Origin: Ureibacillus manganicus DSM 26584
GTDB lineage: Bacteria > Bacillota > Bacilli > Bacillales_A > Planococcaceae
Reading direction: 5' to 3'
Assembly (NCBI RefSeq): GCF_000772945.1
Contig: NZ_JPVN01000006.1
Span: 124,001-188,000 of the forward strand
DNA length: 64,000 bases
Below, one piece after another: positions 1 to 64,000 of the stretch. Numbering within the stretch: the stretch's first letter is position 1; every line of letters starts with the position of its first letter. The notes below the pieces were generated by a model. The model worked only from the letters and a program-made list of their open reading frames with translations. It was not told where the DNA came from and searched no databases. A program made the position numbers and the translations under genes.

Positions 1-1
1 T

Positions 2-446
2 GTGAAAGATTTATATAGAGCGGAAGATATAGTGCAGGATGTTTTTATTAAATTCTATAATTACCAACACCATTATGAGGAACGTGGAGATTTAAAAGCT
101 TTTTTATCAAAAATGACAATGAATAAATGCAAAGACTATTTGAAAAGTTGGTCCTATCGAAAAGTGCTATTCCAAAATAAGTTGTTCATGAAATCGGGGT
201 GTAAAAGTAAAAGATAGCCTCGTTAGAAATGATGAAGAAAAATTAATTGAAATAGCGATATTAAACCTACCGATTAAACAGCGTGAACCAATTATGTACT
301 ATTATTTTGAGGAAATGCCGATTAAAGAGATTGCAAGACTTCTAAATATTACAGAGAGTACGGTAAAGACACGTCTAACAAGAGGGAAAGAACTGCTAAA
401 GAACAAATTAGTAGAAGTGGAATGGGAGGTGCTGTTAAATGAATAA
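2..446 (+). pseudogene. ECF sigma factor, partial and frameshifted
   Basis: The first part (to 217) reads as sigma region 2, with the motif AEDIVQDVFIKFYNY. It is cut by the left edge of the window, so the GTG at 2 is probably not the true start. That frame stops at the TAG at 215-217. Sigma region 4 (LPIKQREPIMYYYFEEMP, then IKEIARLLNITESTVKTRL) continues in another frame from about 192 and ends at the TAA at 444-446. One or two indels around 181-215 are needed to join the two halves. The end overlaps the start of the next gene (ATG at 439), as is usual for a sigma/anti-sigma pair. It could be a real loss of function or a sequencing error in an A-rich stretch. The sigma identity is clear; the functional status is not. 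Confidence 0.8.
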
Positions 447-1080
447 ACAAAAAATTGAGAAGTTGAGAGATCTTTCGCAAAGTAAGGAAAAAGTTATTAG
501 AAATGTTCTTCAAACTATTCAAGAAAAGCGAGTGAAAAAGGTAAGATGGCAATTTCCTATTTTAGCATTGATTCTAACAGCATCAGTAGCCTTATTTATT
601 ATTAACCAAACAGACTTTAGATCATATAATTTTCTAGATACAGGGATTGAAGCGAGTTCAAAAGTAATTGTCGAACCGCAAATCGCACCTCTAACAGATG
701 AAGAATTTTCGTATGTTGGAACACACGAGGTACCTGATGCAACGAAGGATGACTTCCGAAAGTTTACTTTTACGTTTAAAGTGGAACATGGCCAGGATGT
801 GATTTCAAGAGAAGTTGAGATGTTTCAAGGGTGGAAGGACTTGATGAAATCAATAGATGGTTTTGACCGATATTGGTTCGGTAGTGGATGGGAGCTCGAC
901 AACGACAGTGAAGATTATGCAGAGTACTACATGGAGTTTGTCCTCTATACAAAGGGAATAAGCGAAGAACAAATACAACAAACATTTGAAGCAGCCATTG
1001 TTCAGGTTACGTTGACCGGTGAAGAAGAAAAGGTTTTAAAGAAATATCGCGTCAGTGATTATTTAGAAATTGTAGAATAA
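439..1080 (+). CDS. Membrane protein, probable anti-sigma factor
   Basis: 213 residues. A charged N-terminal cytoplasmic part (about 1-36) is followed by one membrane segment (about 37-57, rich in L/I/A) and an extracellular domain of about 150 residues with no cysteines. This layout and the 8-bp overlap with the upstream sigma gene fit an ECF anti-sigma factor that holds its sigma at the membrane. No zinc-binding anti-sigma motif (HxxxCxxC) is visible, so the mechanism is unlike ZAS-type anti-sigmas. If the upstream sigma gene is truly frameshifted, this protein has lost its partner. Identity is inferred mainly from position and topology. Confidence 0.6.
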   Translation: MNKQKIEKLRDLSQSKEKVIRNVLQTIQEKRVKKVRWQFPILALILTASVALFIINQTDFRSYNFLDTGIEASSKVIVEPQIAPLTDEEFSYVGTHEVPDATKDDFRKFTFTFKVEHGQDVISREVEMFQGWKDLMKSIDGFDRYWFGSGWELDNDSEDYAEYYMEFVLYTKGISEEQIQQTFEAAIVQVTLTGEEEKVLKKYRVSDYLEIVE

Positions 1081-1085
1081 TAATA

Positions 1086-1118
1086 GGAGCTGACTCGAAT
1101 ATAAATGAGCCAGTTCCC
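1086..1118. terminator. Bidirectional hairpin between convergent genes
   Basis: GGAGCTGACTC pairs, with G-U pairs, with GAGCCAGTTCCC across a short loop. A T-rich stretch follows on the plus strand. It lies between the 3' ends of the anti-sigma gene and the convergent protease gene. Confidence 0.6.
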
Positions 1119-1131
1119 TTTTCAATTTTTA

Positions 1132-1968
1132 TTAATCATTCAAACGGTCTTGTACAAGGTCAATTGGAACAAACAACCCTACATTTCCATGTTCTTTATC
1201 ATCAATCGTTGCAAAGACAACGCCAATTACTTCCCCATCCATATTAATCACGGGACTACCACTATTACCTTTATATACTGGCGCATCCATCATATAGACA
1301 GCATCTTTCCAATCAGAAAGTGCTTTTGTCCCTAGAATGCGTCCTTCGTTAGCAATACCCGTAAAGAATAGAGGATTACCTATAAAGTAAATTGCCTCGT
1401 TAAAGGTGAATTCATAGGTTTTTGCCAAATTTAAGTGTGGGAGGTTTTCCCCTTCAACTTGTATAAATGCAATATCAATTTCAGGGTAGCTTTCAATTAC
1501 CTCTGCTTCGTATATTCCATCTTCGGGGAAGTAGACCGTTAGTGACAATGCATCTTCAATCACGTGAGCATTTGTTATTATTAACCCGTCTTTAGTTACT
1601 GTAAAACCGGTCCCTTTACTGTCTTGGGTTGAAATTTGTACGACTGACTTTTTATAATCTTGGATATCGCTTTGAAATGATAGTGAAGCTGATTTTTTTA
1701 TGAACTCTACTGCAGGAATAGAAAATATTTCAAAAATCACAGCAAACGTGCTAAAAGCTAACATGATGGCAATCAACCAGGCTAGGAATCTTGCAAATGG
1801 AGGTTGTCGTTTTGGATTAACCTTTTCACCAGCCAACCGGGCAAGTCGTTCTTCCCGTGCTTTTTCTAAAGCTTCCTTCTGTGCTTCTAAAACAAGCTCT
1901 AGAAATTCTTCATCTTCGCTAATTGGCTCTGATTCATTTTGTTCGTATCGTTCCTTTTCATTTGACAT
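1132..1968 (-). CDS. Membrane-anchored trypsin-like serine protease
   Basis: 278 residues from the ATG at 1968, which has GGTGGTG about 6 bases upstream; a GTG five codons earlier is less likely. The N-terminus (1-57) is cytoplasmic, acidic then basic, with a helical, coiled-coil-like stretch rich in E/A/K. One membrane segment spans about 61-81. The rest is an S1C/HtrA-like protease domain with His135 (TNAHVI), Asp165 (EIDIAFIQV) and Ser236 (GNSGSPV). There is no PDZ domain after the catalytic part, which separates it from full HtrA/DegP. It probably acts outside the membrane in protein quality control or signalling. It stands alone and converges on the sigma/anti-sigma pair, so a role in cleaving that anti-sigma is possible but unproven. 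Confidence 0.85.
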   Translation of the reverse strand: MSNEKERYEQNESEPISEDEEFLELVLEAQKEALEKAREERLARLAGEKVNPKRQPPFARFLAWLIAIMLAFSTFAVIFEIFSIPAVEFIKKSASLSFQSDIQDYKKSVVQISTQDSKGTGFTVTKDGLIITNAHVIEDALSLTVYFPEDGIYEAEVIESYPEIDIAFIQVEGENLPHLNLAKTYEFTFNEAIYFIGNPLFFTGIANEGRILGTKALSDWKDAVYMMDAPVYKGNSGSPVINMDGEVIGVVFATIDDKEHGNVGLFVPIDLVQDRLND

Positions 1969-2043
1969 GCCATCACCACCCACATTAATACTCTAAAACT
2001 ATCATATCGAAAGTTTAAGAAGATTGAAAATTATTAAGAACAC

Positions 2044-2072
2044 TTGAATCGTATTTGTGAATGTGCAATAAT
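2044..2072 (+). promoter_or_regulatory. Probable sigma-A promoter of the guanidine riboswitch operon
   Basis: TTGAAT at 2044-2049, a 17-base spacer, then AATAAT at 2067-2072 preceded by TGC (extended -10). It would start transcription near 2079, just upstream of the riboswitch. Confidence 0.5.
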
Positions 2073-2096
2073 ACAAATCAATTGGATAAAAAAGTT

Positions 2097-2216
2097 TTCT
2101 AGGGTTCCGCTCATTTGAGGTCTGGACCGAGAGAAAACGCACGTGTGACAACGTGTAACACGGAAGGATAAAAGCCTGGGAGATACTATTTATAGTAATC
2201 TCTCGGGCTTTTTTGT
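2097..2216 (+). promoter_or_regulatory. Guanidine-I (ykkC) riboswitch with intrinsic terminator
   Basis: The hallmark conserved blocks occur in order: AGGGTTCCG at 2101, GGTCTGGACCGAGAG from about 2119, an ACACGG/GGATAAAAGCC block around 2158-2176, and GGGAGA. The last aptamer strand (AAGCCTGGGAGA) is also the 5' arm of a terminator whose 3' arm is TCTCTCGGGC followed by TTTTTT at about 2210-2215. That is the usual logic of this class: guanidine binding sequesters the shared strand and lets transcription continue. The downstream pair of SMR transporters is the typical regulon of this riboswitch. Recognised from known consensus, not from a covariance-model search. Confidence 0.93.
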
Positions 2217-2236
2217 TTAAAAAAAGGAGGTACATG

Positions 2237-2590
2237 ATGAATAAACATTGGATAAAACTGCTAGTTGCAGTAGTGTTAGAGGTCATTTGGGTAATTGGGC
2301 TAGCTCATTCTTACGATGTATGGACCTGGTCAGGAACAATTTTAGCTATTCTTGCATGTAATTACTTTTTAATTACAGCAACACAATATCTGCCGACGGG
2401 AACTGCCTATGCAGTATTTGTTGGACTTGGAGCAGCGGGTGCTGTTATCTCTGAAATTTTATTTTTCGGGGAGCCTGTACACTTTCTAAAATTACTATTT
2501 ATCATTCTTCTACTTGTTGGAGTTATTGGTTTGAAATTAGTAACTGATCAGGAAGAAAAGAAGGCAGAGGTAGAGGAGGGACATGAGTAA
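2237..2590 (+). CDS. ykkC: SMR-family guanidine exporter subunit (YkkC-like)
   Basis: 117 residues from the ATG at 2237, which lies 6 bases after AAGGAGG; the ATG at 2234 is the alternative. Four hydrophobic segments and the SMR signature with the membrane glutamate (LEVIWVIGLAHSYD) are present, as is YLPTGTAYAVFVGLG. The hydrophilic C-terminal tail (EEKKAEVEEGHE) matches the longer YkkC-type subunit. The gene overlaps ykkD by one base (TAATG). The pair is known in Bacillus as a heterodimeric proton-coupled exporter of guanidinium, and the upstream guanidine-I riboswitch supports this function rather than general drug efflux. Confidence 0.92.
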   Translation: MNKHWIKLLVAVVLEVIWVIGLAHSYDVWTWSGTILAILACNYFLITATQYLPTGTAYAVFVGLGAAGAVISEILFFGEPVHFLKLLFIILLLVGVIGLKLVTDQEEKKAEVEEGHE

Positions 2591-2907
2591 TGGCTTGGAT
2601 TGCTTTAATATTTGCAGGATTATTTGAAACATTCTTTGTGGCAATGATGAATCAGTATAGTGTTAAACGAAACTGGAAACCGCTAGCATTGATGTTATTA
2701 GGATTTGGAATCAGCTTATATTTGTTACAATACGCCATGGAGACAATCCCAATGGGAACAGCTTATGCGATATGGACTGGTATTGGAGTTGTAGGTGGCA
2801 CAATCGTAGGAATGCTCTTTTATGGTGAATCAAAAAATTGGAAAAGAATCTTTTTCATTGCAATGATCCTTATTTCTGCAATTGGATTAAAAATTGTGAG
2901 TGGTTAA
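2590..2907 (+). CDS. ykkD: SMR-family guanidine exporter subunit (YkkD-like)
   Basis: 105 residues, four membrane segments. The glutamate in the first helix (GLFETFFVAMMNQYS) and the TIPMGTAYAIWTGIG motif place it in the Gdx/SugE branch of small multidrug resistance proteins. It starts at an ATG that shares its A with the ykkC stop (TAATG), so the two are translationally coupled and expected at equal levels. It should form the inner-membrane heterodimer with YkkC that exports guanidinium. Expression is controlled by the riboswitch upstream of ykkC. Confidence 0.92.
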   Translation: MAWIALIFAGLFETFFVAMMNQYSVKRNWKPLALMLLGFGISLYLLQYAMETIPMGTAYAIWTGIGVVGGTIVGMLFYGESKNWKRIFFIAMILISAIGLKIVSG

Positions 2908-2969
2908 ATTGTTGGTTTGATGTGAATGATGAAACTAATTAAAGAATCAATTAGTAAAGGAATGACATT

Positions 2970-3533
2970 ATGGCAAACAATCATCATTATTTCTTTGCCG
3001 TCAAATTACCATATGAAGTAAAAACTTATCTGAATCGTTGGGTTCAAATGCATGATGCGCATTATCCCTTTAAAAGATGGGTACATCCAGAGGATTATCA
3101 TATTACATTAGCCTTTTTAGGTTTTGCAGAGAAAGAAATGCTAGATCAAGTTTTGAGTAAGGTTGCTGATCTTCTGAAAAATGAAGACTCATTTGAGCTA
3201 ACATTAAACAAATTGGGGATTTTTGGGCCAGCAAAATCACCTCGTATTTTTTGGGCGGGTGTTAAAGAATCTGATGAGATAAATCTTCTGCAAAAAAAGG
3301 TATTTAAAGCATGTCTAGATACGGGTTTTAAGTTAGATAAAAAGCCGTTTAAACCTCATATCACTATTGCAAGAAAATGGGGAATTGAAAAACCATTGGA
3401 ACATGAAAAATTACCCGAATTGAAAAACAGTGAAGGTGGAGATTTCTCTTTTACAATCAGTGAGGTCGCGTTATATGAAACGCATCTGGACCAATCTCCG
3501 AAATACAGGGAATATACACTTTTCTCTTTGTAA
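2970..3533 (+). CDS. thpR: RNA 2',3'-cyclic phosphodiesterase (2H family)
   Basis: 187 residues, the usual length. The two HxTx motifs of the 2H phosphoesterase family are present: HITL at residues 44-47 and HITI at 130-133. They provide the two catalytic histidines that hydrolyse 2',3'-cyclic phosphate ends on RNA. GIFGPAKSPRIFWAGV is the conserved core strand of the bacterial LigT/ThpR group. An AAAGGA ribosome site lies about 9 bases before the ATG. It is a soluble cytoplasmic enzyme. It appears to be a single-gene unit with a terminator about 40 bases after its stop. Confidence 0.92.
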   Translation: MANNHHYFFAVKLPYEVKTYLNRWVQMHDAHYPFKRWVHPEDYHITLAFLGFAEKEMLDQVLSKVADLLKNEDSFELTLNKLGIFGPAKSPRIFWAGVKESDEINLLQKKVFKACLDTGFKLDKKPFKPHITIARKWGIEKPLEHEKLPELKNSEGGDFSFTISEVALYETHLDQSPKYREYTLFSL

Positions 3534-3569
3534 CTTAACATTAAAACTTAATATTAATATTTGTAATTA

Positions 3570-3614
3570 GGGTGTCTGTGAAGTATTTATTTAAACTTCT
3601 GAGGCACCCTTTTA
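3570..3614 (+). terminator. Intrinsic terminator after thpR
   Basis: GGGTGTCTGTGAAGT pairs with ACTTCTGAGGCACCC (a few mismatches), followed by TTTT. Confidence 0.75.
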
Positions 3615-3661
3615 CTAACAGTTTTTTAAAAATTTTAGGATTACTATAAAGGAAGAAAATA

Positions 3662-3770
3662 TTTACATAATTATAGACAAATTTCAACAATTTTTACATC
3701 CAATTTACTGCCAATTAATAAATTTACAAAACCTTTACAATAATGTGGTTGTAAATTTACACATCATAAT
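3662..3770 (+). promoter_or_regulatory. PhoP-box array and promoter of the pst operon
   Basis: TTTACA-like hexamers recur on the plus strand with roughly one helical turn between them: 3662 (TTTACA), 3674 (TAGACA), 3684 (TCAACA), 3693 (TTTACA), 3704 (TTTACT), 3723 (TTTACA), 3734 (TTTACA) and 3756 (TTTACA). The TT(A/C/T)ACA repeat at 11-base period is the known PhoP~P binding site of Bacillus. A possible -10 is CATAAT at 3765-3770, with no good -35, as is usual when PhoP replaces it. This implies induction of pstSCAB by phosphate starvation through PhoPR. Confidence 0.85.
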
Positions 3771-3820
3771 TATTCTAGAGTAGGCTAATTGATGTCTCAT
3801 GTCTCGGAGGTATAAAAGTT

Positions 3821-4657
3821 ATGTTAAAAACAATTAGAACGTTAGGATTACTAGCCCTTCCTTTAACGGTTTTATTATCAGCATGTGGACCATCGTCAGA
3901 TGATGGTGAAACATCAAATGGTAATAACTATACTTTAGCAATATCAGGATCCACATCAGTTGGTCCATTAGCGGAAAAATTAGCAGCTAAATATGAAGAA
4001 CAAGCTGAAATAAATATAGAAGTAAACCAAATCGGTTCTTCTGCAGGTATTACAAATGCAACGAGTGGTGTATCAGAAATTGGTATGTCCTCTAGGGATT
4101 TAAAGGAAGAAGAAATCGCCAATGGCTTAATTGATACGATTGTTGCCTATGATGGTATCGTTGTTGTGGCCCATCCAAGTAATAAAGTCAAAGATCTTAC
4201 GGTAGAACAAGTAAAACAGATTTTTACTGGTGAAGTTACGAACTGGAAGGAACTTGGTGGAGAAGACTTAGAAATTGTTGTTGTTTCTCGAGAAGATGGT
4301 TCTGGTTCGCGAGATGCCTTCCAAGAAATCGTTGGTTATTCTTCCGGTGAACTTATTCGAAGCTCAATTGTTGCAAGTGGAAACGGGAATATTAAAACAA
4401 CTGTTGCTACAAATAAGCATGCAGTAGGGTTTATATCTTTTGAATACATTGATGACTCGATTTCCCCGATAAAAATAAATGGGGTAGAAGCTACAGCTGA
4501 AAATGTATTAAATGAAACTTATAAATTGTCTAGACCATTCTTATTTGTCCATAAAGAAGAAAACCTAAGTGAGAAGGGGCAACAATTTATTGATTTCATT
4601 TTAAGCCCAGAAGGACAGAAGATTGTCTCAGAGTCAGGTGTAATACCGATTAAATAA
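3821..4657 (+). CDS. pstS: Phosphate ABC transporter substrate-binding lipoprotein
   Basis: 278 residues. The lipoprotein signal peptide has the lipobox LSAC with Cys22, so the protein is tethered to the outer face of the membrane. Phosphate-binding signatures are visible: SGSTSVGPLAEKLA near residue 46 and SREDGSGSRDAFQEI near 160. It binds inorganic phosphate and hands it to the PstC/PstA channel. GGAGG lies about 9 bases before the ATG. It is the first gene of a pstSCAB operon downstream of a strong Pho-box array. A phoU gene is not present after pstB in this window. Confidence 0.96.
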   Translation: MLKTIRTLGLLALPLTVLLSACGPSSDDGETSNGNNYTLAISGSTSVGPLAEKLAAKYEEQAEINIEVNQIGSSAGITNATSGVSEIGMSSRDLKEEEIANGLIDTIVAYDGIVVVAHPSNKVKDLTVEQVKQIFTGEVTNWKELGGEDLEIVVVSREDGSGSRDAFQEIVGYSSGELIRSSIVASGNGNIKTTVATNKHAVGFISFEYIDDSISPIKINGVEATAENVLNETYKLSRPFLFVHKEENLSEKGQQFIDFILSPEGQKIVSESGVIPIK

Positions 4658-4729
4658 ACCATTAATATATTGAATAATCTTTAGCTGTTGTTTACTTAGT
4701 GATGTAAACAATTTTTGGAGGAATGAAGA

Positions 4730-5623
4730 ATGTCAAGCCCGCCGGTTGAAAAAACAAATAAAAGAAAATATATTCTTGAGAAATTATCAGGCAGACTTTT
4801 TTTAATCTGTGCACTGTTATCTGTTATTAGTTTATTGTTAATCATTGGATTTGTATTCATTAAAGGGATTACTCCCTTTGTAGCAGAGGGATATAGTTTT
4901 ATCGATTTTCTATTTGGAGACGATTGGGTCCCAAGTGAAGATAAGTTTGAAATTTTCCCTATGATAGTAGCATCTATCTATGCTACTATCGGTGCGCTAA
5001 TTATTGGTGTTCCAATTGGATTATTTACAGCGATCTTTTTAGCTGAAATTGCACCTAAGAAGTTAGCGAAAATTATCTCACCAGCGGTACAGTTACTTGC
5101 GGGAATACCGTCTGTACTATATGGAGTTTTCGGTTTAGCTGTAATTGTTCCTTTTTTACAAAATAATCTAGGGTTAGCAAAAGGACAAAGCTTAATTGCA
5201 GTAATTCTTGTTTTAGCAATTATGATGTTACCAACTGTTGTTACAGTTTCAGAAACAGCTATTAGAGCTGTTCCCAAAACTTATCGTGAAGGCTCTTTAG
5301 CATTAGGAGTATCTCACATTGGTACTATATTTAAAGTAGTTGTACCAGCTGCTAAATCAGGTATTTTAACGGCAATTGTATTAGGTATGGGTAGAGCAAT
5401 TGGTGAGACGATGGCCGTTATTTTAGTAGCCGGAAACAGTCTCATTATCCCAACAAGTTTAACAGACAGTGTACGTCCGTTAACAACAAATATCGCATTA
5501 GAAATGGGATACGCTGCAGGAACACATCAAGAGATGTTATTTGCGACAGGTATTGTGTTATTCTCATTCATTTTAATATTGAATTTTGTATTAGCAAGAA
5601 TCAGTTCGAAGGGTGGTCATTAA
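4730..5623 (+). CDS. pstC: Phosphate ABC transporter permease PstC
   Basis: 297 residues with a first membrane helix at about 25-48 and five further helices. The EAA-type permease loop reads [20 protein letters not shown], which docks on the PstB ATPase. The protein forms half of the membrane channel for inorganic phosphate. The gene follows pstS by about 70 bases without a visible terminator, with a GGAGG ribosome site before the ATG. Confidence 0.95.
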   Translation: MSSPPVEKTNKRKYILEKLSGRLFLICALLSVISLLLIIGFVFIKGITPFVAEGYSFIDFLFGDDWVPSEDKFEIFPMIVASIYATIGALIIGVPIGLFTAIFLAEIAPKKLAKIISPAVQLLAGIPSVLYGVFGLAVIVPFLQNNLGLAKGQSLIAVILVLAIMMLPTVVTVSETAIRAVPKTYREGSLALGVSHIGTIFKVVVPAAKSGILTAIVLGMGRAIGETMAVILVAGNSLIIPTSLTDSVRPLTTNIALEMGYAAGTHQEMLFATGIVLFSFILILNFVLARISSKGGH

Positions 5624-5624
5624 G

Positions 5625-6449
5625 TTGAGAAGTTTTAAAGATAATGTATTACGTGGACTTCTTTGGTTATCTGCGCTCTTAACAATTGCCATTCTTGTAA
5701 CGATTGTTGGGTATATTTTTTATAAAGGTATCGGTTTAATAAGTTTTGATTTTATCTTTGGGGATTATTCTCCAACAGGTGGTGGCGGAATATGGCCAAT
5801 GATTGTTACAACGATTTATACAATCGTGATTTCATTAGTCATTGCTACACCAATAGGGATTTTAGCTGCTGTGTATTTACAAGAATACGCAAAACAAGGG
5901 CGTTTAGTAAGACTTATTCGCTTTGCAACAGAAAGTTTAACGGGGATTCCTTCGATTATTTATGGATTGTTTGGTGCTGTTTTCTTTGTAACTACTTTAA
6001 AACTAGGTATGTCAATTATCGCAGCGTCATTGACATTAACAATTATTATCTTGCCAGTTATTATTCGAACAACAGAAGAATCGCTTAAAACGGTTCCTCG
6101 TAGCTATCGTGAAGGATCTTTAGCATTAGGAAACACAAAGCTTCAAACATTATATAAAGTCATTCTACCTAGCGCGATGCCTGGTATATTAGCTGGTATC
6201 ATATTATCAATCGGAAGAATTGTTGGTGAATCAGCCGCAATCTTTTTAACAGCAGGAACAGTAGCAGCATTACCAGAAAGCATTTTCTCATCAGCAAGAA
6301 CGTTAACGGTTCACTCATTTTTAGTAACACAAGAGGCTGGGGACATTGAGCTTGCAGCAGCTGTTGGGATTGTCTTAATTGTAATTATTTTAGCTTTAAA
6401 CCTAATAGCAACGCTAATTTCAAAAATCTTCAATAAGGCTAATTACTAA
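5625..6449 (+). CDS. pstA: Phosphate ABC transporter permease PstA
   Basis: 274 residues from the TTG at 5625, which sits one base after the pstC stop and 8 bases after AAGGGTGG; the GTG at 5613 would overlap the ribosome site and is unlikely. Six membrane segments are expected. The permease loop [19 protein letters not shown] is present. It pairs with PstC to form the phosphate channel. Confidence 0.95.
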
Positions 6450-6462
6450 AGAGGTGATGATG

Positions 6463-7287
6463 ATGACAACAATAATGGGTAAACACAATAAAGATATAAA
6501 GGAAGATCTACCACAAATGACAGAACAATCAAATGAAAATACAAAAATCAGTGTTAGAGATTTAAGTTTGTTTTATGGTGAAAAACAGGCACTTTACTCT
6601 TTATCGTTAGATATTAAGGAAAAAGAGGTTACCGCTTTAATTGGCCCTTCAGGTTGTGGTAAATCAACATTTCTACGAACTCTTAACCGTATGAATGATT
6701 TGATTGATGGTGTGAATATAACAGGGGACATTACGATTGATAATGAGAACATTTACCAATCTAATGACGTGATTAAGCTAAGAACGAAGGTTGGAATGGT
6801 ATTCCAAAAAGCGAACTTGTTTCCAATGAGTATTTATGATAATGTTGCTTACGGCCCTCGAGGTCAAGGCATTAAAAATAAAAAAGAATTAGATAAAATT
6901 GTGGAAGAAAGTCTACGTGGCGCTGCAATTTGGGATGAGGTAAAAGATCGTCTTAAATCATCAGCACTTGGTTTATCGGGTGGTCAACAGCAACGTGTTT
7001 GTATCGCGCGAGCTATTGCTATGAAACCTGAAATCATTTTAATGGACGAACCGACTTCTGCATTAGACCCAATTTCGACTTTAAAAGTAGAAGAATTGAT
7101 TGCTGATATGAAACAAGATTATACAATCGTTATTGTTACTCATAACATGCAACAAGCAGCGCGTGTATCGGATCGAACTGCATTCTTCTTAAATGGTGAG
7201 ATTGTAGAATTTGATAAAACAGATAAAATCTTTTCAGTTCCGAAAGACCAAAGAACGGAAGATTATATTACTGGACGTTTTGGATAA
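6463..7287 (+). CDS. pstB: Phosphate ABC transporter ATPase PstB
   Basis: 274 residues from the ATG at 6463, chosen from four consecutive start-like codons because GAGGTGA is best spaced from it. Walker A is GPSGCGKST, the signature is LSGGQQQR, and Walker B is [12 protein letters not shown], followed by the switch histidine in VTHNMQQA. QNxRG-type PstB features such as [12 protein letters not shown] are present. It powers phosphate import through PstC/PstA. It is the last gene of the operon and is followed by a strong terminator. Confidence 0.96.
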
Positions 7288-7292
7288 AGATG

Positions 7293-7331
7293 AGGCTTGA
7301 TTCTATTTATGAATCAAGCCTTTAATTTTTT
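7293..7331 (+). terminator. Intrinsic terminator of the pst operon
   Basis: AGGCTTGATTC and GAATCAAGCCT form an 11-bp perfect stem with a short loop, followed by a T-rich run. Confidence 0.9.
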
Positions 7332-7475
7332 ATTCACTTCTGCAATCCCATTCATTTCATTCCCTAAATTTACGAAAAATAAAATAATAATTCACCTCAT
7401 AGGGAAAATAAACCTTCAAATATAGAATATTTTACATATTGTAGCAATATAATATATGGAAAGGAGAATGATAAA

Positions 7476-7619
7476 ATGAGGATGCCAGCATTGCCGCAAT
7501 CTAAAGAATTAGAAACTGAGAAGAAAGTAAAGGGATCTTTTCTAAAAACGATTCGCAAATTTTTTTCAAACAAAATCGGGAAAAAACAAAAGTCATTTCG
7601 ATTACCCCCAAGAGAGTAA
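7476..7619 (+). CDS. Small basic protein, 47 residues
   Basis: The ATG at 7476 is preceded by AAGGAG at 7461-7466 and a TATAAT at 7448-7453. The stop at 7617-7619 is followed at once by a terminator hairpin. The product is very basic (KKVKGSFLKTIRKFFSNKIG, then KKQKSFRLPPRE), with an amphipathic stretch around residues 20-35. I do not recognise the family. Own promoter-like sequence, ribosome site and terminator make it a genuine small transcription unit. It lies between the pst operon and helD. Confidence 0.65.
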   Translation: MRMPALPQSKELETEKKVKGSFLKTIRKFFSNKIGKKQKSFRLPPRE

Positions 7620-7656
7620 AGCTGTTCTATTCACTATTGATAGAACGGCTTTTTCT
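7620..7656 (+). terminator. Terminator of the small basic-protein gene
   Basis: AGCTGTTCTAT pairs with ATAGAACGGCT, followed by TTTTTCTTTT. Confidence 0.85.
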
Positions 7657-7711
7657 TTTGGTTACATTCATCGCGCATTTGTTTAAAGTATTTGTGCTTT
7701 GAAGTGGATAA

Positions 7712-9970
7712 CTACACCAATAAAAACGTCTCCTCACTCGGTCCAACTAAATATAACTCATGCATAGCTCTTGTTAATGCGACATATAATAGTTTTCGGT
7801 CAATTGGTGTATCGTTATACGGGAACGAAAAGGCAGCTACAATCACGGCATCAAATTCTAACCCTTTGGCTAAATGACTTGGCAAAACAAGAAGTTTCGA
7901 TTGGCCAAGCTCGGAAGTTTCAGTTAGAAGTTCTACATCTAAGTTTTCTTCGATTAAAGTTTCTGCAAAATAAGCAGCTTCGTCAGATGTTTTACATATT
8001 AATGCAATCGAACGATGTCCATTCTTTCTAATCGCTTCATATATCTCACGTATCTTTGATGGATTAAATTCATCATTTTGAACAAAGGTTGGTGGGTTTC
8101 CATGTCGTACTACTGGCTCAACTAAAGGTAAGTTTTCATCCATTTTTGCTAACACTTTATTGGCCACTTCCATAATTTCAATCGTTGTACGATAGCTCTT
8201 TTGTAATGTGAAATAATTCGCACGAGGGAATAGCTTTAAGACTGAGTCCCATTCCGTCAGAGAACGGTAACTATGAATTCCTTGAGCTAAATCTCCAACC
8301 ATCGTGAACATGTCTGTTTCAAGCCCCGTTTTTAACGCAGCAAGTTGGAACAAACTATAATCTTGCACTTCATCGATAAAAACGACCTTCATTTTCCACT
8401 CATCTTTAACTCCTTTAATTTGCGCGTGTAAATAATAGATTGCAGCCAGATCTTCCAATGCCCATTTTTCCCTTGCGTGAGTACGGATAAATTTCTCCTG
8501 TTCTTCAAATGACCATTCTGGTGCTAGTTCACGAAGCAATACACGATCAGTTAATAAGTTGCGATACATTGTTTTAATTTTTACTTTTTCAAATCGACGC
8601 ATGTAGTTTGCAACAGTTGATTTTATTTCTGCTTTAATTTTAGGTATTCGTTCATCCCGTTCGTCAATAAACCGAGTTACGTTACGCTTTCTTTTCTCAG
8701 GATCTCGGAATCCATTCAAAGCCTTACCAATCATCTCATCATAGCGTGCATTTAAAGAATCGAGAACAGCCTTTGACTTCCGCTTCACTTCTGTTTGAAC
8801 AACCTTCTTAATTCGTTCCAGTCGTTTTTCAATCGGCATGTATGCAAACTCTTCAAGGAAGAGTTTTTTTAGATGACTACCACGCATGATTCTATACTTT
8901 TCAATAAAGACATCCTCATCAAATAGGGATGCAAGATTTCGTTCATGGAGTTTAATGTATCGATCTAAGATTGTTTTATATTCCATAGACCCTTTCACTT
9001 TTGGAATGTTAAAAGTGGGGAGGGGAGCGTTATCTTCAATGATTTGTTCAAGCAGTTCATTTGGATCTTGTAGTTTTAGTTTTATGCCTGTTGCGTTTTG
9101 TACATATTCAGCATAGGTTGTTTGGCAAATTCGATCTACACCAAGTTCAGGTAAAACTTCACCGATATACTCTATAAATAATTTATTAGGAGCTAGAATC
9201 ATAAGTTGTTGGGGGTTGAAGTGTTCGCCCATTGTATAAAGGAAATAGGAAATACGGTGTAGGGCGATGGTTGTTTTTCCGCTTCCTGCAGCTCCTTGGA
9301 CAAGAATTGGTTGGCGCAAGTGAGCACGGATAATTTCGTTTTGTTCTGCCTGAATAGTTGCCACAATTTCCGTTAGTCGAACGTCAGCTTTACCAGAAAG
9401 TGCTTCTTGAAGAAGTTCATCGTTCGTAGTTAAATCAATATCTTGAAAACTCAATAGTGTCCCATCTTCTATTTTGTATTGTCTTTTGGAGTATAGGTGA
9501 CCTGAATATACTTCATCTCTTACGCAGTAGGTTACATCCCCAAGCCGTCCATCATAATAGACGTTGGCAACAGGAGAACGCCAATCTACAATAATTGGCT
9601 CAAAGGTTTCACTATGAATGAGTGAAGTTTTTCCGATGTATAAAAATTCTTCTGCTTCTTCTGGACGTTGAAAATGGATGCGGGCAAAGTAAGGCTTTTG
9701 TCTAACGGCTTCTAAACTTTCCTTTTGAGTTCGGGCTAGTTCAAAAAAGCGGGAGTTCGTCAATATATTTATGAAACTATCACTGGAGTCTAAATATTCA
9801 ACGTTTGCCATAGATTCTTTAATTTTCGTGTTAGCTGATAAGAGGTCTTCTTGTGACTTCCTTAAGATGTCTTCCATATAATTTCTAGTGTAATCGAGTC
9901 GTTCCACTTCCTTTTGGTAATCTGGGTGAAGTGAAAATGAATCCCTGGTATTTTGTTTTGTTTCAGACAT
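7712..9970 (-). CDS. helD: HelD-type RNA polymerase-associated helicase-like ATPase
   Basis: 752 residues, close to Bacillus HelD. The N-terminal arm (about 15-95) is helical and coiled-coil-like. A conserved block (YIGKTSLIH, then IVDWRSPVANVYYDG) follows at about 111-141. Walker A is GAAGSGKTT near 226-234, motif II VFIDEVQDYS is near 540, and UvrD-type motifs continue to the C-terminus (LYVALTRAMHELYLVG). HelD is known to release stalled RNA polymerase using ATP. AGGAGG lies before the ATG. It is a single-gene unit. The alternative, a generic UvrD/Rep DNA helicase, is less likely because of the HelD-specific N-terminal block. Confidence 0.9.
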   Translation of the reverse strand: MSETKQNTRDSFSLHPDYQKEVERLDYTRNYMEDILRKSQEDLLSANTKIKESMANVEYLDSSDSFINILTNSRFFELARTQKESLEAVRQKPYFARIHFQRPEEAEEFLYIGKTSLIHSETFEPIIVDWRSPVANVYYDGRLGDVTYCVRDEVYSGHLYSKRQYKIEDGTLLSFQDIDLTTNDELLQEALSGKADVRLTEIVATIQAEQNEIIRAHLRQPILVQGAAGSGKTTIALHRISYFLYTMGEHFNPQQLMILAPNKLFIEYIGEVLPELGVDRICQTTYAEYVQNATGIKLKLQDPNELLEQIIEDNAPLPTFNIPKVKGSMEYKTILDRYIKLHERNLASLFDEDVFIEKYRIMRGSHLKKLFLEEFAYMPIEKRLERIKKVVQTEVKRKSKAVLDSLNARYDEMIGKALNGFRDPEKRKRNVTRFIDERDERIPKIKAEIKSTVANYMRRFEKVKIKTMYRNLLTDRVLLRELAPEWSFEEQEKFIRTHAREKWALEDLAAIYYLHAQIKGVKDEWKMKVVFIDEVQDYSLFQLAALKTGLETDMFTMVGDLAQGIHSYRSLTEWDSVLKLFPRANYFTLQKSYRTTIEIMEVANKVLAKMDENLPLVEPVVRHGNPPTFVQNDEFNPSKIREIYEAIRKNGHRSIALICKTSDEAAYFAETLIEENLDVELLTETSELGQSKLLVLPSHLAKGLEFDAVIVAAFSFPYNDTPIDRKLLYVALTRAMHELYLVGPSEETFLLV

Positions 9971-10104
9971 TTACAAATCCTCCTATCATAGAAAGTTGTA
10001 GTTTCGAGCGGTAATCGTAAAGATAATCTTACTAAATATCCCAGATGAAGTGAAGTTTTAACATAATAAAAAATGTATTACACAGTAGTGAGTAAGAATG
10101 AAAA

Positions 10105-10139
10105 CAACAAAACTGCGCCACATTAAAGTGACGCAGTTC
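10105..10139 (-). terminator. Terminator of the copC-copD unit
   Basis: On the minus strand AACTGCGTCA pairs with TGGCGCAGTT, followed by TTGTTGTTTTC. Confidence 0.75.
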
Positions 10140-10147
10140 AAAGATAG

Positions 10148-11239
10148 TTACTGAATACTGAACATGAGTGCTAAATAAGCGCAAATGACTAAACAAATAC
10201 TCATTAGAAAAGAAAAAAGGGCTGGTGCTTTTTTCAAAAATGACAAAAGGCTTAAACCTAAGAATAGGATTGCTAGAATGATCAAGGTTAAACTCGTCAT
10301 ATTCAAACTAAGGGTTATGGCCATTTCAGGATAGACTTGTCCTTGATAAACTGTATTAAATAAAGCAGAGAAATTTTTGTCATTGAGCACAGTTTCTTTA
10401 GGTGGAGATTGTTCACTTAATGCAGCTGTCGCTGAAAATATGAATAGAGCAATGATACTTTCAATTTTTACCCAAGGTCTTGGGTTGAAGCTGAGAGATT
10501 GTTTTAATCTCCAGCGAATAAAGATACCATTTATTAATGCGTAAACAAGTAACGGGATAATGAATAAATGCTTCCACAATAAGGCTTGTCCATAAGGAAC
10601 CAACCATGATTTTATGTATTCATTCCAATTTACCATGAAGTTCATGAGAAGGATTCCTGAGAGAGTTGTTACAAGCAAGCAAATGATGGCAACAGGTGTG
10701 TACCATTTTAAAAATTTTAACCAATTGGTAGTATTTTTCGAAAACCAGCTGACAACTATTAAAATCCCTATCCAAATACTTACTGCAAGTAGATGTAATG
10801 AATCTCCTATGAATCCCCAAACTCGATCGATAGTGCTAGCATGGCTCGACCATCCTAATGTCAAAATTAATACGATTGATAGAGCTAGTCCAACGAAACC
10901 ATATAACTTATTTTTATAATTTCCGAACATAAGAACATATAAGAAAATTATAGTAGTTACAATTAATGTAAGAATCCAAGCTTTTCCGGTATGGAAATTT
11001 AGTAATACAGTTCGAACGGATTCACCAAATCCAATTCTAGAAGATAAAAATAAAATGTTCTGTAAAATTGGTAAAAATGAAAAGATGGCTATTCCTACAA
11101 TAGCCATCATTAAAACTATTAACGGAACTATAATCTTTGGTTGGGCTGTTCTAGGAACAAAAGACAAAATGAAATAACCTATACAGAGTGCAACACATAG
11201 ATATAACAAAGCTTGACTAGTAACTGTAATAACCAACAT
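10148..11239 (-). CDS. CopD-family copper membrane protein
   Basis: 363 residues with about eight hydrophobic segments. The central part (LHLLAVSIWIGILIVVSW) carries the histidine characteristic of CopD/YcnJ membrane domains, and the region around ALLWKHLFIIPLLVYALING fits the same family. It begins two bases after the stop of the CopC-domain gene, so the two are translated together. CopD proteins are thought to move copper across the membrane after CopC binds it outside. In Bacillus YcnJ both domains are fused; here they are separate genes. Direction of transport is not settled for this family. Confidence 0.85.
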   Translation of the reverse strand: MLVITVTSQALLYLCVALCIGYFILSFVPRTAQPKIIVPLIVLMMAIVGIAIFSFLPILQNILFLSSRIGFGESVRTVLLNFHTGKAWILTLIVTTIIFLYVLMFGNYKNKLYGFVGLALSIVLILTLGWSSHASTIDRVWGFIGDSLHLLAVSIWIGILIVVSWFSKNTTNWLKFLKWYTPVAIICLLVTTLSGILLMNFMVNWNEYIKSWLVPYGQALLWKHLFIIPLLVYALINGIFIRWRLKQSLSFNPRPWVKIESIIALFIFSATAALSEQSPPKETVLNDKNFSALFNTVYQGQVYPEMAITLSLNMTSLTLIILAILFLGLSLLSFLKKAPALFSFLMSICLVICAYLALMFSIQ

Positions 11240-11241
11240 TA

Positions 11242-11832
11242 CTATTTCTTTCTTCTCGCTAAAAATACTGCACTAAGAATCATGATGACCACTAATACAC
11301 CTATGATAATAAACAGTAAATTTGAATTTCCTTCGTTTGAATCGGTGTCTGTGTTTTCAGATGGATTTGCTTGAACTACTTCATTTATTTCCTCGTTTGT
11401 TTGGGTAGTGACTTCTGTTTCACTTTCCTCATCTTCTGATGTGACTGTACTATTTTGTTCTTCAACTGTTTCAGCAGAAGAAGCGTCTATAGAGAAAGTG
11501 AAATTATCTTCAATAAGGTGTCCGTCTTCCCCGATGATACTCCAGTCAACTGTGTAATCACCATTCTTTAGAGGAGTGGAAAAGTCTCCTGTTAAAATAT
11601 TTGCATTGACAGTAATATTTTCGACTGTGATTGTTTCACCATTTGCATTTTGAAGTGTAAAAATACTGCCTTGTTCAATATTTCCTTCAAATGTTAATGT
11701 AATTTGATCTAATTCCTCATTAATGACTTCACCATTTTGAGGATTAGAACTTTGTAACCCTGTATGAGCAAATACAGTACTCACAAAAGTAAATATAAGG
11801 ACAACTGTGAAAAATGATATTTTCTTAAACAT
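11242..11832 (-). CDS. CopC-domain copper-binding protein with C-terminal membrane anchor
   Basis: 196 residues from the ATG at 11832, which has GGAGG about 8 bases upstream. A signal peptide ends at VFA, leaving the mature N-terminus HTGLQSSNPQNGE, whose first histidine is the classic CopC copper ligand. A second conserved DGH (IGEDGHLIEDNFTF) lies near residue 116. The CopC domain ends near 130 and is followed by an acidic S/T/E/N-rich linker and a C-terminal membrane helix (LLFIIIGVLVVIMIL) ending in RRKK. It is exposed outside the cell and probably delivers copper to the CopD protein encoded directly downstream. Confidence 0.88.
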   Translation of the reverse strand: MFKKISFFTVVLIFTFVSTVFAHTGLQSSNPQNGEVINEELDQITLTFEGNIEQGSIFTLQNANGETITVENITVNANILTGDFSTPLKNGDYTVDWSIIGEDGHLIEDNFTFSIDASSAETVEEQNSTVTSEDEESETEVTTQTNEEINEVVQANPSENTDTDSNEGNSNLLFIIIGVLVVIMILSAVFLARRKK

Positions 11833-12125
11833 AAGAAACCTCCAATAATATTCGAGCATATTCATAACATATTCCATAAACAAAGGTATGTTTGAATAAA
11901 CTTCAGCTATTCCATCATAAAATAATCAGCTAAATAGGACAATGATTCCAAAATGACAAACCAAGAACAATACTGTGAAGTGTTGTTTCACAACTTTATA
12001 CATATTAAATGTGTGAATGTATACGTATTTAACATCTTTTCCAAAATCCTCCTCAACCATTCATAAAGGAATTTATAGATGGTGGGATTTGTGGATATAA
12101 ATTAGTGAGTGATTCAGCAACATAT

Positions 12126-12141
12126 TCAAATGGATATTTGA
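12126..12141. promoter_or_regulatory. CadC-type operator-like palindrome 1
   Basis: TCAAATGGATATTTGA is a perfect TCAAAT-N4-ATTTGA palindrome. It has the same arms and spacing as the known CadC operator core of staphylococcal plasmid pI258 (TCAAATAAATATTTGA). Confidence 0.6.
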
Positions 12142-12177
12142 CTGTTTGAGTAATGAGGTATATGATGATGATAACAA

Positions 12178-12193
12178 TCAAATGGGTATTTGA
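12178..12193. promoter_or_regulatory. CadC-type operator-like palindrome 2
   Basis: TCAAATGGGTATTTGA has the same arms as palindrome 1 and lies 52 bases from it, immediately upstream of a short remnant frame that starts at 12197. Confidence 0.6.
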
Positions 12194-12196
12194 ATA

Positions 12197-12304
12197 ATGG
12201 GGAAGGATAAAGTGTATGTTAGACACGATAGTCATATTAATTGGGCTAAAGGTTTTACTTCTAATTATTATTGGATAGAAATTAATGATGTAAATAACGG
12301 GTAA
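12197..12304 (+). pseudogene. Short remnant reading frame, 35 codons
   Basis: An ATG at 12197 opens a frame reading MGKDKVYVRHDSHINWAKGF, then about 15 more codons to TAA at 12302-12304. The composition looks protein-like rather than random, but no ribosome site is visible and nothing continues the frame. I do not recognise it. It may be the leftover of a gene once controlled by the two palindromes just upstream. Confidence 0.25.
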
Positions 12305-12417
12305 GGGATAATAGGTCATGAGCGTGGAATAACAAAGGATAAGGGGAAGATTATTTTAGATGGTGAAAAATATCCATGTAACCATCTATTCTCATTGGAA
12401 TATATTAAAATAAATAA

Positions 12418-12433
12418 TCAAATAAACGTTTGA
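12418..12433. promoter_or_regulatory. CadC operator of the cad operon
   Basis: TCAAATAAACGTTTGA lies 18 bases upstream of the GTG start of cadC and differs from the pI258 CadC operator core (TCAAATAAATATTTGA) at two positions. It is placed where CadC bound here would block transcription of its own operon until Cd(II), Pb(II) or Zn(II) releases it. Confidence 0.8.
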
Positions 12434-12451
12434 ATGTATGAGGTGAACAGA

Positions 12452-12823
12452 GTGGTAAAAGATATTGATGTATGTGAAGTGACGTGTGTAGATGAAGAAA
12501 AGGTAACACGCGTACAAAATCAATTAAAAGAAGAAAATCCTATAGATGTCGCGAAAATATTCAAGGCATTATCAGATGATACACGTATTAAAATTGCATA
12601 CGCTCTTGCTTCTGTAGATGAGCTATGTGTATGTGATGTTGCCAATATAGTTGGTGCTACAACAGCAACAGCATCACACCACTTAAGACTCCTGAGAAAT
12701 CTAGGTTTAGCCAAGTACAGAAAAGAAGGTAAATTAGTTTACTACTCATTAGATGATGACCATGTGAAAAAACTAATCGAGGTAGCTTTTGCACATCAAA
12801 AGGAGGGGGCGAAAGTTGAATGA
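12452..12823 (+). CDS. cadC: Cd(II)/Pb(II)-responsive ArsR-family repressor CadC
   Basis: 123 residues from the GTG at 12452, which lies 5 bases after GAGGTGA and gives the usual CadC N-terminus; the ATG at 12434 abuts the operator and is less likely. The N-terminal cysteines of the type-1 metal site (Cys8, Cys12 in CEVTC) and the ELCVCD motif (Cys59, Cys61) are all present, so the soft-metal sensing site is intact. A winged-helix DNA-binding part follows ([19 protein letters not shown]). It represses the cad operon through the palindrome at 12418-12433. The gene overlaps cadA by 8 bases. Confidence 0.93.
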
Positions 12824-14969
12824 AGTAAAAGAAGCTGCAAATGAACAAGTATTTCGTGTTGAGGGATTTTCCTGTATTAACTGTGCAGGTAAATTTGAGC
12901 GAAACGTCAAAGAACTTCCTGGTGTTCAAAATGCGAAAGTGAATTTTGGTGCATCTAAAATTTCTGTTATAGGGCAAACAACGATTGAAGACCTAGAGAA
13001 GGCAGGAGCGTTCGAAAAGTTAAAAATTATTCCAGAAAAAATCAATGGGCAAACGGCAGAGGCTCATAAGGATAAGGTTAAAGAAGTGAAAGTTCCGTTC
13101 GTAAAAAAGTATGAAGAATTATTATTTTCAACTTTATTAATCGTCTTAGGTTATATTTCAACTTATACGAATGGTGAAGAAAATCTCGTAACAGTTTTAC
13201 TGTTCCTAGCAGCCATCTTAATTGGTGGATATTCTTTATTTAAAGTAGGATTACAGAATTTAGTCCGATTAGATTTTGATATGAAAACGCTCATGACGGT
13301 AGCTATTATAGGTGCGGCAATCATTGGAGAATGGGCTGAGGGTGCCATTGTTGTAATTTTATTTGCAATTAGTGAAGCCCTTGAACGCTATTCGATGGAT
13401 CGAGCACGGAAATCGATACGTTCGTTAATGGATATTGCTCCAAAAGAAGCGCTTGTTCGACGACATGGTCAAGAAGTGATGATTGATGTTGGAGCAATTG
13501 CGATTGGCGATATTATGATTGTTAAACCTGGTCAAAAAATTGCTATGGACGGTGTTGTTGTAAAAGGCGGTTCAGCTGTGAATCAGGCAGCAATAACAGG
13601 TGAATCGGTCCCGGTATCAAAATCTCTTAATGACGAAGTTTTTGCGGGTACATTAAATGAAGATGGTTTACTTGAAGTTAAAGTAACGAAATTAGTGAAA
13701 GATACTACAATAGCGAAAATAATTGAACTTGTAGAGGAAGCACAAGCAGAACGTGCACCTTCTCAAGCCTTTATCGATAAATTTGCAAAATACTATACGC
13801 CAATTATTATGATTATTGCCGCTTTGGTAGCCGTCGTACCACCTTTATTTTTCAATGGAAGCTGGGAGTCTTGGGTGTACCAAGGATTGTCTGTATTAGT
13901 GGTTGGTTGCCCATGTGCATTAGTAATCTCTACACCTATTTCCATTGTGTCTGCAATTGGTAATGCTGCGAAAAAAGGGGTATTGATCAAGGGTGGAATA
14001 TATCTAGAGGAAATGGGCGGTATAAAAGCTATCGCCTTTGATAAAACGGGGACGTTAACAAAAGGTGTTCCAGTTGTAACTGATATTAAAATTGTAAGTA
14101 AACAAGTGAATGAAAGTAAAGTACTCACCATTGTTTCGGCTCTAGAAAATCGTTCAGGGCACCCATTAGCATCTGCAATCGTGAAAAAGGCTCATGAACT
14201 TAGAGTACCTTATCAAAACGTGGTCGTTGAAAACTTTGAGTCCATTACAGGGAAAGGTATTAAAGGTTCTATTGGTGGAACTGTTTACTATGTGGGAAAT
14301 CCAAGATTATTTCAAGAAATAGCCGTTAGTAAATCCATAGAAGAAAGTTTAGTTAATCTACAATCTGAAGGTAAAACTACTATGATTGTTGGTAAGCAAT
14401 CAGAAGTCCTTGCAATTATTGCTGTAGCAGACGAAGTGAGAGAATCAAGTAAATCGATGCTAGATAGACTTCATAAGTTAGGAATAAAGAAATCGGTCAT
14501 GCTTACAGGGGATAATGAACGCGCGGCTATGGCCATTGGACGTAAAGTAGGGGTATCAGAAATTCAAGCTGAACTGTTACCTGAAGACAAGTTACACACA
14601 ATCAAACGGTTACGGTCAGAATACGGAAAAGTTGCCATGGTAGGGGATGGTGTCAATGACGCACCTGCATTAGCAGCTTCCACTGTAGGAATTGCTATGG
14701 GTGGTGCTGGAACAGATACGGCGCTCGAAACAGCAGACGTAACATTAATGGCAGACGATTTAACTAAACTTCCTTTCACGATTAAACTGAGTAGAAAAGC
14801 ATTAACTATTATCAAAACTAATATCGCCTTTGCGTTAGGGATAAAGCTTATCGCGTTATTACTAGTTGTACCTGGATGGTTAACTCTCTGGATTGCAATT
14901 TTTTCGGATATGGGAGCAACTTTACTAGTTTCGTTAAATAGTATGAGGTTAATGAGGGTAAAAGAATAG
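12816..14969 (+). CDS. cadA: Cadmium/zinc/lead-exporting P1B-type ATPase CadA
   Basis: 717 residues from the TTG at 12816, which lies about 7 bases after AAAGGAGGGGG and overlaps the end of cadC. An N-terminal heavy-metal domain has CINC (residues 20-23). Transmembrane helices surround the metal-transport motif CPC (GCPCALV). The phosphorylation site is DKTGTLT, and [10 protein letters not shown] is the hinge motif. It exports soft divalent cations at the expense of ATP. Co-transcribed and translationally coupled with cadC. Confidence 0.95.
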
Positions 14970-15059
14970 TTAGTATGAAAAATCGGTGGGTGATAGCCTG
15001 CCGATAATTCATTTCCTACAATAAGAACTTTGTTAAACCAATAATCAATCCAATTAAAC

Positions 15060-15090
15060 GAGGGAATCAATAGTTGATTCCCTTGTTTTT
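15060..15090. terminator. Terminator after cadA
   Basis: AGGGAATCAA pairs with TTGATTCCCT over a 3-base loop, then TGTTTTTA. It can also serve the convergent DUF3784 gene. A weaker hairpin without a T-run (CGGTGGG/CCTGCCG) lies near 14984-15004. Confidence 0.8.
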
Positions 15091-15403
15091 ATGCTCTATT
15101 GATTAAATTAATATAGATAATTAATCCAATAGTTCCTGCAATAACAATAATTGTGTATATAATACCTATGAAAGAACCGATAAATTCTAAACCAATTGGT
15201 AGAAGAACTGTCAATACACCAATAAGCGTACAAAAAGAACCAACCGATTTTGCTAATTTCTCTTTGTCTCCCTTATAAGATTTTTCATCGTAGCCAGCTA
15301 TTAACGAAAGTTGTTTCTTTTGCGCGATTAAATAACCAAAAAGGAAAAGTAGAAGACTTACAAGAAGACAAGTTATAAACCCACCCCAAAACATTGAAAA
15401 CAC
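15089..15403 (-). CDS. DUF3784-like small membrane protein
   Basis: 104 residues with three hydrophobic segments (about 5-27, 57-75, 79-99). Between the first two is the conserved cytoplasmic motif LIAGYDEKSYKGDKEKLAKS, typical of the DUF3784 family. The function of the family is not known. It appears to be a single-gene unit facing the cad operon. Confidence 0.75.
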   Translation of the reverse strand: MFSMFWGGFITCLLVSLLLFLFGYLIAQKKQLSLIAGYDEKSYKGDKEKLAKSVGSFCTLIGVLTVLLPIGLEFIGSFIGIIYTIIVIAGTIGLIIYINLINRA

Positions 15404-15514
15404 CTCAATTAATGTTTATGAATTAATATTGATACGTCTAAACTGCACAATAAGTTTCAATATATAGTAATTGAGAGTTAATGCGTAACCAATCTCAAAA
15501 TCCAAGCTTCAACA

Positions 15515-15931
15515 TTACTGGATCAGTGCCTCAACTCTTTCCATAAATGTTTCATCTGTGACTAAATAACCTTTTTTATGATCATTAATGACGAGTATAT
15601 TTTCATCTAGGAAAAGGTAGAGCTCAAAATCTCTGTTGGTTTTAGAAGTAATTCGATAATCTGCCTCTGAAAGACGATAAGTAGTGTCGGTTTTTCTTAT
15701 ATTAAGTTGGGTTAATAATGAAAGGATTTCTTGTTGAGATGATTTTGAAATATCGAGTGTAGTGTGTTCTGTACCGTTGACTTTTTCGATTTGTATAGAA
15801 GGCTGACTCACTAAAAAATCTTCTGATACAATGTCTGTAAGTTGTGAGGTTCTATTTGTAAAGATGGCAACTAATATGACTAGAGCTAAAACAACTGTAA
15901 GCATACCAAATACCATTCTTCTTATTCTCAT
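15515..15931 (-). CDS. Uncharacterised protein with N-terminal membrane anchor
   Basis: 138 residues from the ATG at 15931, which has GGGAG about 9 bases upstream. A basic start (MRIRR) and hydrophobic segment (about 5-26) anchor it, leaving an extracellular domain of about 110 residues. I do not recognise the family. The gene lies alone between two other membrane-protein genes on the same strand, with gaps of 110-170 bases. Confidence 0.6.
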   Translation of the reverse strand: MRIRRMVFGMLTVVLALVILVAIFTNRTSQLTDIVSEDFLVSQPSIQIEKVNGTEHTTLDISKSSQQEILSLLTQLNIRKTDTTYRLSEADYRITSKTNRDFELYLFLDENILVINDHKKGYLVTDETFMERVEALIQ

Positions 15932-16054
15932 GAATTCAGGTCTCCCTTCACAGGTTCGATTCAGTTCTAGTGTTGACTTAACATATTTATACAATATTAA
16001 CGATTGGTAATATTAAAGTCAACAAACTTAAGTACTGAAAAAATTCATATCTAT

Positions 16055-16088
16055 ATAAAAGGCAGATTCCTAAATTTAAATCTGCCTT
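16055..16088 (-). terminator. Terminator of the downstream-facing membrane protein gene
   Basis: On the minus strand GGCAGATT pairs with AATCTGCC, followed by TTTTATATAG. Confidence 0.75.
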
Positions 16089-16097
16089 CTATGTTCG

Positions 16098-16622
16098 TTA
16101 TGCTGTTTTCTTTGGAAATAGTATATATGACAAACTAATAGCACCGTCGATGATCAATGCAATTGACCATATTCTCCAAACATTAAATAAAGCTTCTGTG
16201 CTTTCTAGTCCAACATAAAAAATCATTAACCATAGAAGTACACTGCCAAGTATGTAAGCAATGACATGTCTTGCCCACATTTTTAGTTCGTAAATACCTT
16301 TTTCTCTACCCAGTAGTGTTCTTTTCGTTGAAGGTTTCTTTAAAAACCAAACTTGGAATTTCTCATCAGCCCAAGCAATCATCGACTTCCCATACGCCAA
16401 AGAGACCCCAATATAGATTGCCGCAATACCGTGGGCTGTTGTTGCAGTAGTTCCACTTTGTAGATCAACAGTTGTTAATAGGACTAAAGCTAAATCAATT
16501 AATGGTGTTAGTAAGAAAAAAAATAAACTTAATTTCTCTAACTTTAATACATAGCGGAATATAAGTCCTATAACAATAGCTATCCAAAAAGCGACTTCAG
16601 CTACAATTATCCAAATTACCAT
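16098..16622 (-). CDS. Integral membrane protein of unknown function
   Basis: 174 residues. Hydrophobic segments lie at about 3-25, 30-50, 62-82, 118-138 and 148-168. A charged cytoplasmic loop between (WADEKFQVWFLKKPSTKRT, then LLGREKGIYELKMWARH) separates the third and fourth. It resembles YmcC-like Bacillus membrane proteins in layout, but I cannot confirm this. The ribosome site is weak (AAAGGGGC about 7 bases upstream). Confidence 0.65.
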   Translation of the reverse strand: MVIWIIVAEVAFWIAIVIGLIFRYVLKLEKLSLFFFLLTPLIDLALVLLTTVDLQSGTTATTAHGIAAIYIGVSLAYGKSMIAWADEKFQVWFLKKPSTKRTLLGREKGIYELKMWARHVIAYILGSVLLWLMIFYVGLESTEALFNVWRIWSIALIIDGAISLSYILFPKKTA

Positions 16623-16965
16623 TTTAATGCCCCTTTATTTAATGCGTTTGTATTAAAATATTACCATGTGGATATTTGTTCTTAAAGAAGTAATTTTACT
16701 GGATGAAGATATAGTTAAACTTCATGCTTTAATTGATGGACTAATTATATAGATTATTGGACATTGTTCCGGTAACAGACGACCGAGTTCGCTATTTAGT
16801 TGAACGTGACCTGGAATGATTATTTAGATAATTATAAAAACATGCATTGATATATACTTAGAAATCGATGCGTTTCTTTTGTACTATTTATCATCTTCAC
16901 TCATATACAAACCATAGATTGAAAATTTGTTAGTAAAAACTTTGGTAAAAAGGGGAATGTTCGAG
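16623..16965. other. Intergenic region with possible gene remnant
   Basis: About 340 bases. A short reading stretch in one plus frame near 16755-16818 reads LDIVPVTDDRVRYLVERDLE before a stop and looks like the C-terminus of a protein, but the frame is closed just upstream. A terminator-like hairpin follows at about 16838-16882 (TGCATTGA with TCGATGC, then TTTCTTTT). Taken together this may be the tail of a deleted gene. Confidence 0.35.
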
Positions 16966-17691
16966 TTGAAAATTTACGCACACAGAGGGTATTCTGCAAA
17001 GTATCCAGAAAACACACTGGCAGCATTTTGCGCCACTGCAATGTTACCTATAGAAGGAGTAGAGTTTGATGTTCATCTAACTACTGACTCCCGTGTGGTT
17101 GTTATACACGATGAGAAAATTGATCGTACATCTAACGGATCAGGGTATGTTAAAGATATGACTTTAAATGAGCTTCGCCAGTATGATTATGGCTCGTGGT
17201 TTAGTAAAGAGTTTGCAGGTGAAGCCATTCCCACTCTAGCTGAAGTACTTGAAGTGTTTAAAGACACACATCATCATATTAACATTGAGCTTAAATCAGA
17301 TGTTTTTGTATATGCAGGGATGGAGGAAATGGTTCTAAGCGAAGTGAAAGCTCAGGGTATGTTGGACCGAGTTGTAATCTCATCGTTTGACCATGAAGCT
17401 GTAAATCGAATATCAAAACTTGCACCAGATGTGGAAAACGCAGCGTTGTTCGTGAATATGATTTTAGATGTTGCTAAATATCAAGAAAAACTCCCAGCAA
17501 AAGCATTGCATGTGTCTCTGCCAACAGCAGTACGTAAACCAGTGCTTGATGCAATATCAGAAGGTTCTATTGTCCGTGTCTGGACTGTTAATGAAACAAA
17601 ATATCTTGAGCCGTTACTTCATATTGGTGTGGATGCAATATTTACAGACGAGCCTGAGAAAATGCTGGAGTATTTAACAAAAAGAGCATAA
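16966..17691 (+). CDS. Glycerophosphodiester phosphodiesterase family protein
   Basis: 241 residues from the TTG at 16966, which lies 8 bases after AAGGGGAA; an upstream ATG at 16957 is too close to that site. GDPD catalytic features are present: HRG at 6-8, ENT at 15-17, EFDVH at 33-37 with the metal-binding E33 and D35, HDE at 48-50, and NIELKS. It cleaves glycerophosphodiesters to glycerol-3-phosphate and an alcohol. There is no signal peptide, so the enzyme is cytoplasmic, like UgpQ-type rather than secreted GlpQ-type proteins. Confidence 0.92.
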   Translation: MKIYAHRGYSAKYPENTLAAFCATAMLPIEGVEFDVHLTTDSRVVVIHDEKIDRTSNGSGYVKDMTLNELRQYDYGSWFSKEFAGEAIPTLAEVLEVFKDTHHHINIELKSDVFVYAGMEEMVLSEVKAQGMLDRVVISSFDHEAVNRISKLAPDVENAALFVNMILDVAKYQEKLPAKALHVSLPTAVRKPVLDAISEGSIVRVWTVNETKYLEPLLHIGVDAIFTDEPEKMLEYLTKRA

Positions 17692-17736
17692 AAAGCTTTT
17701 GTAAAAAAGTAGTAGAGTGTTAGAACTCTATTAAAT

Positions 17737-17808
17737 CTCGCCCAATTCGGAGTAGTTAGATTTTTAATAATCTTACTATTCTAAAGATTAGGGCGTTTTT
17801 TATTTGAG
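17737..17808 (+). terminator. Long terminator hairpin after the glycerophosphodiesterase gene
   Basis: CGCCC near 17739 pairs with GGGCG near 17799. A nested AGTAGTTAGATT/AATCTTACTATT pairing lies inside. TTTTTTATTT follows. Confidence 0.7.
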
Positions 17809-17938
17809 AAAAATTTAGTTTAATCGAGCAAAAGTAACCTTTGTTACCAATGTTTATAGGGTGTTTTGACTTCAATTTCGCCAAAATTCGCCATATTTAT
17901 AAAAATTGTGTTGATTTTAATATAAATATGACTTATTA

Positions 17939-17966
17939 TTTTGAATATTAATATTATTGGTATAAT
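17939..17966 (+). promoter_or_regulatory. Candidate promoter of the peptide transporter operon
   Basis: TATAAT at 17961-17966 with TTTTGA at 17939-17944 (16-base spacer), about 50 bases upstream of the start of the binding-protein gene. The 214 bases upstream of that gene are otherwise AT-rich with no further gene. Confidence 0.4.
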
Positions 17967-18019
17967 ATTAATCTTCTATTAACGAAATAGAGTGAAAAGA
18001 AAAAATATTAGGGGGGCAA

Positions 18020-19606
18020 ATGATGAAAAGAAAAGCATTTTGGGGAATTTTTCTATTTGTTATCAGTGCGATCTTACTAGTAGGATGTTCTGGCGGAACG
18101 TCTACAGGTGAAACTACTGATAATGGTCAAAAAGAGACAGACAAAACGACTGACAATGGACAAGTTGATAAAACTTTAACAATTGCTGTCGGTTCAGATA
18201 TGGTTTCTTTCGATATCCATAACCACAACAACACTTCTACTGAAGCAGTCCATGTAAATATGTTCAACTACTTATTCAAAAAGGATGCAAGTGGCAATAT
18301 TATCAATGAATTAGTAGAGGAATATGAAATTATTGATGATTTAACTGTTGAAATGAAATTACGCGAAGGTGTTACTTTCCACAATGGTGACCCACTTACT
18401 TCTGAAGACGTTAAGTTTACGTTAGAAAGAGTAGCTAAGGATGACAAGCTTAAAGAATATCCAAACTATAAGCAAATTAAAGAAGTACAAGTTATTGATG
18501 AGTTAACGTTTAGAGTTGTTACTCATGCTCCAGAACCATCTCTATTCCACCGACTTTCTCGTCTAGGATCTGGTATTCTTCCAAAGAACTATATCGAGGC
18601 AAACGGCTTTGATCATTTCCTAGCAAACCCAATCGGGACAGGCCCATACCAATTTAAAGAGTGGGTTCGTGATGATCATATTACTCTAGTTCCTTTCGAA
18701 AACTACTATAACGGTAAAGTAGAAGAATGGGATGAAGTTGTATTCCGTGTAATCCCTGAAAATTCAACACGTGTATCTGAACTATTAACAGGCGGAGTAG
18801 ATATCGCAGTTAATATTCCTCCAGCTGACTGGGACCGTGTAAATTCAAATGAAGGTACAGCTATTGTACAAGAAGTTTCAAACCGTGTAATTATGTTAAT
18901 CATGCGTGCAACTGAAGGATTACCAACCGCAGATGTTCGTGTACGTCAAGCGTTAGACTATGCAATTGATGATGGAACTTTAGCGGATATTGTTCTTAAA
19001 GGTGGAGCAGTTCCTACTAAGACAATGGTAGGTCCAGGAAACTTTGGTGATAACCCTGACCTTTATAACACTTTCAATTATGATGTAGAAAAAGCAAAAG
19101 CATTACTTGCTGAAGCAGGATATGCAGATGGCTTTGAAATGACTCTTCAAGCTCCACGTGGACGCTACTTACAAGATGCTGAAGTAGCAGAAATGATTGC
19201 AGGTATGCTTGCAGCTGTTAATGTAAAAGTGAATGTTGAGTTTTTAGAGTGGAGTAATTTTGTTGAAATGCGTAATGCAAATGAAAACAAAGAAGCTTAC
19301 TTACTTGGGTTAGGAAATTCAATGTTTGACGGCGCGTATTCTGTAGACTGGTACCGTGCTGAACGTATGGCAGGTCATACAGATTACAAAAACGATAGAA
19401 TTGAAGAATTGTTAGCGGCTTCTGCTTCTAATATGAATCCAGAAGAACGTGAAAAACAAATTCAAGAAATTTCTGCAATTGCAGCAGAAGAAGTACCATT
19501 CATTAAGCTTTATCAAGAAAAAATTAACATCGGTGTAAGCGATAAAATTGATTTCGCTCCAACATCAGATGAAATGATTAACGCTGCATCTATTAAAAGA
19601 AAATAA
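18020..19606 (+). CDS. Peptide ABC transporter substrate-binding lipoprotein (DppA/OppA type)
   Basis: 528 residues. Signal peptide with lipobox LVGC, Cys23, then a low-complexity G/T/D/K linker (about 25-50). The SBP family 5 body carries the expected motifs (KLREGVTFHNGDPLTSEDV; IGTGPYQFKEW). RBS AGGGGGG lies 3 bases before the first of two adjacent ATGs. It is the first gene of a complete five-gene Dpp/Opp-type operon. The linked M20 peptidase suggests peptide or acylated amino acid substrates; the exact ligand cannot be told from sequence alone. Confidence 0.92.
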   Translation: MMKRKAFWGIFLFVISAILLVGCSGGTSTGETTDNGQKETDKTTDNGQVDKTLTIAVGSDMVSFDIHNHNNTSTEAVHVNMFNYLFKKDASGNIINELVEEYEIIDDLTVEMKLREGVTFHNGDPLTSEDVKFTLERVAKDDKLKEYPNYKQIKEVQVIDELTFRVVTHAPEPSLFHRLSRLGSGILPKNYIEANGFDHFLANPIGTGPYQFKEWVRDDHITLVPFENYYNGKVEEWDEVVFRVIPENSTRVSELLTGGVDIAVNIPPADWDRVNSNEGTAIVQEVSNRVIMLIMRATEGLPTADVRVRQALDYAIDDGTLADIVLKGGAVPTKTMVGPGNFGDNPDLYNTFNYDVEKAKALLAEAGYADGFEMTLQAPRGRYLQDAEVAEMIAGMLAAVNVKVNVEFLEWSNFVEMRNANENKEAYLLGLGNSMFDGAYSVDWYRAERMAGHTDYKNDRIEELLAASASNMNPEEREKQIQEISAIAAEEVPFIKLYQEKINIGVSDKIDFAPTSDEMINAASIKRK

Positions 19607-19620
19607 ATAGAGTTATTAAA

Positions 19621-19650
19621 AAGGGACTAAGGAGTAATCCTTAGTCCTTT
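19621..19650 (+). terminator. Intercistronic hairpin between binding protein and permease genes
   Basis: GGACTAAGG and CCTTAGTCC form a 9-bp perfect stem, extended by A-T pairs, with only a weak T-run. Hairpins in this position usually stabilise or over-represent the binding-protein mRNA relative to the permease genes. Confidence 0.65.
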
Positions 19651-19668
19651 ACACTAAGAGGTGAGAAG

Positions 19669-20583
19669 ATGGGTAAATATTTGATTCGACGTCTACTGCA
19701 AGTTATTCCGGTTCTTTTCATTATTTCTTTTGTTGTATTTTGTCTAGTCTTTGTTGCCGGTGACCCGGTTGCACTGATGCTTCCAGAAGATGCAAGCCAA
19801 GAAGATATTGAACAGCTACGGGAATCGTTAGGTTTAAACGAACCATTCCACATTCAGTACTTTACATATATGGTAGGGCTAGTTCAACTAGACTTTGGAG
19901 ATTCATTCCGTTATAACCAAAGTGCTTTACCAATTGTCCTTGAACGGCTTCCGGCCACACTAGAACTGGCAGCTGCTGCAATGATTATCGCAATAATTAT
20001 TGCCATTCCATTTGGTATTTGGTCAGCTACGAAAAAGAATTCCCCAGTAGATTTCCTTGCTACAGGTGGATCTGTCTTATGGAAAGCAATGCCGAACTTC
20101 TGGTTAGGTATTATGTTGATTTTATTATTCTCAGTAACATTAGGTTGGTTCCCAGTATCAGGCCGAGGAACCCTTAGCCATCTAGTACTACCGGCGATTA
20201 CGTTAGGTACTGGTATTGCAGCAGAAATGACAAGGCTAATTCGCTCAAGCATGCTTGAAATTTTAAATCAGGATTATATTAGAACAGCAAAAAGTAAAGG
20301 TATAAGAAATTTCTTTGTTGTAAATAAACACGCATTCCGCAATGCACTTATACCTGTAGTAACAATTACTGCACTACAAACCTCCACTTTAGTTGGTGGT
20401 ACGTTAGTTACTGAAACAGTATTCTCTTGGCCTGGTTTAGGTCAGCTCCTAATCCAAGCTGTAAATACAAGGGACATGGCGATTGTTCAAGCAAGTGTAT
20501 TTGTCATAGCTTTCATCGTAATCCTTATGAATCTATTAGCAGATATCCTTTACAAAATACTAGATCCAAGAATTAAGTACTAG
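19669..20583 (+). CDS. Peptide ABC transporter permease (DppB/OppB type)
   Basis: 304 residues, six membrane segments. The N-terminus MGKYLIRRLLQVIPVLFIIS is typical of DppB proteins. The EAA loop lies near DYIRTAKSKGIRNFFVVNKH. RBS AGAGGTGA precedes the ATG. It forms the import channel with the DppC-type permease encoded 15 bases downstream. Confidence 0.93.
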   Translation: MGKYLIRRLLQVIPVLFIISFVVFCLVFVAGDPVALMLPEDASQEDIEQLRESLGLNEPFHIQYFTYMVGLVQLDFGDSFRYNQSALPIVLERLPATLELAAAAMIIAIIIAIPFGIWSATKKNSPVDFLATGGSVLWKAMPNFWLGIMLILLFSVTLGWFPVSGRGTLSHLVLPAITLGTGIAAEMTRLIRSSMLEILNQDYIRTAKSKGIRNFFVVNKHAFRNALIPVVTITALQTSTLVGGTLVTETVFSWPGLGQLLIQAVNTRDMAIVQASVFVIAFIVILMNLLADILYKILDPRIKY

Positions 20584-20597
20584 AAGGGGGAGGACAT

Positions 20598-21524
20598 ATG
20601 TCGGTAAATTCACAGACTCAAAATCAAAATCAATCAGTTACAAGCACGGTCGAGAAAAAACAAGCACCTAATGCCTTTGTCCGTTGGATGCGTCTTTTGT
20701 TTAAAAGTAAAACAGGGACTTTCGGGTTTATTATTGTTCTTGCTGTAATTCTGGTTGCTATTTTTGCTAAATTTCTTGCACCGTATGATCCGAATATGAT
20801 TAATCCCGCTGCAATGCTTAAACCACCTGTTTGGGTAGAAGGCGGATCAGCTGAACATATACTAGGTACAGATAATCTTGGTCGCGATATGTTAAGTAGA
20901 ATTATATATGGTTCTCAAATTTCTCTACTTGTAGGATTATCAGCTGTTGCTCTTGCAGGAGTGATTGGTGTTTTTGTTGGCTTAGTAGCTGGATACTATG
21001 GAGGATTTGTAGACAATGTATTAATGCGCTTAGTTGACTCATTTTTAGCAATTCCAACGATACTATTTGCCCTAGTTATTTTAAGTATTTTCGGGCCAAG
21101 TGTAACAACATTAATAGTTGTGCTTGGAATCACGAACTGGGTTCAATATGCTCGCCTTGTCCGTGGGGAAGTACTATCTATAAAAGAACGCGAGTTTGTA
21201 AAAGCGGCAAAATCTATTGGTGTTCGTGATAATAAAATAATACTTAAACATCTTCTTCCAAATGTCATTTCACCTTTCATCGTAATTTCTACTTTAAGTG
21301 TTGCGACTACAATCATTCTTGAAGCTTCATTAAGCTTTTTAGGATTAGGAATTCAGCCTCCAACAATTTCATGGGGTGGAATCTTAAGTGACGGAAGAGA
21401 TTACATTGCTACTAGCTGGTGGTTAGCAACGTTCCCTGGTCTTGCGATTACGATTACAGTGCTTGCGATTATCTTCTTAGGTGATTGGCTTCGCGATGTA
21501 CTTGATCCTAGATCAACAAATTAA
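20598..21524 (+). CDS. Peptide ABC transporter permease (DppC/OppC type)
   Basis: 308 residues. A 30-residue polar N-terminus rich in N/Q precedes the first membrane helix, as in OppC. GTDNLGRDMLSRIIYGSQIS is the OppC N-terminal signature, and the EAA loop reads REFVKAAKSIGVRDNKIILK. AAGGGGGAGG lies before the ATG. Confidence 0.93.
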   Translation: MSVNSQTQNQNQSVTSTVEKKQAPNAFVRWMRLLFKSKTGTFGFIIVLAVILVAIFAKFLAPYDPNMINPAAMLKPPVWVEGGSAEHILGTDNLGRDMLSRIIYGSQISLLVGLSAVALAGVIGVFVGLVAGYYGGFVDNVLMRLVDSFLAIPTILFALVILSIFGPSVTTLIVVLGITNWVQYARLVRGEVLSIKEREFVKAAKSIGVRDNKIILKHLLPNVISPFIVISTLSVATTIILEASLSFLGLGIQPPTISWGGILSDGRDYIATSWWLATFPGLAITITVLAIIFLGDWLRDVLDPRSTN

Positions 21525-21612
21525 TAAAAGTAACATATAAAAATATACTTGCAGTTGAGCAAGGAGAAAATGTGTACAAACATCCAGTAGATATGAAGAG
21601 GGGGTCTTGAAT

Positions 21613-22596
21613 ATGACAGAAGCTTTATTGGAGGTAAAGGATTTAAAAACCTACTTTCACACGGAGAATGGAGTAGTTCCGTCAGTAGATGGTGTTTCTT
21701 TTTCGATAAAGAAAGGGGAAACAATTGCTGTCGTTGGTGAATCAGGTAGTGGTAAAAGTGTGACATCGCTATCAATCATGGGACTAGTTGGATCTCCAGG
21801 TAAAGTTGTAGGTGGAGAGATTTTGTTTGAAGGGAAAGATCTTACGACAATCTCAAATCGTGATATGAGAAAGCTTCGCGGAAATGAGATTGCTATGATT
21901 TTCCAAGAACCGTTAACCTCTTTAAATCCATTATTTACAGTTGGCAACCAAATCTCTGAATCAATTAAACTACATCAAAAAGCAAGTAAGGAAGAAGCGA
22001 AGATTAAAAGTATCGAGATGCTTAGGAAAGTTGGGATCCCTCGCCCAGAAAAAGTTTATTCTTCTTACCCACACATGTTAAGTGGAGGTATGAGGCAGCG
22101 AGTAATGATTGCGATGGCACTTTCTTGTAATCCTAAACTATTGATAGCTGATGAACCTACAACAGCGCTAGATGTAACGATTCAGGCACAAATTTTACAA
22201 CTAATGAGAAACCTTATCCATGAAAACGACACTTCCATTATGTTAATTACCCATGACCTTGGTGTAGTTGCAGAAATGGTTGATACAGTTATCGTGATGT
22301 ACGCTGGGCAGGTTGTTGAGTATACCGATGTTTATACAATCTTTAAGGCGCCAAAGCACCCCTATACAAAGGGGTTGCTTGATAGCACTCCTAAAATTCA
22401 TGAATTGAAGGATGAACTACAATCAATTGAAGGGACAGTACCTGCACCTGGTACGATTACTAAAGGTTGCAGATTCCAAACACGCTGTCCGCTTGCAACT
22501 AGCAAGTGTTTCAATGAGGAACCAGAGTTAAAAGAAATTCGACCGAACCACCAAGTTCGTTGCTGGCTCCATGAAGAAGGAGAGGTGACAATCTAA
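21613..22596 (+). CDS. Peptide ABC transporter ATPase (DppD/OppD type)
   Basis: 327 residues from the ATG at 21613, which is better spaced from AGAGGGGG than the TTG at 21607. Walker A is GESGSGKS, the signature is LSGGMRQR, and Walker B is [14 protein letters not shown]-terminal oligopeptide-transporter ATPase domain with four cysteines ([14 protein letters not shown], then RC near the end) fits the iron-sulfur or metal-binding C-terminal region seen in this family. The stop overlaps the next start (TAATG). Confidence 0.93.
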
Positions 22597-23639
22597 TGGT
22601 ACAAAACCTTGAACAAGTTGAAAAACAAGCAAAGAAAGAAGAATACTTATTAGAAGTTAAAGGTTTGAAAAAGTATTTTGATGTTACTGAAGGGATGTTT
22701 AAAAAGGAAAGACAATATTTAAGAGCGGTAGACAATATTGACTTCTTTGTAAAACAAGGTGAAACCCTGGGGATCGTTGGAGAGTCAGGTTGTGGGAAAT
22801 CTACAACGGGTAACTTAGTCATGCAATTGTTGGATAAGACAGAAGGGGAAATTATCTTTGAAGGCGTCGATTTAGGAAAACTAAAAGGCGAAGCTCTACG
22901 CAAAAAAAGAGCTGAAATTCAAATGATTTTCCAAGATCCATTTAGCTCACTAAACCCAAGGATGAGAGTATTTGATATTATTGCAGAACCTTTAAAAACA
23001 CATAATGTTGCGAAGGGTAAAGATTTAGAAAACCAAGTTTATGAATTAATGGATGTTGTAGGGCTAGATCGTTCTTATGCTAGAAGATATCCACATGAAT
23101 TTAGTGGAGGGCAAAGACAAAGGATTGGTATTGCTAGAGCTATCGCATTAAAACCTAAGTTAATCATTTGTGATGAGCCTGTCTCTGCACTTGACGTTTC
23201 AATTCAGTCACAGATTTTAAATTTAATGTCTAAGCTACAAAAGGAATTTCAATTGACTTATATTTTTATTGCCCATGGATTGCCGGCCGTTAAGCATATA
23301 AGTGACAGAGTAGCAGTTATGTATCTTGGGAAAATCGTTGAGATCACGACTAAAGAAAAATTATTTGACCAACCATTACACCCTTATACAGAAGGTTTAC
23401 TATCGGCTGTTCCGATTCCTGACCCAACACTTCGGGACCAAAAAGACCGAATTATTATTGAAGGTGACATGCCAAGTCCAGCAAATCCGCCTTCAGGTTG
23501 TCGTTTCCATACAAGATGCCCGTATGCTCAGGAAAAATGCCGTAATGTAGAACCGAATCTGGTTGAAGAAAAGCCTGACCATTTTGTTGCTTGTCATTTC
23601 CCGCTTGAGGAAGGACATGGAGTACTAATAGAAAAATAA
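22596..23639 (+). CDS. Peptide ABC transporter ATPase (DppF/OppF type)
   Basis: 347 residues. Walker A is GESGCGKST, the signature is FSGGQRQR, and Walker B is LIICDEPVSALD. The switch region reads IAHGLPAVKHISD where most relatives have HDL; the histidine is kept but the next residue is Gly. The C-terminal cysteine cluster (CRFHTRCPYAQEKC) is present. Translationally coupled to the preceding ATPase gene by a one-base overlap. Confidence 0.93.
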   Translation: MVQNLEQVEKQAKKEEYLLEVKGLKKYFDVTEGMFKKERQYLRAVDNIDFFVKQGETLGIVGESGCGKSTTGNLVMQLLDKTEGEIIFEGVDLGKLKGEALRKKRAEIQMIFQDPFSSLNPRMRVFDIIAEPLKTHNVAKGKDLENQVYELMDVVGLDRSYARRYPHEFSGGQRQRIGIARAIALKPKLIICDEPVSALDVSIQSQILNLMSKLQKEFQLTYIFIAHGLPAVKHISDRVAVMYLGKIVEITTKEKLFDQPLHPYTEGLLSAVPIPDPTLRDQKDRIIIEGDMPSPANPPSGCRFHTRCPYAQEKCRNVEPNLVEEKPDHFVACHFPLEEGHGVLIEK

Positions 23640-23667
23640 GTATGTAAAGAATTTGGAGATGGTGGAA

Positions 23668-24798
23668 GTGGAAACTTTCGTATATGAGAAAAAAAATGAG
23701 ATGCTTCAACTAATTGAACAACTCGTTAATATCGATAGTGGTTCTTACTATAAAAAAGGGGTTGACCAAGTAGGCTCAATCTTAAAAGAGAAGTATGAAG
23801 AACTTGGTTTTGTAGTTGATGTTAAAGAAGAAAAAGAGTTTGGAAATAATATGGTCATCCAGCATAAAAATGCAAAGGATCCGAAAATCATCCTAGTTGC
23901 CCATATGGATACTGTATTCCCAGAGGGTACTGTTGCCAATCGCCCTTTCCATATAGAGGGAAGTCGTGCATATGGACCAGGTGTAGTTGATATGAAGGCT
24001 AGCCAAGTTGAATTAATCTATGCAATTAAAGCTTTGCAAAAAATAGATTCAAAGAGTGTTGAAAATATTCAAATCATATTAAATGGAGACGAAGAAATCG
24101 GTTCGATTACTTCACGCCCATTAATTGAAAAACATTCAATTGGAAAAGAGTATGCTCTAATCATGGAGCCTGCTAGAAAAGATGGCTCTCTTGTTACAGC
24201 AAGACGCGGTGGCGGTCGTTATGAGATTGTTGTTAAAGGGGTAGCGGCACACTCAGGAATTGAGCCGGAAAAAGGTAGAAGTGCAATCGAAGAACTTGCC
24301 TATAAGATTATACAGTTGCATAAATTAAATGATCACGAAAAGGGTATCAGCGTTAACGTTGGGATCATTGAAGGTGGATCATCTGTCAATACTGTGTCAG
24401 CAAATGCAGTAGCGCACGTAGATATCCGAATTTCTGAAATGGAGCAAGCATCCTATTTAGAAGATAAGATAAAAGAAATTTGCTCTACAACAGTAGTGTC
24501 TGGAACTGAAATTCATCTAGAAGGTGCAATTAATCGTCCGCCAATGGTATTCAATGAAAAGACAGAACAATTGCTTCATATTATTGAGGATGTTGGTGGA
24601 GAGATTGGTTTAAAGGTTAAAAATACAGCAACAGGTGGCGGTGGAGATGCTTCATTTACATCGGCAACCGGGGTTGCTACAGTTGATGGCCTTGGTCCAG
24701 TTGGAGGAAATGCGCATAGTGAAGAAGAGTATTTAGAAATTGATACACTTCCAGAACGCACGCTACTTTTAGCAAAAACGATTAAGCGACTTTCCTAG
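23668..24798 (+). CDS. M20-family metallopeptidase (carboxypeptidase G2-like)
   Basis: 376 residues from the GTG at 23668, chosen because GGAG lies 9 bases upstream; ATG 23659 and GTG 23662 are in frame and cannot be excluded. Zinc-site motifs of M20 are present: LVAHMDTVFP (His, Asp), GPGVVDMKA (bridging Asp), LNGDEEIGS (catalytic Glu), and a late NAHSEEEYLE with a metal histidine. HSGIEPEKGRSA is the dimerisation-domain histidine region. No signal peptide, so cytoplasmic. Only about 30 bases after the transporter operon, so it probably hydrolyses what the transporter imports, such as peptides or N-acyl amino acids. Confidence 0.88.
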   Translation: METFVYEKKNEMLQLIEQLVNIDSGSYYKKGVDQVGSILKEKYEELGFVVDVKEEKEFGNNMVIQHKNAKDPKIILVAHMDTVFPEGTVANRPFHIEGSRAYGPGVVDMKASQVELIYAIKALQKIDSKSVENIQIILNGDEEIGSITSRPLIEKHSIGKEYALIMEPARKDGSLVTARRGGGRYEIVVKGVAAHSGIEPEKGRSAIEELAYKIIQLHKLNDHEKGISVNVGIIEGGSSVNTVSANAVAHVDIRISEMEQASYLEDKIKEICSTTVVSGTEIHLEGAINRPPMVFNEKTEQLLHIIEDVGGEIGLKVKNTATGGGGDASFTSATGVATVDGLGPVGGNAHSEEEYLEIDTLPERTLLLAKTIKRLS

Positions 24799-24837
24799 TT
24801 AGGACTGTTAATAATTATTCTGATTCCTAAAAAATAA

Positions 24838-24881
24838 AAGGGATTGACTCCTCGTTTGAAAAACAGAGTCAATCCTTTTTT
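24838..24881. terminator. Terminator after the peptidase gene
   Basis: AAAGGGATTGACTC pairs with GAGTCAATCCTTTTT. It ends the transporter-peptidase operon and may also serve the convergent DUF2804 gene. Confidence 0.88.
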
Positions 24882-24930
24882 AACTATAGCAAGTATTATT
24901 CTCTCAAGCTTGGAGTCGATAAATGACTTC

Positions 24931-25953
24931 CTACCACTTTGCAACATGTTCTTCAATACAGCCAAGCATTTGTTGGATTAGGAATGTGCTTCCGTCGTCT
25001 AATTTCACTTGGCCGCTATAGTAGCCAACTAGTTGATGGACCTCAGATTGAACCACTTTCATTTCATTTTTTGCTACACGTTCGAAGAAAGGATGGAAAG
25101 TGAGCATGACTTGATCTGAAAATTTTGTTGTTATATACCAAGGCTTCTTAAAGTTAGCACGATCATAGGTAAACACAACATCTTCATGAATTTTAGTCAT
25201 TTTACCATCAATGATGATTGCATTCTCGGTCATGCCTGTGCCGTCTGTCCATTGTCCTCCGAAATTTAAGCCAACACGATGATTTCGAACTTTTTGAGAA
25301 GCCATCGCCCAATTCCATACAACTTCTCGTGGCCAAATTCCACGTCCAAAATCTAAAACGGCAAAACATTCTTCCTCATTGAATTTATAAGTTCGGTTAC
25401 CGATTTTAACAAAACCTGAAGTAGGTAACGTGTGGTGTTTTGCTGTGAATTGGAAATTTTTTCGGTTTCTTGGAATGACTACATTTAACGATTCGTCTTC
25501 TAATGGATGTTGGATAATTAACTCAGCTAGAAGTGCTTCATTTTCAAAATTATTGGTAGAAACAGATAAATAAGTAGTCGATTGTAAGTTTGTGATGCTT
25601 ATTGATAATTCAGGATTGGAGAATTGAACGGGTTCCAGAACTTTTGTAGGCATTTTTAGCTTACCGCCAAGTGGAATAGTAATGGTTTTTTCGATAAAGC
25701 GCTGTGTTTCATATTCTAAGAAATAAATAAAACAAACCGCAGCATAATCTAAATGACTAACTGTCACTGAGAACAAAACTTCCTCGCCGTAAATGCACCA
25801 ATAGTTCCATTTCTTTTTCCTCATAAAATGGCCAGATAAATTACAATCAATTAATGGTTTTCGAGCATAGCCGATCGCTAGCGGATTTAAATTCCCTTTG
25901 TTATCACATAAACGGGTAAGCTCCATAATTTCTCGTTCAGCGTGCTGCGCCAA
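24931..25953 (-). CDS. DUF2804 family protein
   Basis: 340 residues from the TTG at 25953, which has GAAAGGG about 9 bases upstream; another TTG six codons earlier overlaps that site. Conserved DUF2804 features are visible: a start in TRLCDNKGNLNPLAIGYARK, FGRGIWPREVVWNWAMAS near 225, and NFGGQWTDGTGMTENAIIID near 255. No signal peptide or membrane helix. The family's function is not known; its beta-rich fold resembles the lipocalin/AttH group. Single-gene unit. Confidence 0.8.
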   Translation of the reverse strand: MAQHAEREIMELTRLCDNKGNLNPLAIGYARKPLIDCNLSGHFMRKKKWNYWCIYGEEVLFSVTVSHLDYAAVCFIYFLEYETQRFIEKTITIPLGGKLKMPTKVLEPVQFSNPELSISITNLQSTTYLSVSTNNFENEALLAELIIQHPLEDESLNVVIPRNRKNFQFTAKHHTLPTSGFVKIGNRTYKFNEEECFAVLDFGRGIWPREVVWNWAMASQKVRNHRVGLNFGGQWTDGTGMTENAIIIDGKMTKIHEDVVFTYDRANFKKPWYITTKFSDQVMLTFHPFFERVAKNEMKVVQSEVHQLVGYYSGQVKLDDGSTFLIQQMLGCIEEHVAKW

Positions 25954-26088
25954 TTCAAAACACCCTTTCAAAACAATTCTAACTTACTTTTATATGCACC
26001 TTAAAATATGTTTTATATTAAGTTAATATATCATTATTTTTAGCAATAAAGGTAAATTTTATAGGAAGTTTTATGTTTCATTATTGTT

Positions 26089-26125
26089 ACAAACAACCCC
26101 CGAAATTCGATTTCGGGGGTTGTTT
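26089..26125. terminator. Perfect GC-rich hairpin
   Basis: CAAACAACCCCCGAAAT pairs perfectly with ATTTCGGGGGTTGTTTG over a 3-base loop (17-bp stem). No gene ends just upstream on the plus strand, so it may be a mobile-repeat hairpin or an orphan terminator. Its right end overlaps the first copy of the 29-base direct repeat. Confidence 0.7.
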
Positions 26126-26151
26126 GCGACGAGGATAGCGTAGTGACGCAG
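26123..26151 (+). repeat. 29-base direct repeat, copy 1
   Basis: Begins TTGCGACGAGGATAGCGTAG and ends ACGCAGG. It matches copy 2 at 27 of 29 positions (TG versus CA in the middle). It abuts the hairpin at 26089-26125. Confidence 0.75.
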
Positions 26152-26225
26152 GAGCAAGAATTAGAATGAAGAATAAATTCAACAGGGTTCACTAATAAAG
26201 ATGCGGCTATATTTTGGGTGATGTC

Positions 26226-26254
26226 TTGCGACGAGGATAGCGTAGCAACGCAGG
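26226..26254 (+). repeat. 29-base direct repeat, copy 2
   Basis: Same ends as copy 1, 103 bases downstream. The unit is more GC-rich than its surroundings and is not part of a reading frame that I can support. It may be a small interspersed repeat of the genome. Confidence 0.75.
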
Positions 26255-26349
26255 TGTAATAAGTTCTTTAAATTCCTTAGTAAAAAACTAATGCAATTTT
26301 TGCAGATTGATTCTCATTGATGCATACGATGTTATGAGGAGGGGCGAAG

Positions 26350-26880
26350 ATTCCAACAGTTTATAATCGTGAAGCAGCGGTACAATATGCTAGAACGTGG
26401 TGGGATAGTAGAAATCCAAGGTACCCGGCGTTTGGAGATGACTGCACAAACTTTATTTCTCAATGTTTGAGAGCAGGTGGGGCACCTATGACAGGTATGC
26501 CAAATCGTGGACGAGGTTGGTGGATTACAGATGGTTGGCAATCGAATAGACCAGGTCAATTCGCAAGGGAAACATGGAGTTATAGTTGGTCTGTAGCACA
26601 GGCATTTAAATTACATCTTGATAATTCGAAATCTGGGCTTACAGCAAGAAGAGTTGATTCTTATTCTGAATTAGAGATTGGCGATGTGATCTGTTATGAC
26701 TTTGAAGGGGATGGGAGGATTAATCACACAACAATTGTGACAAGCATGTTCTACGGAGTTCCCTATATTCATGCGCATACAGTCAATAGTGCAGATCGCC
26801 TTTTCGATTATAAAAACTCAAGAGCGTATACACCAAACACGATATATTATTATTACAAAATCGACGATGTATTTAAATAG
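26350..26880 (+). CDS. Stand-alone amidase-domain protein with probable ATT start
   Basis: 176 residues if translation starts at the ATT at 26350, which lies 5 bases after GAGGAGGGG. The conserved part begins immediately (VYNREAAVQYARTWWDSRNP), so no later ATG or TTG can be the true start, and an in-frame TGA at 26335 closes the frame upstream. The domain matches the putative amidase family (Amidase_6): catalytic Cys32 in DDCTNFISQC and His126 in RINHTTIV. No signal peptide is visible. Alternatively an ATG at 26334 in another frame was the original start and a one-base frameshift intervened. Family assignment is firm; the start is not. Confidence 0.78.
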   Translation: MPTVYNREAAVQYARTWWDSRNPRYPAFGDDCTNFISQCLRAGGAPMTGMPNRGRGWWITDGWQSNRPGQFARETWSYSWSVAQAFKLHLDNSKSGLTARRVDSYSELEIGDVICYDFEGDGRINHTTIVTSMFYGVPYIHAHTVNSADRLFDYKNSRAYTPNTIYYYYKIDDVFK

Positions 26881-26995
26881 ATAGTTCAAAAACAAGTAAA
26901 GTATAAGCTGATAGTTTTTGAAAAGTTCCATTATAATGTAATATGTATATGTCCAAGAAGTGAAACAATGTCTTTTAAGGAGAGAGCGCGAAAAA

Positions 26996-27583
26996 ATGAC
27001 ACAACAATCTTTATCGATTAGAGAAGCTATCGTAGGTAGGCGTTCAATTAAGAAGTTTAATGGTCAACTTGTTGATCGTGAAAAAATTATGCAAATCATT
27101 GATGACGCAGTGTGGGCGCCAAATCATCAAAACCGAGAGCCTTGGAGAATGGTAGTCGCATGCGGTGATGAACTTAAAGACCTTCAGCAATTATTAAGGG
27201 ATACAACAATTCCTAATTGGAAGGAATTATCTCCAGATTCGTTAGAAAAGCAAATGCAAAAATTCACATTGCCTGGCGCGTATATATTTGTAATTGTTCC
27301 TGAAGATGTGCGTCAAAAAATAAGGTTAGAAGATTATGCTGCTGCAAGCAGTATGATTCAAAACATACAACTATTAGCCTGGGATAATGGTATTGGCTCT
27401 TGTTGGAAAACACCTGAATTTCTAGATGCTCCATTATTCCGCTCAAGTCTGGGAGTAAACCCTGGAGAAAGAATTATTTCCATGCTTCAATTAGGATATT
27501 TCGATGATTTACCTAAGGCACGCGAACGTAAAAAGTCTATTCAACTAGTGACTAATTTTCGTTTAAAGCAAGAAACCGAGTGA
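26996..27583 (+). CDS. Nitroreductase family protein
   Basis: 195 residues from the ATG at 26996 with AAGGAGAG about 11 bases upstream. The FMN-binding N-terminus reads AIVGRRSIKKFNGQ, followed by AVWAPNHQNREPWRMVVA; the later GIGSCWKTP and PGERIISMLQLGY blocks are typical of YdjA-like nitroreductases. It would bind FMN and reduce substrates with NAD(P)H in the cytoplasm. Single-gene unit. Confidence 0.9.
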   Translation: MTQQSLSIREAIVGRRSIKKFNGQLVDREKIMQIIDDAVWAPNHQNREPWRMVVACGDELKDLQQLLRDTTIPNWKELSPDSLEKQMQKFTLPGAYIFVIVPEDVRQKIRLEDYAAASSMIQNIQLLAWDNGIGSCWKTPEFLDAPLFRSSLGVNPGERIISMLQLGYFDDLPKARERKKSIQLVTNFRLKQETE

Positions 27584-27635
27584 ATATATGAATAAGTTTC
27601 AGTGAAGACATTTATAAATGAGAATATAGTATAAA

Positions 27636-27672
27636 TGAAAACGCTTATCCAATTATTAATGGATAAGCGTAT
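27636..27672. terminator. Bidirectional terminator
   Basis: ACGCTTATCC pairs with GGATAAGCGT over a 10-base loop, between the convergent nitroreductase and histidine kinase genes. Flanks are A-rich on the left and AT-rich on the right. Confidence 0.75.
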
Positions 27673-27697
27673 TATATTCAAATTAATATTGGTGGAT

Positions 27698-28996
27698 TTA
27701 AACTGCGTGAACTAATTCTCTTACTGGAATCTCAAGCTCTTGCATGAACCAGCCATCTTCAACTTGAGTCGATAAATTCACAGTTTCATAACCTCTTAAT
27801 ATATCTTTCACATTCGTTAAACCAATACCTCGATTTTTCCCCTTAGTAGAGTAATTTTCCTTATAAATATCATCTAAATTGAGCTTAAATTCTTCAATCG
27901 TATTATCTATGCAAATCATGATGGTATTGTGATTGGTATTCATAAAAGCAATATTAATTTGAGGAGACTTGCAATTTGAGCAAGCTTCAATTGCATTATC
28001 AGTTAATATACCGATAATACGAGTTAAGTCTATGATATCCATGTTGATGGATTCGATTGTTTCAGGAATCTCTATATTTAACTTAATTCCTAGATGGTCC
28101 GCATGAATAATTTTGGTTGTTAATAATCCTTTTATTTCTACAATTTTTAAATTATCTAGGTTATTAAAAGCTTCATTTTTGAAAAAGGTTCTTTGCTCTG
28201 CTTTTAAAATATGTGATTGGAAATAATGTTTTAACCCTTGTAAATTATCTGTCTCCAAGTATCCGCGAATTGAGAGTAAAATATTAGCGTAATCATGTTG
28301 GAATTTTTGCATTTCCTTGTTGATCTTCTCTAAGGATTGCATATATTCTATATTCTTTTTCATTTCTATTTCAAGTCGTTCAAATTCTTTTTTAACACGA
28401 GTTCTTTTTATAGAAGTTTGATATAGAACAAATATACAAATGAAATAAATAAGTTCAAGGGCAAGGTTAATTTTAAATAATAATAGTTCCTCGTCAAAAA
28501 CAGGTAGTTGAATATTTATGTACAAAAGAAAAATCGTTAAGGATGAAGTAAAGATAATGATTGCTCTTGCTTTTGATGAAAAAGCCACAGTTGGATGGAC
28601 TTTCATAATAAATCTTTTGTAATAGAAAGTGAAAATAGCAAAACTAACTAAAATAATTGAATAATATATGTATGAACGCTCGGGTAGTTCCATTATGAAT
28701 AGGCTAGAAGTTCTGTAAGCAATATAATCTGAAATTAACCCAACAAATGCTAAAGAGGATAAATCGATAAATGTCCTTAAAGATTTAGTAAGGTAACTAT
28801 AAAAAATTAAAGTGGAAATAGTTAAATAGCAAACAAATAGAAATTGAGCCCCAACCAATAGAAGACTGAGGGAAGGAAGGAAAATTAAAAATATCCATAT
28901 CAAAGTGGTTTTAAATGTTGTTTTTAAATTTAATGTATAAGTAAGAGCTATGAATAAGAAACAAATTTCTATAAGGGGAAATAGATCATGGAACAA
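27698..28996 (-). CDS. AgrC-like GHKL sensor histidine kinase, orphan
   Basis: 432 residues from a TTG with GTGAGGTG about 8 bases upstream. Six or seven hydrophobic segments fill residues 5-195, then a coiled-coil linker (200-230). The phospho-acceptor motif is FQHDYANILLSIRGYLE with His234, as in AgrC/HPK10 kinases. The ATPase part has the N-box DNAIEACSN and GIGLTNVKDIL. AgrC-type kinases sense cyclic peptides or other ligands through the membrane part. No agrB, agrD or response-regulator gene is adjacent, so its partner must be elsewhere. Confidence 0.88.
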   Translation of the reverse strand: MFHDLFPLIEICFLFIALTYTLNLKTTFKTTLIWIFLIFLPSLSLLLVGAQFLFVCYLTISTLIFYSYLTKSLRTFIDLSSLAFVGLISDYIAYRTSSLFIMELPERSYIYYSIILVSFAIFTFYYKRFIMKVHPTVAFSSKARAIIIFTSSLTIFLLYINIQLPVFDEELLLFKINLALELIYFICIFVLYQTSIKRTRVKKEFERLEIEMKKNIEYMQSLEKINKEMQKFQHDYANILLSIRGYLETDNLQGLKHYFQSHILKAEQRTFFKNEAFNNLDNLKIVEIKGLLTTKIIHADHLGIKLNIEIPETIESINMDIIDLTRIIGILTDNAIEACSNCKSPQINIAFMNTNHNTIMICIDNTIEEFKLNLDDIYKENYSTKGKNRGIGLTNVKDILRGYETVNLSTQVEDGWFMQELEIPVRELVHAV

Positions 28997-29300
28997 TTAA
29001 ATAACACCTCACATTCATTATAATAGACTAACTCTTTATAAGATTCAGAAAATTGAAATGACCAGTTAAAAAAATATGTATAAATGTACTAAGTTTGCAT
29101 AAATTATATAAGAATTAACTCCATTATTATATTAACACGTTTTTCCAAATAAATAAACATTTTCTATTATACCATCATACTAAATATCTGAGTAAAACGA
29201 ATTAAATAGATAGTAATTTACTATTTATGAAAAAAACTAATCTTTATATTAAAAATATAAATTATTAGAACGATAATATAGTGGGAAAAATCCCCAAACT
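28997..29300. other. Upstream region of the AgrC-like kinase
   Basis: About 300 very AT-rich bases. On the minus strand a TGG-TATAAT extended -10 lies at 29174-29166, about 170 bases before the start codon, suggesting a long leader. No small peptide gene with a ribosome site was found on either strand. Confidence 0.4.
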
Positions 29301-29323
29301 CTAAATAGAGAGGGGATTTTCAT
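29285..29323 (-). terminator. Terminator of the single-pass membrane protein gene
   Basis: On the minus strand AAAATCCCC pairs with GGGGATTTTT, with an inner TCTCTATTTAGAG pairing. Confidence 0.75.
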
Positions 29324-29927
29324 TCATCCGTTTTTCAGGAACATATTCCATACTTTTGCCTGGTTTAATTTTTGTGAATTTTTTGCGCCAATCTTGATAT
29401 AAGGATATCACTTGATCATACGCTCTACTATCTTCTTTACGAACATGAAGAATCATATCATAGTATACTTCTACTGCTTCACAAAATTCTTGTCCAAATA
29501 ATTTACAACAAACCTCTTTATCGACACGTCCGTGTTGGATACCTGTAGCAATTGTTTTAAGATTATACAAAGCTTCATGTACATGAAAATCTTCACGAGT
29601 GGCCACTTGATCTCTTGTTAAAGGGTAATCATATCTAAAATTATGAATCCCTTTTACATCTGATACAAAAGAATTGTCATAGTATGCTAAATCAAACACA
29701 TTTGCCTTGTACTTTCGTAAATGTGGAATAATTGTATCAGTAAAACGATCCGCATAAGTAATCGCTTTTTCTGTTGCATCCCGCTTATCCTTTACTAAAT
29801 CGATTTTGACAAGTTTATTTAATCTTAGCCATACAATAACTAGCAAACAGACAGTAAATAATAGAATTGCCGTTTCAATAGGGTTTTGTTGCACTAATGT
29901 AATTAGTAGTTGACTCCAACTTTCCAT
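29301..29927 (-). CDS. Single-pass membrane protein of unknown function
   Basis: 208 residues. A short outside N-terminus and one membrane helix (about 18-37) are followed by a soluble helical cytoplasmic domain of about 165 residues with two cysteines together (VDKEVCCKLFGQEFCEA). The layout resembles DUF4760-type proteins, but I am not sure. GGGAGTGAG lies before the ATG. No operon partners. Confidence 0.6.
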   Translation of the reverse strand: MESWSQLLITLVQQNPIETAILLFTVCLLVIVWLRLNKLVKIDLVKDKRDATEKAITYADRFTDTIIPHLRKYKANVFDLAYYDNSFVSDVKGIHNFRYDYPLTRDQVATREDFHVHEALYNLKTIATGIQHGRVDKEVCCKLFGQEFCEAVEVYYDMILHVRKEDSRAYDQVISLYQDWRKKFTKIKPGKSMEYVPEKRMNENPLSI

Positions 29928-30279
29928 AGTTTCTCACTCCCATTCAATGAAAATATATTTAGTTCTAGTATGTTTAGTAATAAAGGATTCTATTCTTCAT
30001 ATGCGAAAAAAATAGTAAATATGAGTAATAGTTTGCAATAAGGTGAAAATTATAGACCTTTTTCGATTGAAAATAGAAATTTGATAGTAAATCAACAATT
30101 CTAATTAAGAGATTTAAGTAAACGGTTTTATTTATGAGTATTTTTATGGTGCCCTTTACAAATGCAGTTTAATATGTTTTTCAAAAAGAATAATGAACAA
30201 ATAACATAAATAATCTAGAAGGTTCGTAAATTACAGTAATACACGATAGGGAAGTTTAACTTCTTGGTTGGAGGACTCT
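29928..30279. other. Intergenic region, nothing recognised
   Basis: About 350 AT-rich bases between divergent genes. No supported gene, hairpin or clear promoter. Confidence 0.4.
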
Positions 30280-30576
30280 ATGAAGATTCTTATGAGAACT
30301 TATTTGTTAATGAGTCAGTTACTATATTTGTGGGCTTTACATGTTTGGGTAGATGGAGCTTTATTAGCTTACTTAGTTTTAGGTACTACTTCATATTTCG
30401 ATTTTGTCTTATGGCTAATTTCTGTTCCAGTGTTTGCTTATCCTTTTCTAGTGACTGCTTGTTCGGTTTTCGCATGGAAGAATCATATCCATAAGCCCAT
30501 TCAATCAGCAATCGTGAACTTGATACCGATGCTTTGGATAATTGCTTATTGGATTTTATGGTTAATGATTTATTAA
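30280..30576 (+). CDS. Small membrane protein, tandem paralogue 1
   Basis: 98 residues from the ATG at 30280, with TTGGAGG 6 bases upstream. Three hydrophobic segments (about 5-25, 38-63, 75-96). It aligns with the next two genes: (Y)LLMSQLLYLW near the start, a YPFLVTACSVFAW block in the middle and IVNLIPMLWIIAYWI near the end. I do not recognise the family. It heads a run of three tandem paralogues. Confidence 0.7.
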   Translation: MKILMRTYLLMSQLLYLWALHVWVDGALLAYLVLGTTSYFDFVLWLISVPVFAYPFLVTACSVFAWKNHIHKPIQSAIVNLIPMLWIIAYWILWLMIY

Positions 30577-30607
30577 ATCTTTAAGAGGTGAAACGATAAG
30601 AATCTTT

Positions 30608-30892
30608 ATGATCATCTATTTACTTGTAACGCAAGTGCTTTATGTATTTAGTGTGCCATTTTGGTGGGGGATGTGGCTAATATCAACGGGAAATGTAAAT
30701 CGTGATAATTTAGAAATACAAGTATTAGATACAATCGTAATTTTCCTATACCCTATCATTATCATTGTCAGCGCAATTATTAGTTGGCTTTTTTATAGGA
30801 AAAAGTCAGTCACCGCATTCTTCATCAATCTTAGCCCAGTGATCGTAATTACGGGATTTATTGTTTATTTGAACTTTAGATTTTGGACATAA
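30608..30892 (+). CDS. Small membrane protein, tandem paralogue 2
   Basis: 94 residues from the ATG at 30608. The only ribosome site (AAGAGGTG, 30583-30590) is 17 bases from this ATG but 5 bases from an in-frame ATA at 30596, whose extension (IRIF before MIIYLL) lines up with MKILM at the start of paralogue 1. So either a rare ATA start or a mutated ATG is possible. YLLVTQVLYVF, the middle YPIIIIVSAIISWLF block and FINLSPVIVITGFIVY match the other two copies. Three membrane segments. Function unknown. Confidence 0.65.
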   Translation: MIIYLLVTQVLYVFSVPFWWGMWLISTGNVNRDNLEIQVLDTIVIFLYPIIIIVSAIISWLFYRKKSVTAFFINLSPVIVITGFIVYLNFRFWT

Positions 30893-30897
30893 TTAGG

Positions 30898-30943
30898 CGT
30901 ATTTGAACTCTCATTTTAATGAGTGTTTAAATACGTTTTTTAT
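30898..30943 (+). terminator. Terminator after paralogue 2
   Basis: CGTATTT...AAATACG outer stem with inner ACTCTCATT/AATGAGTG pairing, followed by TTTTTTA. Confidence 0.8.
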
Positions 30944-31042
30944 ATGCATTGATTTTTAACATACATGTCCAAGGTGAAACGTATAGTATATTATGATTCT
31001 TCGCTACTAGCTTGTGATATTACACTTCCTTGGGGGAGAACA

Positions 31043-31315
31043 ATGAAACTGTATTTAATAACAACACAGATGGTTTATTATGTTGCATTTGTACTCTGGG
31101 TAATCTTTTGGGGAATGGCACTTTCAGCTATACTGCAAGTGCCAACATTCGAAAACATGCTCTTTTTTGCAATAACGACACTCTACCCAATCGCAGTGAT
31201 TGTTTGCACTATATTTGCTTGGAATTTCCATATGAATAAAAGAAGTATTTCTATTGTGATTAATATTGTCCCCGCAATTTGGCTAATTTGCTATTATATC
31301 TACTTTTTCCATTAA
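31043..31315 (+). CDS. Small membrane protein, tandem paralogue 3
   Basis: 90 residues from the ATG at 31043, with TGGGGGAG 4 bases upstream. MKLYLITTQMVYYV, the middle YPIAVIVCTIFAWNF block and IVINIVPAIWLICYYI correspond to the two upstream copies. Three membrane segments. It is separated from them by a terminator, so it has its own promoter. Function unknown. Confidence 0.7.
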   Translation: MKLYLITTQMVYYVAFVLWVIFWGMALSAILQVPTFENMLFFAITTLYPIAVIVCTIFAWNFHMNKRSISIVINIVPAIWLICYYIYFFH

Positions 31316-31316
31316 A

Positions 31317-31367
31317 AAGGGTTTCGAGCTTGGAGATTAAAAATACTCCAATGCTCGAAACCCTATT
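31317..31367 (-). terminator. Terminator of rlmD, bidirectional hairpin
   Basis: AGGGTTTCGAGC pairs with GCTCGAAACCCT with an inner GGAG/CTCC pairing. The T-run (TTTTTAATGG) is on the minus strand, so it mainly serves rlmD. Confidence 0.85.
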
Positions 31368-31370
31368 TCA

Positions 31371-32774
31371 TTAAATGTGCTCTTTTCTAACTAATAAAGC
31401 AACAGATTCAACATGTACAGTGTGTGGGAATAAATCCACTGGTTGAACAGTTACAAGTTCATAACCAAATGGCTCTAATTCTTTAATATCTGTTGCAAAC
31501 GTATCTGGGTTACAAGATACATAGACAATACGCGACGGTTTTGTACGGCCAATTCTACGCATTACTTTTCCGCCTGCACCAGAACGTGGTGGATCAACTA
31601 CTAATAAATCAGGAATACCGAAAGTTTCTAATACTTCAACTAATCCATGTCTTGCATCTCTTGCTAAGAAATACGTATTTTCTAATCCATTGTCTTTTGC
31701 GTTACGTTTAGCAGACTCAATTGATGATTCCACAATTTCAATTCCTGCAAGCTTACCAACTCGGCTAGCAAATGGTAGGGAGAACGTACCTACACCACAG
31801 AATAGGTCAATCATACTTTCTGTTTCTTTTGGTTGACCCATTTCTAATGCTAATTCAACTAATTTTTGAGCTTGAGTTGGATTTGTTTGGAAGAATGTAT
31901 CAAACCATAGACGATATCGGTAACCTAACATTTCATCGTAGATAAAGTCACGACCAGCTAATACATGTGTATTTTCTGATTGAGTTCTGTCTGCCCAGTC
32001 TCTATTTTCAAGCCACAATAAGCTTTGTACTTTAGGGAATTTCTCTGTAATTCGAGCAACTAAATCTTTTACGGCGTTTTCTAATTCGCCTTCTGGAGCT
32101 TCAGTTACAAATAGGGCAAGCATAATTTCTTCTGTAACAAATGATTGACGTACCATTAAGTGACGAAGTAATCCTTCATGCTCATCTTTGTTATAGCCAG
32201 GAAGCTTGTGATCTTTAGCCCATTGTCCAACTTCTAATGCGGCTTCCACCATTTCTTCACGAGCGATTAAGCAAGTTTCAAGTGAAATGACATTTCTAAA
32301 GTTACCTTGTTCGTGTAAACCAAGTTCGCCATCTTTTGAAAAAGTAAACTCCATTTTATTACGATAATGCCAAGGGTTGTCCATACCGATTGTTTCTTTT
32401 ACAAGGTTAGGGTCAAATCCCTGTGCTTCAACAACTTCTTTAACGTAATCTGTTTTTTGTTTCAACTGTCCTGAGTATTCCCAGTGCTGCCAAACACACC
32501 CTCCGCAAAGGTCGAAATGAGGACACTCAGCTCCGATACGTTCTGGGTGTGGTTGTATGATTTCATTTAAAGCTGCTACAACTCTACCTTTTTGACCATA
32601 TTTTAAAGTAGCTTGTACTTTTTCACCAGGCAAGGTTTGTGGAATCGTCAATTTCAGCCTTTTCTGGTTTGGTTTTGCCTCATCTTTCTCCCGGTGCACA
32701 ACCGCTTGTCCCGAACCCTTTGCATCTAGACGATGAATTTCTGCTTCTAAAACTTCTCCTTTAATATAGTGCAA
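31371..32774 (-). CDS. rlmD: 23S rRNA (uracil-C5)-methyltransferase, RlmD family
   Basis: 467 residues from a TTG with AAAGGAGAG about 7 bases upstream. An N-terminal TRAM RNA-binding domain (1-70) is followed by an iron-sulfur cluster site, Cys84, Cys90, Cys93 and Cys168. The SAM-binding part has DLFCGVGTFSLPFA and the catalytic part DPPRSGAGG followed by VYVSCNPDTFATD, with the nucleophilic cysteine. It methylates a uracil in 23S rRNA; in Bacillus one enzyme of this family handles two sites, so RlmCD is an equally good name. Single-gene unit. Confidence 0.93.
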   Translation of the reverse strand: MHYIKGEVLEAEIHRLDAKGSGQAVVHREKDEAKPNQKRLKLTIPQTLPGEKVQATLKYGQKGRVVAALNEIIQPHPERIGAECPHFDLCGGCVWQHWEYSGQLKQKTDYVKEVVEAQGFDPNLVKETIGMDNPWHYRNKMEFTFSKDGELGLHEQGNFRNVISLETCLIAREEMVEAALEVGQWAKDHKLPGYNKDEHEGLLRHLMVRQSFVTEEIMLALFVTEAPEGELENAVKDLVARITEKFPKVQSLLWLENRDWADRTQSENTHVLAGRDFIYDEMLGYRYRLWFDTFFQTNPTQAQKLVELALEMGQPKETESMIDLFCGVGTFSLPFASRVGKLAGIEIVESSIESAKRNAKDNGLENTYFLARDARHGLVEVLETFGIPDLLVVDPPRSGAGGKVMRRIGRTKPSRIVYVSCNPDTFATDIKELEPFGYELVTVQPVDLFPHTVHVESVALLVRKEHI

Positions 32775-33044
32775 TTGTGACTCTCCTTTTCTAAATAACT
32801 AATATATAAAGCATGTAACATGCATAATTTCAAAGCGCATAGGTTCTATTATAACGAAATATGAGCGATATTGGAATATTTCAGATATTGGATAAGGTGG
32901 GGAGGGGTTGTGGTAGCTGGTGATGGTGTTGATTTGTATATGAGGTTGAGGGACATTTGGAAAGGCGATGTGGAGAAACTGTCGTTCAAAGCCGGTATGA
33001 AGGACATTTCACTTTGGTGATCTATAAAATGCCCTTCACCTGAC
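32775..33044. other. Intergenic region with G-rich stretch and hairpin
   Basis: 270 bases. Bases 32890-33000 are unusually G-rich and pyrimidine-poor compared with the surroundings. A hairpin (GAAGGACATTT with AAATGCCCTTC) at about 32990-33038 may terminate the convergent sigma-factor operon, though it lacks a T-run. Confidence 0.4.
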
Positions 33045-33920
33045 TTACAATGTTTTAATAGGAAGCTTATTTGGATTTAATGTCATGTAAATGTCCTCAA
33101 TACGTTCATTCCTGATCAAGAAACTAACTACATTACTAAGTTGGCCGTTTAAGTAGATGACAATCGCTGGTTGCCCGTTCACATTGCTTACTTCAACTGT
33201 AAAGTCTTTCGGCGCTTTCTTTAGGAGACCGATTATAAAGGCAGTAACATTTTGAAGTGTAAAAATGGGTCGGATCGCTGCACGAACGATTCCTCCACCG
33301 TCAGAGTAGAGTGTGACATCTTCAGATAACAGCTCAAGTAGAACTTCCGTTTTCTGCAACATAAAAGCCTCGATAAACCGGTTAACAATCGATTTATTCC
33401 GTTCATAATGGAGACTTTCATCCTCAATTCGGGAGATTTTAGATTTGGCACGGCTAAAAATCTTCCGACAGTTATCCTCGCTTTTTTCTACGATATTAGC
33501 TATCTCTTTATAAGAAAACTCAAATACTTCACGTAATAAAAGAACAGCACGCTCATCAGGTGTTAGATGTTCCATCATGCGTAAATAAGCGATACTTAAC
33601 CCTTCTTTTTGGAGAAGTAATTCAGATGGATCATCTTCATTGGATTCAAATACTAGAGGCTCTGGATTCCAGGGCCCAATGTACTTTTCTCTTTTCAAAC
33701 GCGCAGACTTTAGCACATCCAGACTTCGATTTGTGACAATCTTGCATAAGTATGCCTTTTTATGCTCTACATTTTCCATATCTACTTGATAGGCTTTTAA
33801 AAAGGTCTCTTGGACAATGTCTTCTGCTTCTGAAATAGAGCCTAACATTCGATAGCTAATCGAAAATAGTAAAGGTTTAAATTGCATGTAATCTTCATTA
33901 CTAATTGGCAAAAGTCTCAA
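33045..33920 (-). CDS. ECF41-type sigma factor (SigJ-like)
   Basis: 291 residues. Sigma region 2 (SISEAEDIVQETFLKAY) lies near 28-50, and region 4 (LTPDERAVLLLREVFEFSYK, then EIANIV) near 118-145. A C-terminal SnoaL-like domain (about 170-285) is the hallmark of ECF41, where it replaces a separate anti-sigma factor and controls activity. The TTG start overlaps the stop of the preceding oxidoreductase gene by 4 bases (TTGA). ECF41 genes are typically co-transcribed with an oxidoreductase or carboxymuconolactone decarboxylase-like gene, exactly as here. Confidence 0.9.
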   Translation of the reverse strand: MRLLPISNEDYMQFKPLLFSISYRMLGSISEAEDIVQETFLKAYQVDMENVEHKKAYLCKIVTNRSLDVLKSARLKREKYIGPWNPEPLVFESNEDDPSELLLQKEGLSIAYLRMMEHLTPDERAVLLLREVFEFSYKEIANIVEKSEDNCRKIFSRAKSKISRIEDESLHYERNKSIVNRFIEAFMLQKTEVLLELLSEDVTLYSDGGGIVRAAIRPIFTLQNVTAFIIGLLKKAPKDFTVEVSNVNGQPAIVIYLNGQLSNVVSFLIRNERIEDIYMTLNPNKLPIKTL

Positions 33921-35206
33921 CTCTTTTCTTTTTGGATGATTCCAATAGCAGCTTGCTGAGCGCTTGAGACAGCTGCTTCGGAAAGAATGGAGTAAGGCGA
34001 AGTCCAGTCCCCAGATAAATATAGTCCCGGTACGGCAGGTTTAGAACTTTCTAACCGCAATTCATCGCCAACCAATGGTAATCGCTCGTTCACCGTAATA
34101 TATGGGATGAAGCGACTTGTAATTTCGTATTGTTTCCAACCGGGTTGAATAGTTTCTAAAAATTGTTCAAGTTCTAATTGGACAGATTTAGCCTCTACTA
34201 GTTCATCGGGCTGTAGGTATTTATAAACGTGTAAAATAACATTGTTTGAATGTTCGGAAAGCTGAGCATATGTTGAGTGAACAGAATAATAAAGTGGGGC
34301 ATGAATACCCAATGCGAAAAGTTTCGATGGGTCAGGAAGTTTAGTTAATGCAACATCTAATGTTGCACCTTTAACTGGTTCCATTTGGGCGAAAAAATCT
34401 TTCATAACCGAAGGAGCGTATTCTCCAAGCATTTTGAGTAATTCTCGTGGTCCGGTTGTAGAAATGATATTCCTAGTGGAAATGCTTTCCCCATTAGCAA
34501 GTGTAATATCAAATGCCGTATCTTTTTCACTAAACATAGGAAGAATCTGTTTCACTGTTTGATGAGAACGGACTTCAGTACCTTTCATTAACGCTTTATT
34601 GTAAAGTTGGTCAATCATTGATTGCCAACCGCCATCTAGATAAATGACACCACTCATAACGGCTTTTAATTGAGTTACGATAACTTTTGCACTCACATGA
34701 GCGGGTGCGTGACAATAGGTTGCTAATCTGCCAAGTGATAAAAGAACAGTTTGTACGGATTTTGATGAGGATACACCTTCCACCCATTGTAAGAATGATT
34801 GTTGTGATATTGAATCTGTTTTTGTGTTCAGAATTTTAACTAGAGCCTTTATCCACTGCATTCTTTCCTTCCAATTAAAGAAGCAAGTTGTAAAAACGCC
34901 AATGGGATTGAAGGGTGCACTGTATTTGACTTTCTCATCGATTAATAAACCACCTAGTTTGGGAGACTTTCCATGAAGTTCAATACCTAATTGTTCTAGA
35001 ATCGACTTTGCTTCTCCTTTTTTATAAAGTGCATGGGGGCCGATATTAAATAATTGGTTGTTAATGCTGTCTGTTCTCGCTCGCCCCCCAAACTTTTTAC
35101 CTTTTTCTATAACTAAAACTGAAAGTTGCGATTGTGTTAGACAATTAGCTCCAACTAAACCTGATAATCCTCCTCCAATAATGACAACATCCCATTGTTT
35201 CGCCAT
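33917..35206 (-). CDS. FAD-dependent amine oxidase/phytoene desaturase-like oxidoreductase
   Basis: 429 residues. The N-terminal dinucleotide-binding motif is VVIIGGGLSGLVGANCL, with ERK-type GKKFGGRARTD following. The C-terminal FAD motif is LPAVPGLYLSGDWTSP-like (PGLYLSGDWTSPYSILSEAA). AGGAGG lies before the ATG. It is the first gene of the operon with the ECF41 sigma factor and the likely target of that sigma. Its substrate is unknown. Confidence 0.87.
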   Translation of the reverse strand: MAKQWDVVIIGGGLSGLVGANCLTQSQLSVLVIEKGKKFGGRARTDSINNQLFNIGPHALYKKGEAKSILEQLGIELHGKSPKLGGLLIDEKVKYSAPFNPIGVFTTCFFNWKERMQWIKALVKILNTKTDSISQQSFLQWVEGVSSSKSVQTVLLSLGRLATYCHAPAHVSAKVIVTQLKAVMSGVIYLDGGWQSMIDQLYNKALMKGTEVRSHQTVKQILPMFSEKDTAFDITLANGESISTRNIISTTGPRELLKMLGEYAPSVMKDFFAQMEPVKGATLDVALTKLPDPSKLFALGIHAPLYYSVHSTYAQLSEHSNNVILHVYKYLQPDELVEAKSVQLELEQFLETIQPGWKQYEITSRFIPYITVNERLPLVGDELRLESSKPAVPGLYLSGDWTSPYSILSEAAVSSAQQAAIGIIQKEKS

Positions 35207-35240
35207 ACAAATAACCTCCTAATATTGATTTCATATTCAT

Positions 35241-35267
35241 AACGAGGTGGCAATCGGTTTTGTGACA
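35241..35267 (-). promoter_or_regulatory. Predicted ECF41 autoregulated promoter
   Basis: On the minus strand TGTCACA (35267-35261), a 16-base spacer and CGTT (35244-35241) lie about 35 bases upstream of the oxidoreductase start. The published ECF41 target motif is TGTCACA with about 16 bases to CGTC, so the match is complete but for the last base. It suggests the operon is transcribed by its own sigma factor. Confidence 0.75.
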
Positions 35268-35449
35268 CCAAAATAACCCGTAATTTGAAAAAGTAAAAAG
35301 TTGTTAATAATACTCTTTTATGATGAGGAATTATATTCATTGGAGCTAGTGTAGTTCACATTACATTTTCATATTGTTTTTAGAAATGAAGAAGGGAAAA
35401 TGAGGTGGTTGGTTAATAGATAAAGTATTAGGAAAAGGAGGAACACATA

Positions 35450-36286
35450 ATGGGCCAAGATTTAGCAAAACTATACGCACCTTATCAAATTCCCACTGAA
35501 ATCGTAGAACTGTTTAAACTTGAAGCTGAATTGAAAAAGGATGAATTATCTCTAGAGATGATTGGACTTAGACCGATTTATGAGCCATATGCTTATTCAA
35601 TTACTCCAGTTGATTGCATTCCTTTTGCTGAAACAGGTGGTGATGGAATTCATTTTGCTTTTCTAACGGAATTTGGAAAGGTTAATAGCTTGGAAGAAGC
35701 GCCAATTATCTGTATTAGCCCTACAAATGATCCACCAATTCGGTTGGTTGCGAAAAATATCCGTGATTTCTTTGATTTAGTAAGCTCTGTGCCATATGCA
35801 GAACTTTTAGAGAGTATTTGGGATTTTAATGATGAAGTAAAATTGAATGAACTGATTGAGGAAATGGAACAAGATACCCCTACTGATTGGAAAGAAAGAC
35901 GTCATGCAATATTAAATAGGGTAAAACAAACATTTAGTGCCAAAGAAAAACAGGTCGTTACCTATATGAAAGAAATTCTGGACAAGCGTGAGAAAGAAAC
36001 TGTTATTTCTACATTAGATAATTTAGGGATTATAGGTACTTTAAATCCACAGGCAAGTAAACAAAAGTTTCAATTCGAGCATCCTTTGAATCAAGCTCGC
36101 TTAAACAGCATGAAGCAGTTTTTGCACAATGCAAACACCGTTGAAAGGTTAGCATTCATCCGTGATGCAAATTATTATTATGTTGTCGCACCAGGATTCG
36201 ATGAAGACATTTTACATTTGATATCCGATCTTTTGGTTGGTTTAAATCTTTCTGCTGAAAGGGAAAGATTAAATTGGAGAATATAA
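35450..36286 (+). CDS. Uncharacterised soluble protein (possibly SMI1/KNR4-like fold)
   Basis: 278 residues, no signal peptide or membrane segment. The first 120 residues (TPVDCIPFAETGGDGIHFAF; VSSVPYAELLESIWDF) resemble SUKH/SMI1-KNR4-type proteins used in immunity and scaffolding, but I am not certain. The rest is charged and helical. AAAGGAGGAACAC lies before the ATG. Followed after 16 bases by the HEAT-like gene, so the two form an operon. Confidence 0.6.
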   Translation: MGQDLAKLYAPYQIPTEIVELFKLEAELKKDELSLEMIGLRPIYEPYAYSITPVDCIPFAETGGDGIHFAFLTEFGKVNSLEEAPIICISPTNDPPIRLVAKNIRDFFDLVSSVPYAELLESIWDFNDEVKLNELIEEMEQDTPTDWKERRHAILNRVKQTFSAKEKQVVTYMKEILDKREKETVISTLDNLGIIGTLNPQASKQKFQFEHPLNQARLNSMKQFLHNANTVERLAFIRDANYYYVVAPGFDEDILHLISDLLVGLNLSAERERLNWRI

Positions 36287-36302
36287 AAAATAGGAGCCTT
36301 GA

Positions 36303-36926
36303 ATGACTATAGTAAACAGATTAGCTTCACAGTTAGATCGCCGTGATGAGGAACCGAATATCGAACTTGCCCATGAACTAGCAAGTGAAGAAAACAAAGT
36401 AGGGATAATAGAAATTATTGATAACCTTTCTAACAAAGATAAAAAAATTCGTCATGATTGTATCAAAGTGACTTATGAGATAGGACAAGTTAAACCAGAG
36501 TTAATTAGCGATTATGCAATAAAGTTTGTCGGGTTGTTAAGAAGTCGTGACAATCGGATGGTCTGGGGGGCAATGCAGGCGTTAGCAACCATTGCTCATT
36601 TGAAGGCGGATTTGCTTATGAAGCAATTACACGAAATTCAACTTGCTGTAAAAAACGGCTCAGTTATCACGGTTGATAAAGGGATAATAACATTGGCGAA
36701 AGTAGCTGCATCGAACAAAGAAAAAAATGAGCGAATATTTCCTTTCTTAATTGAACATTTAAAAAAATGCAGAACAAAAGAAGTGCCGCAGCACGCAGAA
36801 AGCACATGCATTGCTGTTAATGATGAAAATAAAGAGGAGTTTCTTCAAGTATTACGTGAAAGAGAACCATACATGACAGAGCCTCAAAGAAAGCGAATTG
36901 CTAAGCTTATTAAGTCGGTTGGATAA
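36303..36926 (+). CDS. HEAT-repeat-like protein
   Basis: 207 residues, made of antiparallel helical repeats such as KDKKIRHDCIKVTYEIGQVK and DNRMVWGAMQALATIAHLKA, the pattern of HEAT/ARM folds. Such proteins are protein-binding scaffolds without enzymatic sites. TAGGAG lies before the ATG. Second gene of the operon with the protein encoded upstream; followed by a terminator. Confidence 0.7.
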   Translation: MTIVNRLASQLDRRDEEPNIELAHELASEENKVGIIEIIDNLSNKDKKIRHDCIKVTYEIGQVKPELISDYAIKFVGLLRSRDNRMVWGAMQALATIAHLKADLLMKQLHEIQLAVKNGSVITVDKGIITLAKVAASNKEKNERIFPFLIEHLKKCRTKEVPQHAESTCIAVNDENKEEFLQVLREREPYMTEPQRKRIAKLIKSVG

Positions 36927-36941
36927 TAATAAACACACATA

Positions 36942-36976
36942 AAAAGCGCATGGATTTAATTGTCCATGCGTTTTAA
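36942..36976 (+). terminator. Terminator after the HEAT-like gene
   Basis: CGCATGGA pairs with TCCATGCG over an 8-base loop, flanked by AAAAAG and TTTTAAAG. Confidence 0.85.
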
Positions 36977-37268
36977 AGTCCCTAAAATGTTTCTATATGT
37001 AATTGAAGTTGTCGGAAAAAGTAATGAAATAAGTTCATTCAATTATCCCTACTCAACAAAATTCGATTATTTCCAAGGAAATATTTCAAATAACCATTAC
37101 TGTTTGTCTAATGTACCCGAAAGCTCAAAAGCAAATACAAAAAGAGTCGACACTTCTAATGAAGGTCGACAAAGGGAGGTGTATGAAAGGGTTATAATAA
37201 CTAATGAAATTTTTCCATTTTTAGAACAGCTTTTATCAAATATTCCGAGAGTAAATGAACAGCAATAA
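36960..37268 (+). CDS. Doubtful reading frame, 102 codons
   Basis: The frame opens at a TTG inside the terminator hairpin and has no ribosome site; the first internal ATG codons (36967 region onward) also lack one. The second half (RVDTSNEGRQREVYERVIIT, then NEIFPFLEQLLSNIP) reads like protein. It may be the 3' part of a gene that lost its start, or chance. A good Shine-Dalgarno (AAAGGGAGGTG) inside it precedes only a five-codon frame. Kept at low confidence. Confidence 0.25.
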   Translation: MSMRFKVPKMFLYVIEVVGKSNEISSFNYPYSTKFDYFQGNISNNHYCLSNVPESSKANTKRVDTSNEGRQREVYERVIITNEIFPFLEQLLSNIPRVNEQQ

Positions 37269-37539
37269 AGAAAGAATATTCACAGTGATTTCCCCGAATA
37301 AGACTTATCATTGCAAATGTCTGCATTTCTAAAATAATTTGTTCTAATTTTTGTATCATAGTAGTCTATTCTAAAGAAATCATGTTAACTGGGACATTTA
37401 ATTAGTGTTTTTACGTATCTTGCTACTTAACTTTTAACTGTTAGAATTAAATACATATATTCGTGACAAATGCTAAGGTTGATGAATTGAACAACAATAT
37501 AATATGAACTAGTAGTTTTATAAAAGGGGACATGAATTC

Positions 37540-37983
37540 ATGGAATATTATAAATATCTAAGGCAATACGTAGGAACGAAACCTTTAATTTTACCGGGAT
37601 CTGTAGTAATTATTCGGAACAATCAAGGGGAAGTATTGTTACAAAAAAGACCTGAGGGTAGATGGGGGTTGCCAGGTGGATTGATGAATCTTGGAGAAAG
37701 TTTTGAACAAGTGGCTATTCGAGAAGTATTAGAAGAAACAGGTTTACATATTCAGAGCTTAAGATTATTGGCGGTGTTTTCGGGTGAGGATACGTATGTG
37801 AAAGGTGCAAATGGAGATGAGTTTTACTCTGTAACTGCGGTATTTATGACGGATCAAACTAAAGGTGAAATTCATTTTGAAACACCAGAAACAGTAGATG
37901 TCCAATATTTTAAGAATGATGAACTACCAGAACAAATGGTTGGTAGCCATCGTAATTTTATTTATCAGTTTTTATTTGAGTAA
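37540..37983 (+). CDS. Nudix hydrolase
   Basis: 147 residues. The Nudix box is complete: GGLMNLGESFEQVAIREV followed by LEETG, supplying the metal-binding glutamates. It hydrolyses nucleoside diphosphates linked to another group; substrate unknown. AAAAGGGGA lies before the ATG. Single-gene unit; a stretch of 270 bases upstream shows nothing recognisable. Confidence 0.9.
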   Translation: MEYYKYLRQYVGTKPLILPGSVVIIRNNQGEVLLQKRPEGRWGLPGGLMNLGESFEQVAIREVLEETGLHIQSLRLLAVFSGEDTYVKGANGDEFYSVTAVFMTDQTKGEIHFETPETVDVQYFKNDELPEQMVGSHRNFIYQFLFE

Positions 37984-38284
37984 AAAACTACAGTACCCAG
38001 GGTTTATTCTGAAAAAGTAAACTGCTACAAAAATAATTACCAAAGTGAAATATTGATGGCATAATAGGACAAGTGTCGATATGTGTATACACCCAAATAG
38101 GTAATAATGATAGAAATTCTTATTCACACAATGGGGAGGCAGTTCCCTAATTCAAAAAAATAATGTATTGAACATTTATGCCTGTCCACTTTTAGGATAG
38201 GCTTTCATTTTTATGTTCATGTATAATTGATTGAGAGTTACATTAAAAAGTCTATTAAAACTTGCACTGTTAAAGGAGTAACGT
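37984..38284. other. Intergenic region between two Nudix genes
   Basis: About 300 bases. A terminator-like hairpin lies at 38180-38212 (GCCTGTCC with GGATAGGC, then TTTCATTTTT). Nothing else was recognised. Confidence 0.5.
38180..38212 (+). terminator. Terminator-like hairpin upstream of second Nudix gene
   Basis: GCCTGTCC pairs with GGATAGGC over an 8-base loop, followed by TTTCATTTTT. It is about 70 bases before the next start, so it could also act as an attenuator. Confidence 0.6.
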
Positions 38285-38851
38285 ATGAATCTTAAAGAAC
38301 AAATACAACATTATAACCCATATAACGCACAAGAGAAAAAGGACCAGGAAATCATCTTACGATATATGGATACTTTTGATAACTTGTTAACGAGAGAAAA
38401 TGAATTTGCTCACTTTACTGCATCTGCATGGCTAGTAAATAAAGACCATACAAAAGTATTGATGGCTTACCATAATATTTATGATTCTTGGTCTTGGGTT
38501 GGCGGACATGCTGATGGAGACGATGACCTGCTTCAAGTAGCTATAAAAGAGGCGAAGGAAGAAACGGGGTTAGTTAACGTAGAACCTATTACAGACGCGA
38601 TTTATTCTATTGAGATATTAGGGGTTCCTGCTCACGAAAAGCGCGGTCAACACGTGGCAACACATGTGCATTTAAATGTTACTTATTTACTCACAGCCGA
38701 TGAAAATGATCTAACTCATATTAAACCTGATGAGAATAGTGACATTAGGTGGATGGAATTAGAAGAAGCGGTAGAAGCTAGTACAGAACGAGAGATGAAA
38801 GTTGTTTATCAGAAGTTGAATGATAAGTTAAAGGTGTACCAAGTAAACTAA
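38285..38851 (+). CDS. Nudix hydrolase with variant Nudix box
   Basis: 188 residues. The Nudix motif is GGHADGDDDLLQVAIKEA followed by KEETG. The first conserved Glu of the consensus is Asp and the Arg of REUxEE is Lys, but the EE pair is kept. An N-terminal extension of about 45 residues (NPYNAQEKKDQEIILRYM) and AHEKRGQHVATHVHLNV fit the group related to NUDIX proteins of the YjaD/isopentenyl-type layout. AAAGGAG lies before the ATG. Unrelated in detail to the Nudix gene upstream. Confidence 0.87.
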   Translation: MNLKEQIQHYNPYNAQEKKDQEIILRYMDTFDNLLTRENEFAHFTASAWLVNKDHTKVLMAYHNIYDSWSWVGGHADGDDDLLQVAIKEAKEETGLVNVEPITDAIYSIEILGVPAHEKRGQHVATHVHLNVTYLLTADENDLTHIKPDENSDIRWMELEEAVEASTEREMKVVYQKLNDKLKVYQVN

Positions 38852-38907
38852 ATTGTTAAAGTTGATAACAACGTTAAATGTACTACTAATAATAGGAGAT
38901 AAATAAA

Positions 38908-39456
38908 ATGAAACTTGTTGGTATTTCTGGTGCTCTGGCCGGGTATAAAACTTACACAGTAATACATAAGGTTTTACAAGCTGCTAAATCTTTTGATTCA
39001 GATATAGAAATTGAATTGATTGACTTAAAGGATTATGATGTAGAGTTTGTTAAAGGAACACCGCTAAGCTACTATAACGCAGACACTGTAAAGGTAGTAG
39101 ATACTATTCTCGCAGCAGATTGCATTGTTATAGGAACACCAATTTACCAAGCCTCCATTACAGGTGCTTTAAAAAACTTACTAGATCATTTACCTGTGGA
39201 AGCCCTTCTTAATAAAGTAACAGGGTTGATTGCAACAGGGGGAACAGATAAGCACTATCTTGTATTGGATTATCATCTAAAACCAATTCTATCTTTCTTA
39301 AAAGGGGTCGTTCCAGATAACAGTGTCTATGTGTTAAATGATCATTTTGATGAGGAAAATGAAATCCATGACGCAAATATCAATAGACGTATTAAGAAAT
39401 TAGGAGAAGACATCATTCAACTTCAAAAACTAGTTAATGAAAAAAGCAAAATTTAA
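38908..39456 (+). CDS. NADPH-dependent FMN reductase
   Basis: 182 residues, flavodoxin-like fold. The FMN-binding start is GISGALAGYKTYTVI, and the second loop GTPIYQASITGALKNLLDHL is diagnostic of the SsuE/ArsH-type NAD(P)H:FMN reductases. It supplies reduced FMN or reduces quinones in the cytoplasm. AATAGGAG lies before the ATG. It follows the Nudix gene by 56 bases. Confidence 0.9.
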   Translation: MKLVGISGALAGYKTYTVIHKVLQAAKSFDSDIEIELIDLKDYDVEFVKGTPLSYYNADTVKVVDTILAADCIVIGTPIYQASITGALKNLLDHLPVEALLNKVTGLIATGGTDKHYLVLDYHLKPILSFLKGVVPDNSVYVLNDHFDEENEIHDANINRRIKKLGEDIIQLQKLVNEKSKI

Positions 39457-39472
39457 ATTTCGATTTAAATAA

Positions 39473-39531
39473 AAACGCTTGGAAGATGGCTATAACCTAA
39501 AGGGGAAAGCCATCTTTCAAGCGTTTCTTTA
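39473..39531. terminator. Bidirectional terminator
   Basis: AAACGCTTGGAAGATGGCT pairs with AGCCATCTTTCAAGCGTTT (one mismatch), flanked by A and T runs. It separates the reductase and the convergent DoxX-like gene. Confidence 0.9.
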
Positions 39532-39537
39532 GTATGC

Positions 39538-39930
39538 CTATAATGACTGTTTTGCTTTTACATCAAATAAGTATTTAAAATAATGCCAGTAGTAATAAAC
39601 CAAATACCCATAAGCAAGACACATAGCAATGGCTAATAGTAAAAGTGACCAATCTAAAAATAAATGAAGCAATAAAATGTTAACGATAATGGCAGCTAAT
39701 GCAACAAGTGTGAATACGACAAAACGATTGGCCAACAATAATATTCCACAAACAACCTCAAGCCCTTTTTCTGCAAATAACAAATATTCAAACTGGAACA
39801 AAGCCATTGCAGCAGGACTAGTTGGTGCAATTGGTTCAAAGCCAAAACCAACAACAAATCCATTAATCCCAGCACCTAAAAATACAAGACCTAGGAACAC
39901 TCTCGCAATATGCATTAAAATTATTTTCAA
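39538..39930 (-). CDS. DoxX-like membrane protein
   Basis: 130 residues from a TTG with GGGAG about 8 bases upstream. Four hydrophobic segments (about 5-25, 48-68, 70-90, 95-118). ARVFLGLVFLGAGINGFV and AEKGLEVVCGILLLANRF match the DoxX/DoxX-like family. Role not known in detail; relatives act in redox-linked membrane complexes. Confidence 0.75.
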   Translation of the reverse strand: MKIILMHIARVFLGLVFLGAGINGFVVGFGFEPIAPTSPAAMALFQFEYLLFAEKGLEVVCGILLLANRFVVFTLVALAAIIVNILLLHLFLDWSLLLLAIAMCLAYGYLVYYYWHYFKYLFDVKAKQSL

Positions 39931-40002
39931 TTGGAAGCTCCCTTAAGAATTTTTATAAGTATATTAATGAGCACGGAAAATTATTTATCATCAGGCAAAT
40001 AT

Positions 40003-40036
40003 AAAAAAGGATCTGAGCTTAGCAGGCTCAGATCAA
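40003..40036 (-). terminator. Terminator of the regulator-pheromone operon
   Basis: On the minus strand GATCTGAGCC pairs with GGCTCAGATC-like GCTCAGATCC, followed by TTTTTTATAT. It lies about 45 bases after the pheromone-precursor stop. Confidence 0.8.
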
Positions 40037-40081
40037 AGTGGCATTTTAACGAAATAAAGTTAAATATAGAAGGTTATTAAA

Positions 40082-40237
40082 TTAGCGATCTAACGTGTAT
40101 CCACCAACACTCATTGGTTTTACGATTGGACCTGGATCGATTTCATAAATTGATGCTTCCGAAGGTGAAGCTGTAAAAATTGCAAAACCAGAAACTAAAG
40201 CAAGTGCTAGAACTAACTTTTTCATTTTTTTAGCCAT
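40082..40237 (-). CDS. Secreted signalling-peptide precursor (Phr/NprX-like), 51 residues
   Basis: ATG at 40237 with a near-perfect AAAGGGAGGTG about 8 bases upstream; the site itself lies in the last codons of the regulator gene and the ATG overlaps its stop (ATGGCTAA). The product has a basic start (MAKKMKK), a hydrophobic core (residues 8-22), a signal-peptidase-like site PSEA-S at 28/29, and a C-terminal part IDPGPIVKPMSVGGYTLDR. This is the architecture of Phr, PapR and NprX pheromone precursors encoded just after their RRNPP receptors. A mature pheromone would be cut from the C-terminal 23 residues. Ser, Thr and no Cys are present, which matters if the linked YcaO acts on it. Confidence 0.85.
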   Translation of the reverse strand: MAKKMKKLVLALALVSGFAIFTASPSEASIYEIDPGPIVKPMSVGGYTLDR

Positions 40238-41501
40238 TGTTCTTTTCACCTCCCTTTAATAGATTTTCATATGCATCAAAGGCATATTTGTAAAGTTCAT
40301 TACTTTTTTTATAAAATTTATTTTTTTCTAAAATAGCACCAAATTCTTTTGAGAAGAAGATGATTATTTCGTATACACGATTTTTAATTACTTGTGGAAA
40401 ATTAGTGTTTAGTATGGTAAATATTTCATCCATATCTTTATATTCAGAAAATAATAAACAGCTTAATAAATTGTTTGAAATAACATATAGTTCTGGTGGG
40501 TTTGCTGACTCCATAACATGATCAGCCTTATTTAAATAAGCTTTTGCTTCTTTAAAATCCCCAATCTTATAATAAGTTCTCGCTAGATTTGATAGTACAT
40601 TATAGTTTTCAGGTGAAATCTCTAAAGCAGATTGATAATACAATATAGCATCATGATATAAATATTGACACTCACTGGAATAGCCTAAATCATTATAAAT
40701 CATTAATTTGTCAGAGTTTGAAGAGTTGTTCAACTGCTCAACAATACTAAGAGCTTGTTTATAATATTTAATTGCTACATCCCATTCATAAACATTGTTA
40801 TAAGCTATTCCTAATAGAACAAGTGCCTTAACCATGTGTTGTAAATGGAAAACGTCGCTATATTCAGCTAATGCTTTTTTAGCATAGTCAATACATTGTT
40901 TGTACAATCGCACTCGTTTAAAGCAAAGGGCAATATGATAATACAAAGTACCATGTTCTTCTTTTGAGCCAAAGTTGAGATTGTGTTCTTGTGTATAATC
41001 TTCAAATACTTGAATTGCTTCTTCATTTTTATTTAAAAAGATAAAACACACAACATAGGCATTGATGAACATGAACTTTTCATAACTATTTAAACTAGAG
41101 AAAATACTGTAGACATCATCCAAGACTTCTTTCGCTTGTGCATACTCTCGAAGTGTTATTAAATATCTAGAATAGATGATCTTGTATTTAATGACTAAGC
41201 CTTGGTTGATCTTACTCTCAAGATTTAAATAGTGAGATAAATCTTTTTTTAACGGAGTTTTCTTTGTTAAGTGTTCATACCAGTCATCTAAATCATTCTC
41301 AATTTCAATTGAATCATAGATAACCTCATCGTAGTCCGCCCCAAGTTTACCAAGAAGCAAACGATAGATTTCTTCGTCTGGTGTTACGTGATTATTTTCA
41401 ATACGACTTAAATAGGAATTGGTACAAATGCCGAGTGCTAACTCTTCTTGACTGATTCCTTTTTCAATTCGTTTGAATTTAATAATATCTCCAATTTTCA
41501 T
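40230..41501 (-). CDS. RRNPP-family HTH-TPR quorum-sensing regulator (NprR-like)
   Basis: 423 residues from the ATG at 41501, with CGGAGG 8 bases upstream; earlier in-frame starts lack a site. The N-terminal helix-turn-helix is IIKFKRIEKGISQEELALGI and SYLSRIENNHVTPDEEI (residues 5-45). From about 100 to the end there are tetratricopeptide repeats, for example LVLLGIAYNNVYEWDVAIKY and SNLARTYYKIGDFKEAKAYL. Length and layout match NprR. Such proteins bind a re-imported oligopeptide in the TPR groove and change DNA binding. The peptide gene overlaps its 3' end, and a YcaO operon is transcribed divergently, the likely target. Confidence 0.9.
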   Translation of the reverse strand: MKIGDIIKFKRIEKGISQEELALGICTNSYLSRIENNHVTPDEEIYRLLLGKLGADYDEVIYDSIEIENDLDDWYEHLTKKTPLKKDLSHYLNLESKINQGLVIKYKIIYSRYLITLREYAQAKEVLDDVYSIFSSLNSYEKFMFINAYVVCFIFLNKNEEAIQVFEDYTQEHNLNFGSKEEHGTLYYHIALCFKRVRLYKQCIDYAKKALAEYSDVFHLQHMVKALVLLGIAYNNVYEWDVAIKYYKQALSIVEQLNNSSNSDKLMIYNDLGYSSECQYLYHDAILYYQSALEISPENYNVLSNLARTYYKIGDFKEAKAYLNKADHVMESANPPELYVISNNLLSCLLFSEYKDMDEIFTILNTNFPQVIKNRVYEIIIFFSKEFGAILEKNKFYKKSNELYKYAFDAYENLLKGGEKNNG

Positions 41502-41675
41502 ACCAAATTCCTCCGAATTAACCTCATTATTACATAAAGTTGGTAGAAGTTGAATGCTATTCAATGTTTTCACAAATACAAATTTTTTTACCACTTTAAC
41601 CTATGTATTTTAGTCAAACTTTCATAAAAAACGAGTAAACTAGTCTCACTTTCCTCAAAGTTGATTATTAACTCC

Positions 41676-41702
41676 ACTTTAAATGGGGGTCCCCAATAAA
41701 GT
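41676..41702. promoter_or_regulatory. Candidate operator of the NprR-like regulator
   Basis: An imperfect 27-base inverted repeat: ACTTTAAATGGGG, one central base, then TCCCCAATAAAGT. It ends 9 bases before the predicted -35 of the YcaO operon, a position typical for an activator. It lies in the 320-base divergent region between regulator and YcaO unit. Binding by the regulator is an inference. Confidence 0.55.
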
Positions 41703-41710
41703 TTGTTCGA

Positions 41711-41738
41711 TTTGAAAATTTCTGAAATATCCTATAAT
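41711..41738 (+). promoter_or_regulatory. Predicted promoter of the YcaO operon
   Basis: TTTGAA at 41711-41716, a 16-base spacer, then TATAAT at 41733-41738. The start codon of the first gene is about 84 bases further on. The -35 is poor, as expected for an activated promoter. Confidence 0.5.
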
Positions 41739-41821
41739 TAATACTAACAGAAAGCAAGATTGATATTAATACTTGCAGAAATATAAAATCAAATGTTCCT
41801 ATATGAAATGGAGGGAAGAGT

Positions 41822-42352
41822 ATGTTTGTAAAACTTAAAGAGAAAAAGATGAATAATGGGAATCTAGTCATTCAATCTAAAATAACTTCATTATTAAAAG
41901 ATCAGCCAAGTAAAAAAGTTGAAGGATTGAATAAGGAAGCAAAAGTTGCTGCTAAATCAAATTGTACTAGATTATCCAAACAATCTATTTCCACTATTAA
42001 CAGCACCTTGAATCGGTTATTTAACCAAGGACTACTCAAAAAGTTCCATTATAAAGAGATAGAGAGTGTTTTAATCATTACGAAAAACCTTTCAGAAGAA
42101 ATTCAACAATGCATTAATTACGAGAAATATGCCTACGACATTCGTGTCATTCATATAGAAGAAATGTCACAAGTAGATTCTAATACAGATATAATCTTTG
42201 CTTTTGACTTCGTTTATGAAACTATTTTTTTCAATGAAATTTCTGAACAAGCTAGAGGTAAGAATGTACCGTTTATTCAATTTGAAATAGCAGATAAGAG
42301 TCTATATATGGGTCCAGTCTATTTTAACGCAAGAGCCAGTGTGATTGTTTGA
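41822..42352 (+). CDS. Small ThiF-like/RRE-like partner of the YcaO enzyme (tentative)
   Basis: 176 residues, ATG with TGGAGGGA about 6 bases upstream. The N-terminal 75 residues are basic and helical with a possible winged-helix segment (LSKQSISTINSTLNRLFNQG). The C-terminal half (VLIITKNLSEEI; TDIIFAFDFVYE; GKNVPFIQFEIADKSLYMGP) resembles the end of the ThiF-like leader-binding proteins that work with YcaO cyclodehydratases, where a G-x-PF and I/M-GP block is common. It is much shorter than those partners (usually over 300 residues) and no CxxC zinc motifs are seen. Directly upstream of the YcaO gene in the same operon. The assignment is tentative. Confidence 0.5.
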   Translation: MFVKLKEKKMNNGNLVIQSKITSLLKDQPSKKVEGLNKEAKVAAKSNCTRLSKQSISTINSTLNRLFNQGLLKKFHYKEIESVLIITKNLSEEIQQCINYEKYAYDIRVIHIEEMSQVDSNTDIIFAFDFVYETIFFNEISEQARGKNVPFIQFEIADKSLYMGPVYFNARASVIV

Positions 42353-42408
42353 TCATAAATTTGTTGCTCGTTTGTGAAGTTTAATACAAAGTAGAAGGGG
42401 TGCTATTA

Positions 42409-43590
42409 ATGTATAAAGGTAATTTAATTCATACTTTAGAGAGTGTTCCTATTAGTGTGATGAATAATCAGTTTCATCGATATATGGCCATAATAAAACA
42501 AAAATATGAACAAAGGATTTTTCCTGGCACAGGTTTTTCAATGGATTATCACGTTGCAAAATCTCATGCAGTGGGGGAAGCAATCGAGCGCTATTGTGCT
42601 GGTATTATGAACCCCTCAGGTATTAAGGAACAATCTGAAAACAACCTGGACTATCCATGTATAACTCCTTTGCAATTCAATCGATATACAAAGGAACAAT
42701 ATGCAAACCATATTAAGGTTGAACAATACGATGAAAAAGAAGCTCGTAATTGGGTTCTTTCCAATAACTATATAACGGGAGAAGAAGTTTATTTACCCAT
42801 AGAAACAGTATATTTGTTAATACCAAATCATTATAAGAAGTTTAGAGATGTTGTATCAACGGGACTAGCATCAGGACCAAGCTTTAATGATGCAATTGAA
42901 AATGCATTAAATGAGTGTATAGAAAATGATGCGTTTATGCTGTTTTGGCTATTAAAGAAAGTGAATTATGAAATTTCATTGGAAAGTATTAATACTTCAA
43001 GAATAAAAAAATTAGTTACTTTAATGGAAGGTCTAAACTATTCCCTTAAAATTTACGATATCTCTCAACCTGATATAAATTCCTTTACCATCTTAACTGT
43101 CATCAAGGCAAAGGATTCAAAAGGATTTTTTATGACAGCTTCTACCAATCGTAATATACGTAAGGCAATAAAAAAGTCAATTGAAGAAGCAATAAGTGGA
43201 TATGTCACTTTACAGGAAAAGAGTGTTTATCAATCGAATACAGATGCGGATATGACAAACGAAGGATCTGTTTATGATTACTTTAATGGATATGACGAGC
43301 AAGTATTAACAGATGTAATCAGTCCAGAAATAGAAGTGAAGAATTTGGAGTCAATTGAGCAAGAATATACGTTTTCGGAGATGGTTTGCTCTGTTGCAAA
43401 ACAAACTGATATTTATTATAAAGATTTAACTACAGAAGATATAAGAGAATTGAACTTAATCTCTTTAAGAGTGGTTACACCGAGTTTTTTAATAGTACCT
43501 TATGAAAAACAAGCACTCTTAGAATCAGAGAGATTACGAAAATTTACAGACGGGGTAGAGTTAAATTTGAAACCACATCCGTTCCCATAA
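42409..43590 (+). CDS. YcaO-domain cyclodehydratase-like enzyme
   Basis: 393 residues from the ATG at 42409 (GAAGGGGTG 6 bases upstream). The ATP-binding motifs of YcaO are present: SHAVGEAIERY (52-62) and NALNECIENDAFMLFW (165-180), then IKKSIEEAISGYVTLQ near 255-269. The protein ends ...LKPHPFP, a C-terminal PxPxP motif known to be important in azoline-forming YcaOs. These enzymes use ATP to convert Cys, Ser or Thr in a peptide to thiazoline or oxazoline rings. There is no dehydrogenase, TfuA, transporter, protease or obvious precursor gene beside it. It is transcribed with the small ThiF-like protein and divergently from the pheromone receptor. Confidence 0.9.
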   Translation: MYKGNLIHTLESVPISVMNNQFHRYMAIIKQKYEQRIFPGTGFSMDYHVAKSHAVGEAIERYCAGIMNPSGIKEQSENNLDYPCITPLQFNRYTKEQYANHIKVEQYDEKEARNWVLSNNYITGEEVYLPIETVYLLIPNHYKKFRDVVSTGLASGPSFNDAIENALNECIENDAFMLFWLLKKVNYEISLESINTSRIKKLVTLMEGLNYSLKIYDISQPDINSFTILTVIKAKDSKGFFMTASTNRNIRKAIKKSIEEAISGYVTLQEKSVYQSNTDADMTNEGSVYDYFNGYDEQVLTDVISPEIEVKNLESIEQEYTFSEMVCSVAKQTDIYYKDLTTEDIRELNLISLRVVTPSFLIVPYEKQALLESERLRKFTDGVELNLKPHPFP

Positions 43591-43628
43591 CATTAGTAAT
43601 AAAACCACTTAAAATAGCTGCAAACAAT

Positions 43629-43666
43629 AAAAGTCGATTCCGTATATAAATGGAATCGACTTTTTA
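43629..43666 (+). terminator. Terminator of the YcaO operon
   Basis: AAAAGTCGATTCC pairs with GGAATCGACTTTTT over a 10-base loop; T-run follows. Confidence 0.9.
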
Positions 43667-43703
43667 GTTTCGTTTTCATTTATAGTCTCAACACCTATAT
43701 TAA

Positions 43704-43919
43704 CTAACTATGGATAATTTTCTTAACACCTCTGTAAACAATATAACCCATCATTAAAATGAATAAAGTAATTAACAACAAGGTCCAAAGGTAGTGGTTC
43801 GTAAAAAGCATACCCAATAGTTCACCTAAGCTTGGAACTTCTAAGGCATCCATTATCGGAAAAATGATAAACATAAATAAGAATACACCTATAATGAAAA
43901 ATATTGAAAAATACTTCAT
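43704..43919 (-). CDS. Small two-helix membrane protein, 71 residues
   Basis: Two membrane segments (about 5-24 and 42-63) separated by a short acidic loop, and a basic end (YRGVKKIIHS). AGGGGGC lies before the ATG. Function unknown; not obviously part of the neighbouring YcaO or ParA units. Confidence 0.6.
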   Translation of the reverse strand: MKYFSIFFIIGVFLFMFIIFPIMDALEVPSLGELLGMLFTNHYLWTLLLITLFILMMGYIVYRGVKKIIHS

Positions 43920-44147
43920 CCAAAGCCCCCTATAATCGTCTTTTTTTAAGAAGATTTACTTTGCAATTCTAGGTGAATCGTTCTAAATTTTTATATTTAA
44001 TAAACTATTCTTCAAGAAATCTACTTTTTCCTTTTAAAATCCGAACCCCAACTAATAAATTTACTTAAGTAGGAATTTGCACATAGTCTTACAAGCTAGC
44101 CATATATTTTATAGAAGATAATTCTTTGAAAGGGGACCTCGGGTTTA

Positions 44148-45002
44148 TTGGCAATTGTTATTCCGATTATTAATTTAAAGGGTGGCGTAGCAAAGACGAC
44201 GACAAGTGTAGGACTAGCAGAAATGTTGACTTCGGATTTTAAGAAAAAGGTGTTGTTCATTGACCTCGACCCGCAAACGAATGCGACGGTAATGCTAATA
44301 GGGGAGCATAAGTGGAAGGATTTAAATGATCAAGGCTACACAATGGCTCGATTATTTGAAAGTGCACTAAAACCAGAAGAATTTACCTTTGATCTTAAAA
44401 GGACAGTTCAAAAGAATGTTTCGAACATAATTTCATGTGAAAATTTAGATTTAATCCCTTCAAGCCTCAATTTAATTAATATCCAAGATGACTTAACAAG
44501 ACTTCCCCCGGGGAAATTTTATACGAATAATCCATACGATATATTACGGAAAGCAATCCAACCAACTATGAATAACTATGATTATATTATTATTGACTGT
44601 CCACCAAATTTAGGTGTAATTACCCTTAATGGCCTTCGCATTGCAACGGGCTATATTATTCCGACGATTCCTGATGTGCTTTCAACATATGGCATTCCAC
44701 AGATTATTAATCGTGTGAATGATTTTGCAGGGGAAATCGGTTACCCAATAGAAACGCTCGGAATTGTAATTACGAAATATAGAGAAACCTCCAATGTTCA
44801 CCAAACTAATCGAGCAAAACTGGAAAAAGAAATAGATGCCCCTTTGTTTCAATCAGTGTTCAAAGATAATAATCAAATGGCAAGTGCTGCAGACTTCACA
44901 ATGGAATATGGAACGTTCCGACAAAAGTGGGGGTATAGTGGTCAATTTAATGCTTTCTATAACCTTGCAAAGGAAATTGTTGAGAGGTATGAACGAAGAT
45001 GA
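44148..45002 (+). CDS. ParA-family partition ATPase
   Basis: 284 residues from a TTG with AAAGGGGA about 11 bases upstream. The deviant Walker A motif is NLKGGVAKTT (9-18) with the signature Lys11; Ala15 replaces the usual Gly. FIDLDPQTNAT and YIIIDCPPNLGVIT are the other ParA motifs. It has no N-terminal HTH, so it belongs with type Ib plasmid or Soj-type ATPases. It overlaps the next gene by 4 bases (ATGA). There is no ParB-like gene; the downstream small protein may take that part. The gene probably derives from a plasmid or integrative element. Confidence 0.88.
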   Translation: MAIVIPIINLKGGVAKTTTSVGLAEMLTSDFKKKVLFIDLDPQTNATVMLIGEHKWKDLNDQGYTMARLFESALKPEEFTFDLKRTVQKNVSNIISCENLDLIPSSLNLINIQDDLTRLPPGKFYTNNPYDILRKAIQPTMNNYDYIIIDCPPNLGVITLNGLRIATGYIIPTIPDVLSTYGIPQIINRVNDFAGEIGYPIETLGIVITKYRETSNVHQTNRAKLEKEIDAPLFQSVFKDNNQMASAADFTMEYGTFRQKWGYSGQFNAFYNLAKEIVERYERR

Positions 45003-45466
45003 AAATTGAGACCCAGTTAGCGCAACTGTTTGAAGTCATTATGCAAGAAGTACGGACAAATAACGTATTTGCTGAGAAAGTTAGGGGGATTTTCAATGGG
45101 AATGAAGAAGAATCTCATCAAATTAGTGGAAGTCGGGGAAGAAGAAAAGATAGAGCAATATCTACAATCAGCCCAGATGAAAATACGAGTGCCCTTCCTT
45201 CAAGCACTACTTCGAAAAAGTCTACCAGAAAGCGAAATGCAGCCCTTTTCAACCCGGAAACGTTATTAGAACAATGTGGAGAGAGTGAGCTTCTTGATTT
45301 GCTCAACCAATTAGAAGTAGATCAATTAAAGGATATTGTTTCCGAATACGGTATGGATCCAGGAAAGAGAGTTATGCGGTGGAGAAAAAAAGAAAATTTA
45401 GTGAATCATATTGTTGAAGTAGCGGATAATCGTTTGAAAAAGGGATCGGCTTTTCGAAAAATATAG
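44999..45466 (+). CDS. Putative ParA partner with SAP-like C-terminus
   Basis: 155 residues. Residues 30-85 are polar, S/T/R/K-rich and likely disordered. The C-terminal 70 residues are helical; LLDLLNQLEVDQLKDIVSEY and RRKKENLVNHIVEVA look like an SAP-type DNA-binding helix-turn-helix, where a basic loop separates two helices. Because it overlaps parA (ATGA), it is expected to be its partner, filling the role of ParB. I do not know a characterised homologue. Confidence 0.6.
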   Translation: MKIETQLAQLFEVIMQEVRTNNVFAEKVRGIFNGNEEESHQISGSRGRRKDRAISTISPDENTSALPSSTTSKKSTRKRNAALFNPETLLEQCGESELLDLLNQLEVDQLKDIVSEYGMDPGKRVMRWRKKENLVNHIVEVADNRLKKGSAFRKI

Positions 45467-45559
45467 TCTTCTGTTGCGATTCCGGTTGAAAATAATAAGA
45501 ATAAATTTGTTGGAATGTATCTCGAAATTGGCGCATAAAATATGCATTGTGGAACAATA

Positions 45560-45588
45560 TTGTAAAAACTGTCGAAAAATAGTATAAT
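45560..45588 (+). promoter_or_regulatory. Promoter of the antitoxin RNA
   Basis: TTGTAA at 45560-45565, 17-base spacer, TATAAT at 45583-45588. Expected start near 45595. No reading frame follows; the transcript would run into the type I toxin gene from the opposite side. Confidence 0.7.
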
Positions 45589-45594
45589 AAGGTT

Positions 45595-45742
45595 AAGATA
45601 ATGAATAATAAAAAAGACTGCTTGATGCTGCAACATCAAACAGTCCGTATAATAGTCGGTCCCAACAAGGGATTGGCTCCAGAAAAAGAAGGAATTACCT
45701 AACCCATCTGAGCTACCAACTCAAAGGTGGGTTATTTTTTTA
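45595..45742 (+). ncRNA. Predicted antisense antitoxin RNA (RatA-like)
   Basis: About 148 bases between the promoter at 45560-45588 and a terminator (TAACCCA at 45700-45706 pairing with TGGGTTA at 45728-45734, then TTTTTT). It is convergent with the toxin mRNA and covers its 3' end including the stop codon, the arrangement known for TxpA/RatA in Bacillus. Pairing would block translation or trigger mRNA decay. Confidence 0.75.
45608..45645 (-). terminator. Terminator of the toxin mRNA
   Basis: On the minus strand GACTGTTTGATG pairs with CATCAAGCAGTC (one mismatch), followed by TTTTTTATTATT. Confidence 0.8.
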
Positions 45743-45815
45743 CATTAAAAGACAGGATCGCAATGACTAATGTTGAAAATGAAATTGCCAACATTAGTGC
45801 TTCTGAGACTGTCAT
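45732..45815 (-). CDS. Type I toxin, holin-like membrane peptide (TxpA family), 27 residues
   Basis: ATG at 45815 with AAAGGAGTGG 6 bases upstream. The product starts MTVSEALMLAIS, has one hydrophobic segment (about 6-23) and ends NVKK. This matches the putative holin-like toxin family (TxpA/BsrE type), short peptides that insert in the cell membrane. Its stop codon lies inside the terminator of the convergent antitoxin RNA. A TATAAT on the minus strand at 45876-45871 may be its -10. It lies just after the parA operon, as in plasmid maintenance regions. Confidence 0.85.
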   Translation of the reverse strand: MTVSEALMLAISFSTLVIAILSFNVKK

Positions 45816-45988
45816 AGCACCACTCCTTTCTACTTACTGGAGTGAGCCAACCACCTTTGAGCCCAAAACTATTATAATTTAATTTTAGCACAAAGGTTCC
45901 TTTTTTTGAATAATTTAACAGTAGGTATAAAGAAGTAAAAAATAAGTTCATATATAGGTTGCAAGACATTGAAAGAGAGTCGAAAAGT

Positions 45989-46027
45989 AGGTCGAATCCA
46001 ATAAAAACGGGTTCGGCCTTTTTTTTA
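45989..46027 (+). terminator. Orphan terminator
   Basis: GGTCGAATCC pairs (with G-U pairs) with GGGTTCGGCC, followed by TTTTTTTTT. No coding region ends just upstream on the plus strand. Confidence 0.8.
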
Positions 46028-46295
46028 TAAATAAACAAGGATAGCAAAAAAATAATAATTTAACATTTTCTTAATATTTTAGATGACTTTTTAATTTGTA
46101 ATTATTTGATATCGATAATAACTATTTAATAATCAGAAAATATTATGTTTTAAAATGAAAAATTTCATCTATGTAATATAGATGAAAATAATTTTTTCAA
46201 TTAATTTCAATACCTATAACCCCTCTGAAAAGGTTTTTTGAATATCAGTTGAGTCGAAAACGATATTTTAGCCCCTTTATAAAATCCAAGCGAAT

Positions 46296-46323
46296 TTGAC
46301 AAAAATTTGGAATCTAATAAAAT
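46296..46323 (+). promoter_or_regulatory. Promoter of the zinc-ribbon gene pair
   Basis: TTGACA at 46296-46301, 16-base spacer, TAAAAT at 46318-46323, about 60 bases upstream of the first ATG. Confidence 0.65.
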
Positions 46324-46383
46324 GAAGTTATCTTCAATACTACCCTTATCTCCCACGTTTCTTTTAAAAATTCTAAATGAAAA

Positions 46384-46878
46384 ATGATTAATAATCCAAA
46401 TGAAAATAGGAGGTTGAAAGTTATCGCTTCAATTATAGAAAATGTAAAATGTCCCAATTGCCAATTGATAGCGTTAATGGATTACTATTATAAATCAGAT
46501 GAAGTATTTATTGTGTGTCAACGGTGCGGGTATAACTATAGTAGATACTACAAATTAGAAGAAAAAGAAGACGGTAAACTTTTCGAAGAGTTTATCGATG
46601 AAGAGCTAGAGGGTCATGGTGTTTATGTATTAGGAAAAAAAGATGGGTTTACGACAACAAACTTATTCAATTGCCATATTACAGATAAGCATATTGAGGA
46701 GTTTCACGAACTTTACCTGTCAGAAGAAACTGACCAAGAGAAAAGTTATCTTGTGCGATTTGAAAGAGGTGAATTCAAAGTCATTTCAGGAATGTTACCG
46801 GAAGACTTTTTTACAACGTGCGAAAATAATGTAAATCCCTTAATTTTAAAGCCGATATGGAAGAAGGTGGATATATGA
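46384..46878 (+). CDS. Zinc-ribbon protein of unknown function
   Basis: 164 residues. A zinc ribbon is formed by Cys23-x2-Cys26 and Cys45-x2-Cys48 (CPNC, CQRCGY). The rest is acidic (KLEEKEDGKLFEEFIDEELE) with an aromatic-rich core and no recognised domain. The ATG at 46384 has no ribosome site, whereas AGGAGG lies 25 bases further in without an ATG/GTG/TTG at good distance, so the start is uncertain. Overlaps the next gene (ATGA). Both look like a two-gene accessory operon. Confidence 0.65.
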   Translation: MINNPNENRRLKVIASIIENVKCPNCQLIALMDYYYKSDEVFIVCQRCGYNYSRYYKLEEKEDGKLFEEFIDEELEGHGVYVLGKKDGFTTTNLFNCHITDKHIEEFHELYLSEETDQEKSYLVRFERGEFKVISGMLPEDFFTTCENNVNPLILKPIWKKVDI

Positions 46879-47423
46879 CTATTGATACACAAAAACTAAG
46901 TGAAACTAAAGTATTGATTGAAAAACTTGCTAATGGTGTAGATCCAATAACAGATAAACCGATTCAAGATGAGAGTTTTTTAAATAACCCCAAGATTGTA
47001 CGCACATTTTATTTCCTCATTGATTATATCGAAACTCAAATAGAGCAAAAAAAGTTCCCACTAAGAAAACCAAAAAAATTTAAAATTACATATGAACAAC
47101 TAGAAAAGGTCGAACTTCCTACTGGGAAAATTGGTGTTAATGAATTTGCAAAGGCAATTAACACAGTAATCGATCCACAGGTTAGCAAAAAAGTGACTGG
47201 CCAGATGATTAATAAAAAGTTAAAGGATCTGGGAATACTAAGCGAAACGATTGATGAAGATGGAAAGGTTATTACAATTACTAATGAAAACTCTGAAGGT
47301 TACGGTATCGAAAGTATCACAAAAAACTTTAACGGTCGCGAATACCAGAAGGTTGTATATAACGAAGTCGGGAAGGAATTTCTATTAAAAAATTTTATGG
47401 AATGGATGAGTGAGGGAGATTAA
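46875..47423 (+). CDS. Uncharacterised helical protein, operon partner of the zinc-ribbon gene
   Basis: 182 residues from the ATG at 46875, overlapping the upstream stop, with GAAGGTGG before it. The N-terminus has an LxNGVDPITDKPIQDES motif (KLANGVDPITDKPIQDESFL) seen in several uncharacterised proteins linked to DNA-processing genes. The middle (GVNEFAKAINTVIDPQVSKK, then VTGQMINKKLKDLG) looks like a helix-turn-helix. A regulatory or DNA-binding role is possible. No firm family. Confidence 0.6.
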   Translation: MTIDTQKLSETKVLIEKLANGVDPITDKPIQDESFLNNPKIVRTFYFLIDYIETQIEQKKFPLRKPKKFKITYEQLEKVELPTGKIGVNEFAKAINTVIDPQVSKKVTGQMINKKLKDLGILSETIDEDGKVITITNENSEGYGIESITKNFNGREYQKVVYNEVGKEFLLKNFMEWMSEGD

Positions 47424-47514
47424 ATAACTCCCATTCGATGTAAGATTATATTGCCGGGATTTTACTTAATTTTAGAGAAATACCATTTATCTTTAATACT
47501 TTCTAAATTGAAAC

Positions 47515-47575
47515 CCGCACCTAACGAAGTAAAAGGAAACTAAGGCTGAAGAATGTATAGGTGCGGATATTTTTA
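47515..47575 (+). terminator. Terminator after the zinc-ribbon operon
   Basis: CCGCACCTA pairs with TAGGTGCGG over a long loop, followed by ATATTTTT. Confidence 0.65.
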
Positions 47576-47593
47576 AAAGTGAGTAGTAGAATA

Positions 47594-49093
47594 CTAAATC
47601 TTTACAAACCAATTTTGGTTACAAGTGGCACTAATCTTTTTATGATTAATAAAATATTGAGCTATTACTTCGATCATGTCTGATTGAATTTCTTTTAGTA
47701 CAGGTTTATCTTGAAACATTGGGAAATTCCCTGCTCCCGTTGCACGGTAACTGTTCATCACTACTTTAAATTGGTCATTCATTGACATGGGTTCGTTGTT
47801 CCAATGAAGTTTCGTCACACGCTGTCCAATTGGATTTGATATGGTGAATTCATATTCAATGCCTTCCCACATGTCGTAGTTATAAGGTTGAGATTTAGGG
47901 ATTAAAAACTCAGGATTTACAACGAGCTCTCCGTCAGCAACGGCGAAGTAGGTTGCACATTGTTCTAAGGCGAGTCGAATATCATTTCCGCTTAGAAGTA
48001 AAACTTTTAACGTGTTTGGATAGATATAGTTATTCATGATGTCTCTCATTGTGACTCTGTAATTAAACCCGCCTTTTTCATTATGAAAGAGGGCTGTACT
48101 TGAAATTTGAGCACCACTTATCTCTAATTGGATATTATTTATAAATTCTACATAAGGATGATCTACTAACCTTGCTTGAAATGAATCTTCTATTAACATA
48201 TTGCCACTCACTGTCCCAATCGGTTCATCAAGCCAGCTTTCTAATCTTTTTTGCAATGAAATTGCGTTGGTAAGACTTTCATCGTCCGTCTCTGTTAAAT
48301 CATTTACATAAATTAATGATGGCTCATGAAATAATCTGTTTATATTTAATTCTTCATCGAGCTCTACTTTTACATCAATTTCAGCCATGCAAGTTCCTTT
48401 CGTTCCAGGCTGTATGACAGACTTCCCATTAAATTTCTTAGCAATTTCTCTATGTTGATGTCCGGTAATGAGGATATCAATACCATCTATTTCACTTATT
48501 TTATACCCCTGATTTTCTCCAGTATCAGCTTCAGCAAGGTCACCAGTTTCAAGGTCTCTCTCAATGCCTCCGTGATAACAAACTACAAGGAGATGAATAT
48601 CTTCAGTTTTGCGAATCAACTGTACCCAATGCTTTGCACTTTCATAAGCGTCATGGAATTGAAGTCCTTCAATATTAGAAGGCTCCTCCCAAAGTGTTAC
48701 AAAATGTGTTGTTACACCAAGGATTGCTATTCTAATTCCATCTATTTCTTTTATTATGTAAGGCTTACTGAGATGCTCTTTGTTTTCGTAATAAATATTT
48801 GCTGCAAGCCATGGAAAATGGGATTGTGCAATCACGTCTTTGAGAGTTGCTAGCCCGTAGTTGAATTCGTGATTTCCAAAAACCGCTGCATCATACTGTA
48901 AATCGTTCGCTGCAGTGATCATTGGATTTGGTTCATTATGAGAAAATTTATGATGGAAAAATGCCAATGGACTTCCTTGAATAAAATCCCCGTTTTCAAC
49001 TAATATAATGGGTTTTTCTTGTCGTTTTTTCTTAATTATTGTAGCTAGTTTTGAAAGTCCTAATTGTGAAAAATCAGGATTTCGATAGATGAA
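47594..49093 (-). pseudogene. 5'-nucleotidase/metallophosphoesterase, 5' end lost
   Basis: The frame is open from the codon at 49093 (FIYRNPDFSQLGLSKLATII, ILVENGDFIQGSPLAFF) to the stop at 47594, about 500 codons. The calcineurin-like part has NGDxxQG, GNHEFNYG and GHQHRE, and the 5'-nucleotidase C-terminal domain follows from about residue 300. The expected start with the DxH metal-binding motif is missing: an in-frame TAA at 49096-49094 and unrelated phnD sequence lie at the break. A TTG at 48967 opens a shorter frame but has no good site and would remove the NGD motif. Probably not functional. Confidence 0.82.
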
Positions 49094-49573
49094 TTAAACT
49101 GGAACGTGATGTCATCATCTTCACCAGCAGGGTATATTTACCCAGCTTTATGGTTAAAAGAAAACTTCGGAAAAACAATTACAGATTTATCAAAAGTTGT
49201 ACAAGTAGATTCATATGGTAGTGCTTTCGCTCGACTTGCAGCGGGTCAAACGGATGTATTAGTGACATATGCTGATGCACGTCGTGATAATGAAGAAAAA
49301 TGGACTGCTGAATTTGGTCGTGAAGCTTCTATCTGGGAAGAAACAGATGTAGTAGGTGTAATGCCTGCGATCTATAACGATACAATTAGTGTAAGTAAAA
49401 ACTCTGAAATTATGGATGAAGATTTAAAATCATCATTACAACAAGCGTTCATGAACATTGCTCAAACAGCAGAAGGTAAAGAAGTAATTAGTATCTATAA
49501 CCATGAAGGTTACCAAATTGCTAAAGATGCTGACTATGATAACGAACGTGCAGCACAAGAAGCTGTTCAATAG
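49088..49573 (+). pseudogene. phnD: Phosphonate-binding protein PhnD, C-terminal half only
   Basis: About 160 codons. SSSPAGYIYPALWL (near the start) and DVLVTYADARRDNEE match the second half of PhnD/phosphonate SBPs; the signal peptide, lipobox and first domain are missing. The codons just upstream (49085-49108) have no ribosome site. The break coincides with the truncation of the convergent-facing 5'-nucleotidase gene, so one event removed the 5' ends of both. The downstream phnC, phnE and phnE genes are intact but left without a full binding protein. Confidence 0.85.
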
Positions 49574-49686
49574 TTAAGAAACAAATCTAATAGTTGTGAA
49601 ATAAAAAAAGTGAGGACATTCAATTTTGATGTTCTCCTTTTTTCACGAATAGAAATGAAAGTTCAGACAAAAGATTGGAGATCACT

Positions 49687-50481
49687 ATGATTGAATTTAT
49701 AGATGTTGAAAAGCAATATCCCAACGGTTTGACGGCTTTAAAAAATATTAACGTCAAGATTGAACAAGGGGAATATGTAGCAATCATCGGGTTATCCGGT
49801 GCAGGAAAATCAACCTTCATTCGCTGCATAAATCGAATGCATGGAATTACAGAAGGTTCTATTTATATAAATGGAATGGATATACGCCTATTAAAAGGAA
49901 AAGGGGTTAGAAAACTCCGTCGTTCTATTGGTATGATTTTCCAATCATTTAATTTAGTAACTCGAACAACAGTCTTAAAAAATGTTCTAGTATCCTATGT
50001 TCCAGATCTACCATTTTGGAGAAAAATAACTGGGATTTTTACGAAGGAACAAAAAATAAATGCACTCACTGCCTTAGACAAAGTCGGCATATTAGATAAA
50101 GCCTATGTACGTGTCGATCAATTATCTGGGGGTCAGCAGCAGCGTGTTGCTTTAGCAAGAACATTGGCTCAAGCTCCCCAAATTATTTTAGCTGATGAAC
50201 CTGTTGCTTCTCTTGACCCTGTTACAGCAAATTTGGTAATGGAAGATTTTAGGAAGATTAATAAAGAACTAAACATGACTGTGGTGATGAATATCCATCA
50301 TGTTGAATTAGCACTTACATATGCAGATCGCATTATAGGAATCCGTAGTGGGGAAATCGTGTTTGATGGAAACGCTTCTGATGTGAATGATGAGGTACTT
50401 TCATTAATATATAGCGGTCAAGAAGTGGAGGATACGAGTGCCAATGAATCTACTATCTCCGAAAAAAATCCAGTTGCCTAA
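49687..50481 (+). CDS. phnC: Phosphonate ABC transporter ATPase PhnC
   Basis: 264 residues from the ATG at 49687, with GGAG 7 bases upstream. Walker A is GLSGAGKST, the signature is LSGGQQQR, and Walker B is IILADEPVASLDP. The switch histidine lies in MNIHHVELALTYAD. RTTVLKNVLVSYVPDLPFWR is typical of PhnC. Overlaps the first phnE by 44 bases. Operon phnD(broken)-phnC-phnE-phnE. Confidence 0.92.
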   Translation: MIEFIDVEKQYPNGLTALKNINVKIEQGEYVAIIGLSGAGKSTFIRCINRMHGITEGSIYINGMDIRLLKGKGVRKLRRSIGMIFQSFNLVTRTTVLKNVLVSYVPDLPFWRKITGIFTKEQKINALTALDKVGILDKAYVRVDQLSGGQQQRVALARTLAQAPQIILADEPVASLDPVTANLVMEDFRKINKELNMTVVMNIHHVELALTYADRIIGIRSGEIVFDGNASDVNDEVLSLIYSGQEVEDTSANESTISEKNPVA

Positions 50482-51253
50482 TGGGAAAATGGTTGTCGAA
50501 AAAAGATCAGTAACACCACTCATCATCATTGTTTTGTTGCTTTTTACGATAGTCTCTATCAATATTACGGAATTTAAATTGGAAGTCATTGTTAAACAAA
50601 TTAACAGGTTATTTGTCATCATAGATGAGATGATTCCGCCAAATGTGGAATATATGCCAAGTTTATGGCAACCACTTCTAGACACAATTAAGATGTCATT
50701 AATAGGTTCAGTTCTTGGGGCTATATGTGCACTTCCTGTTGCATTTTTTGCAGCTTCTAATATTACAAAGAATCGGTTAATCACGACTGTGGTGAAGTTT
50801 TTATTAAGTCTTCTACGAACACTACCAACACTAGTCGTAGCTTTAATAGCAACGTATGTTTTCGGTTTAGGAACAATGGCTGGAACAATTGCCATCTATT
50901 TATTCACCGTTTCATATGTTGGCAAACTTCTATACGAGCAGATTGAGAACGCCAATATGGACTCCTACGAAGCAATGCAATCTTTAGGACTTACATCGAT
51001 GTATTCTTTCCGCTATGCCATAATGCCACAAGTGATTCCAAACTACTTATCTACAACTCTGTTTTGTTTCGAAGGGAATGTTCGTTATGCAGCCATTCTA
51101 GGATATGTAGGTGCAGGTGGAATTGGACTAATGATCAATGAAAGCATTGGGTGGCGAAACTATGCGAACCTAGGCATGATTATATTAATGCTTGTCGTCA
51201 CGGTATTTATTATTGAAACAATTAGTGAGTACTGTCGGAAGAAACTAATGTAG
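50438..51253 (+). CDS. phnE: Phosphonate ABC transporter permease PhnE, first copy
   Basis: 271 residues from a GTG with GTGGAGG 7 bases upstream, inside the end of phnC. Six membrane segments; the permease loop is in ESYEAMQSLGLTSMYSFRYA-like sequence (DSYEAMQSLGLTSMYSFRYA), with VGAGGIGLMINESI near the end. Paralogous to the next gene; the two are expected to form a heterodimer. Confidence 0.92.
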   Translation: MPMNLLSPKKIQLPNGKMVVEKRSVTPLIIIVLLLFTIVSINITEFKLEVIVKQINRLFVIIDEMIPPNVEYMPSLWQPLLDTIKMSLIGSVLGAICALPVAFFAASNITKNRLITTVVKFLLSLLRTLPTLVVALIATYVFGLGTMAGTIAIYLFTVSYVGKLLYEQIENANMDSYEAMQSLGLTSMYSFRYAIMPQVIPNYLSTTLFCFEGNVRYAAILGYVGAGGIGLMINESIGWRNYANLGMIILMLVVTVFIIETISEYCRKKLM

Positions 51254-51263
51254 GAGAGATCGA

Positions 51264-52067
51264 ATGAACGCAATAGAACAGCAACTTCAATATGGAAAGA
51301 GAAATCGAATTTCATTGATTATAACGGTTATCACTATTTTCTGTTTGCTCGTCTGGTCTGCTACGGCAATCAATTTAGAGAATATGGCAGCAAATGGCCT
51401 TGATATTGCTAAAAGTATAATTTTAGGTATTTTAAACCCCGATTGGACATTGTTAACCGATTTTAAAGGTGGCATTCCTTATTTATTAATTGAAACATTG
51501 GCTATCGCCTTTTTAGGAACAATTATTGGAGCTATTATAGCAATACCTTTAGCTTTTTTTTCAGCTTCCAATATCGTACCAAAACCAGTAGCCTGGATTG
51601 TGCGCTTGCTTTTAATTTGTATACGTACAATTCCAGCGATTGTCTATGGTTTGATGTTTGTCCGTGTAACAGGATTTGGAGCGTTTACAGGTGTACTAAC
51701 TATTGCATTCGTGTCAGTGGGGATGCTAGCTAAATTATTTGTGGATGTCATTGAAGATTTGGATCGCAGTGTGCTGGAATCAATGACTTCTATTGGTTGC
51801 AACATGTTTGAAAAAATCCGTTTTGGTATCATTCCTCAATTATCAGCACTATTTTTATCCATTGTTATTTATAGGTTCGATATGAATTTGCGCGATGCGT
51901 CCATACTAGGTTTAGTTGGGGCAGGTGGAATTGGGGCACCATTAATTTTCGCTATGAATTCTTATCGATGGACACAAGTAGGATCCATCTTAATAGGTTT
52001 AGTTTTATTAATTTTAATTGTTGAGTATTTGTCAAATAAAATCCGTACAAAATTAGTAAAAGGGTGA
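51264..52067 (+). CDS. phnE: Phosphonate ABC transporter permease PhnE, second copy
   Basis: 267 residues, ATG with TAGGAGAG before it, 10 bases after the first phnE. The permease loop reads SVLESMTSIGCNMFEKIRFG, and VGAGGIGAPLIFAMNS is the conserved C-terminal motif. Last gene of the operon; no clear terminator follows within 100 bases. Confidence 0.92.
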   Translation: MNAIEQQLQYGKRNRISLIITVITIFCLLVWSATAINLENMAANGLDIAKSIILGILNPDWTLLTDFKGGIPYLLIETLAIAFLGTIIGAIIAIPLAFFSASNIVPKPVAWIVRLLLICIRTIPAIVYGLMFVRVTGFGAFTGVLTIAFVSVGMLAKLFVDVIEDLDRSVLESMTSIGCNMFEKIRFGIIPQLSALFLSIVIYRFDMNLRDASILGLVGAGGIGAPLIFAMNSYRWTQVGSILIGLVLLILIVEYLSNKIRTKLVKG

Positions 52068-52189
52068 AGATAATTTTTCACGAATAGTATGATTCAAAAT
52101 AATTCAATTATGTGTAAGAATCAATTGTTCATTCGACTAAGTATTGGCTAAATGAACTTTACATATTTCAATGTTAAACATTGAATACT

Positions 52190-52516
52190 ATGCATAGTAA
52201 GTCAAGAAAATTGAATGAAGGGATGAGGCAATTGGCGAAACATTCAAGTGAAAGTTGGAAACAGGATCATCCAAGTACTTTATTTGGGAACTCTGTTCAA
52301 AGAGCAGATCGCGCGGTAAAACAAGCGATGTCACATCCACAGGAAATCGCAGTAGAGCATGCATTTAATTCGATTGAACATGCCGAAAATGCATATCAAA
52401 ATGCGATGGAACATAATGAACATTTAGACATGGTAGAACAAAATAAGGATCATCTGGAGACGTTAAAACAACAATTAGATGAAGTTGATCAGATTGTTGA
52501 AGAAAAGCAATTTTAA
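52190..52516 (+). CDS. Small charged helical protein, function unknown
   Basis: 108 residues from the ATG at 52190; a TTG three codons earlier is possible. Neither has a good ribosome site. Rich in His, Glu, Gln and Ala; residues 30-105 form long amphipathic helices (ADRAVKQAMSHPQEIAVEHA; HLETLKQQLDEVDQIVEEKQ). No known domain. Followed by a clear terminator, which supports it as a real unit. Confidence 0.5.
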   Translation: MHSKSRKLNEGMRQLAKHSSESWKQDHPSTLFGNSVQRADRAVKQAMSHPQEIAVEHAFNSIEHAENAYQNAMEHNEHLDMVEQNKDHLETLKQQLDEVDQIVEEKQF

Positions 52517-52591
52517 CATCATCTTCATCAGCGATATAAGAGGATGTATTAATACACAAAGCAGTTGTTTGCGCAAAGAAGCTTCCTTTTT

Positions 52592-52623
52592 ACTCTGTAG
52601 TTATTTAACTACAGAGTTTTTTA
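52592..52623 (+). terminator. Terminator upstream of the ATP-grasp gene
   Basis: ACTCTGTAGTTA pairs with TAACTACAGAGT almost perfectly over a short loop, then TTTTTTA. Confidence 0.88.
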
Positions 52624-52693
52624 TGGTTAAATGTTTATTAAATTGATTGGTTTAGTACGTTAATGTTAGAATGTAAAAAAGAGGTGATTGTAA

Positions 52694-53650
52694 ATGACAA
52701 AAAAAGTCTATGTAATTCACGAAAATGATGATTGGACAGTTCATTTAACTAAAAGGTTAGATGAGTTGAATATCCCTTATGAAACTTGGCATTTAGACGA
52801 AGGGATTGTTAATTTAAACGAAGCACCACCAGAAGGTATTTTCTACAACCGTATGAGTGCTTCATCGCACACACGTAACCACCGTTATGCACCAGAACTT
52901 GCGACTGCTGTTATTGACTGGTTAGAATTTTACGGACGAAAAGTGTTAAACGGAAGTAATGCACTTCGTCTTGAAATTAGTAAAGTAAAACAATATACAC
53001 AATTAGAGAAATACGGTATCCGTGTTCCTAAAACAGTTGCAGCTGTGGGTAAAGAACAAATTATAGAAGCGGCTAAAGCACTAAATATAGTACCTTTCAT
53101 CACAAAACATAATCGTGCATGAAAAGGGCTAGGTGTTCAATTATTCTTCTCTTTAGAAGCGCTGCAGGAACATTTAGACAAACCAACTTTTGAAGATTCG
53201 GTAGATGGGATCACACTTGTGCAGGAATATGTAAAATCACCAGACTCATCAATCACTCGCGTAGAGTTTGTTGGCGGTGAATATGTGTACTCTGTAAGAG
53301 TAGATACTTCTGAAGGCTTTGAATTATGCCCTGCAGATGCTTGTCAAATTGGGGATTTATATTGCCCGGTAGGTGAGGAACCAAAAGACCAAATGAAGTT
53401 CAGAATTTATGACAACCAACGTACTGAACTTATTGAAAAATACAAACAGTTCTTAAAAGGGAACAGTATTGATGTAGCAGGTATTGAGTTTATCGTAGAT
53501 GAGGAAGGCGCAGTTTATACTTATGACGTGAACACAAATACAAACTATAACTCTGACGCGGAAGAACTAGAACAAAAATTTGGTATGCTTGAGTTAGCGA
53601 AACTATTGGGTAGAGAATTAGAGAGTCTTAACGAACGTGTAGAGAAATAA
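52694..53650 (+). pseudogene. RimK-like ATP-grasp protein interrupted by an in-frame TGA
   Basis: A continuous ATP-grasp protein of 318 codons is broken only by the TGA at 53120-53122. Before it, residues 1-142 give a RimK-like N-domain and the start of the ATP-grasp fold (LRLEISKVKQYTQLEKYGIR; VPFITKHNRA). After it the frame continues at once with KGLGVQLFF and on to VDEEGAVYTYDVNTNTNYNS. The interrupted motif should read RA-G-KGLG, the glycine-rich ATP-binding loop, so GGA to TGA by one base change explains it. Related enzymes ligate amino acids to carboxylates. The second half has no start of its own with a ribosome site. Confidence 0.85.
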
Positions 53651-53662
53651 GTGACAATATAA

Positions 53663-53697
53663 AAGAGAAAACACAAAAACATGTGTTTTCTCTTTTT
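53663..53697 (+). terminator. Terminator after the ATP-grasp gene
   Basis: AAGAGAAAACACA pairs with TGTGTTTTCTCTTTTT over a short loop. Confidence 0.88.
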
Positions 53698-53855
53698 ATG
53701 TGTAATGCGATTGATTTAAGGAAATACTAGCCTTTTATGTATAGCTTTTCGAGCAGAAAATAAAAAAATTATTGCAGAAGGTAATTGTAAAGCATAAACG
53801 AACATATATAAAAGATTAACTACTTATTTTCATATTATACAAAGGGGAAATGGAT

Positions 53856-54287
53856 ATGTACGATTTATGGAATGAGTTTAAAATTACACCGCTTTTTAAT
53901 TATATTTGGGATAAAGCAAAAGAAGCTGGACTATATCCACTTTATGCAAAAAGTAAGGAAACCATGCAATTATTCTTAGACCATGAGCTACTTGAAGATC
54001 GAGCGATTCGCATAGGTGCTATACAATATGAAGGGATTAGTACTACGCAAAAAGAGCCACATTTAGTGAATTGGAGATTTGAAAGACGCCTTTTACCAGA
54101 GGATTTAAAAAACGAGTTGGAGATATTAACATCTTTTCGAAGAGATACAAATTCAGGTCCTGATATAAATCCTCATGCTCAATCGATTTCATTTAAGTTT
54201 GAAGAACTAAATGAACCTACCAAAGAGGCCATTGAAAATATTGTGAAAGTAATAAGTAAATATATAAAAAGTGTAAAAGAAAAATGA
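53856..54287 (+). CDS. Uncharacterised soluble protein
   Basis: 143 residues from the ATG at 53856, 9 bases after AAAGGGGA (an ATG two codons earlier is only 3 bases away). No signal peptide or membrane segment; helical ends and a central beta-rich part (RIGAIQYEGISTTQKEPHLV). I do not recognise the family. Single-gene unit with its own terminator. Confidence 0.6.
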   Translation: MYDLWNEFKITPLFNYIWDKAKEAGLYPLYAKSKETMQLFLDHELLEDRAIRIGAIQYEGISTTQKEPHLVNWRFERRLLPEDLKNELEILTSFRRDTNSGPDINPHAQSISFKFEELNEPTKEAIENIVKVISKYIKSVKEK

Positions 54288-54314
54288 CAGTTCAAGATTT
54301 ACTGTCATTTTTTA
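54282..54314 (+). terminator. Terminator after the uncharacterised gene
   Basis: AAATGACAGT pairs with ACTGTCATTT over a short loop, then TTTT. Confidence 0.85.
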
Positions 54315-54434
54315 CTTTTATCTTACAGAAAGAACAATAGGCTAGAATTTTTTCGTGTAGGAGAAGGAATTTACAATCCATATAAAGAATTTGCTAGAGT
54401 TGTACAATAGTTTTTATAGAATTGGGGAAAGAGT

Positions 54435-55286
54435 ATGATGATTAAAAAATTGTCTCAGTGTACTTTAGATGAAATACTAACGGCGTGGAATGATGGCTTT
54501 GAAGGTTATTTTGTGCAAATAAAAATGAATGCAGAAGTATTTTTGAATCGACTGGTGGGAGAGGGATTATCTCCGAACCATTCCATTGTTGCTTTTGATG
54601 ATAACAAACCGGTTGGAATCGTGTTAAATGGTTTTAGAAATGTGGAAGGGAAAAAGATAGCTTGGAATGGCGGTACAGGAGTTGCACCAGATTATCGAGG
54701 AAAAGGTGTATCCAGAAGCTTAATGGAGGAAACATTAGCGATCTATAAACAGGAAAATGTGGATACCTCCACATTGGAAGTGATAAAAGAAAATGAAAGA
54801 GCCATTAAGTTATATGAAAAGTATGGCTATGAAATTAGTGATCACCTACTGTTTATCACTGGAGAATATGAATCGAAAATAAGTGAATCTCTTGGGGTAA
54901 AAGATGAATTACTAAGACCAGAACAGCTTCCTAGTTTCTCATTTTACAAAGAAGATGTACCTTGGCAATGTAATTGGTTGAGCGCAAAACAGGGAGAAGC
55001 GAAGATTTTTTATAATGGTAAGAATGAACCGATTGGTTATGCAATTTATCGAAAAGTTTGGAATGAAGATAAGAAACTAGATCGAATTATCCTCCATCAG
55101 ATGGAATTGCTTGAAAAAGGAAATATAGAGGATATTCCTAAATTTATTGGGACGATTACTAAAGAAAAAGTTAATATTACAACGATTAATTTCTCTGCTT
55201 CCAATCCTGTTTCGAATTACCTGATTGAACAAGGGTTAAAGGTGACAACCGAACAATATCAAATGAAGAAGAAAATGAACCTATAA
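54435..55286 (+). CDS. GNAT acetyltransferase, two-domain
   Basis: 283 residues, ATG with GGGGAAAG before it. The first GNAT domain has the acetyl-CoA binding motif GVAPDYRGKGVSRSLMEE (near 83-100) and ENERAIKLYEKYGYE. Residues 160-283 form a second, degenerate GNAT-like domain without the RGxGxG loop (IGYAIYRKVW; NPVSNYLIEQGLKV). Acceptor unknown. Followed by a terminator. Confidence 0.85.
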   Translation: MMIKKLSQCTLDEILTAWNDGFEGYFVQIKMNAEVFLNRLVGEGLSPNHSIVAFDDNKPVGIVLNGFRNVEGKKIAWNGGTGVAPDYRGKGVSRSLMEETLAIYKQENVDTSTLEVIKENERAIKLYEKYGYEISDHLLFITGEYESKISESLGVKDELLRPEQLPSFSFYKEDVPWQCNWLSAKQGEAKIFYNGKNEPIGYAIYRKVWNEDKKLDRIILHQMELLEKGNIEDIPKFIGTITKEKVNITTINFSASNPVSNYLIEQGLKVTTEQYQMKKKMNL

Positions 55287-55300
55287 AGGCTATGAAAAGT

Positions 55301-55331
55301 AAGGGGTTCAAAGTACGAATCCCTTGCTTTT
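55301..55331 (+). terminator. Terminator after the GNAT gene
   Basis: AAGGGGTTC pairs with GAATCCCTT (one G-U pair), followed by GCTTTTAC. A second hairpin at about 55346-55377 (GACAACTTT with AAAGTTGTC) follows and may serve the opposite strand. Confidence 0.65.
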
Positions 55332-55394
55332 ACTCACTTAAATGAGACAACTTTTCTGGAAAGCACAGAAAGTTGTCCAAAAACTCCCTTAATA

Positions 55395-55958
55395 TTACAT
55401 AGTCTTAAAATATTGTTCAGCTGTAAGTGAATAGTAACATTGACCTTCGAAATCACTTAAATTTTCCTGGAGATGGCTAATACGAAAATGATAATTCATG
55501 CCAAGATTCTCCAATAGTTTAAGAGAAGATAGGTTTCTGTAATCTGCAAAAGCCATAATCTTCTTTAAACCAATTACTTCAAATCCATATTTCATGGTTG
55601 CTTTTGCAGCTTCAAGAGCAAGTCCTTGCTTACGATATTTAGAGGAAATCCCATAGTAAATTTCTATTTCACCCATATTTAAGTCATCAGGTCCAAGACC
55701 GCAATATACAATGATACGGTTATCTTCTTTATGAATGATAGAAAGATTGAATTTATAAATTTTATCCGGTGTATTCTTCTTATTCTGCGCAATTGACCAC
55801 TCGATAATTTTCCTCACACCGTCTCAATCTGGAATATCTTCAGGTATGTACTGATAGAAATCCTTTTCGCTGACCACCGCATAGGTTTGATCAATGTCAT
55901 CTATTTGGTATGGACGAATGATTAATCGTTCCGTTTCTAATTTTGCGTTTAAGAACAT
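55395..55958 (-). pseudogene. GNAT acetyltransferase interrupted by an in-frame TGA
   Basis: On the minus strand an ATG at 55958 with AAAGGGGA upstream opens a GNAT protein (LETERLIIRPYQIDDIDQTY, then QYIPEDIPD). A TGA at 55826-55824 interrupts it at codon 45; the same frame continues with DGVRKIIEWS to the stop at 55395. The continuation holds the acetyl-CoA site GISSKYRKQGLALEAAKA and NLSSLKLLENLGM. Full length would be 187 residues, the usual size for RimJ/RimL-type enzymes. A GTG at 55817 could restart translation but leaves a truncated domain without its first strand. Confidence 0.85.
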
Positions 55959-56081
55959 GTAGTTTCCCCTTTATAGTAAGTTTGCAATTTTACTATTCTA
56001 TTATTAATTGCATAATTCCTTTCTTGACCCTATAAGTTTTTGGGGGGAAGTGAATTATCCTAAGATTCAAATTGGCATTCT

Positions 56082-56810
56082 TTACTCTTTAATCCAATAG
56101 GAAGCTCCGTCGTTACTTCGATCCATAAAGCCATACTCAATTAAATGACGTCGTAACGATACATAATCTGCGTTGACCGTTTTTAAGATCGTGTTGACTT
56201 CCTTTTCTGTATACGATATTCCAACCTCAAATCTCTTTAAAATATGTTGAAGAATTATTAATTTTTTCTTTTCTTTACTTGGAATTGCATCAATTCCACC
56301 ATCTAATCCACTCTTGAAATAAGTTTTTAATACCTTTTCTCGGTCCTCTTGTTCGATACTATATCGCTCATCCACTTGTTTTGCTCCTTTATGAATCATA
56401 TATTTTTCGGGATCATTAACAAACTGCATTAATGCTAAGAAAAACTTTGCTTGTCGTTCCTTTTCGCGTAATTTGAAACGATGCTGTCTTACCGTAGAAA
56501 TACTTTTTACATTGCTTCTGTCTACAATTTCTTGGTCAGGTGTTTGTTCATAGAAATGTTGTAGCATTTCAAGCTGGACGTCTGTTAGACCAGTTGTTTT
56601 TTTGTCTAGCTGAAGAATAGCGTGAAAAGGGGATTCGTGATGAGATAATATATGCCTTTTCATTCTTCCTTCGGCAGTTAGTAACTTTTCCTCGTAGGGG
56701 TAGATTTCATCGGAATGATATTTTTCACTACAAAATAAACAGTGATATTCGTAGTCTTGGAACTGATAGCCTTTTGCCAAATCCTCTATCGATAAATTTT
56801 GAATATTCAA
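56082..56810 (-). CDS. DUF2087 transcriptional regulator with zinc-finger-like N-terminus
   Basis: 242 residues from a TTG with GGAGGTG 5 bases upstream. The N-terminal part has Cys24-x2-Cys27 (CLFC) and His53-x3-His57 (HILSH), a possible C2H2 zinc site. A LuxR-like helix-turn-helix follows (LTDVQLEMLQHFYEQTPDQE, SNVKSISTVRQHRFKLREKE), and the C-terminal 90 residues form a DUF2087 domain (YTEKEVNTILKTVNADYVSL, RRHLIEYGFMDR, ending YWIKE). It is a probable DNA-binding regulator; the target is unknown, though an OFA-type carrier is divergent to it. Confidence 0.8.
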   Translation of the reverse strand: MNIQNLSIEDLAKGYQFQDYEYHCLFCSEKYHSDEIYPYEEKLLTAEGRMKRHILSHHESPFHAILQLDKKTTGLTDVQLEMLQHFYEQTPDQEIVDRSNVKSISTVRQHRFKLREKERQAKFFLALMQFVNDPEKYMIHKGAKQVDERYSIEQEDREKVLKTYFKSGLDGGIDAIPSKEKKKLIILQHILKRFEVGISYTEKEVNTILKTVNADYVSLRRHLIEYGFMDRSNDGASYWIKE

Positions 56811-57082
56811 TACAACACCTCCATAAACATAATATCTCACCGTTTGTTTATTTGTAAACAATTTTTATATTTGTTTATATAATTGTGTTTTTCAACACAT
56901 TTGAATAGAAGCAAACCAATCCTTTTAATTCGGCTATATTTATAGCTATTTATAGAAGGAGATTGTGATTTTTTGACGACGGGGCAATTGTTTAAATTAT
57001 TGAAATATAACATTACTATTTATTTGTACAAAAAGATGATATATAATCGACTTATTAATTTTCGTAAATATAAATATTTCAC

Positions 57083-57116
57083 CTAATATTTAGTTGAATT
57101 TAGCTAATATTTAGTT
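57083..57116 (+). promoter_or_regulatory. Two 13-base direct repeats upstream of the OFA carrier
   Basis: CTAATATTTAGTT occurs at 57083-57095 and 57104-57116, 21 bases apart, two helical turns. Same-face spacing is typical of a regulator dimer or pair; the divergent DUF2087 regulator is a candidate. Confidence 0.5.
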
Positions 57117-57163
57117 TAAAAAACGAACATTTAATTTAATTTTATTAATAATATTCGTTTTTT
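57117..57163 (+). terminator. Leader hairpin before the OFA carrier
   Basis: AAAAAACGAA pairs with TTCGTTTTTT, with a long AT-rich loop, followed by TAAAAG. It ends 15 bases before the ribosome site and could be an attenuator or an insulating terminator. Confidence 0.5.
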
Positions 57164-57191
57164 AAAAGTGAAAGTAAAAAGGAGATATTAT

Positions 57192-58463
57192 ATGGGAATG
57201 TTTGAGAACAAGTGGATTCGAGCAGTACTTCCTGCTTTATTAATTCACTGTAGTATTGGGACAGTTTACTGTTGGTCATTATTTAAAGGTGATATTGCCA
57301 CTTACATCGGAAAGCCTATTGGTCAAGTGGAGTGGGCATTTAGTATCGCCATCTTTGTTTTAGGGATGTCTGCAGCTTTTGGAGGTAAATTTGTTGAAAA
57401 AGATATACATAAGTCATCGTTACTTTCTGCGCTATTTTTTGTCGTTGGGATGGCCGGAACAGGGTTCTTTATTTATCAAAAATCCCTACTAGGAATTTAT
57501 ATTTCTTATGGAGTTGTAATGGGGATTGGTCTTGGAATTGGCTATTTAACACCTGTAAAAACGTTGATGCTTTGGTTTAAAGAGCAAAAAGGGTTAGCGA
57601 CAGGGCTTGCTGTTGCCGGATTTGGATTAGCGAAGGTAATCGCAAGTCCTTTAATGGAACAGCTGCTTGGTGAACGAAACAGTGAAGGAATACTAGTTAA
57701 TGCTTCGAATGTATATACAATGTTTTATATTTTGGCGGGAATTTATTTGGTGATGATGGTTGTTGGTCACTTAATACTAAAGAAACCTGCAGGATCTGAA
57801 GTTGAAAGTGTACAAGCACAAAGCTTTAGTTACAGAAAAGTGTTAACAAACCGTACGTTTATCGGTATTTGGCTGATGTTCTATATTAATATTACATGTG
57901 GTTTAGCTTTAATTGCACAGGAGAAAGGGATCCTTGCATTCATTGGCTTTGGGGCAATTGGTTTAGTAAGTTCCTTAACAGCAGTTTTCAATGCTGGTGG
58001 ACGTATTGCGTTCTCAGCATGGGGAGACCGCTTAAAAGACCGTAATTCAATCTATAAAATTATCTTTATTTCATCAATTTCAGCGATTTTATTAACTATA
58101 GTGTTTGATGGAATTAATAACTCAATCGCGATTCTAATAATCGCTTTACTTTGTATCGTTAACGCTGGTTATGGCGGTGGGTTCTCATCATTACCACCAT
58201 TATTATCTGACCGCTTTGGAATTGATAGTATTTCTACAGTGCATGGATTAGCATTATCTGCTTGGGCAATTGCAGGATTGACTGGCAACCAGCTAAGCGC
58301 ATTCGTACTTGAAAAAACTCAATCATATGACATGGTTTTATACGTTATCATGGCTTTATTCGCGGTTGCGACTTTAATTAGTATGTTTGTAGTAAGGCCT
58401 GAAAAAGTTCACTTTGAAAGTGAAGCATATGATAAAGAAGATGATATGGTAGTAGTAAAGTAA
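57192..58463 (+). CDS. OFA-family MFS transporter
   Basis: 423 residues from the ATG at 57192, 7 bases after AAAGGAG. Twelve membrane segments. SIGTVYCWSLFKGDIATYIG, EWAFSIAIFVLGMSAAFGG and a GLGIGYLTPVKTLMLWFKEQ block match the oxalate:formate antiporter (OFA) family. The actual substrate is likely a monocarboxylate; relatives include oxalate/formate and lactate/pyruvate carriers. Ends with an acidic cytoplasmic tail. Confidence 0.9.
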   Translation: MGMFENKWIRAVLPALLIHCSIGTVYCWSLFKGDIATYIGKPIGQVEWAFSIAIFVLGMSAAFGGKFVEKDIHKSSLLSALFFVVGMAGTGFFIYQKSLLGIYISYGVVMGIGLGIGYLTPVKTLMLWFKEQKGLATGLAVAGFGLAKVIASPLMEQLLGERNSEGILVNASNVYTMFYILAGIYLVMMVVGHLILKKPAGSEVESVQAQSFSYRKVLTNRTFIGIWLMFYINITCGLALIAQEKGILAFIGFGAIGLVSSLTAVFNAGGRIAFSAWGDRLKDRNSIYKIIFISSISAILLTIVFDGINNSIAILIIALLCIVNAGYGGGFSSLPPLLSDRFGIDSISTVHGLALSAWAIAGLTGNQLSAFVLEKTQSYDMVLYVIMALFAVATLISMFVVRPEKVHFESEAYDKEDDMVVVK

Positions 58464-58472
58464 ATAAAGATG

Positions 58473-58508
58473 AAAGGGATGCCTTGATATAGAAGGTGTC
58501 CCTTTTAT
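58473..58508. terminator. Terminator between convergent genes
   Basis: AAAGGGATGCCTT pairs with AAGGTGTCCCTTT (one mismatch), flanked by A- and T-rich sequence. Confidence 0.8.
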
Positions 58509-58520
58509 TATGATTAATAT

Positions 58521-59258
58521 TTATTTTATCGATTCTACTAAGTAATTTTTCATTTCTCTTATAGTAGTTGCAACTTCTTCACTTTTAATAGATTTTGAAG
58601 CATATTTTTTCACATCGTTAGTACCGATACATACGCTGAAAATAGCATTTTCAAACAAACATTGATCGTTGCTGTCGTTTCCAAAGGCGATGAAATCTGT
58701 AATTTGTAATTTCTGGAGTCCATAGACTTTATTTATACCTAAAGAGCTTAGATCAACTGCGTTTTCATTTTTATATAGCGTCACTGTAACGGGTAATTGA
58801 TTTATTTCCTCTATAATTGCTTCCGGTGGGTTAAATAAAACTAATTTGCATATTTTTGATAGACTCGCTAATTCTCGATTTTGCGCGGTGCTCTGGTCGA
58901 TATTCTTATAAATGGGATGATCCTTATTCCCAGTAAATGAATAATCCCTTTTTCCGTCAGCCAAATAAGCTAGATCATATGTATGTATTATATTGTGCAG
59001 TTGATCAACTAATTGTGGATCAAAATAGCTAGTTGTGATTTTTCCGTTGTCAGAAACAAAGCAACCATTACCGCCAACTAATTTGTTCTTTTTAAAATTC
59101 GATGGAAGAACAGGAATTAAATCTCGTATAGGTCTTGCAGACGCAAAAATAATTTCATGCCCTTCCTCTGTTAGTTCATTTATTGCTTCAATGATGGACA
59201 AGTCGATTGTCTTGCCATCAAAGCACAGTGTTCCGTCGATATCAAATACAAAGTTCAA
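58521..59258 (-). CDS. HAD-superfamily phosphatase, Cof type
   Basis: 245 residues from a TTG with GGGAGGCG 6 bases upstream. The N-terminal nucleophile motif is VFDIDGTL, motif II is IIFASARP, and the last motif is FGNDSNDQCLF. A C2-type cap lies between. Such enzymes dephosphorylate sugar phosphates, flavin or pyridoxal phosphates in the cytoplasm. It matches YkrA/Cof-like Bacillus proteins in length. Single-gene unit. Confidence 0.88.
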   Translation of the reverse strand: MNFVFDIDGTLCFDGKTIDLSIIEAINELTEEGHEIIFASARPIRDLIPVLPSNFKKNKLVGGNGCFVSDNGKITTSYFDPQLVDQLHNIIHTYDLAYLADGKRDYSFTGNKDHPIYKNIDQSTAQNRELASLSKICKLVLFNPPEAIIEEINQLPVTVTLYKNENAVDLSSLGINKVYGLQKLQITDFIAFGNDSNDQCLFENAIFSVCIGTNDVKKYASKSIKSEEVATTIREMKNYLVESIK

Positions 59259-59320
59259 TTAAATCGCCTCCCTATAATGAGTATAACTTAGAATTTCAAA
59301 ATATTGTAAGAGTGAAATCG

Positions 59321-60529
59321 TTACTTTACTTCACCTGATTGAAAGTAGAGTCTATGTTTAACAAGATGGATATAAAGATAGATCGCAAGTAATAATCCAA
59401 TAAATGCGAATATGCTTGTGACAGCTTGTACAGAATACCATTCTGCAATGAGTCCAATTACTAATGTAAAAAGGATTTGTAGAATGCCTTGTAATAGGTT
59501 AAGTGAACTGCCGAATCTCCCCATTATTTCAGTGGGGATAGACTTTTGATAAAGTGTCGCATAACCAGTGTTTCCAAATGCCATGAAGAACCCAAGCGCG
59601 ATGAATGAAATGATTGCTATCGATAGGTTTTGTGACATGTAAAAAATAAAGTAGCTTAATAAAGTTAATGAAAAACCAGCACCAATATAGGAAACGAGAG
59701 AAATTTTTTTAACATAGATTGCAGCAGCTGCCCCGCCTAATATTGCTCCTACTCCTGCAACACTTACAACAACTCCGTAGATTGTATCAGAAACAAGAAG
59801 ATGGTCTTTTAAAAAGGTCATTTCTTGAGAATCTAGTGCGTGTGCGATCATTAAAGCGAGAGAATAGACAATGAAAAATGTCTGTAATAAACGATTTTCA
59901 AGAATAAAACGAAGTACATATAAAAAATCTGTCCGCAATATTCCTAATGTGATAACTTGCCTAGCTTTACTTTGGTTTGTTTCAATATTAGGAAGAAAAG
60001 ATAAAGCAAGTGCACAGATGAAAAATGAAAATCCATTAATCCACATAGCAATAGACGTATTACTTAAAGCAATGATGGTACCACCTAAAGCTGGGCCTAT
60101 CATGAAAGAACCCGAACTTAAAATACTATTAATAGCATTGAAGCGTTTACGGTCCTGTTCCTCTACAATTTTTGTAATCATAAAAGTACTACTTGGTCCG
60201 AAAAATGAACTAGCCATATTAGCTAGAAATATTAGTGTATAGATCAACCAAATTGATGAAACAAAGGGCATTATACAAACGATTAATCCTCGAATGACAT
60301 CAGTCAAAATCAGAATTTGCTTTTTGTTAGAGCGATCAATTATGGATCCTGCAAAAAAACTACAAAGAATACGGGCAATTGGTCCAACTATATATATTCC
60401 TGCAACAGCTGCCGGCGAATGGGTTAAATGCCAGACAGCTAAGTTTAATGCAATGAGGTAAATCCAATTGCCGAGATTTGAAACGCCAAAACCAAATAAA
60501 AGTAAAATATAATTTTTAGGATAATTCAT
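59321..60529 (-). CDS. MFS transporter, MefA/YfiS-like drug efflux type
   Basis: 402 residues from the ATG at 60529, 8 bases after TTAGGAG; a start 12 codons earlier would contain that site. Twelve membrane segments. FAGSIIDRSNKKQILILTDV is the loop 2-3 motif of MFS, and GPALGGTIIALSNTSIAMWI matches the MefA-type group. A macrolide or general drug exporter is the usual guess for this group; substrate unknown. Confidence 0.88.
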   Translation of the reverse strand: MNYPKNYILLLFGFGVSNLGNWIYLIALNLAVWHLTHSPAAVAGIYIVGPIARILCSFFAGSIIDRSNKKQILILTDVIRGLIVCIMPFVSSIWLIYTLIFLANMASSFFGPSSTFMITKIVEEQDRKRFNAINSILSSGSFMIGPALGGTIIALSNTSIAMWINGFSFFICALALSFLPNIETNQSKARQVITLGILRTDFLYVLRFILENRLLQTFFIVYSLALMIAHALDSQEMTFLKDHLLVSDTIYGVVVSVAGVGAILGGAAAAIYVKKISLVSYIGAGFSLTLLSYFIFYMSQNLSIAIISFIALGFFMAFGNTGYATLYQKSIPTEIMGRFGSSLNLLQGILQILFTLVIGLIAEWYSVQAVTSIFAFIGLLLAIYLYIHLVKHRLYFQSGEVK

Positions 60530-60653
60530 CGGGTTTCTCCTAACGAATCTGACTTGTGAATTCATCTTTCTAACTATGAATAGTGTTCAAATTATAATAG
60601 ACTGAAAATTATGAAACTGTAAAGCGTTTAGAAGATTAGAAGGAGTGAGACTC

Positions 60654-61202
60654 ATGGTGTCGATCCGACAAATATATTTAGAAGAATATCCGGTGGGGAA
60701 GAAGATAACTTTTCAATACACTTCCAAGAAGTATTACAAAGTCCATTCTGAAAAAACTGAGAATGGATGGAACTTTTCACTAGTGGAAGGAGCATTTGAG
60801 ACACCATTTGTAAAAGAGATGGAAGAAGAAATCTTTGAGCCCTATAAAGAGGGTTCGGAAGTTTATGTTGCAGAAATTGAGGCGCAAGAAGCTGCAGTTA
60901 TGGTGATTCAAAAAATGGAGTGGAATAATACGTTATTAGTTCATGACTTGTATGTAAAGCCCGATTTTAAGAACAGTGGTATTGGAACTAGATTAATAGA
61001 ACAGGCTAAGAGTAGGGCTATTGAACTAGGAGTTAGACTCATTGCATTAGAAACGCAGACATCGAATTTTCCAGCCATTCAATTTTATTTGAAAAATGGC
61101 TTCGAGGTGATTGGGTTCAATACAATGTCATACACGAATGATGATGTGAAGAATAAAGAAGTAAGATTAGAAATGGCTTATATTGTAAATGATGGGTGCT
61201 GA
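60654..61202 (+). CDS. GNAT acetyltransferase, SatA/streptothricin-acetyltransferase-like
   Basis: 182 residues, ATG with AGAAGGAGTGAG before it. The acetyl-CoA motif is VKPDFKNSGIGTRLIEQA (about 102-119), preceded by NNTLLVHDLYV and followed by ETQTSNFPAIQFYLKNGFEV, the signature layout of Bacillus SatA (YyaR). Relatives acetylate the antibiotic streptothricin. Whether this one does is unknown. Confidence 0.82.
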   Translation: MVSIRQIYLEEYPVGKKITFQYTSKKYYKVHSEKTENGWNFSLVEGAFETPFVKEMEEEIFEPYKEGSEVYVAEIEAQEAAVMVIQKMEWNNTLLVHDLYVKPDFKNSGIGTRLIEQAKSRAIELGVRLIALETQTSNFPAIQFYLKNGFEVIGFNTMSYTNDDVKNKEVRLEMAYIVNDGC

Positions 61203-61210
61203 TCTAAACA

Positions 61211-61245
61211 AAAAACCCTCCACTCAATTTGAGTGAAAGGTTTTG
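61211..61245. terminator. Bidirectional terminator
   Basis: AAAACC...CACTC pairs with GAGTG...GGTTTT over a short loop, between convergent genes. Confidence 0.75.
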
Positions 61246-61251
61246 TTAGTC

Positions 61252-61575
61252 TTAAAGTGCTTTTGCACGTATGATAAAGGATTTATTCTCTGTACTTTCA
61301 AGAGAAAATGAATTCCCCATCCCGTCTGACACATCGATGATGATCTGTAAGTGTTGCCAGTAAGAGAAGTTTGAGTTGTGCATAAAGTAGGGCACACCGA
61401 CAACTTCTCCGATTTGTTCATCTCGGCTACCAAGATAGAAGTCACCCTTTGTCATACAGATCGGTGACGTTCCGTCGCAGCAACCTTCAGAATGAACGAA
61501 AATTAGTTCACCGTGCACACTTTGCAACTGTTGAATCAGTTTTGTAGCTGCTTCTGTTGCGATGACTTTTTCCAT
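61252..61575 (-). CDS. DUF779 protein linked to the aldehyde dehydrogenase
   Basis: 107 residues from the ATG at 61575 (MEKVIATEAATKLI), which fits the usual length of the family; a TTG at 61611 would overlap the dehydrogenase further. The core has VHSEGCCDGTSPIC and HNSNFSYWQHLQIIIDV, the diagnostic DUF779 blocks, with cysteines that could bind metal. DUF779 genes almost always follow an acetaldehyde/aldehyde dehydrogenase gene; here the two overlap by at least one base and are translated together. Function not known. Confidence 0.87.
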   Translation of the reverse strand: MEKVIATEAATKLIQQLQSVHGELIFVHSEGCCDGTSPICMTKGDFYLGSRDEQIGEVVGVPYFMHNSNFSYWQHLQIIIDVSDGMGNSFSLESTENKSFIIRAKAL

Positions 61576-61576
61576 C

Positions 61577-63097
61577 TTAGAAGAAGCCCATTGATCCTTT
61601 GTTGTAACCAACTAGGATACATTTTGTTTGTTGGTAGTGTGAAAGCATCATTAAGTGGTTTTCACGACCGATACCTGATTGTTTGTATCCACCGAATGCT
61701 GCGTGAGCAGGGTATTGGTGGTAAGTGTTTGTCCAAACACGACCAGCTTGTACAGCACGACCTGCGCGGTAAGCAATTTCGCCACTGCGAGACCATACAC
61801 CAGCACCTAAGCCATATACTGTGTCATTAGCAATTTCGATTGCTTCGTCGAAGTCTTTGAATGTTGTCACAGATAATACTGGACCAAAGATTTCTTCTTG
61901 GAAAATACGCATGTTGTTTGTACCTTTGAATACAGTTGGAGCAACATAGTAACCTTCAGCAAGTTCGCCTTCTAATACGTTTTGGTGACCACCGATTAGA
62001 AGTTCAGCGCCTTCTTCATTACCGATTTCAATGTAAGATAAGATTTTATCTAATTGTTGTTTAGAAGCTTGAGCACCCATCATTGTTTCAGTGTCTAATG
62101 GGTTACCGATTTTAATCGCTTTAATACGTTCCATAACTCTTTCCATGAATTTGTCATAGATTGACTCATGTACTAATGCACGTGTTGGAGCTGTACAAAT
62201 TTCACCAGAGTTAAGTGCGAATAATACGAAACCTTCGATTGCTTTATCTAAAAACTCATCATCTTGATCCATAATGTCTGGGAAGAAGATATTTGGTGAT
62301 TTACCACCAAGTTCTAATGTTACAGGAATAATGTTTTCTGTTGCATATTGCATAATTGAGCGACCTACTACAGTTGAACCAGTGAACGCGATTTTTGCGA
62401 TACGTGGGTTTGTAGCAAGTGGTTTCCCAACTTCAAGACCAGTACCTTGAACGATGTTTAAAACACCTTTTGGTAATAAATCTTGGATTAACTCGATTAA
62501 TACAGACATAGAAGCTGGTGTCTGCTCGGCTGGTTTCATTACGATACAGTTACCTGCAGCTAATGCTGGAGCAATTTTCCAAGCAGCCATTAGTAATGGG
62601 AAGTTCCAAGGAATAATTTGTCCAACTACACCTAGTGGTTCGTTGAAGTGATAAGCTACAGTATCACCGTTGATTTCACTGATGCCGCCTTCTTGTGCAC
62701 GAATAACTCCTGCGAAGTAACGGAAGTGATCCACGATTAAAGGTAAGTCTGCATTTAATGTTTCGCGAACTGCTTTACCATTATCCCAAGTTTCAGCAAC
62801 TGCGATCATTTCTAAGTTTTCTTCAATGCGGTCTGCAATTTTATTTAAAATTTGTGCACGGTAAGCTACAGTTGTTTTACCCCAAGCGTCTTTTGCTGCA
62901 TGTGCTGCGTCAAGAGCAAGCTCAACGTCTTCAGCTGAAGAACGAGGTACAGTTGTAAATACTTTCCCTGTCACTGGTGAGATTACATCTAAATATTGAC
63001 CTTTAACTGGTGCTACCCATTCGCCACCGATAAAGTTTTGGTATTGTTCTTTAAATTGAACTAAAGATCCTTCTGTATTTGGATTTGCATATATCAT
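61577..63097 (-). CDS. NAD-dependent aldehyde dehydrogenase (ExaC/AldA type)
   Basis: 506 residues from the ATG at 63097, with GGGGGAA about 6 bases upstream. [14 protein letters not shown] carries the catalytic Glu, and [14 protein letters not shown] the catalytic Cys. [13 protein letters not shown] and the end YNKGSMGFF are typical of acetaldehyde dehydrogenases of the ExaC/AcoD group. It oxidises acetaldehyde or similar aldehydes to acids. A perfect cre overlaps the -35 of its promoter, so it is expected to be repressed by CcpA when glucose is present. Operon with the DUF779 gene. Confidence 0.93.
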
Positions 63098-63172
63098 AAT
63101 TATTTCCCCCATAATTATATATTTAGCTTTCGTAGGGAAGTTCACGTTTTCGACAAATTTCCCTATGAATCT

Positions 63173-63201
63173 ATCATGCCACATTTCCGACAAAAATGCA
63201 A
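63173..63201 (-). promoter_or_regulatory. Promoter of the aldehyde dehydrogenase operon
   Basis: On the minus strand TTGCAT (63201-63196), a 17-base spacer, then CATGAT (63178-63173) preceded by TGG (extended -10). Confidence 0.7.
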
Positions 63202-63210
63202 ACGCTTTCA
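63197..63210 (-). promoter_or_regulatory. cre site (CcpA operator) for the aldehyde dehydrogenase operon
   Basis: On the minus strand TGAAAGCGTTTGCA is a full match to the cre consensus TGWAANCGNTNWCA. It overlaps the -35 hexamer, a position where CcpA blocks polymerase. Confidence 0.85.
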
Positions 63211-63345
63211 ATATATTTAAATATTAAGATTTTTATTGCAAATATTTAGAATAATGATAGAGATATTCGTTAAAAAGCTACATAATAAGATTAATGGCTT
63301 TAATTATTTATACTAGTAATCGCAAAAGGTGAAGGGAGAAGTTAT

Positions 63346-64000
63346 ATGAGAAAAACATCATTTGCTCTAATTGGAGTTGGAGTAGTAGGAGAAAGAATTA
63401 TTAATCAACTATTAAATAGTGAAACATGTGAGATTATCTCAATCTATGATGAAAATAAAGCGAGATTACAAGAAGTGGCTACTAAATATGAACTACCGGT
63501 AGCTCAATCTGTTGATGCACTTTTTGAAACGAAACCAGATTGGGTGTATATAGGGACACCACCTGTGAGTCATGCTAGTTTAGCGGAACAGGCGGCAAAA
63601 CATGGATTAAATATTCTTTCTGAAAAACCGCTAGCTCATAATGTGGAAGACGGAGAGAAGATGGTTGCATCAGCGACAAAGGCAGAGGTTCATACAGCTA
63701 TGCATTTTCCTATGATGTATAGCCCTGTTGTTCATCAATTGAAGGAAGCATTAAGAGAAGATGAACTTGGAGAGATTGTAAGAATTGAGCTTCACACATA
63801 TTTTCCTGTTTGGCCACGCCCTTGGCAACAAAATCCTTGGATTGCAACACGTGAACAAGGTGGGTTCATTCGTGAGGTCTTCCCGCATTATTTACAAGTA
63901 ATGCACTATTTATTTGGTGATTTAACGATCCTTTCTCATGAAGTATCTTATCCTGAAGATGTAGAACACTGTGAAACTGGTGTATCAGCATTAGCGAAAA
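63346..64000 (+). CDS. Gfo/Idh/MocA-family oxidoreductase, partial
   Basis: The ATG at 63346 has AAGGGAG about 7 bases upstream; the frame is open to the window edge (218 codons). The N-terminal NAD(P)-binding fold reads FALIGVGVVGERIINQLL, followed by YIGTPPVSHASLAEQAAKHG and the active-site motif SEKPLAHN with the conserved EKP. HTAMHFPMMYSPVV lies at the start of the substrate domain. It uses NAD(P) to oxidise or reduce a sugar or cyclitol derivative; which one is unknown. Confidence 0.9.
   Translation, partial: MRKTSFALIGVGVVGERIINQLLNSETCEIISIYDENKARLQEVATKYELPVAQSVDALFETKPDWVYIGTPPVSHASLAEQAAKHGLNILSEKPLAHNVEDGEKMVASATKAEVHTAMHFPMMYSPVVHQLKEALREDELGEIVRIELHTYFPVWPRPWQQNPWIATREQGGFIREVFPHYLQVMHYLFGDLTILSHEVSYPEDVEHCETGVSALAK

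Follow-up and report, generated by a model that had tools for sequence, protein, structure and literature searches.

Biosynthetic clusters adjoining an RRNPP receptor-peptide pair are already in print: 196 candidates, among which RiPPs are the most frequent, were obtained with RRNPP_detector, and Ureibacillus is not mentioned in the main text of that work (PMC10075063). The Ureibacillus module described here shares with them the presence of biosynthetic genes beside an RRNPP pair. In published accounts of streptococci, the RaS-RiPPs under Rgg/SHP control likewise depend on a RiPP-modifying enzyme regulated by a member of the RRNPP family, as proposed here for the module, with a radical SAM enzyme and an Rgg receptor where the module has a YcaO enzyme and an NprR-like receptor. 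Another similarity is found in micrococcin biosynthesis, where an ocin-ThiF-like scaffold (TclI) is likewise associated with a YcaO enzyme (TclJ); TclI is described with a leader-binding RRE, the YcaO part of TclJ is joined to an E1-like domain, and both the micrococcin precursor and a dehydrogenase are present (PMC10634744). Concerning the regulators, the NprR-NprX and PlcR-PapR systems of the Bacillus cereus group also consist of an HTH-TPR receptor and an adjoining gene for a small exported peptide, but their neighbouring genes differ from those of the module.

The nearest relatives of the YcaO enzyme sit in fuller thiazole/oxazole peptide (TOMM) clusters, represented by the cluster of plasmid pBpOF4-01 from Alkalihalophilus pseudofirmus OF4 and by the clusters of G071, G077, G245, G235, G092 and G409. 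We know of no product of these OF4-type clusters. They have in common with the module a homologous pair of C and D genes and the PxPxP end, and the YcaO proteins of OF4, G071, G077, G245, G235 and G092 are 27-37% identical to that of the module. Near the C-D genes of OF4, G071, G077, G245 and G092 lie genes for an HTH-TPR receptor (RRNPP-type) and for a small peptide that is a candidate for export, the exceptions being G235 and G409; with Ureibacillus counted, this association concerns five of seven lineages. In G245 and G092 the layout is divergent as in the module, and the receptors are homologous to that of the module (E about 4e-19 and 1e-22, respectively). The initial annotation knew of no description of a minimal YcaO pair under an NprR-like receptor; the receptor association recurs in the fuller clusters and is not peculiar to the minimal pair. 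Unlike Ureibacillus, the OF4-type clusters contain full-length C proteins with Cys pairs, the Arg of the ExxERD motif, exporter genes (from annotation or reading), a SagB-type dehydrogenase (detected by search in G071, G245, G235 and G092, by annotation in OF4 and by reading in G077 and G409) and, in all but G092, a precursor.

The module was found in the stretch of 64,000 nucleotides from Ureibacillus manganicus DSM 26584 that was analysed (hereafter the window; Table 1). Its four genes are real genes and lie in unchanged order in three Ureibacillus species, flanked each time by a DoxX-like gene and a parA gene, the YcaO proteins of the two further species displaying 65-78% identity with that of the window. 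The divergent two-gene unit is present as first described, and the reading frames between the DoxX-like gene and ParA comprise no transporter, protease or dehydrogenase, in agreement with the initial annotation. This annotation had also proposed a neighbourhood comparison, in which independent occurrence of the receptor-peptide pair and the YcaO pair would speak against a module. The four-gene linkage is intact in 3 of 3 loci, and the orthologues of the receptor and of YcaO have an identical presence pattern (3 of 25 genomes of the genus and 3 of 261 genomes of the family), so that independent occurrence did not materialise.

Table 1. Features of the module and its surroundings (positions in the window; a dot indicates no strand)
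Feature	Position	Strand	Basis or remark
Intrinsic terminator, downstream of peptide gene	40002..40034	-	Hairpin then U run, fold z -3.36
51-aa exported peptide, candidate pro-pheromone	40082..40237	-	Overlap, ribosome site, hydrophobic core
RRNPP-type receptor/regulator, 423 aa, N-terminal HTH_3 and TPR repeats, NprR-like size	40230..41501	-	Pfam
Operator candidate CCACTTTAAATGG	41674..41686	.	Conserved in three species
GC-rich palindrome TGGGGGTCCCCA	41684..41695	.	Inverted repeat of the initial annotation; not conserved in two sister species
Promoter candidate of the partner-YcaO unit	TTGAAA 41712-41717, TATAAT 41733-41738	+	Sequence
Partner, 176 aa, truncated TOMM C protein	41822..42352	+	Profile-profile comparison
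YcaO (TOMM D protein), 393 aa, C-terminal PHPFP, Asn173 replacing ExxERD Arg	42409..43590	+	Pfam
Intrinsic terminator, downstream of YcaO (end approximate)	43629..43668	+	Fold z -5.80
71-aa membrane protein, convergent with YcaO, loosely assigned part	43704..43919	-	Co-occurs with the module

We propose, with a confidence slightly short of even, that the locus encodes a pheromone-controlled, reduced TOMM cyclodehydratase pair under selection, acting on an unlinked and unrecognised substrate. The small peptide would leave the cell, be trimmed, re-enter and bind to the TPR receptor, which would act at CCACTTTAARTGG before the divergent promoter, so that cell density would determine how strongly the truncated C protein and YcaO are expressed. 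The pair would derive from a fuller TOMM synthetase that lost its dehydrogenase, its linked genes for precursor, tailoring and export, and the half of the C protein that carries the Cys pairs; with an ATP-dependent activity presumably retained, it would now activate amides in the backbone of a substrate whose gene lies elsewhere and which is unlike the precursors of the relatives. This proposal is favoured by the occurrence of the module in three species, by the dN/dS values of YcaO and receptor (0.08-0.15, at dS above 1) and by their shared presence pattern, by the receptor and peptide genes beside the C-D genes of the relatives (divergent in G245 and G092, where the receptors are homologous to this one), by the negative outcome of precursor and SagB profiles that do work on relatives, by the conserved PxPxP end and motif glutamates, and by the conservation of the operator and promoter candidates. 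It is weakened by the loss of the ExxERD Arg, by the divergence and poor modelling of the RRE region, by the failure to find a substrate, by the precursor missed in G092 and by an operator motif that is no commoner genome-wide than its control.

The YcaO protein is the only YcaO match in the genome (Pfam, E 2.3e-39). Its match to TIGR03604 (E 1.8e-50) reaches the end of the model with 171.9 bits, below the cut-off of 219.25 bits. The PxPxP C-terminus expected of a TOMM D protein, and announced by the initial annotation, is present as PHPFP. Among 19 columns that are invariant in 11 other YcaO proteins, 18 are unchanged in the window and 17 across the three species of Ureibacillus (residue 392 is a Tyr in L003 only). 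The residue lost from the window is residue 173, the Arg of ExxERD elsewhere, which is an Asn in the window and a Lys in both sister species. We take this Arg to be a residue with a role towards ATP. The "intact ATP motifs" of the first description are consequently intact in 18 of 19 columns and incomplete at this one, and the ATP-dependent activity may be impaired in all three species. In the YcaO tree, the stem branch of Ureibacillus is long (1.12 changes per site), and the branching order within the TOMM group is not settled.

The partner, first described as a short ThiF-like protein, gave no Pfam or NCBIfam match at E up to 1. Its kinship with TOMM C proteins is based on a profile-profile comparison: against the C proteins of six relatives, hhalign aligned residues 1-170 on columns 1-173 of 269 (probability 97.9, E 3.9e-13). 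The alignment stops at GPxFF, before the GGPCxxC of the relatives, and the protein contains a divergent RRE region, which aligns weakly and gives no confident model, and the first half of an E1/ThiF-like domain, with no Cys pairs. A structure model from a three-row alignment had a mean pLDDT of 58.7, too weak to serve as support, and its Foldseek comparison gave nothing at E <= 0.001; MccB and one chain of the McbBCD complex (probability 0.99) are among the top rows, as are unrelated methyltransferases and HGPRTs.

These alterations lead to the alternative that YcaO is catalytically weakened or dead and that the pair has another role, binding a peptide or protein (sequestration, immunity, regulation) with no activation of amides. 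We regard it as unlikely. In its favour, the Arg is the single column of 19 changed in all three species (Asn, Lys, Lys), it is also found in the five aligned PDB chains MJ1094, MusD, TruD, LynD and McbD, and the truncation of the C protein and the long YcaO stem point the same way. Against it, the motif glutamates and the PxPxP end are retained, and the Lys of two species may still contact phosphate.

YcaO systems are mostly recognised via their precursors. A profile of the relatives' precursors gave no match with E up to 10 in the Ureibacillus genomes G000 and G016, a match with E 8.6 in G001, nothing below E 55 in the window and nothing below E 71 in L002 and L003. The first positive controls were rows of the profile itself, and left-out controls were therefore added: with one lineage left out at a time, the precursors of the left-out lineage were still recovered in every case (4 of 4, E <= 8e-4), and the precursor of G409, never a row of the profile, was found with E 9.5e-8. 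No precursor was found with it in G092, though the cluster there is otherwise fuller, and a diverged precursor can thus escape the profile. The intergenic stretches of the module contain no small reading frame conserved in all three species that could hide a precursor, and no Cys/Ser/Thr-rich precursor was recognised, linked or elsewhere in the genome. The SagB profile found its target in 4 of 4 controls (three gave rows to the profile, G092 did not) and in none of the three Ureibacillus genomes at E up to 0.001, G016 being 76% complete. A SagB-type dehydrogenase is usual, not obligatory, in TOMM clusters. The "very reduced system" envisaged at first as one option is reduced more deeply than foreseen: the genome yielded neither precursor nor SagB, the C protein is cut short, and an Arg that is invariant elsewhere is replaced in YcaO.

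An ordinary TOMM system, with a diverged precursor, a protease and an exporter elsewhere in the genome, also appears unlikely to us. General exporters and proteases could serve such a system, the cluster of G092 likewise has no precursor detectable with the profile, and there are reports of mobilisin clusters in which automatic search overlooked the precursor (PMC4603692). However, neither precursor (E up to 10) nor SagB (E up to 0.001) was found in G000 by profiles that find left-out relatives, and the intergenic stretches of the module offer no conserved small frame.

The missing precursor and SagB, and the truncation and faster evolution of the partner (dN/dS 0.24-0.33 among the three species), would also suit a TOMM cluster in decay, the remains of which no longer have a function. 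This we consider quite improbable, as all module genes are open in the three species with dS mostly above 1, the promoter and operator candidates are conserved, and the dN/dS values of YcaO (0.10-0.15) and of the receptor (0.08-0.13) compare with 0.04-0.08 for the NUDIX, DoxX-like and ParA genes and 0.17 for the gene after ParA. As the enzyme is kept by evolution, it probably acts on something so far unrecognised, in line with a reduced pair under selection. It is possible, though rather doubtful, that a TOMM synthetase was turned in Ureibacillus into a density-switched YcaO enzyme that can do without a RiPP precursor bearing a leader: in the scaffold, the part that reads leaders would have decayed and the Cys-pair part would be gone, the ATP site would be altered, and the pair would modify (or hold) a cellular protein or an unrelated peptide once cells are numerous enough. 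A conserved and selected YcaO pair with no precursor but with a likely inducing signal beside it offers a direct experimental handle.

This signal would come from the receptor and peptide genes. The receptor corresponds in size and domains (HTH_3, E 3.6e-9; TPR_12, E 1e-14) to the regulator first described and to RRNPP receptors, defined by HTH plus TPR and 250-500 aa (PMC10075063). Its best natural (non-engineered) PDB match with a three-row profile is NprR (4gpk, E 2.3e-10). It differs from NprR and PlcR in that RNPP_C does not appear in the list of its 25 best Pfam matches, which ends at E 0.81; RNPP_C is matched by the receptors of OF4, G071 and G077, and those of G245 and G092 have no match at E 0.001. 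A structure model from a three-row alignment (mean pLDDT 52.6) was too weak as support. The directly adjacent peptide gene is also confirmed: from its ATG to the receptor stop, the two genes share exactly 8 bases, a GGGAGG ribosome site lies inside the end of the receptor gene, and the hydrophobic, signal-like core has a mean hydropathy of 2.71 over 14 residues. The peptide has 51, 53 and 49 aa in the three species, with dN/dS of 0.23-0.57. The two genes are likely to form a cell-to-cell signalling pair.

The inverted repeat described near the -35 is present as TGGGGGTCCCCA, but it is not conserved in the two sister species and was ruled out as operator; the conserved element is CCACTTTAARTGG, immediately upstream of the conserved promoter candidate, whose TATAAT block is invariant in the three species. 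In the two sister species it reads CCACTTTAAGTGG, a perfect 6-1-6 palindrome. A further regulon was not apparent, the 13-base motif having 20 genome matches versus 19 for the reversed control pattern (<= 1 mismatch); the matches at L008, L010, L013 and L016, four examined of ten, are all inside a reading frame.

We infer the control of the partner-YcaO operon by the receptor from the layout and from the conserved operator candidate. Alternatively, receptor and peptide might be mere neighbours that exert no control on the YcaO unit, and receptor-like genes do adjoin other genes in G185, G186, G008 and G012 (about 1.5 kb on each side). This is nevertheless very improbable in our opinion: the divergent arrangement with homologous receptors exists in three genera, and a near-identical HTH (60 of the first 62 receptor residues are identical across the three species) faces the conserved operator candidate. 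The association in five lineages suggests that silent TOMM clusters may be inducible by predictable peptides. That the pair modifies the exported peptide before export, the pheromone being the substrate, is extremely improbable: the gene of this peptide is the sole small peptide gene conserved with the pair besides the 71-aa membrane protein and the peptide's tail retains Ser/Thr residues, but the mature part has no Cys, the peptide shows no evident resemblance to the relatives' precursors, pheromone candidate and precursor are separate genes in the relatives, and Sec export would fit poorly with cytosolic modification.

With respect to the origin of the region, the 71-aa membrane protein had no plasmid match that would indicate a mobile element, positions 40000-43700 had no DNA match in phages, and PADLOC gave weak domain matches alone (best HTH_VI, E 5e-7), which did not support a defence system. 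Of the 261 family genomes, only the three that have the module gave strong matches to the 71-aa protein (E < 1e-30); another 29 gave weak ones (E 3e-5 to 9e-3), and none was found at the empty site of G022. The G+C content of the module is 0.306 versus 0.349 for the window, which suggests, as a hint and not a proof, that the module was acquired.

The Ureibacillus module (Table) is real and conserved, and represents a reduced branch of the RRNPP-linked TOMM synthetases in which no precursor was found. A YcaO scan of genome contigs yielded two relatives, both from the genus group of U. manganicus, in U. acetophenoni JC23 (78%) and in a Ureibacillus MAG (66%). The initial annotation had read receptor, peptide, partner and YcaO as one module; the neighbourhood check bears this out, as both relatives carry this gene set in unchanged order, again between DoxX-like and ParA genes. 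The receptor-peptide and partner-YcaO units both end in terminator hairpins, and a genome search detected no second YcaO match in U. manganicus. The segment from the peptide stop to the terminator (40035-40081, ..TTTCGTTAAAATGCCACTTT..) is similar across all three species without a common reading frame.

Features of the module region and of the TOMM precursor family, whose genes all lie beside C, D and SagB (positions in the window, or in the locus named)
Feature	Position	Strand	Remarks
DoxX-like gene	39538-39930		one flank
HTH-TPR receptor, 423 aa		minus	between DoxX-like and ParA-like genes
Exported peptide, 51 aa		minus	8-base overlap with receptor stop
Partner, 176 aa, and YcaO, 393 aa			divergent from receptor-peptide pair
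Membrane protein, 71 aa			after partner-YcaO unit, convergent with YcaO
ParA-like gene	44148-45002		other flank
TOMM precursor	L007 4937-5077		leader end mostly LLQAG/LIQAG; beside C/D/SagB
TOMM precursor	L029 9453-9578		same family; beside C/D/SagB
TOMM precursor	L030 9437-9562		same family; beside C/D/SagB
TOMM precursor	L031 8773-8931		same family
TOMM precursor	L031 8980-9150		same family
TOMM precursor	L032 9666-9815		same family
TOMM precursor	L072 8261-8401		same family

The YcaO is present in 3 of 25 genomes of the genus and receptor orthologues in those very three; receptor-like matches (25-29% identity) occur in three additional ones. Among 261 family genomes (19 genera), eight contain YcaO relatives at E <= 1e-50, three of them the Ureibacillus module genomes. 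The receptor is found at E <= 1e-40 in five, namely the three module genomes and, as distant matches, G185 and G186, which are outside these eight. The order-level search covered an equal 261 genomes, with an extra, weaker YcaO match in G229, and the class sample (398 genomes) gave, besides U. manganicus, a single further YcaO at E <= 1e-60, in G409. An empty site is seen in G022, where the DoxX-like gene lies directly beside ParA with neither YcaO nor 71-aa gene in between. In G015 (L045, 824-1339) a gene that reads as glutathione-peroxidase-like stands upstream of ParA in place of DoxX or the YcaO module, and G011 has closely similar DNA there; this position may be a variable spot.

Outside the genus, the closest relatives are pairs of C (E1/ThiF-like scaffold) and D (YcaO) proteins belonging to fuller TOMM clusters. 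The plasmid pBpOF4-01 of Alkalihalophilus pseudofirmus OF4 is annotated with a 46-aa hypothetical protein, which we read as the precursor, C, D, SagB, an arylamine N-acetyltransferase, a DUF2268 protease and an MFS exporter; by reading, G071 and G077 carry the same set. G245 and G235 have C, D, SagB, precursors and additional genes. In G092 the C and D genes are accompanied by a SagB-type protein and an ABC exporter, in G409 by a precursor, a SagB-like frame and MFS. Leaders ending in LLQAG or LIQAG, together with cores rich in Cys and Gly (for example CCCGGG or CCTTGGC), are common to the precursors of OF4, G071, G077, G245 (two) and G235; that of G409 has QNG ahead of an identical CCCGGG core. 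The stem branch of the Ureibacillus YcaOs is long (1.12 changes per site), and their group with the TOMM relatives is poorly resolved.

A profile of six relatives' precursors was searched in eight genomes at E <= 10. It recovered five precursors in G071, G077, G245 and G235, each a row of the profile, and nothing in G092, U. manganicus or the sister genome G016 (76% complete), the best match in the other sister genome, G001, having E 8.6. Because these first controls were themselves profile rows, leave-one-lineage-out profiles were run; the left-out lineages' precursors were recovered in 4/4 cases (E 4e-10 to 8e-4 for 100,000 frames). The full profile finds the G409 precursor, never a row, at E 9.5e-8, finds nothing in G092, and has no match better than E 55 in the window and both sister loci. 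Similarly, a SagB profile found 4/4 controls, one of them, G092, at E 4e-36 without being a row, and matched none of the three Ureibacillus genomes (G016 76% complete). Within the limits of these profiles, Ureibacillus has lost both genes.

The partner is truncated. Against an alignment of the C proteins from six relatives (269 columns), its residues 1-170 match columns 1-173 (prob 97.9, E 3.9e-13), weakly in the RRE part. It ends at GPxFF, immediately ahead of the relatives' GGPCxxC, so that it has neither Cys pair and is about 85 residues short; the shared part stops there in all three species. The YcaO was compared with 11 others, two of them near-identical. Of 19 invariant columns, 18 are retained in the window and 17 in all three species; 2 of 13 columns kept in 10/11 also differ. 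The Arg of ExxERD, which we take to have a role in ATP binding, is replaced by Asn in the window and by Lys in both sister species, and one of these (L003) has Tyr instead of Phe in PHPFP. This Arg is present in every one of the five PDB matches, out of six, for which an alignment was displayed (MJ1094, MusD, TruD, LynD and McbD chains). The main rival to a catalytic pair is a weakened or dead YcaO retained for binding.

Pairwise dN/dS values among the three species (Nei-Gojobori, own script) are 0.095-0.150 for YcaO, 0.078-0.125 for the receptor, 0.235-0.334 for the partner, 0.26-0.49 for the 71-aa protein and 0.23-0.57 for the peptide, as compared with 0.04-0.08 for the flanking NUDIX, DoxX-like and ParA genes and 0.17 (one pair) for the gene after ParA; these ratios are rough because dS is near saturation, exceeding 1 apart from the peptide (0.59-0.77). 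Every module frame is open in all three species which, with these ratios, argues against a dying cluster. The genuinely puzzling part is that an enzyme so reduced and altered is under selection.

Among ten loci (three Ureibacillus, OF4, G071, G077, G245, G235, G092 and G409), an HTH-TPR regulator and a candidate exported peptide gene lie near the C-D genes in eight, or five of seven lineages (raw count), the peptides being candidates picked for their position and for a hydrophobic core. Around the G235 and G409 genes, a search with five receptors at E 1e-4 matched none of the frames of at least 100 aa. The OF4, G071 and G077 receptors are PlcR-like and match Pfam RNPP_C, the OF4 candidate peptide lying on the opposite strand from its receptor; those of G245 and G092 are longer, without RNPP_C match. 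Homologues of the window receptor are those of G092 (25% along almost the entire length, E about 1e-22) and G245 (E about 4e-19); with the PlcR-like ones the homology is chiefly in the HTH. G245, G092 and Ureibacillus have one layout, in which the receptor shares its strand with a peptide gene that abuts or overlaps it, and the C-D operon is divergent. In G092 (L033, 6253-11001) this layout is accompanied by the SagB-type gene and the profile finds no precursor; it is another cluster whose substrate is not recognised. Three plasmids of more distant YcaO carriers (Anoxybacillus, Lactiplantibacillus and Sutcliffiella, from 137 records found) have no regulator annotated as HTH-TPR within about 8 kb each side in their incomplete gene tables; the Anoxybacillus plasmid carries a ComX/kinase pair.

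The element CCACTTTAARTGG, upstream of TATAAT, is common to the three species; both sister species have it as a perfect 6-1-6 palindrome, and the window's copy has one mismatch. The first residues of the receptor are identical at 60 of 62 positions, as expected if one and the same operator is read in the three species. This 13-mer operator candidate marks no other promoters among the loci opened. The inverted repeat TGGGGGTCCCCA that the initial annotation had placed upstream of the -35 occurs in the window and not in the sister species. Most likely, the exported peptide would be trimmed and re-imported and would bind the TPR receptor, altering its action at the operator, and the truncated C-YcaO pair would then be produced at high density. 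The pair, presumably still catalytic, would act on a substrate encoded away from the locus.

The receptor-YcaO coupling is less novel than the initial annotation supposed. RRNPP-family control of RiPP enzymes is known for streptococcal Rgg/SHP with radical SAM systems, and PMC10075063 lists 196 biosynthetic clusters adjoining RRNPP pairs, RiPPs being the commonest. PMC4603692 reports heterocycloanthracin cyclodehydratases in which the C domain is shorter by about 100 residues. It also reports mobilisin clusters in which automatic search overlooked the precursor and a short peptide was later found by hand; reduced TOMM architectures as such are therefore not new. No open-licence paper was found for 'RRNPP' together with 'YcaO' and, among the matches listed, the RRNPP-linked reduced YcaO pair was not found in the open-licence literature.

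In G008, G012 and G186 (L020, L021, L101), genes for receptor-like HTH-TPR proteins adjoin an MFS transporter that resembles, by eye, the transporter at window 59321-60565, which has no adjoining receptor; they are possibly another receptor-exporter pairing.
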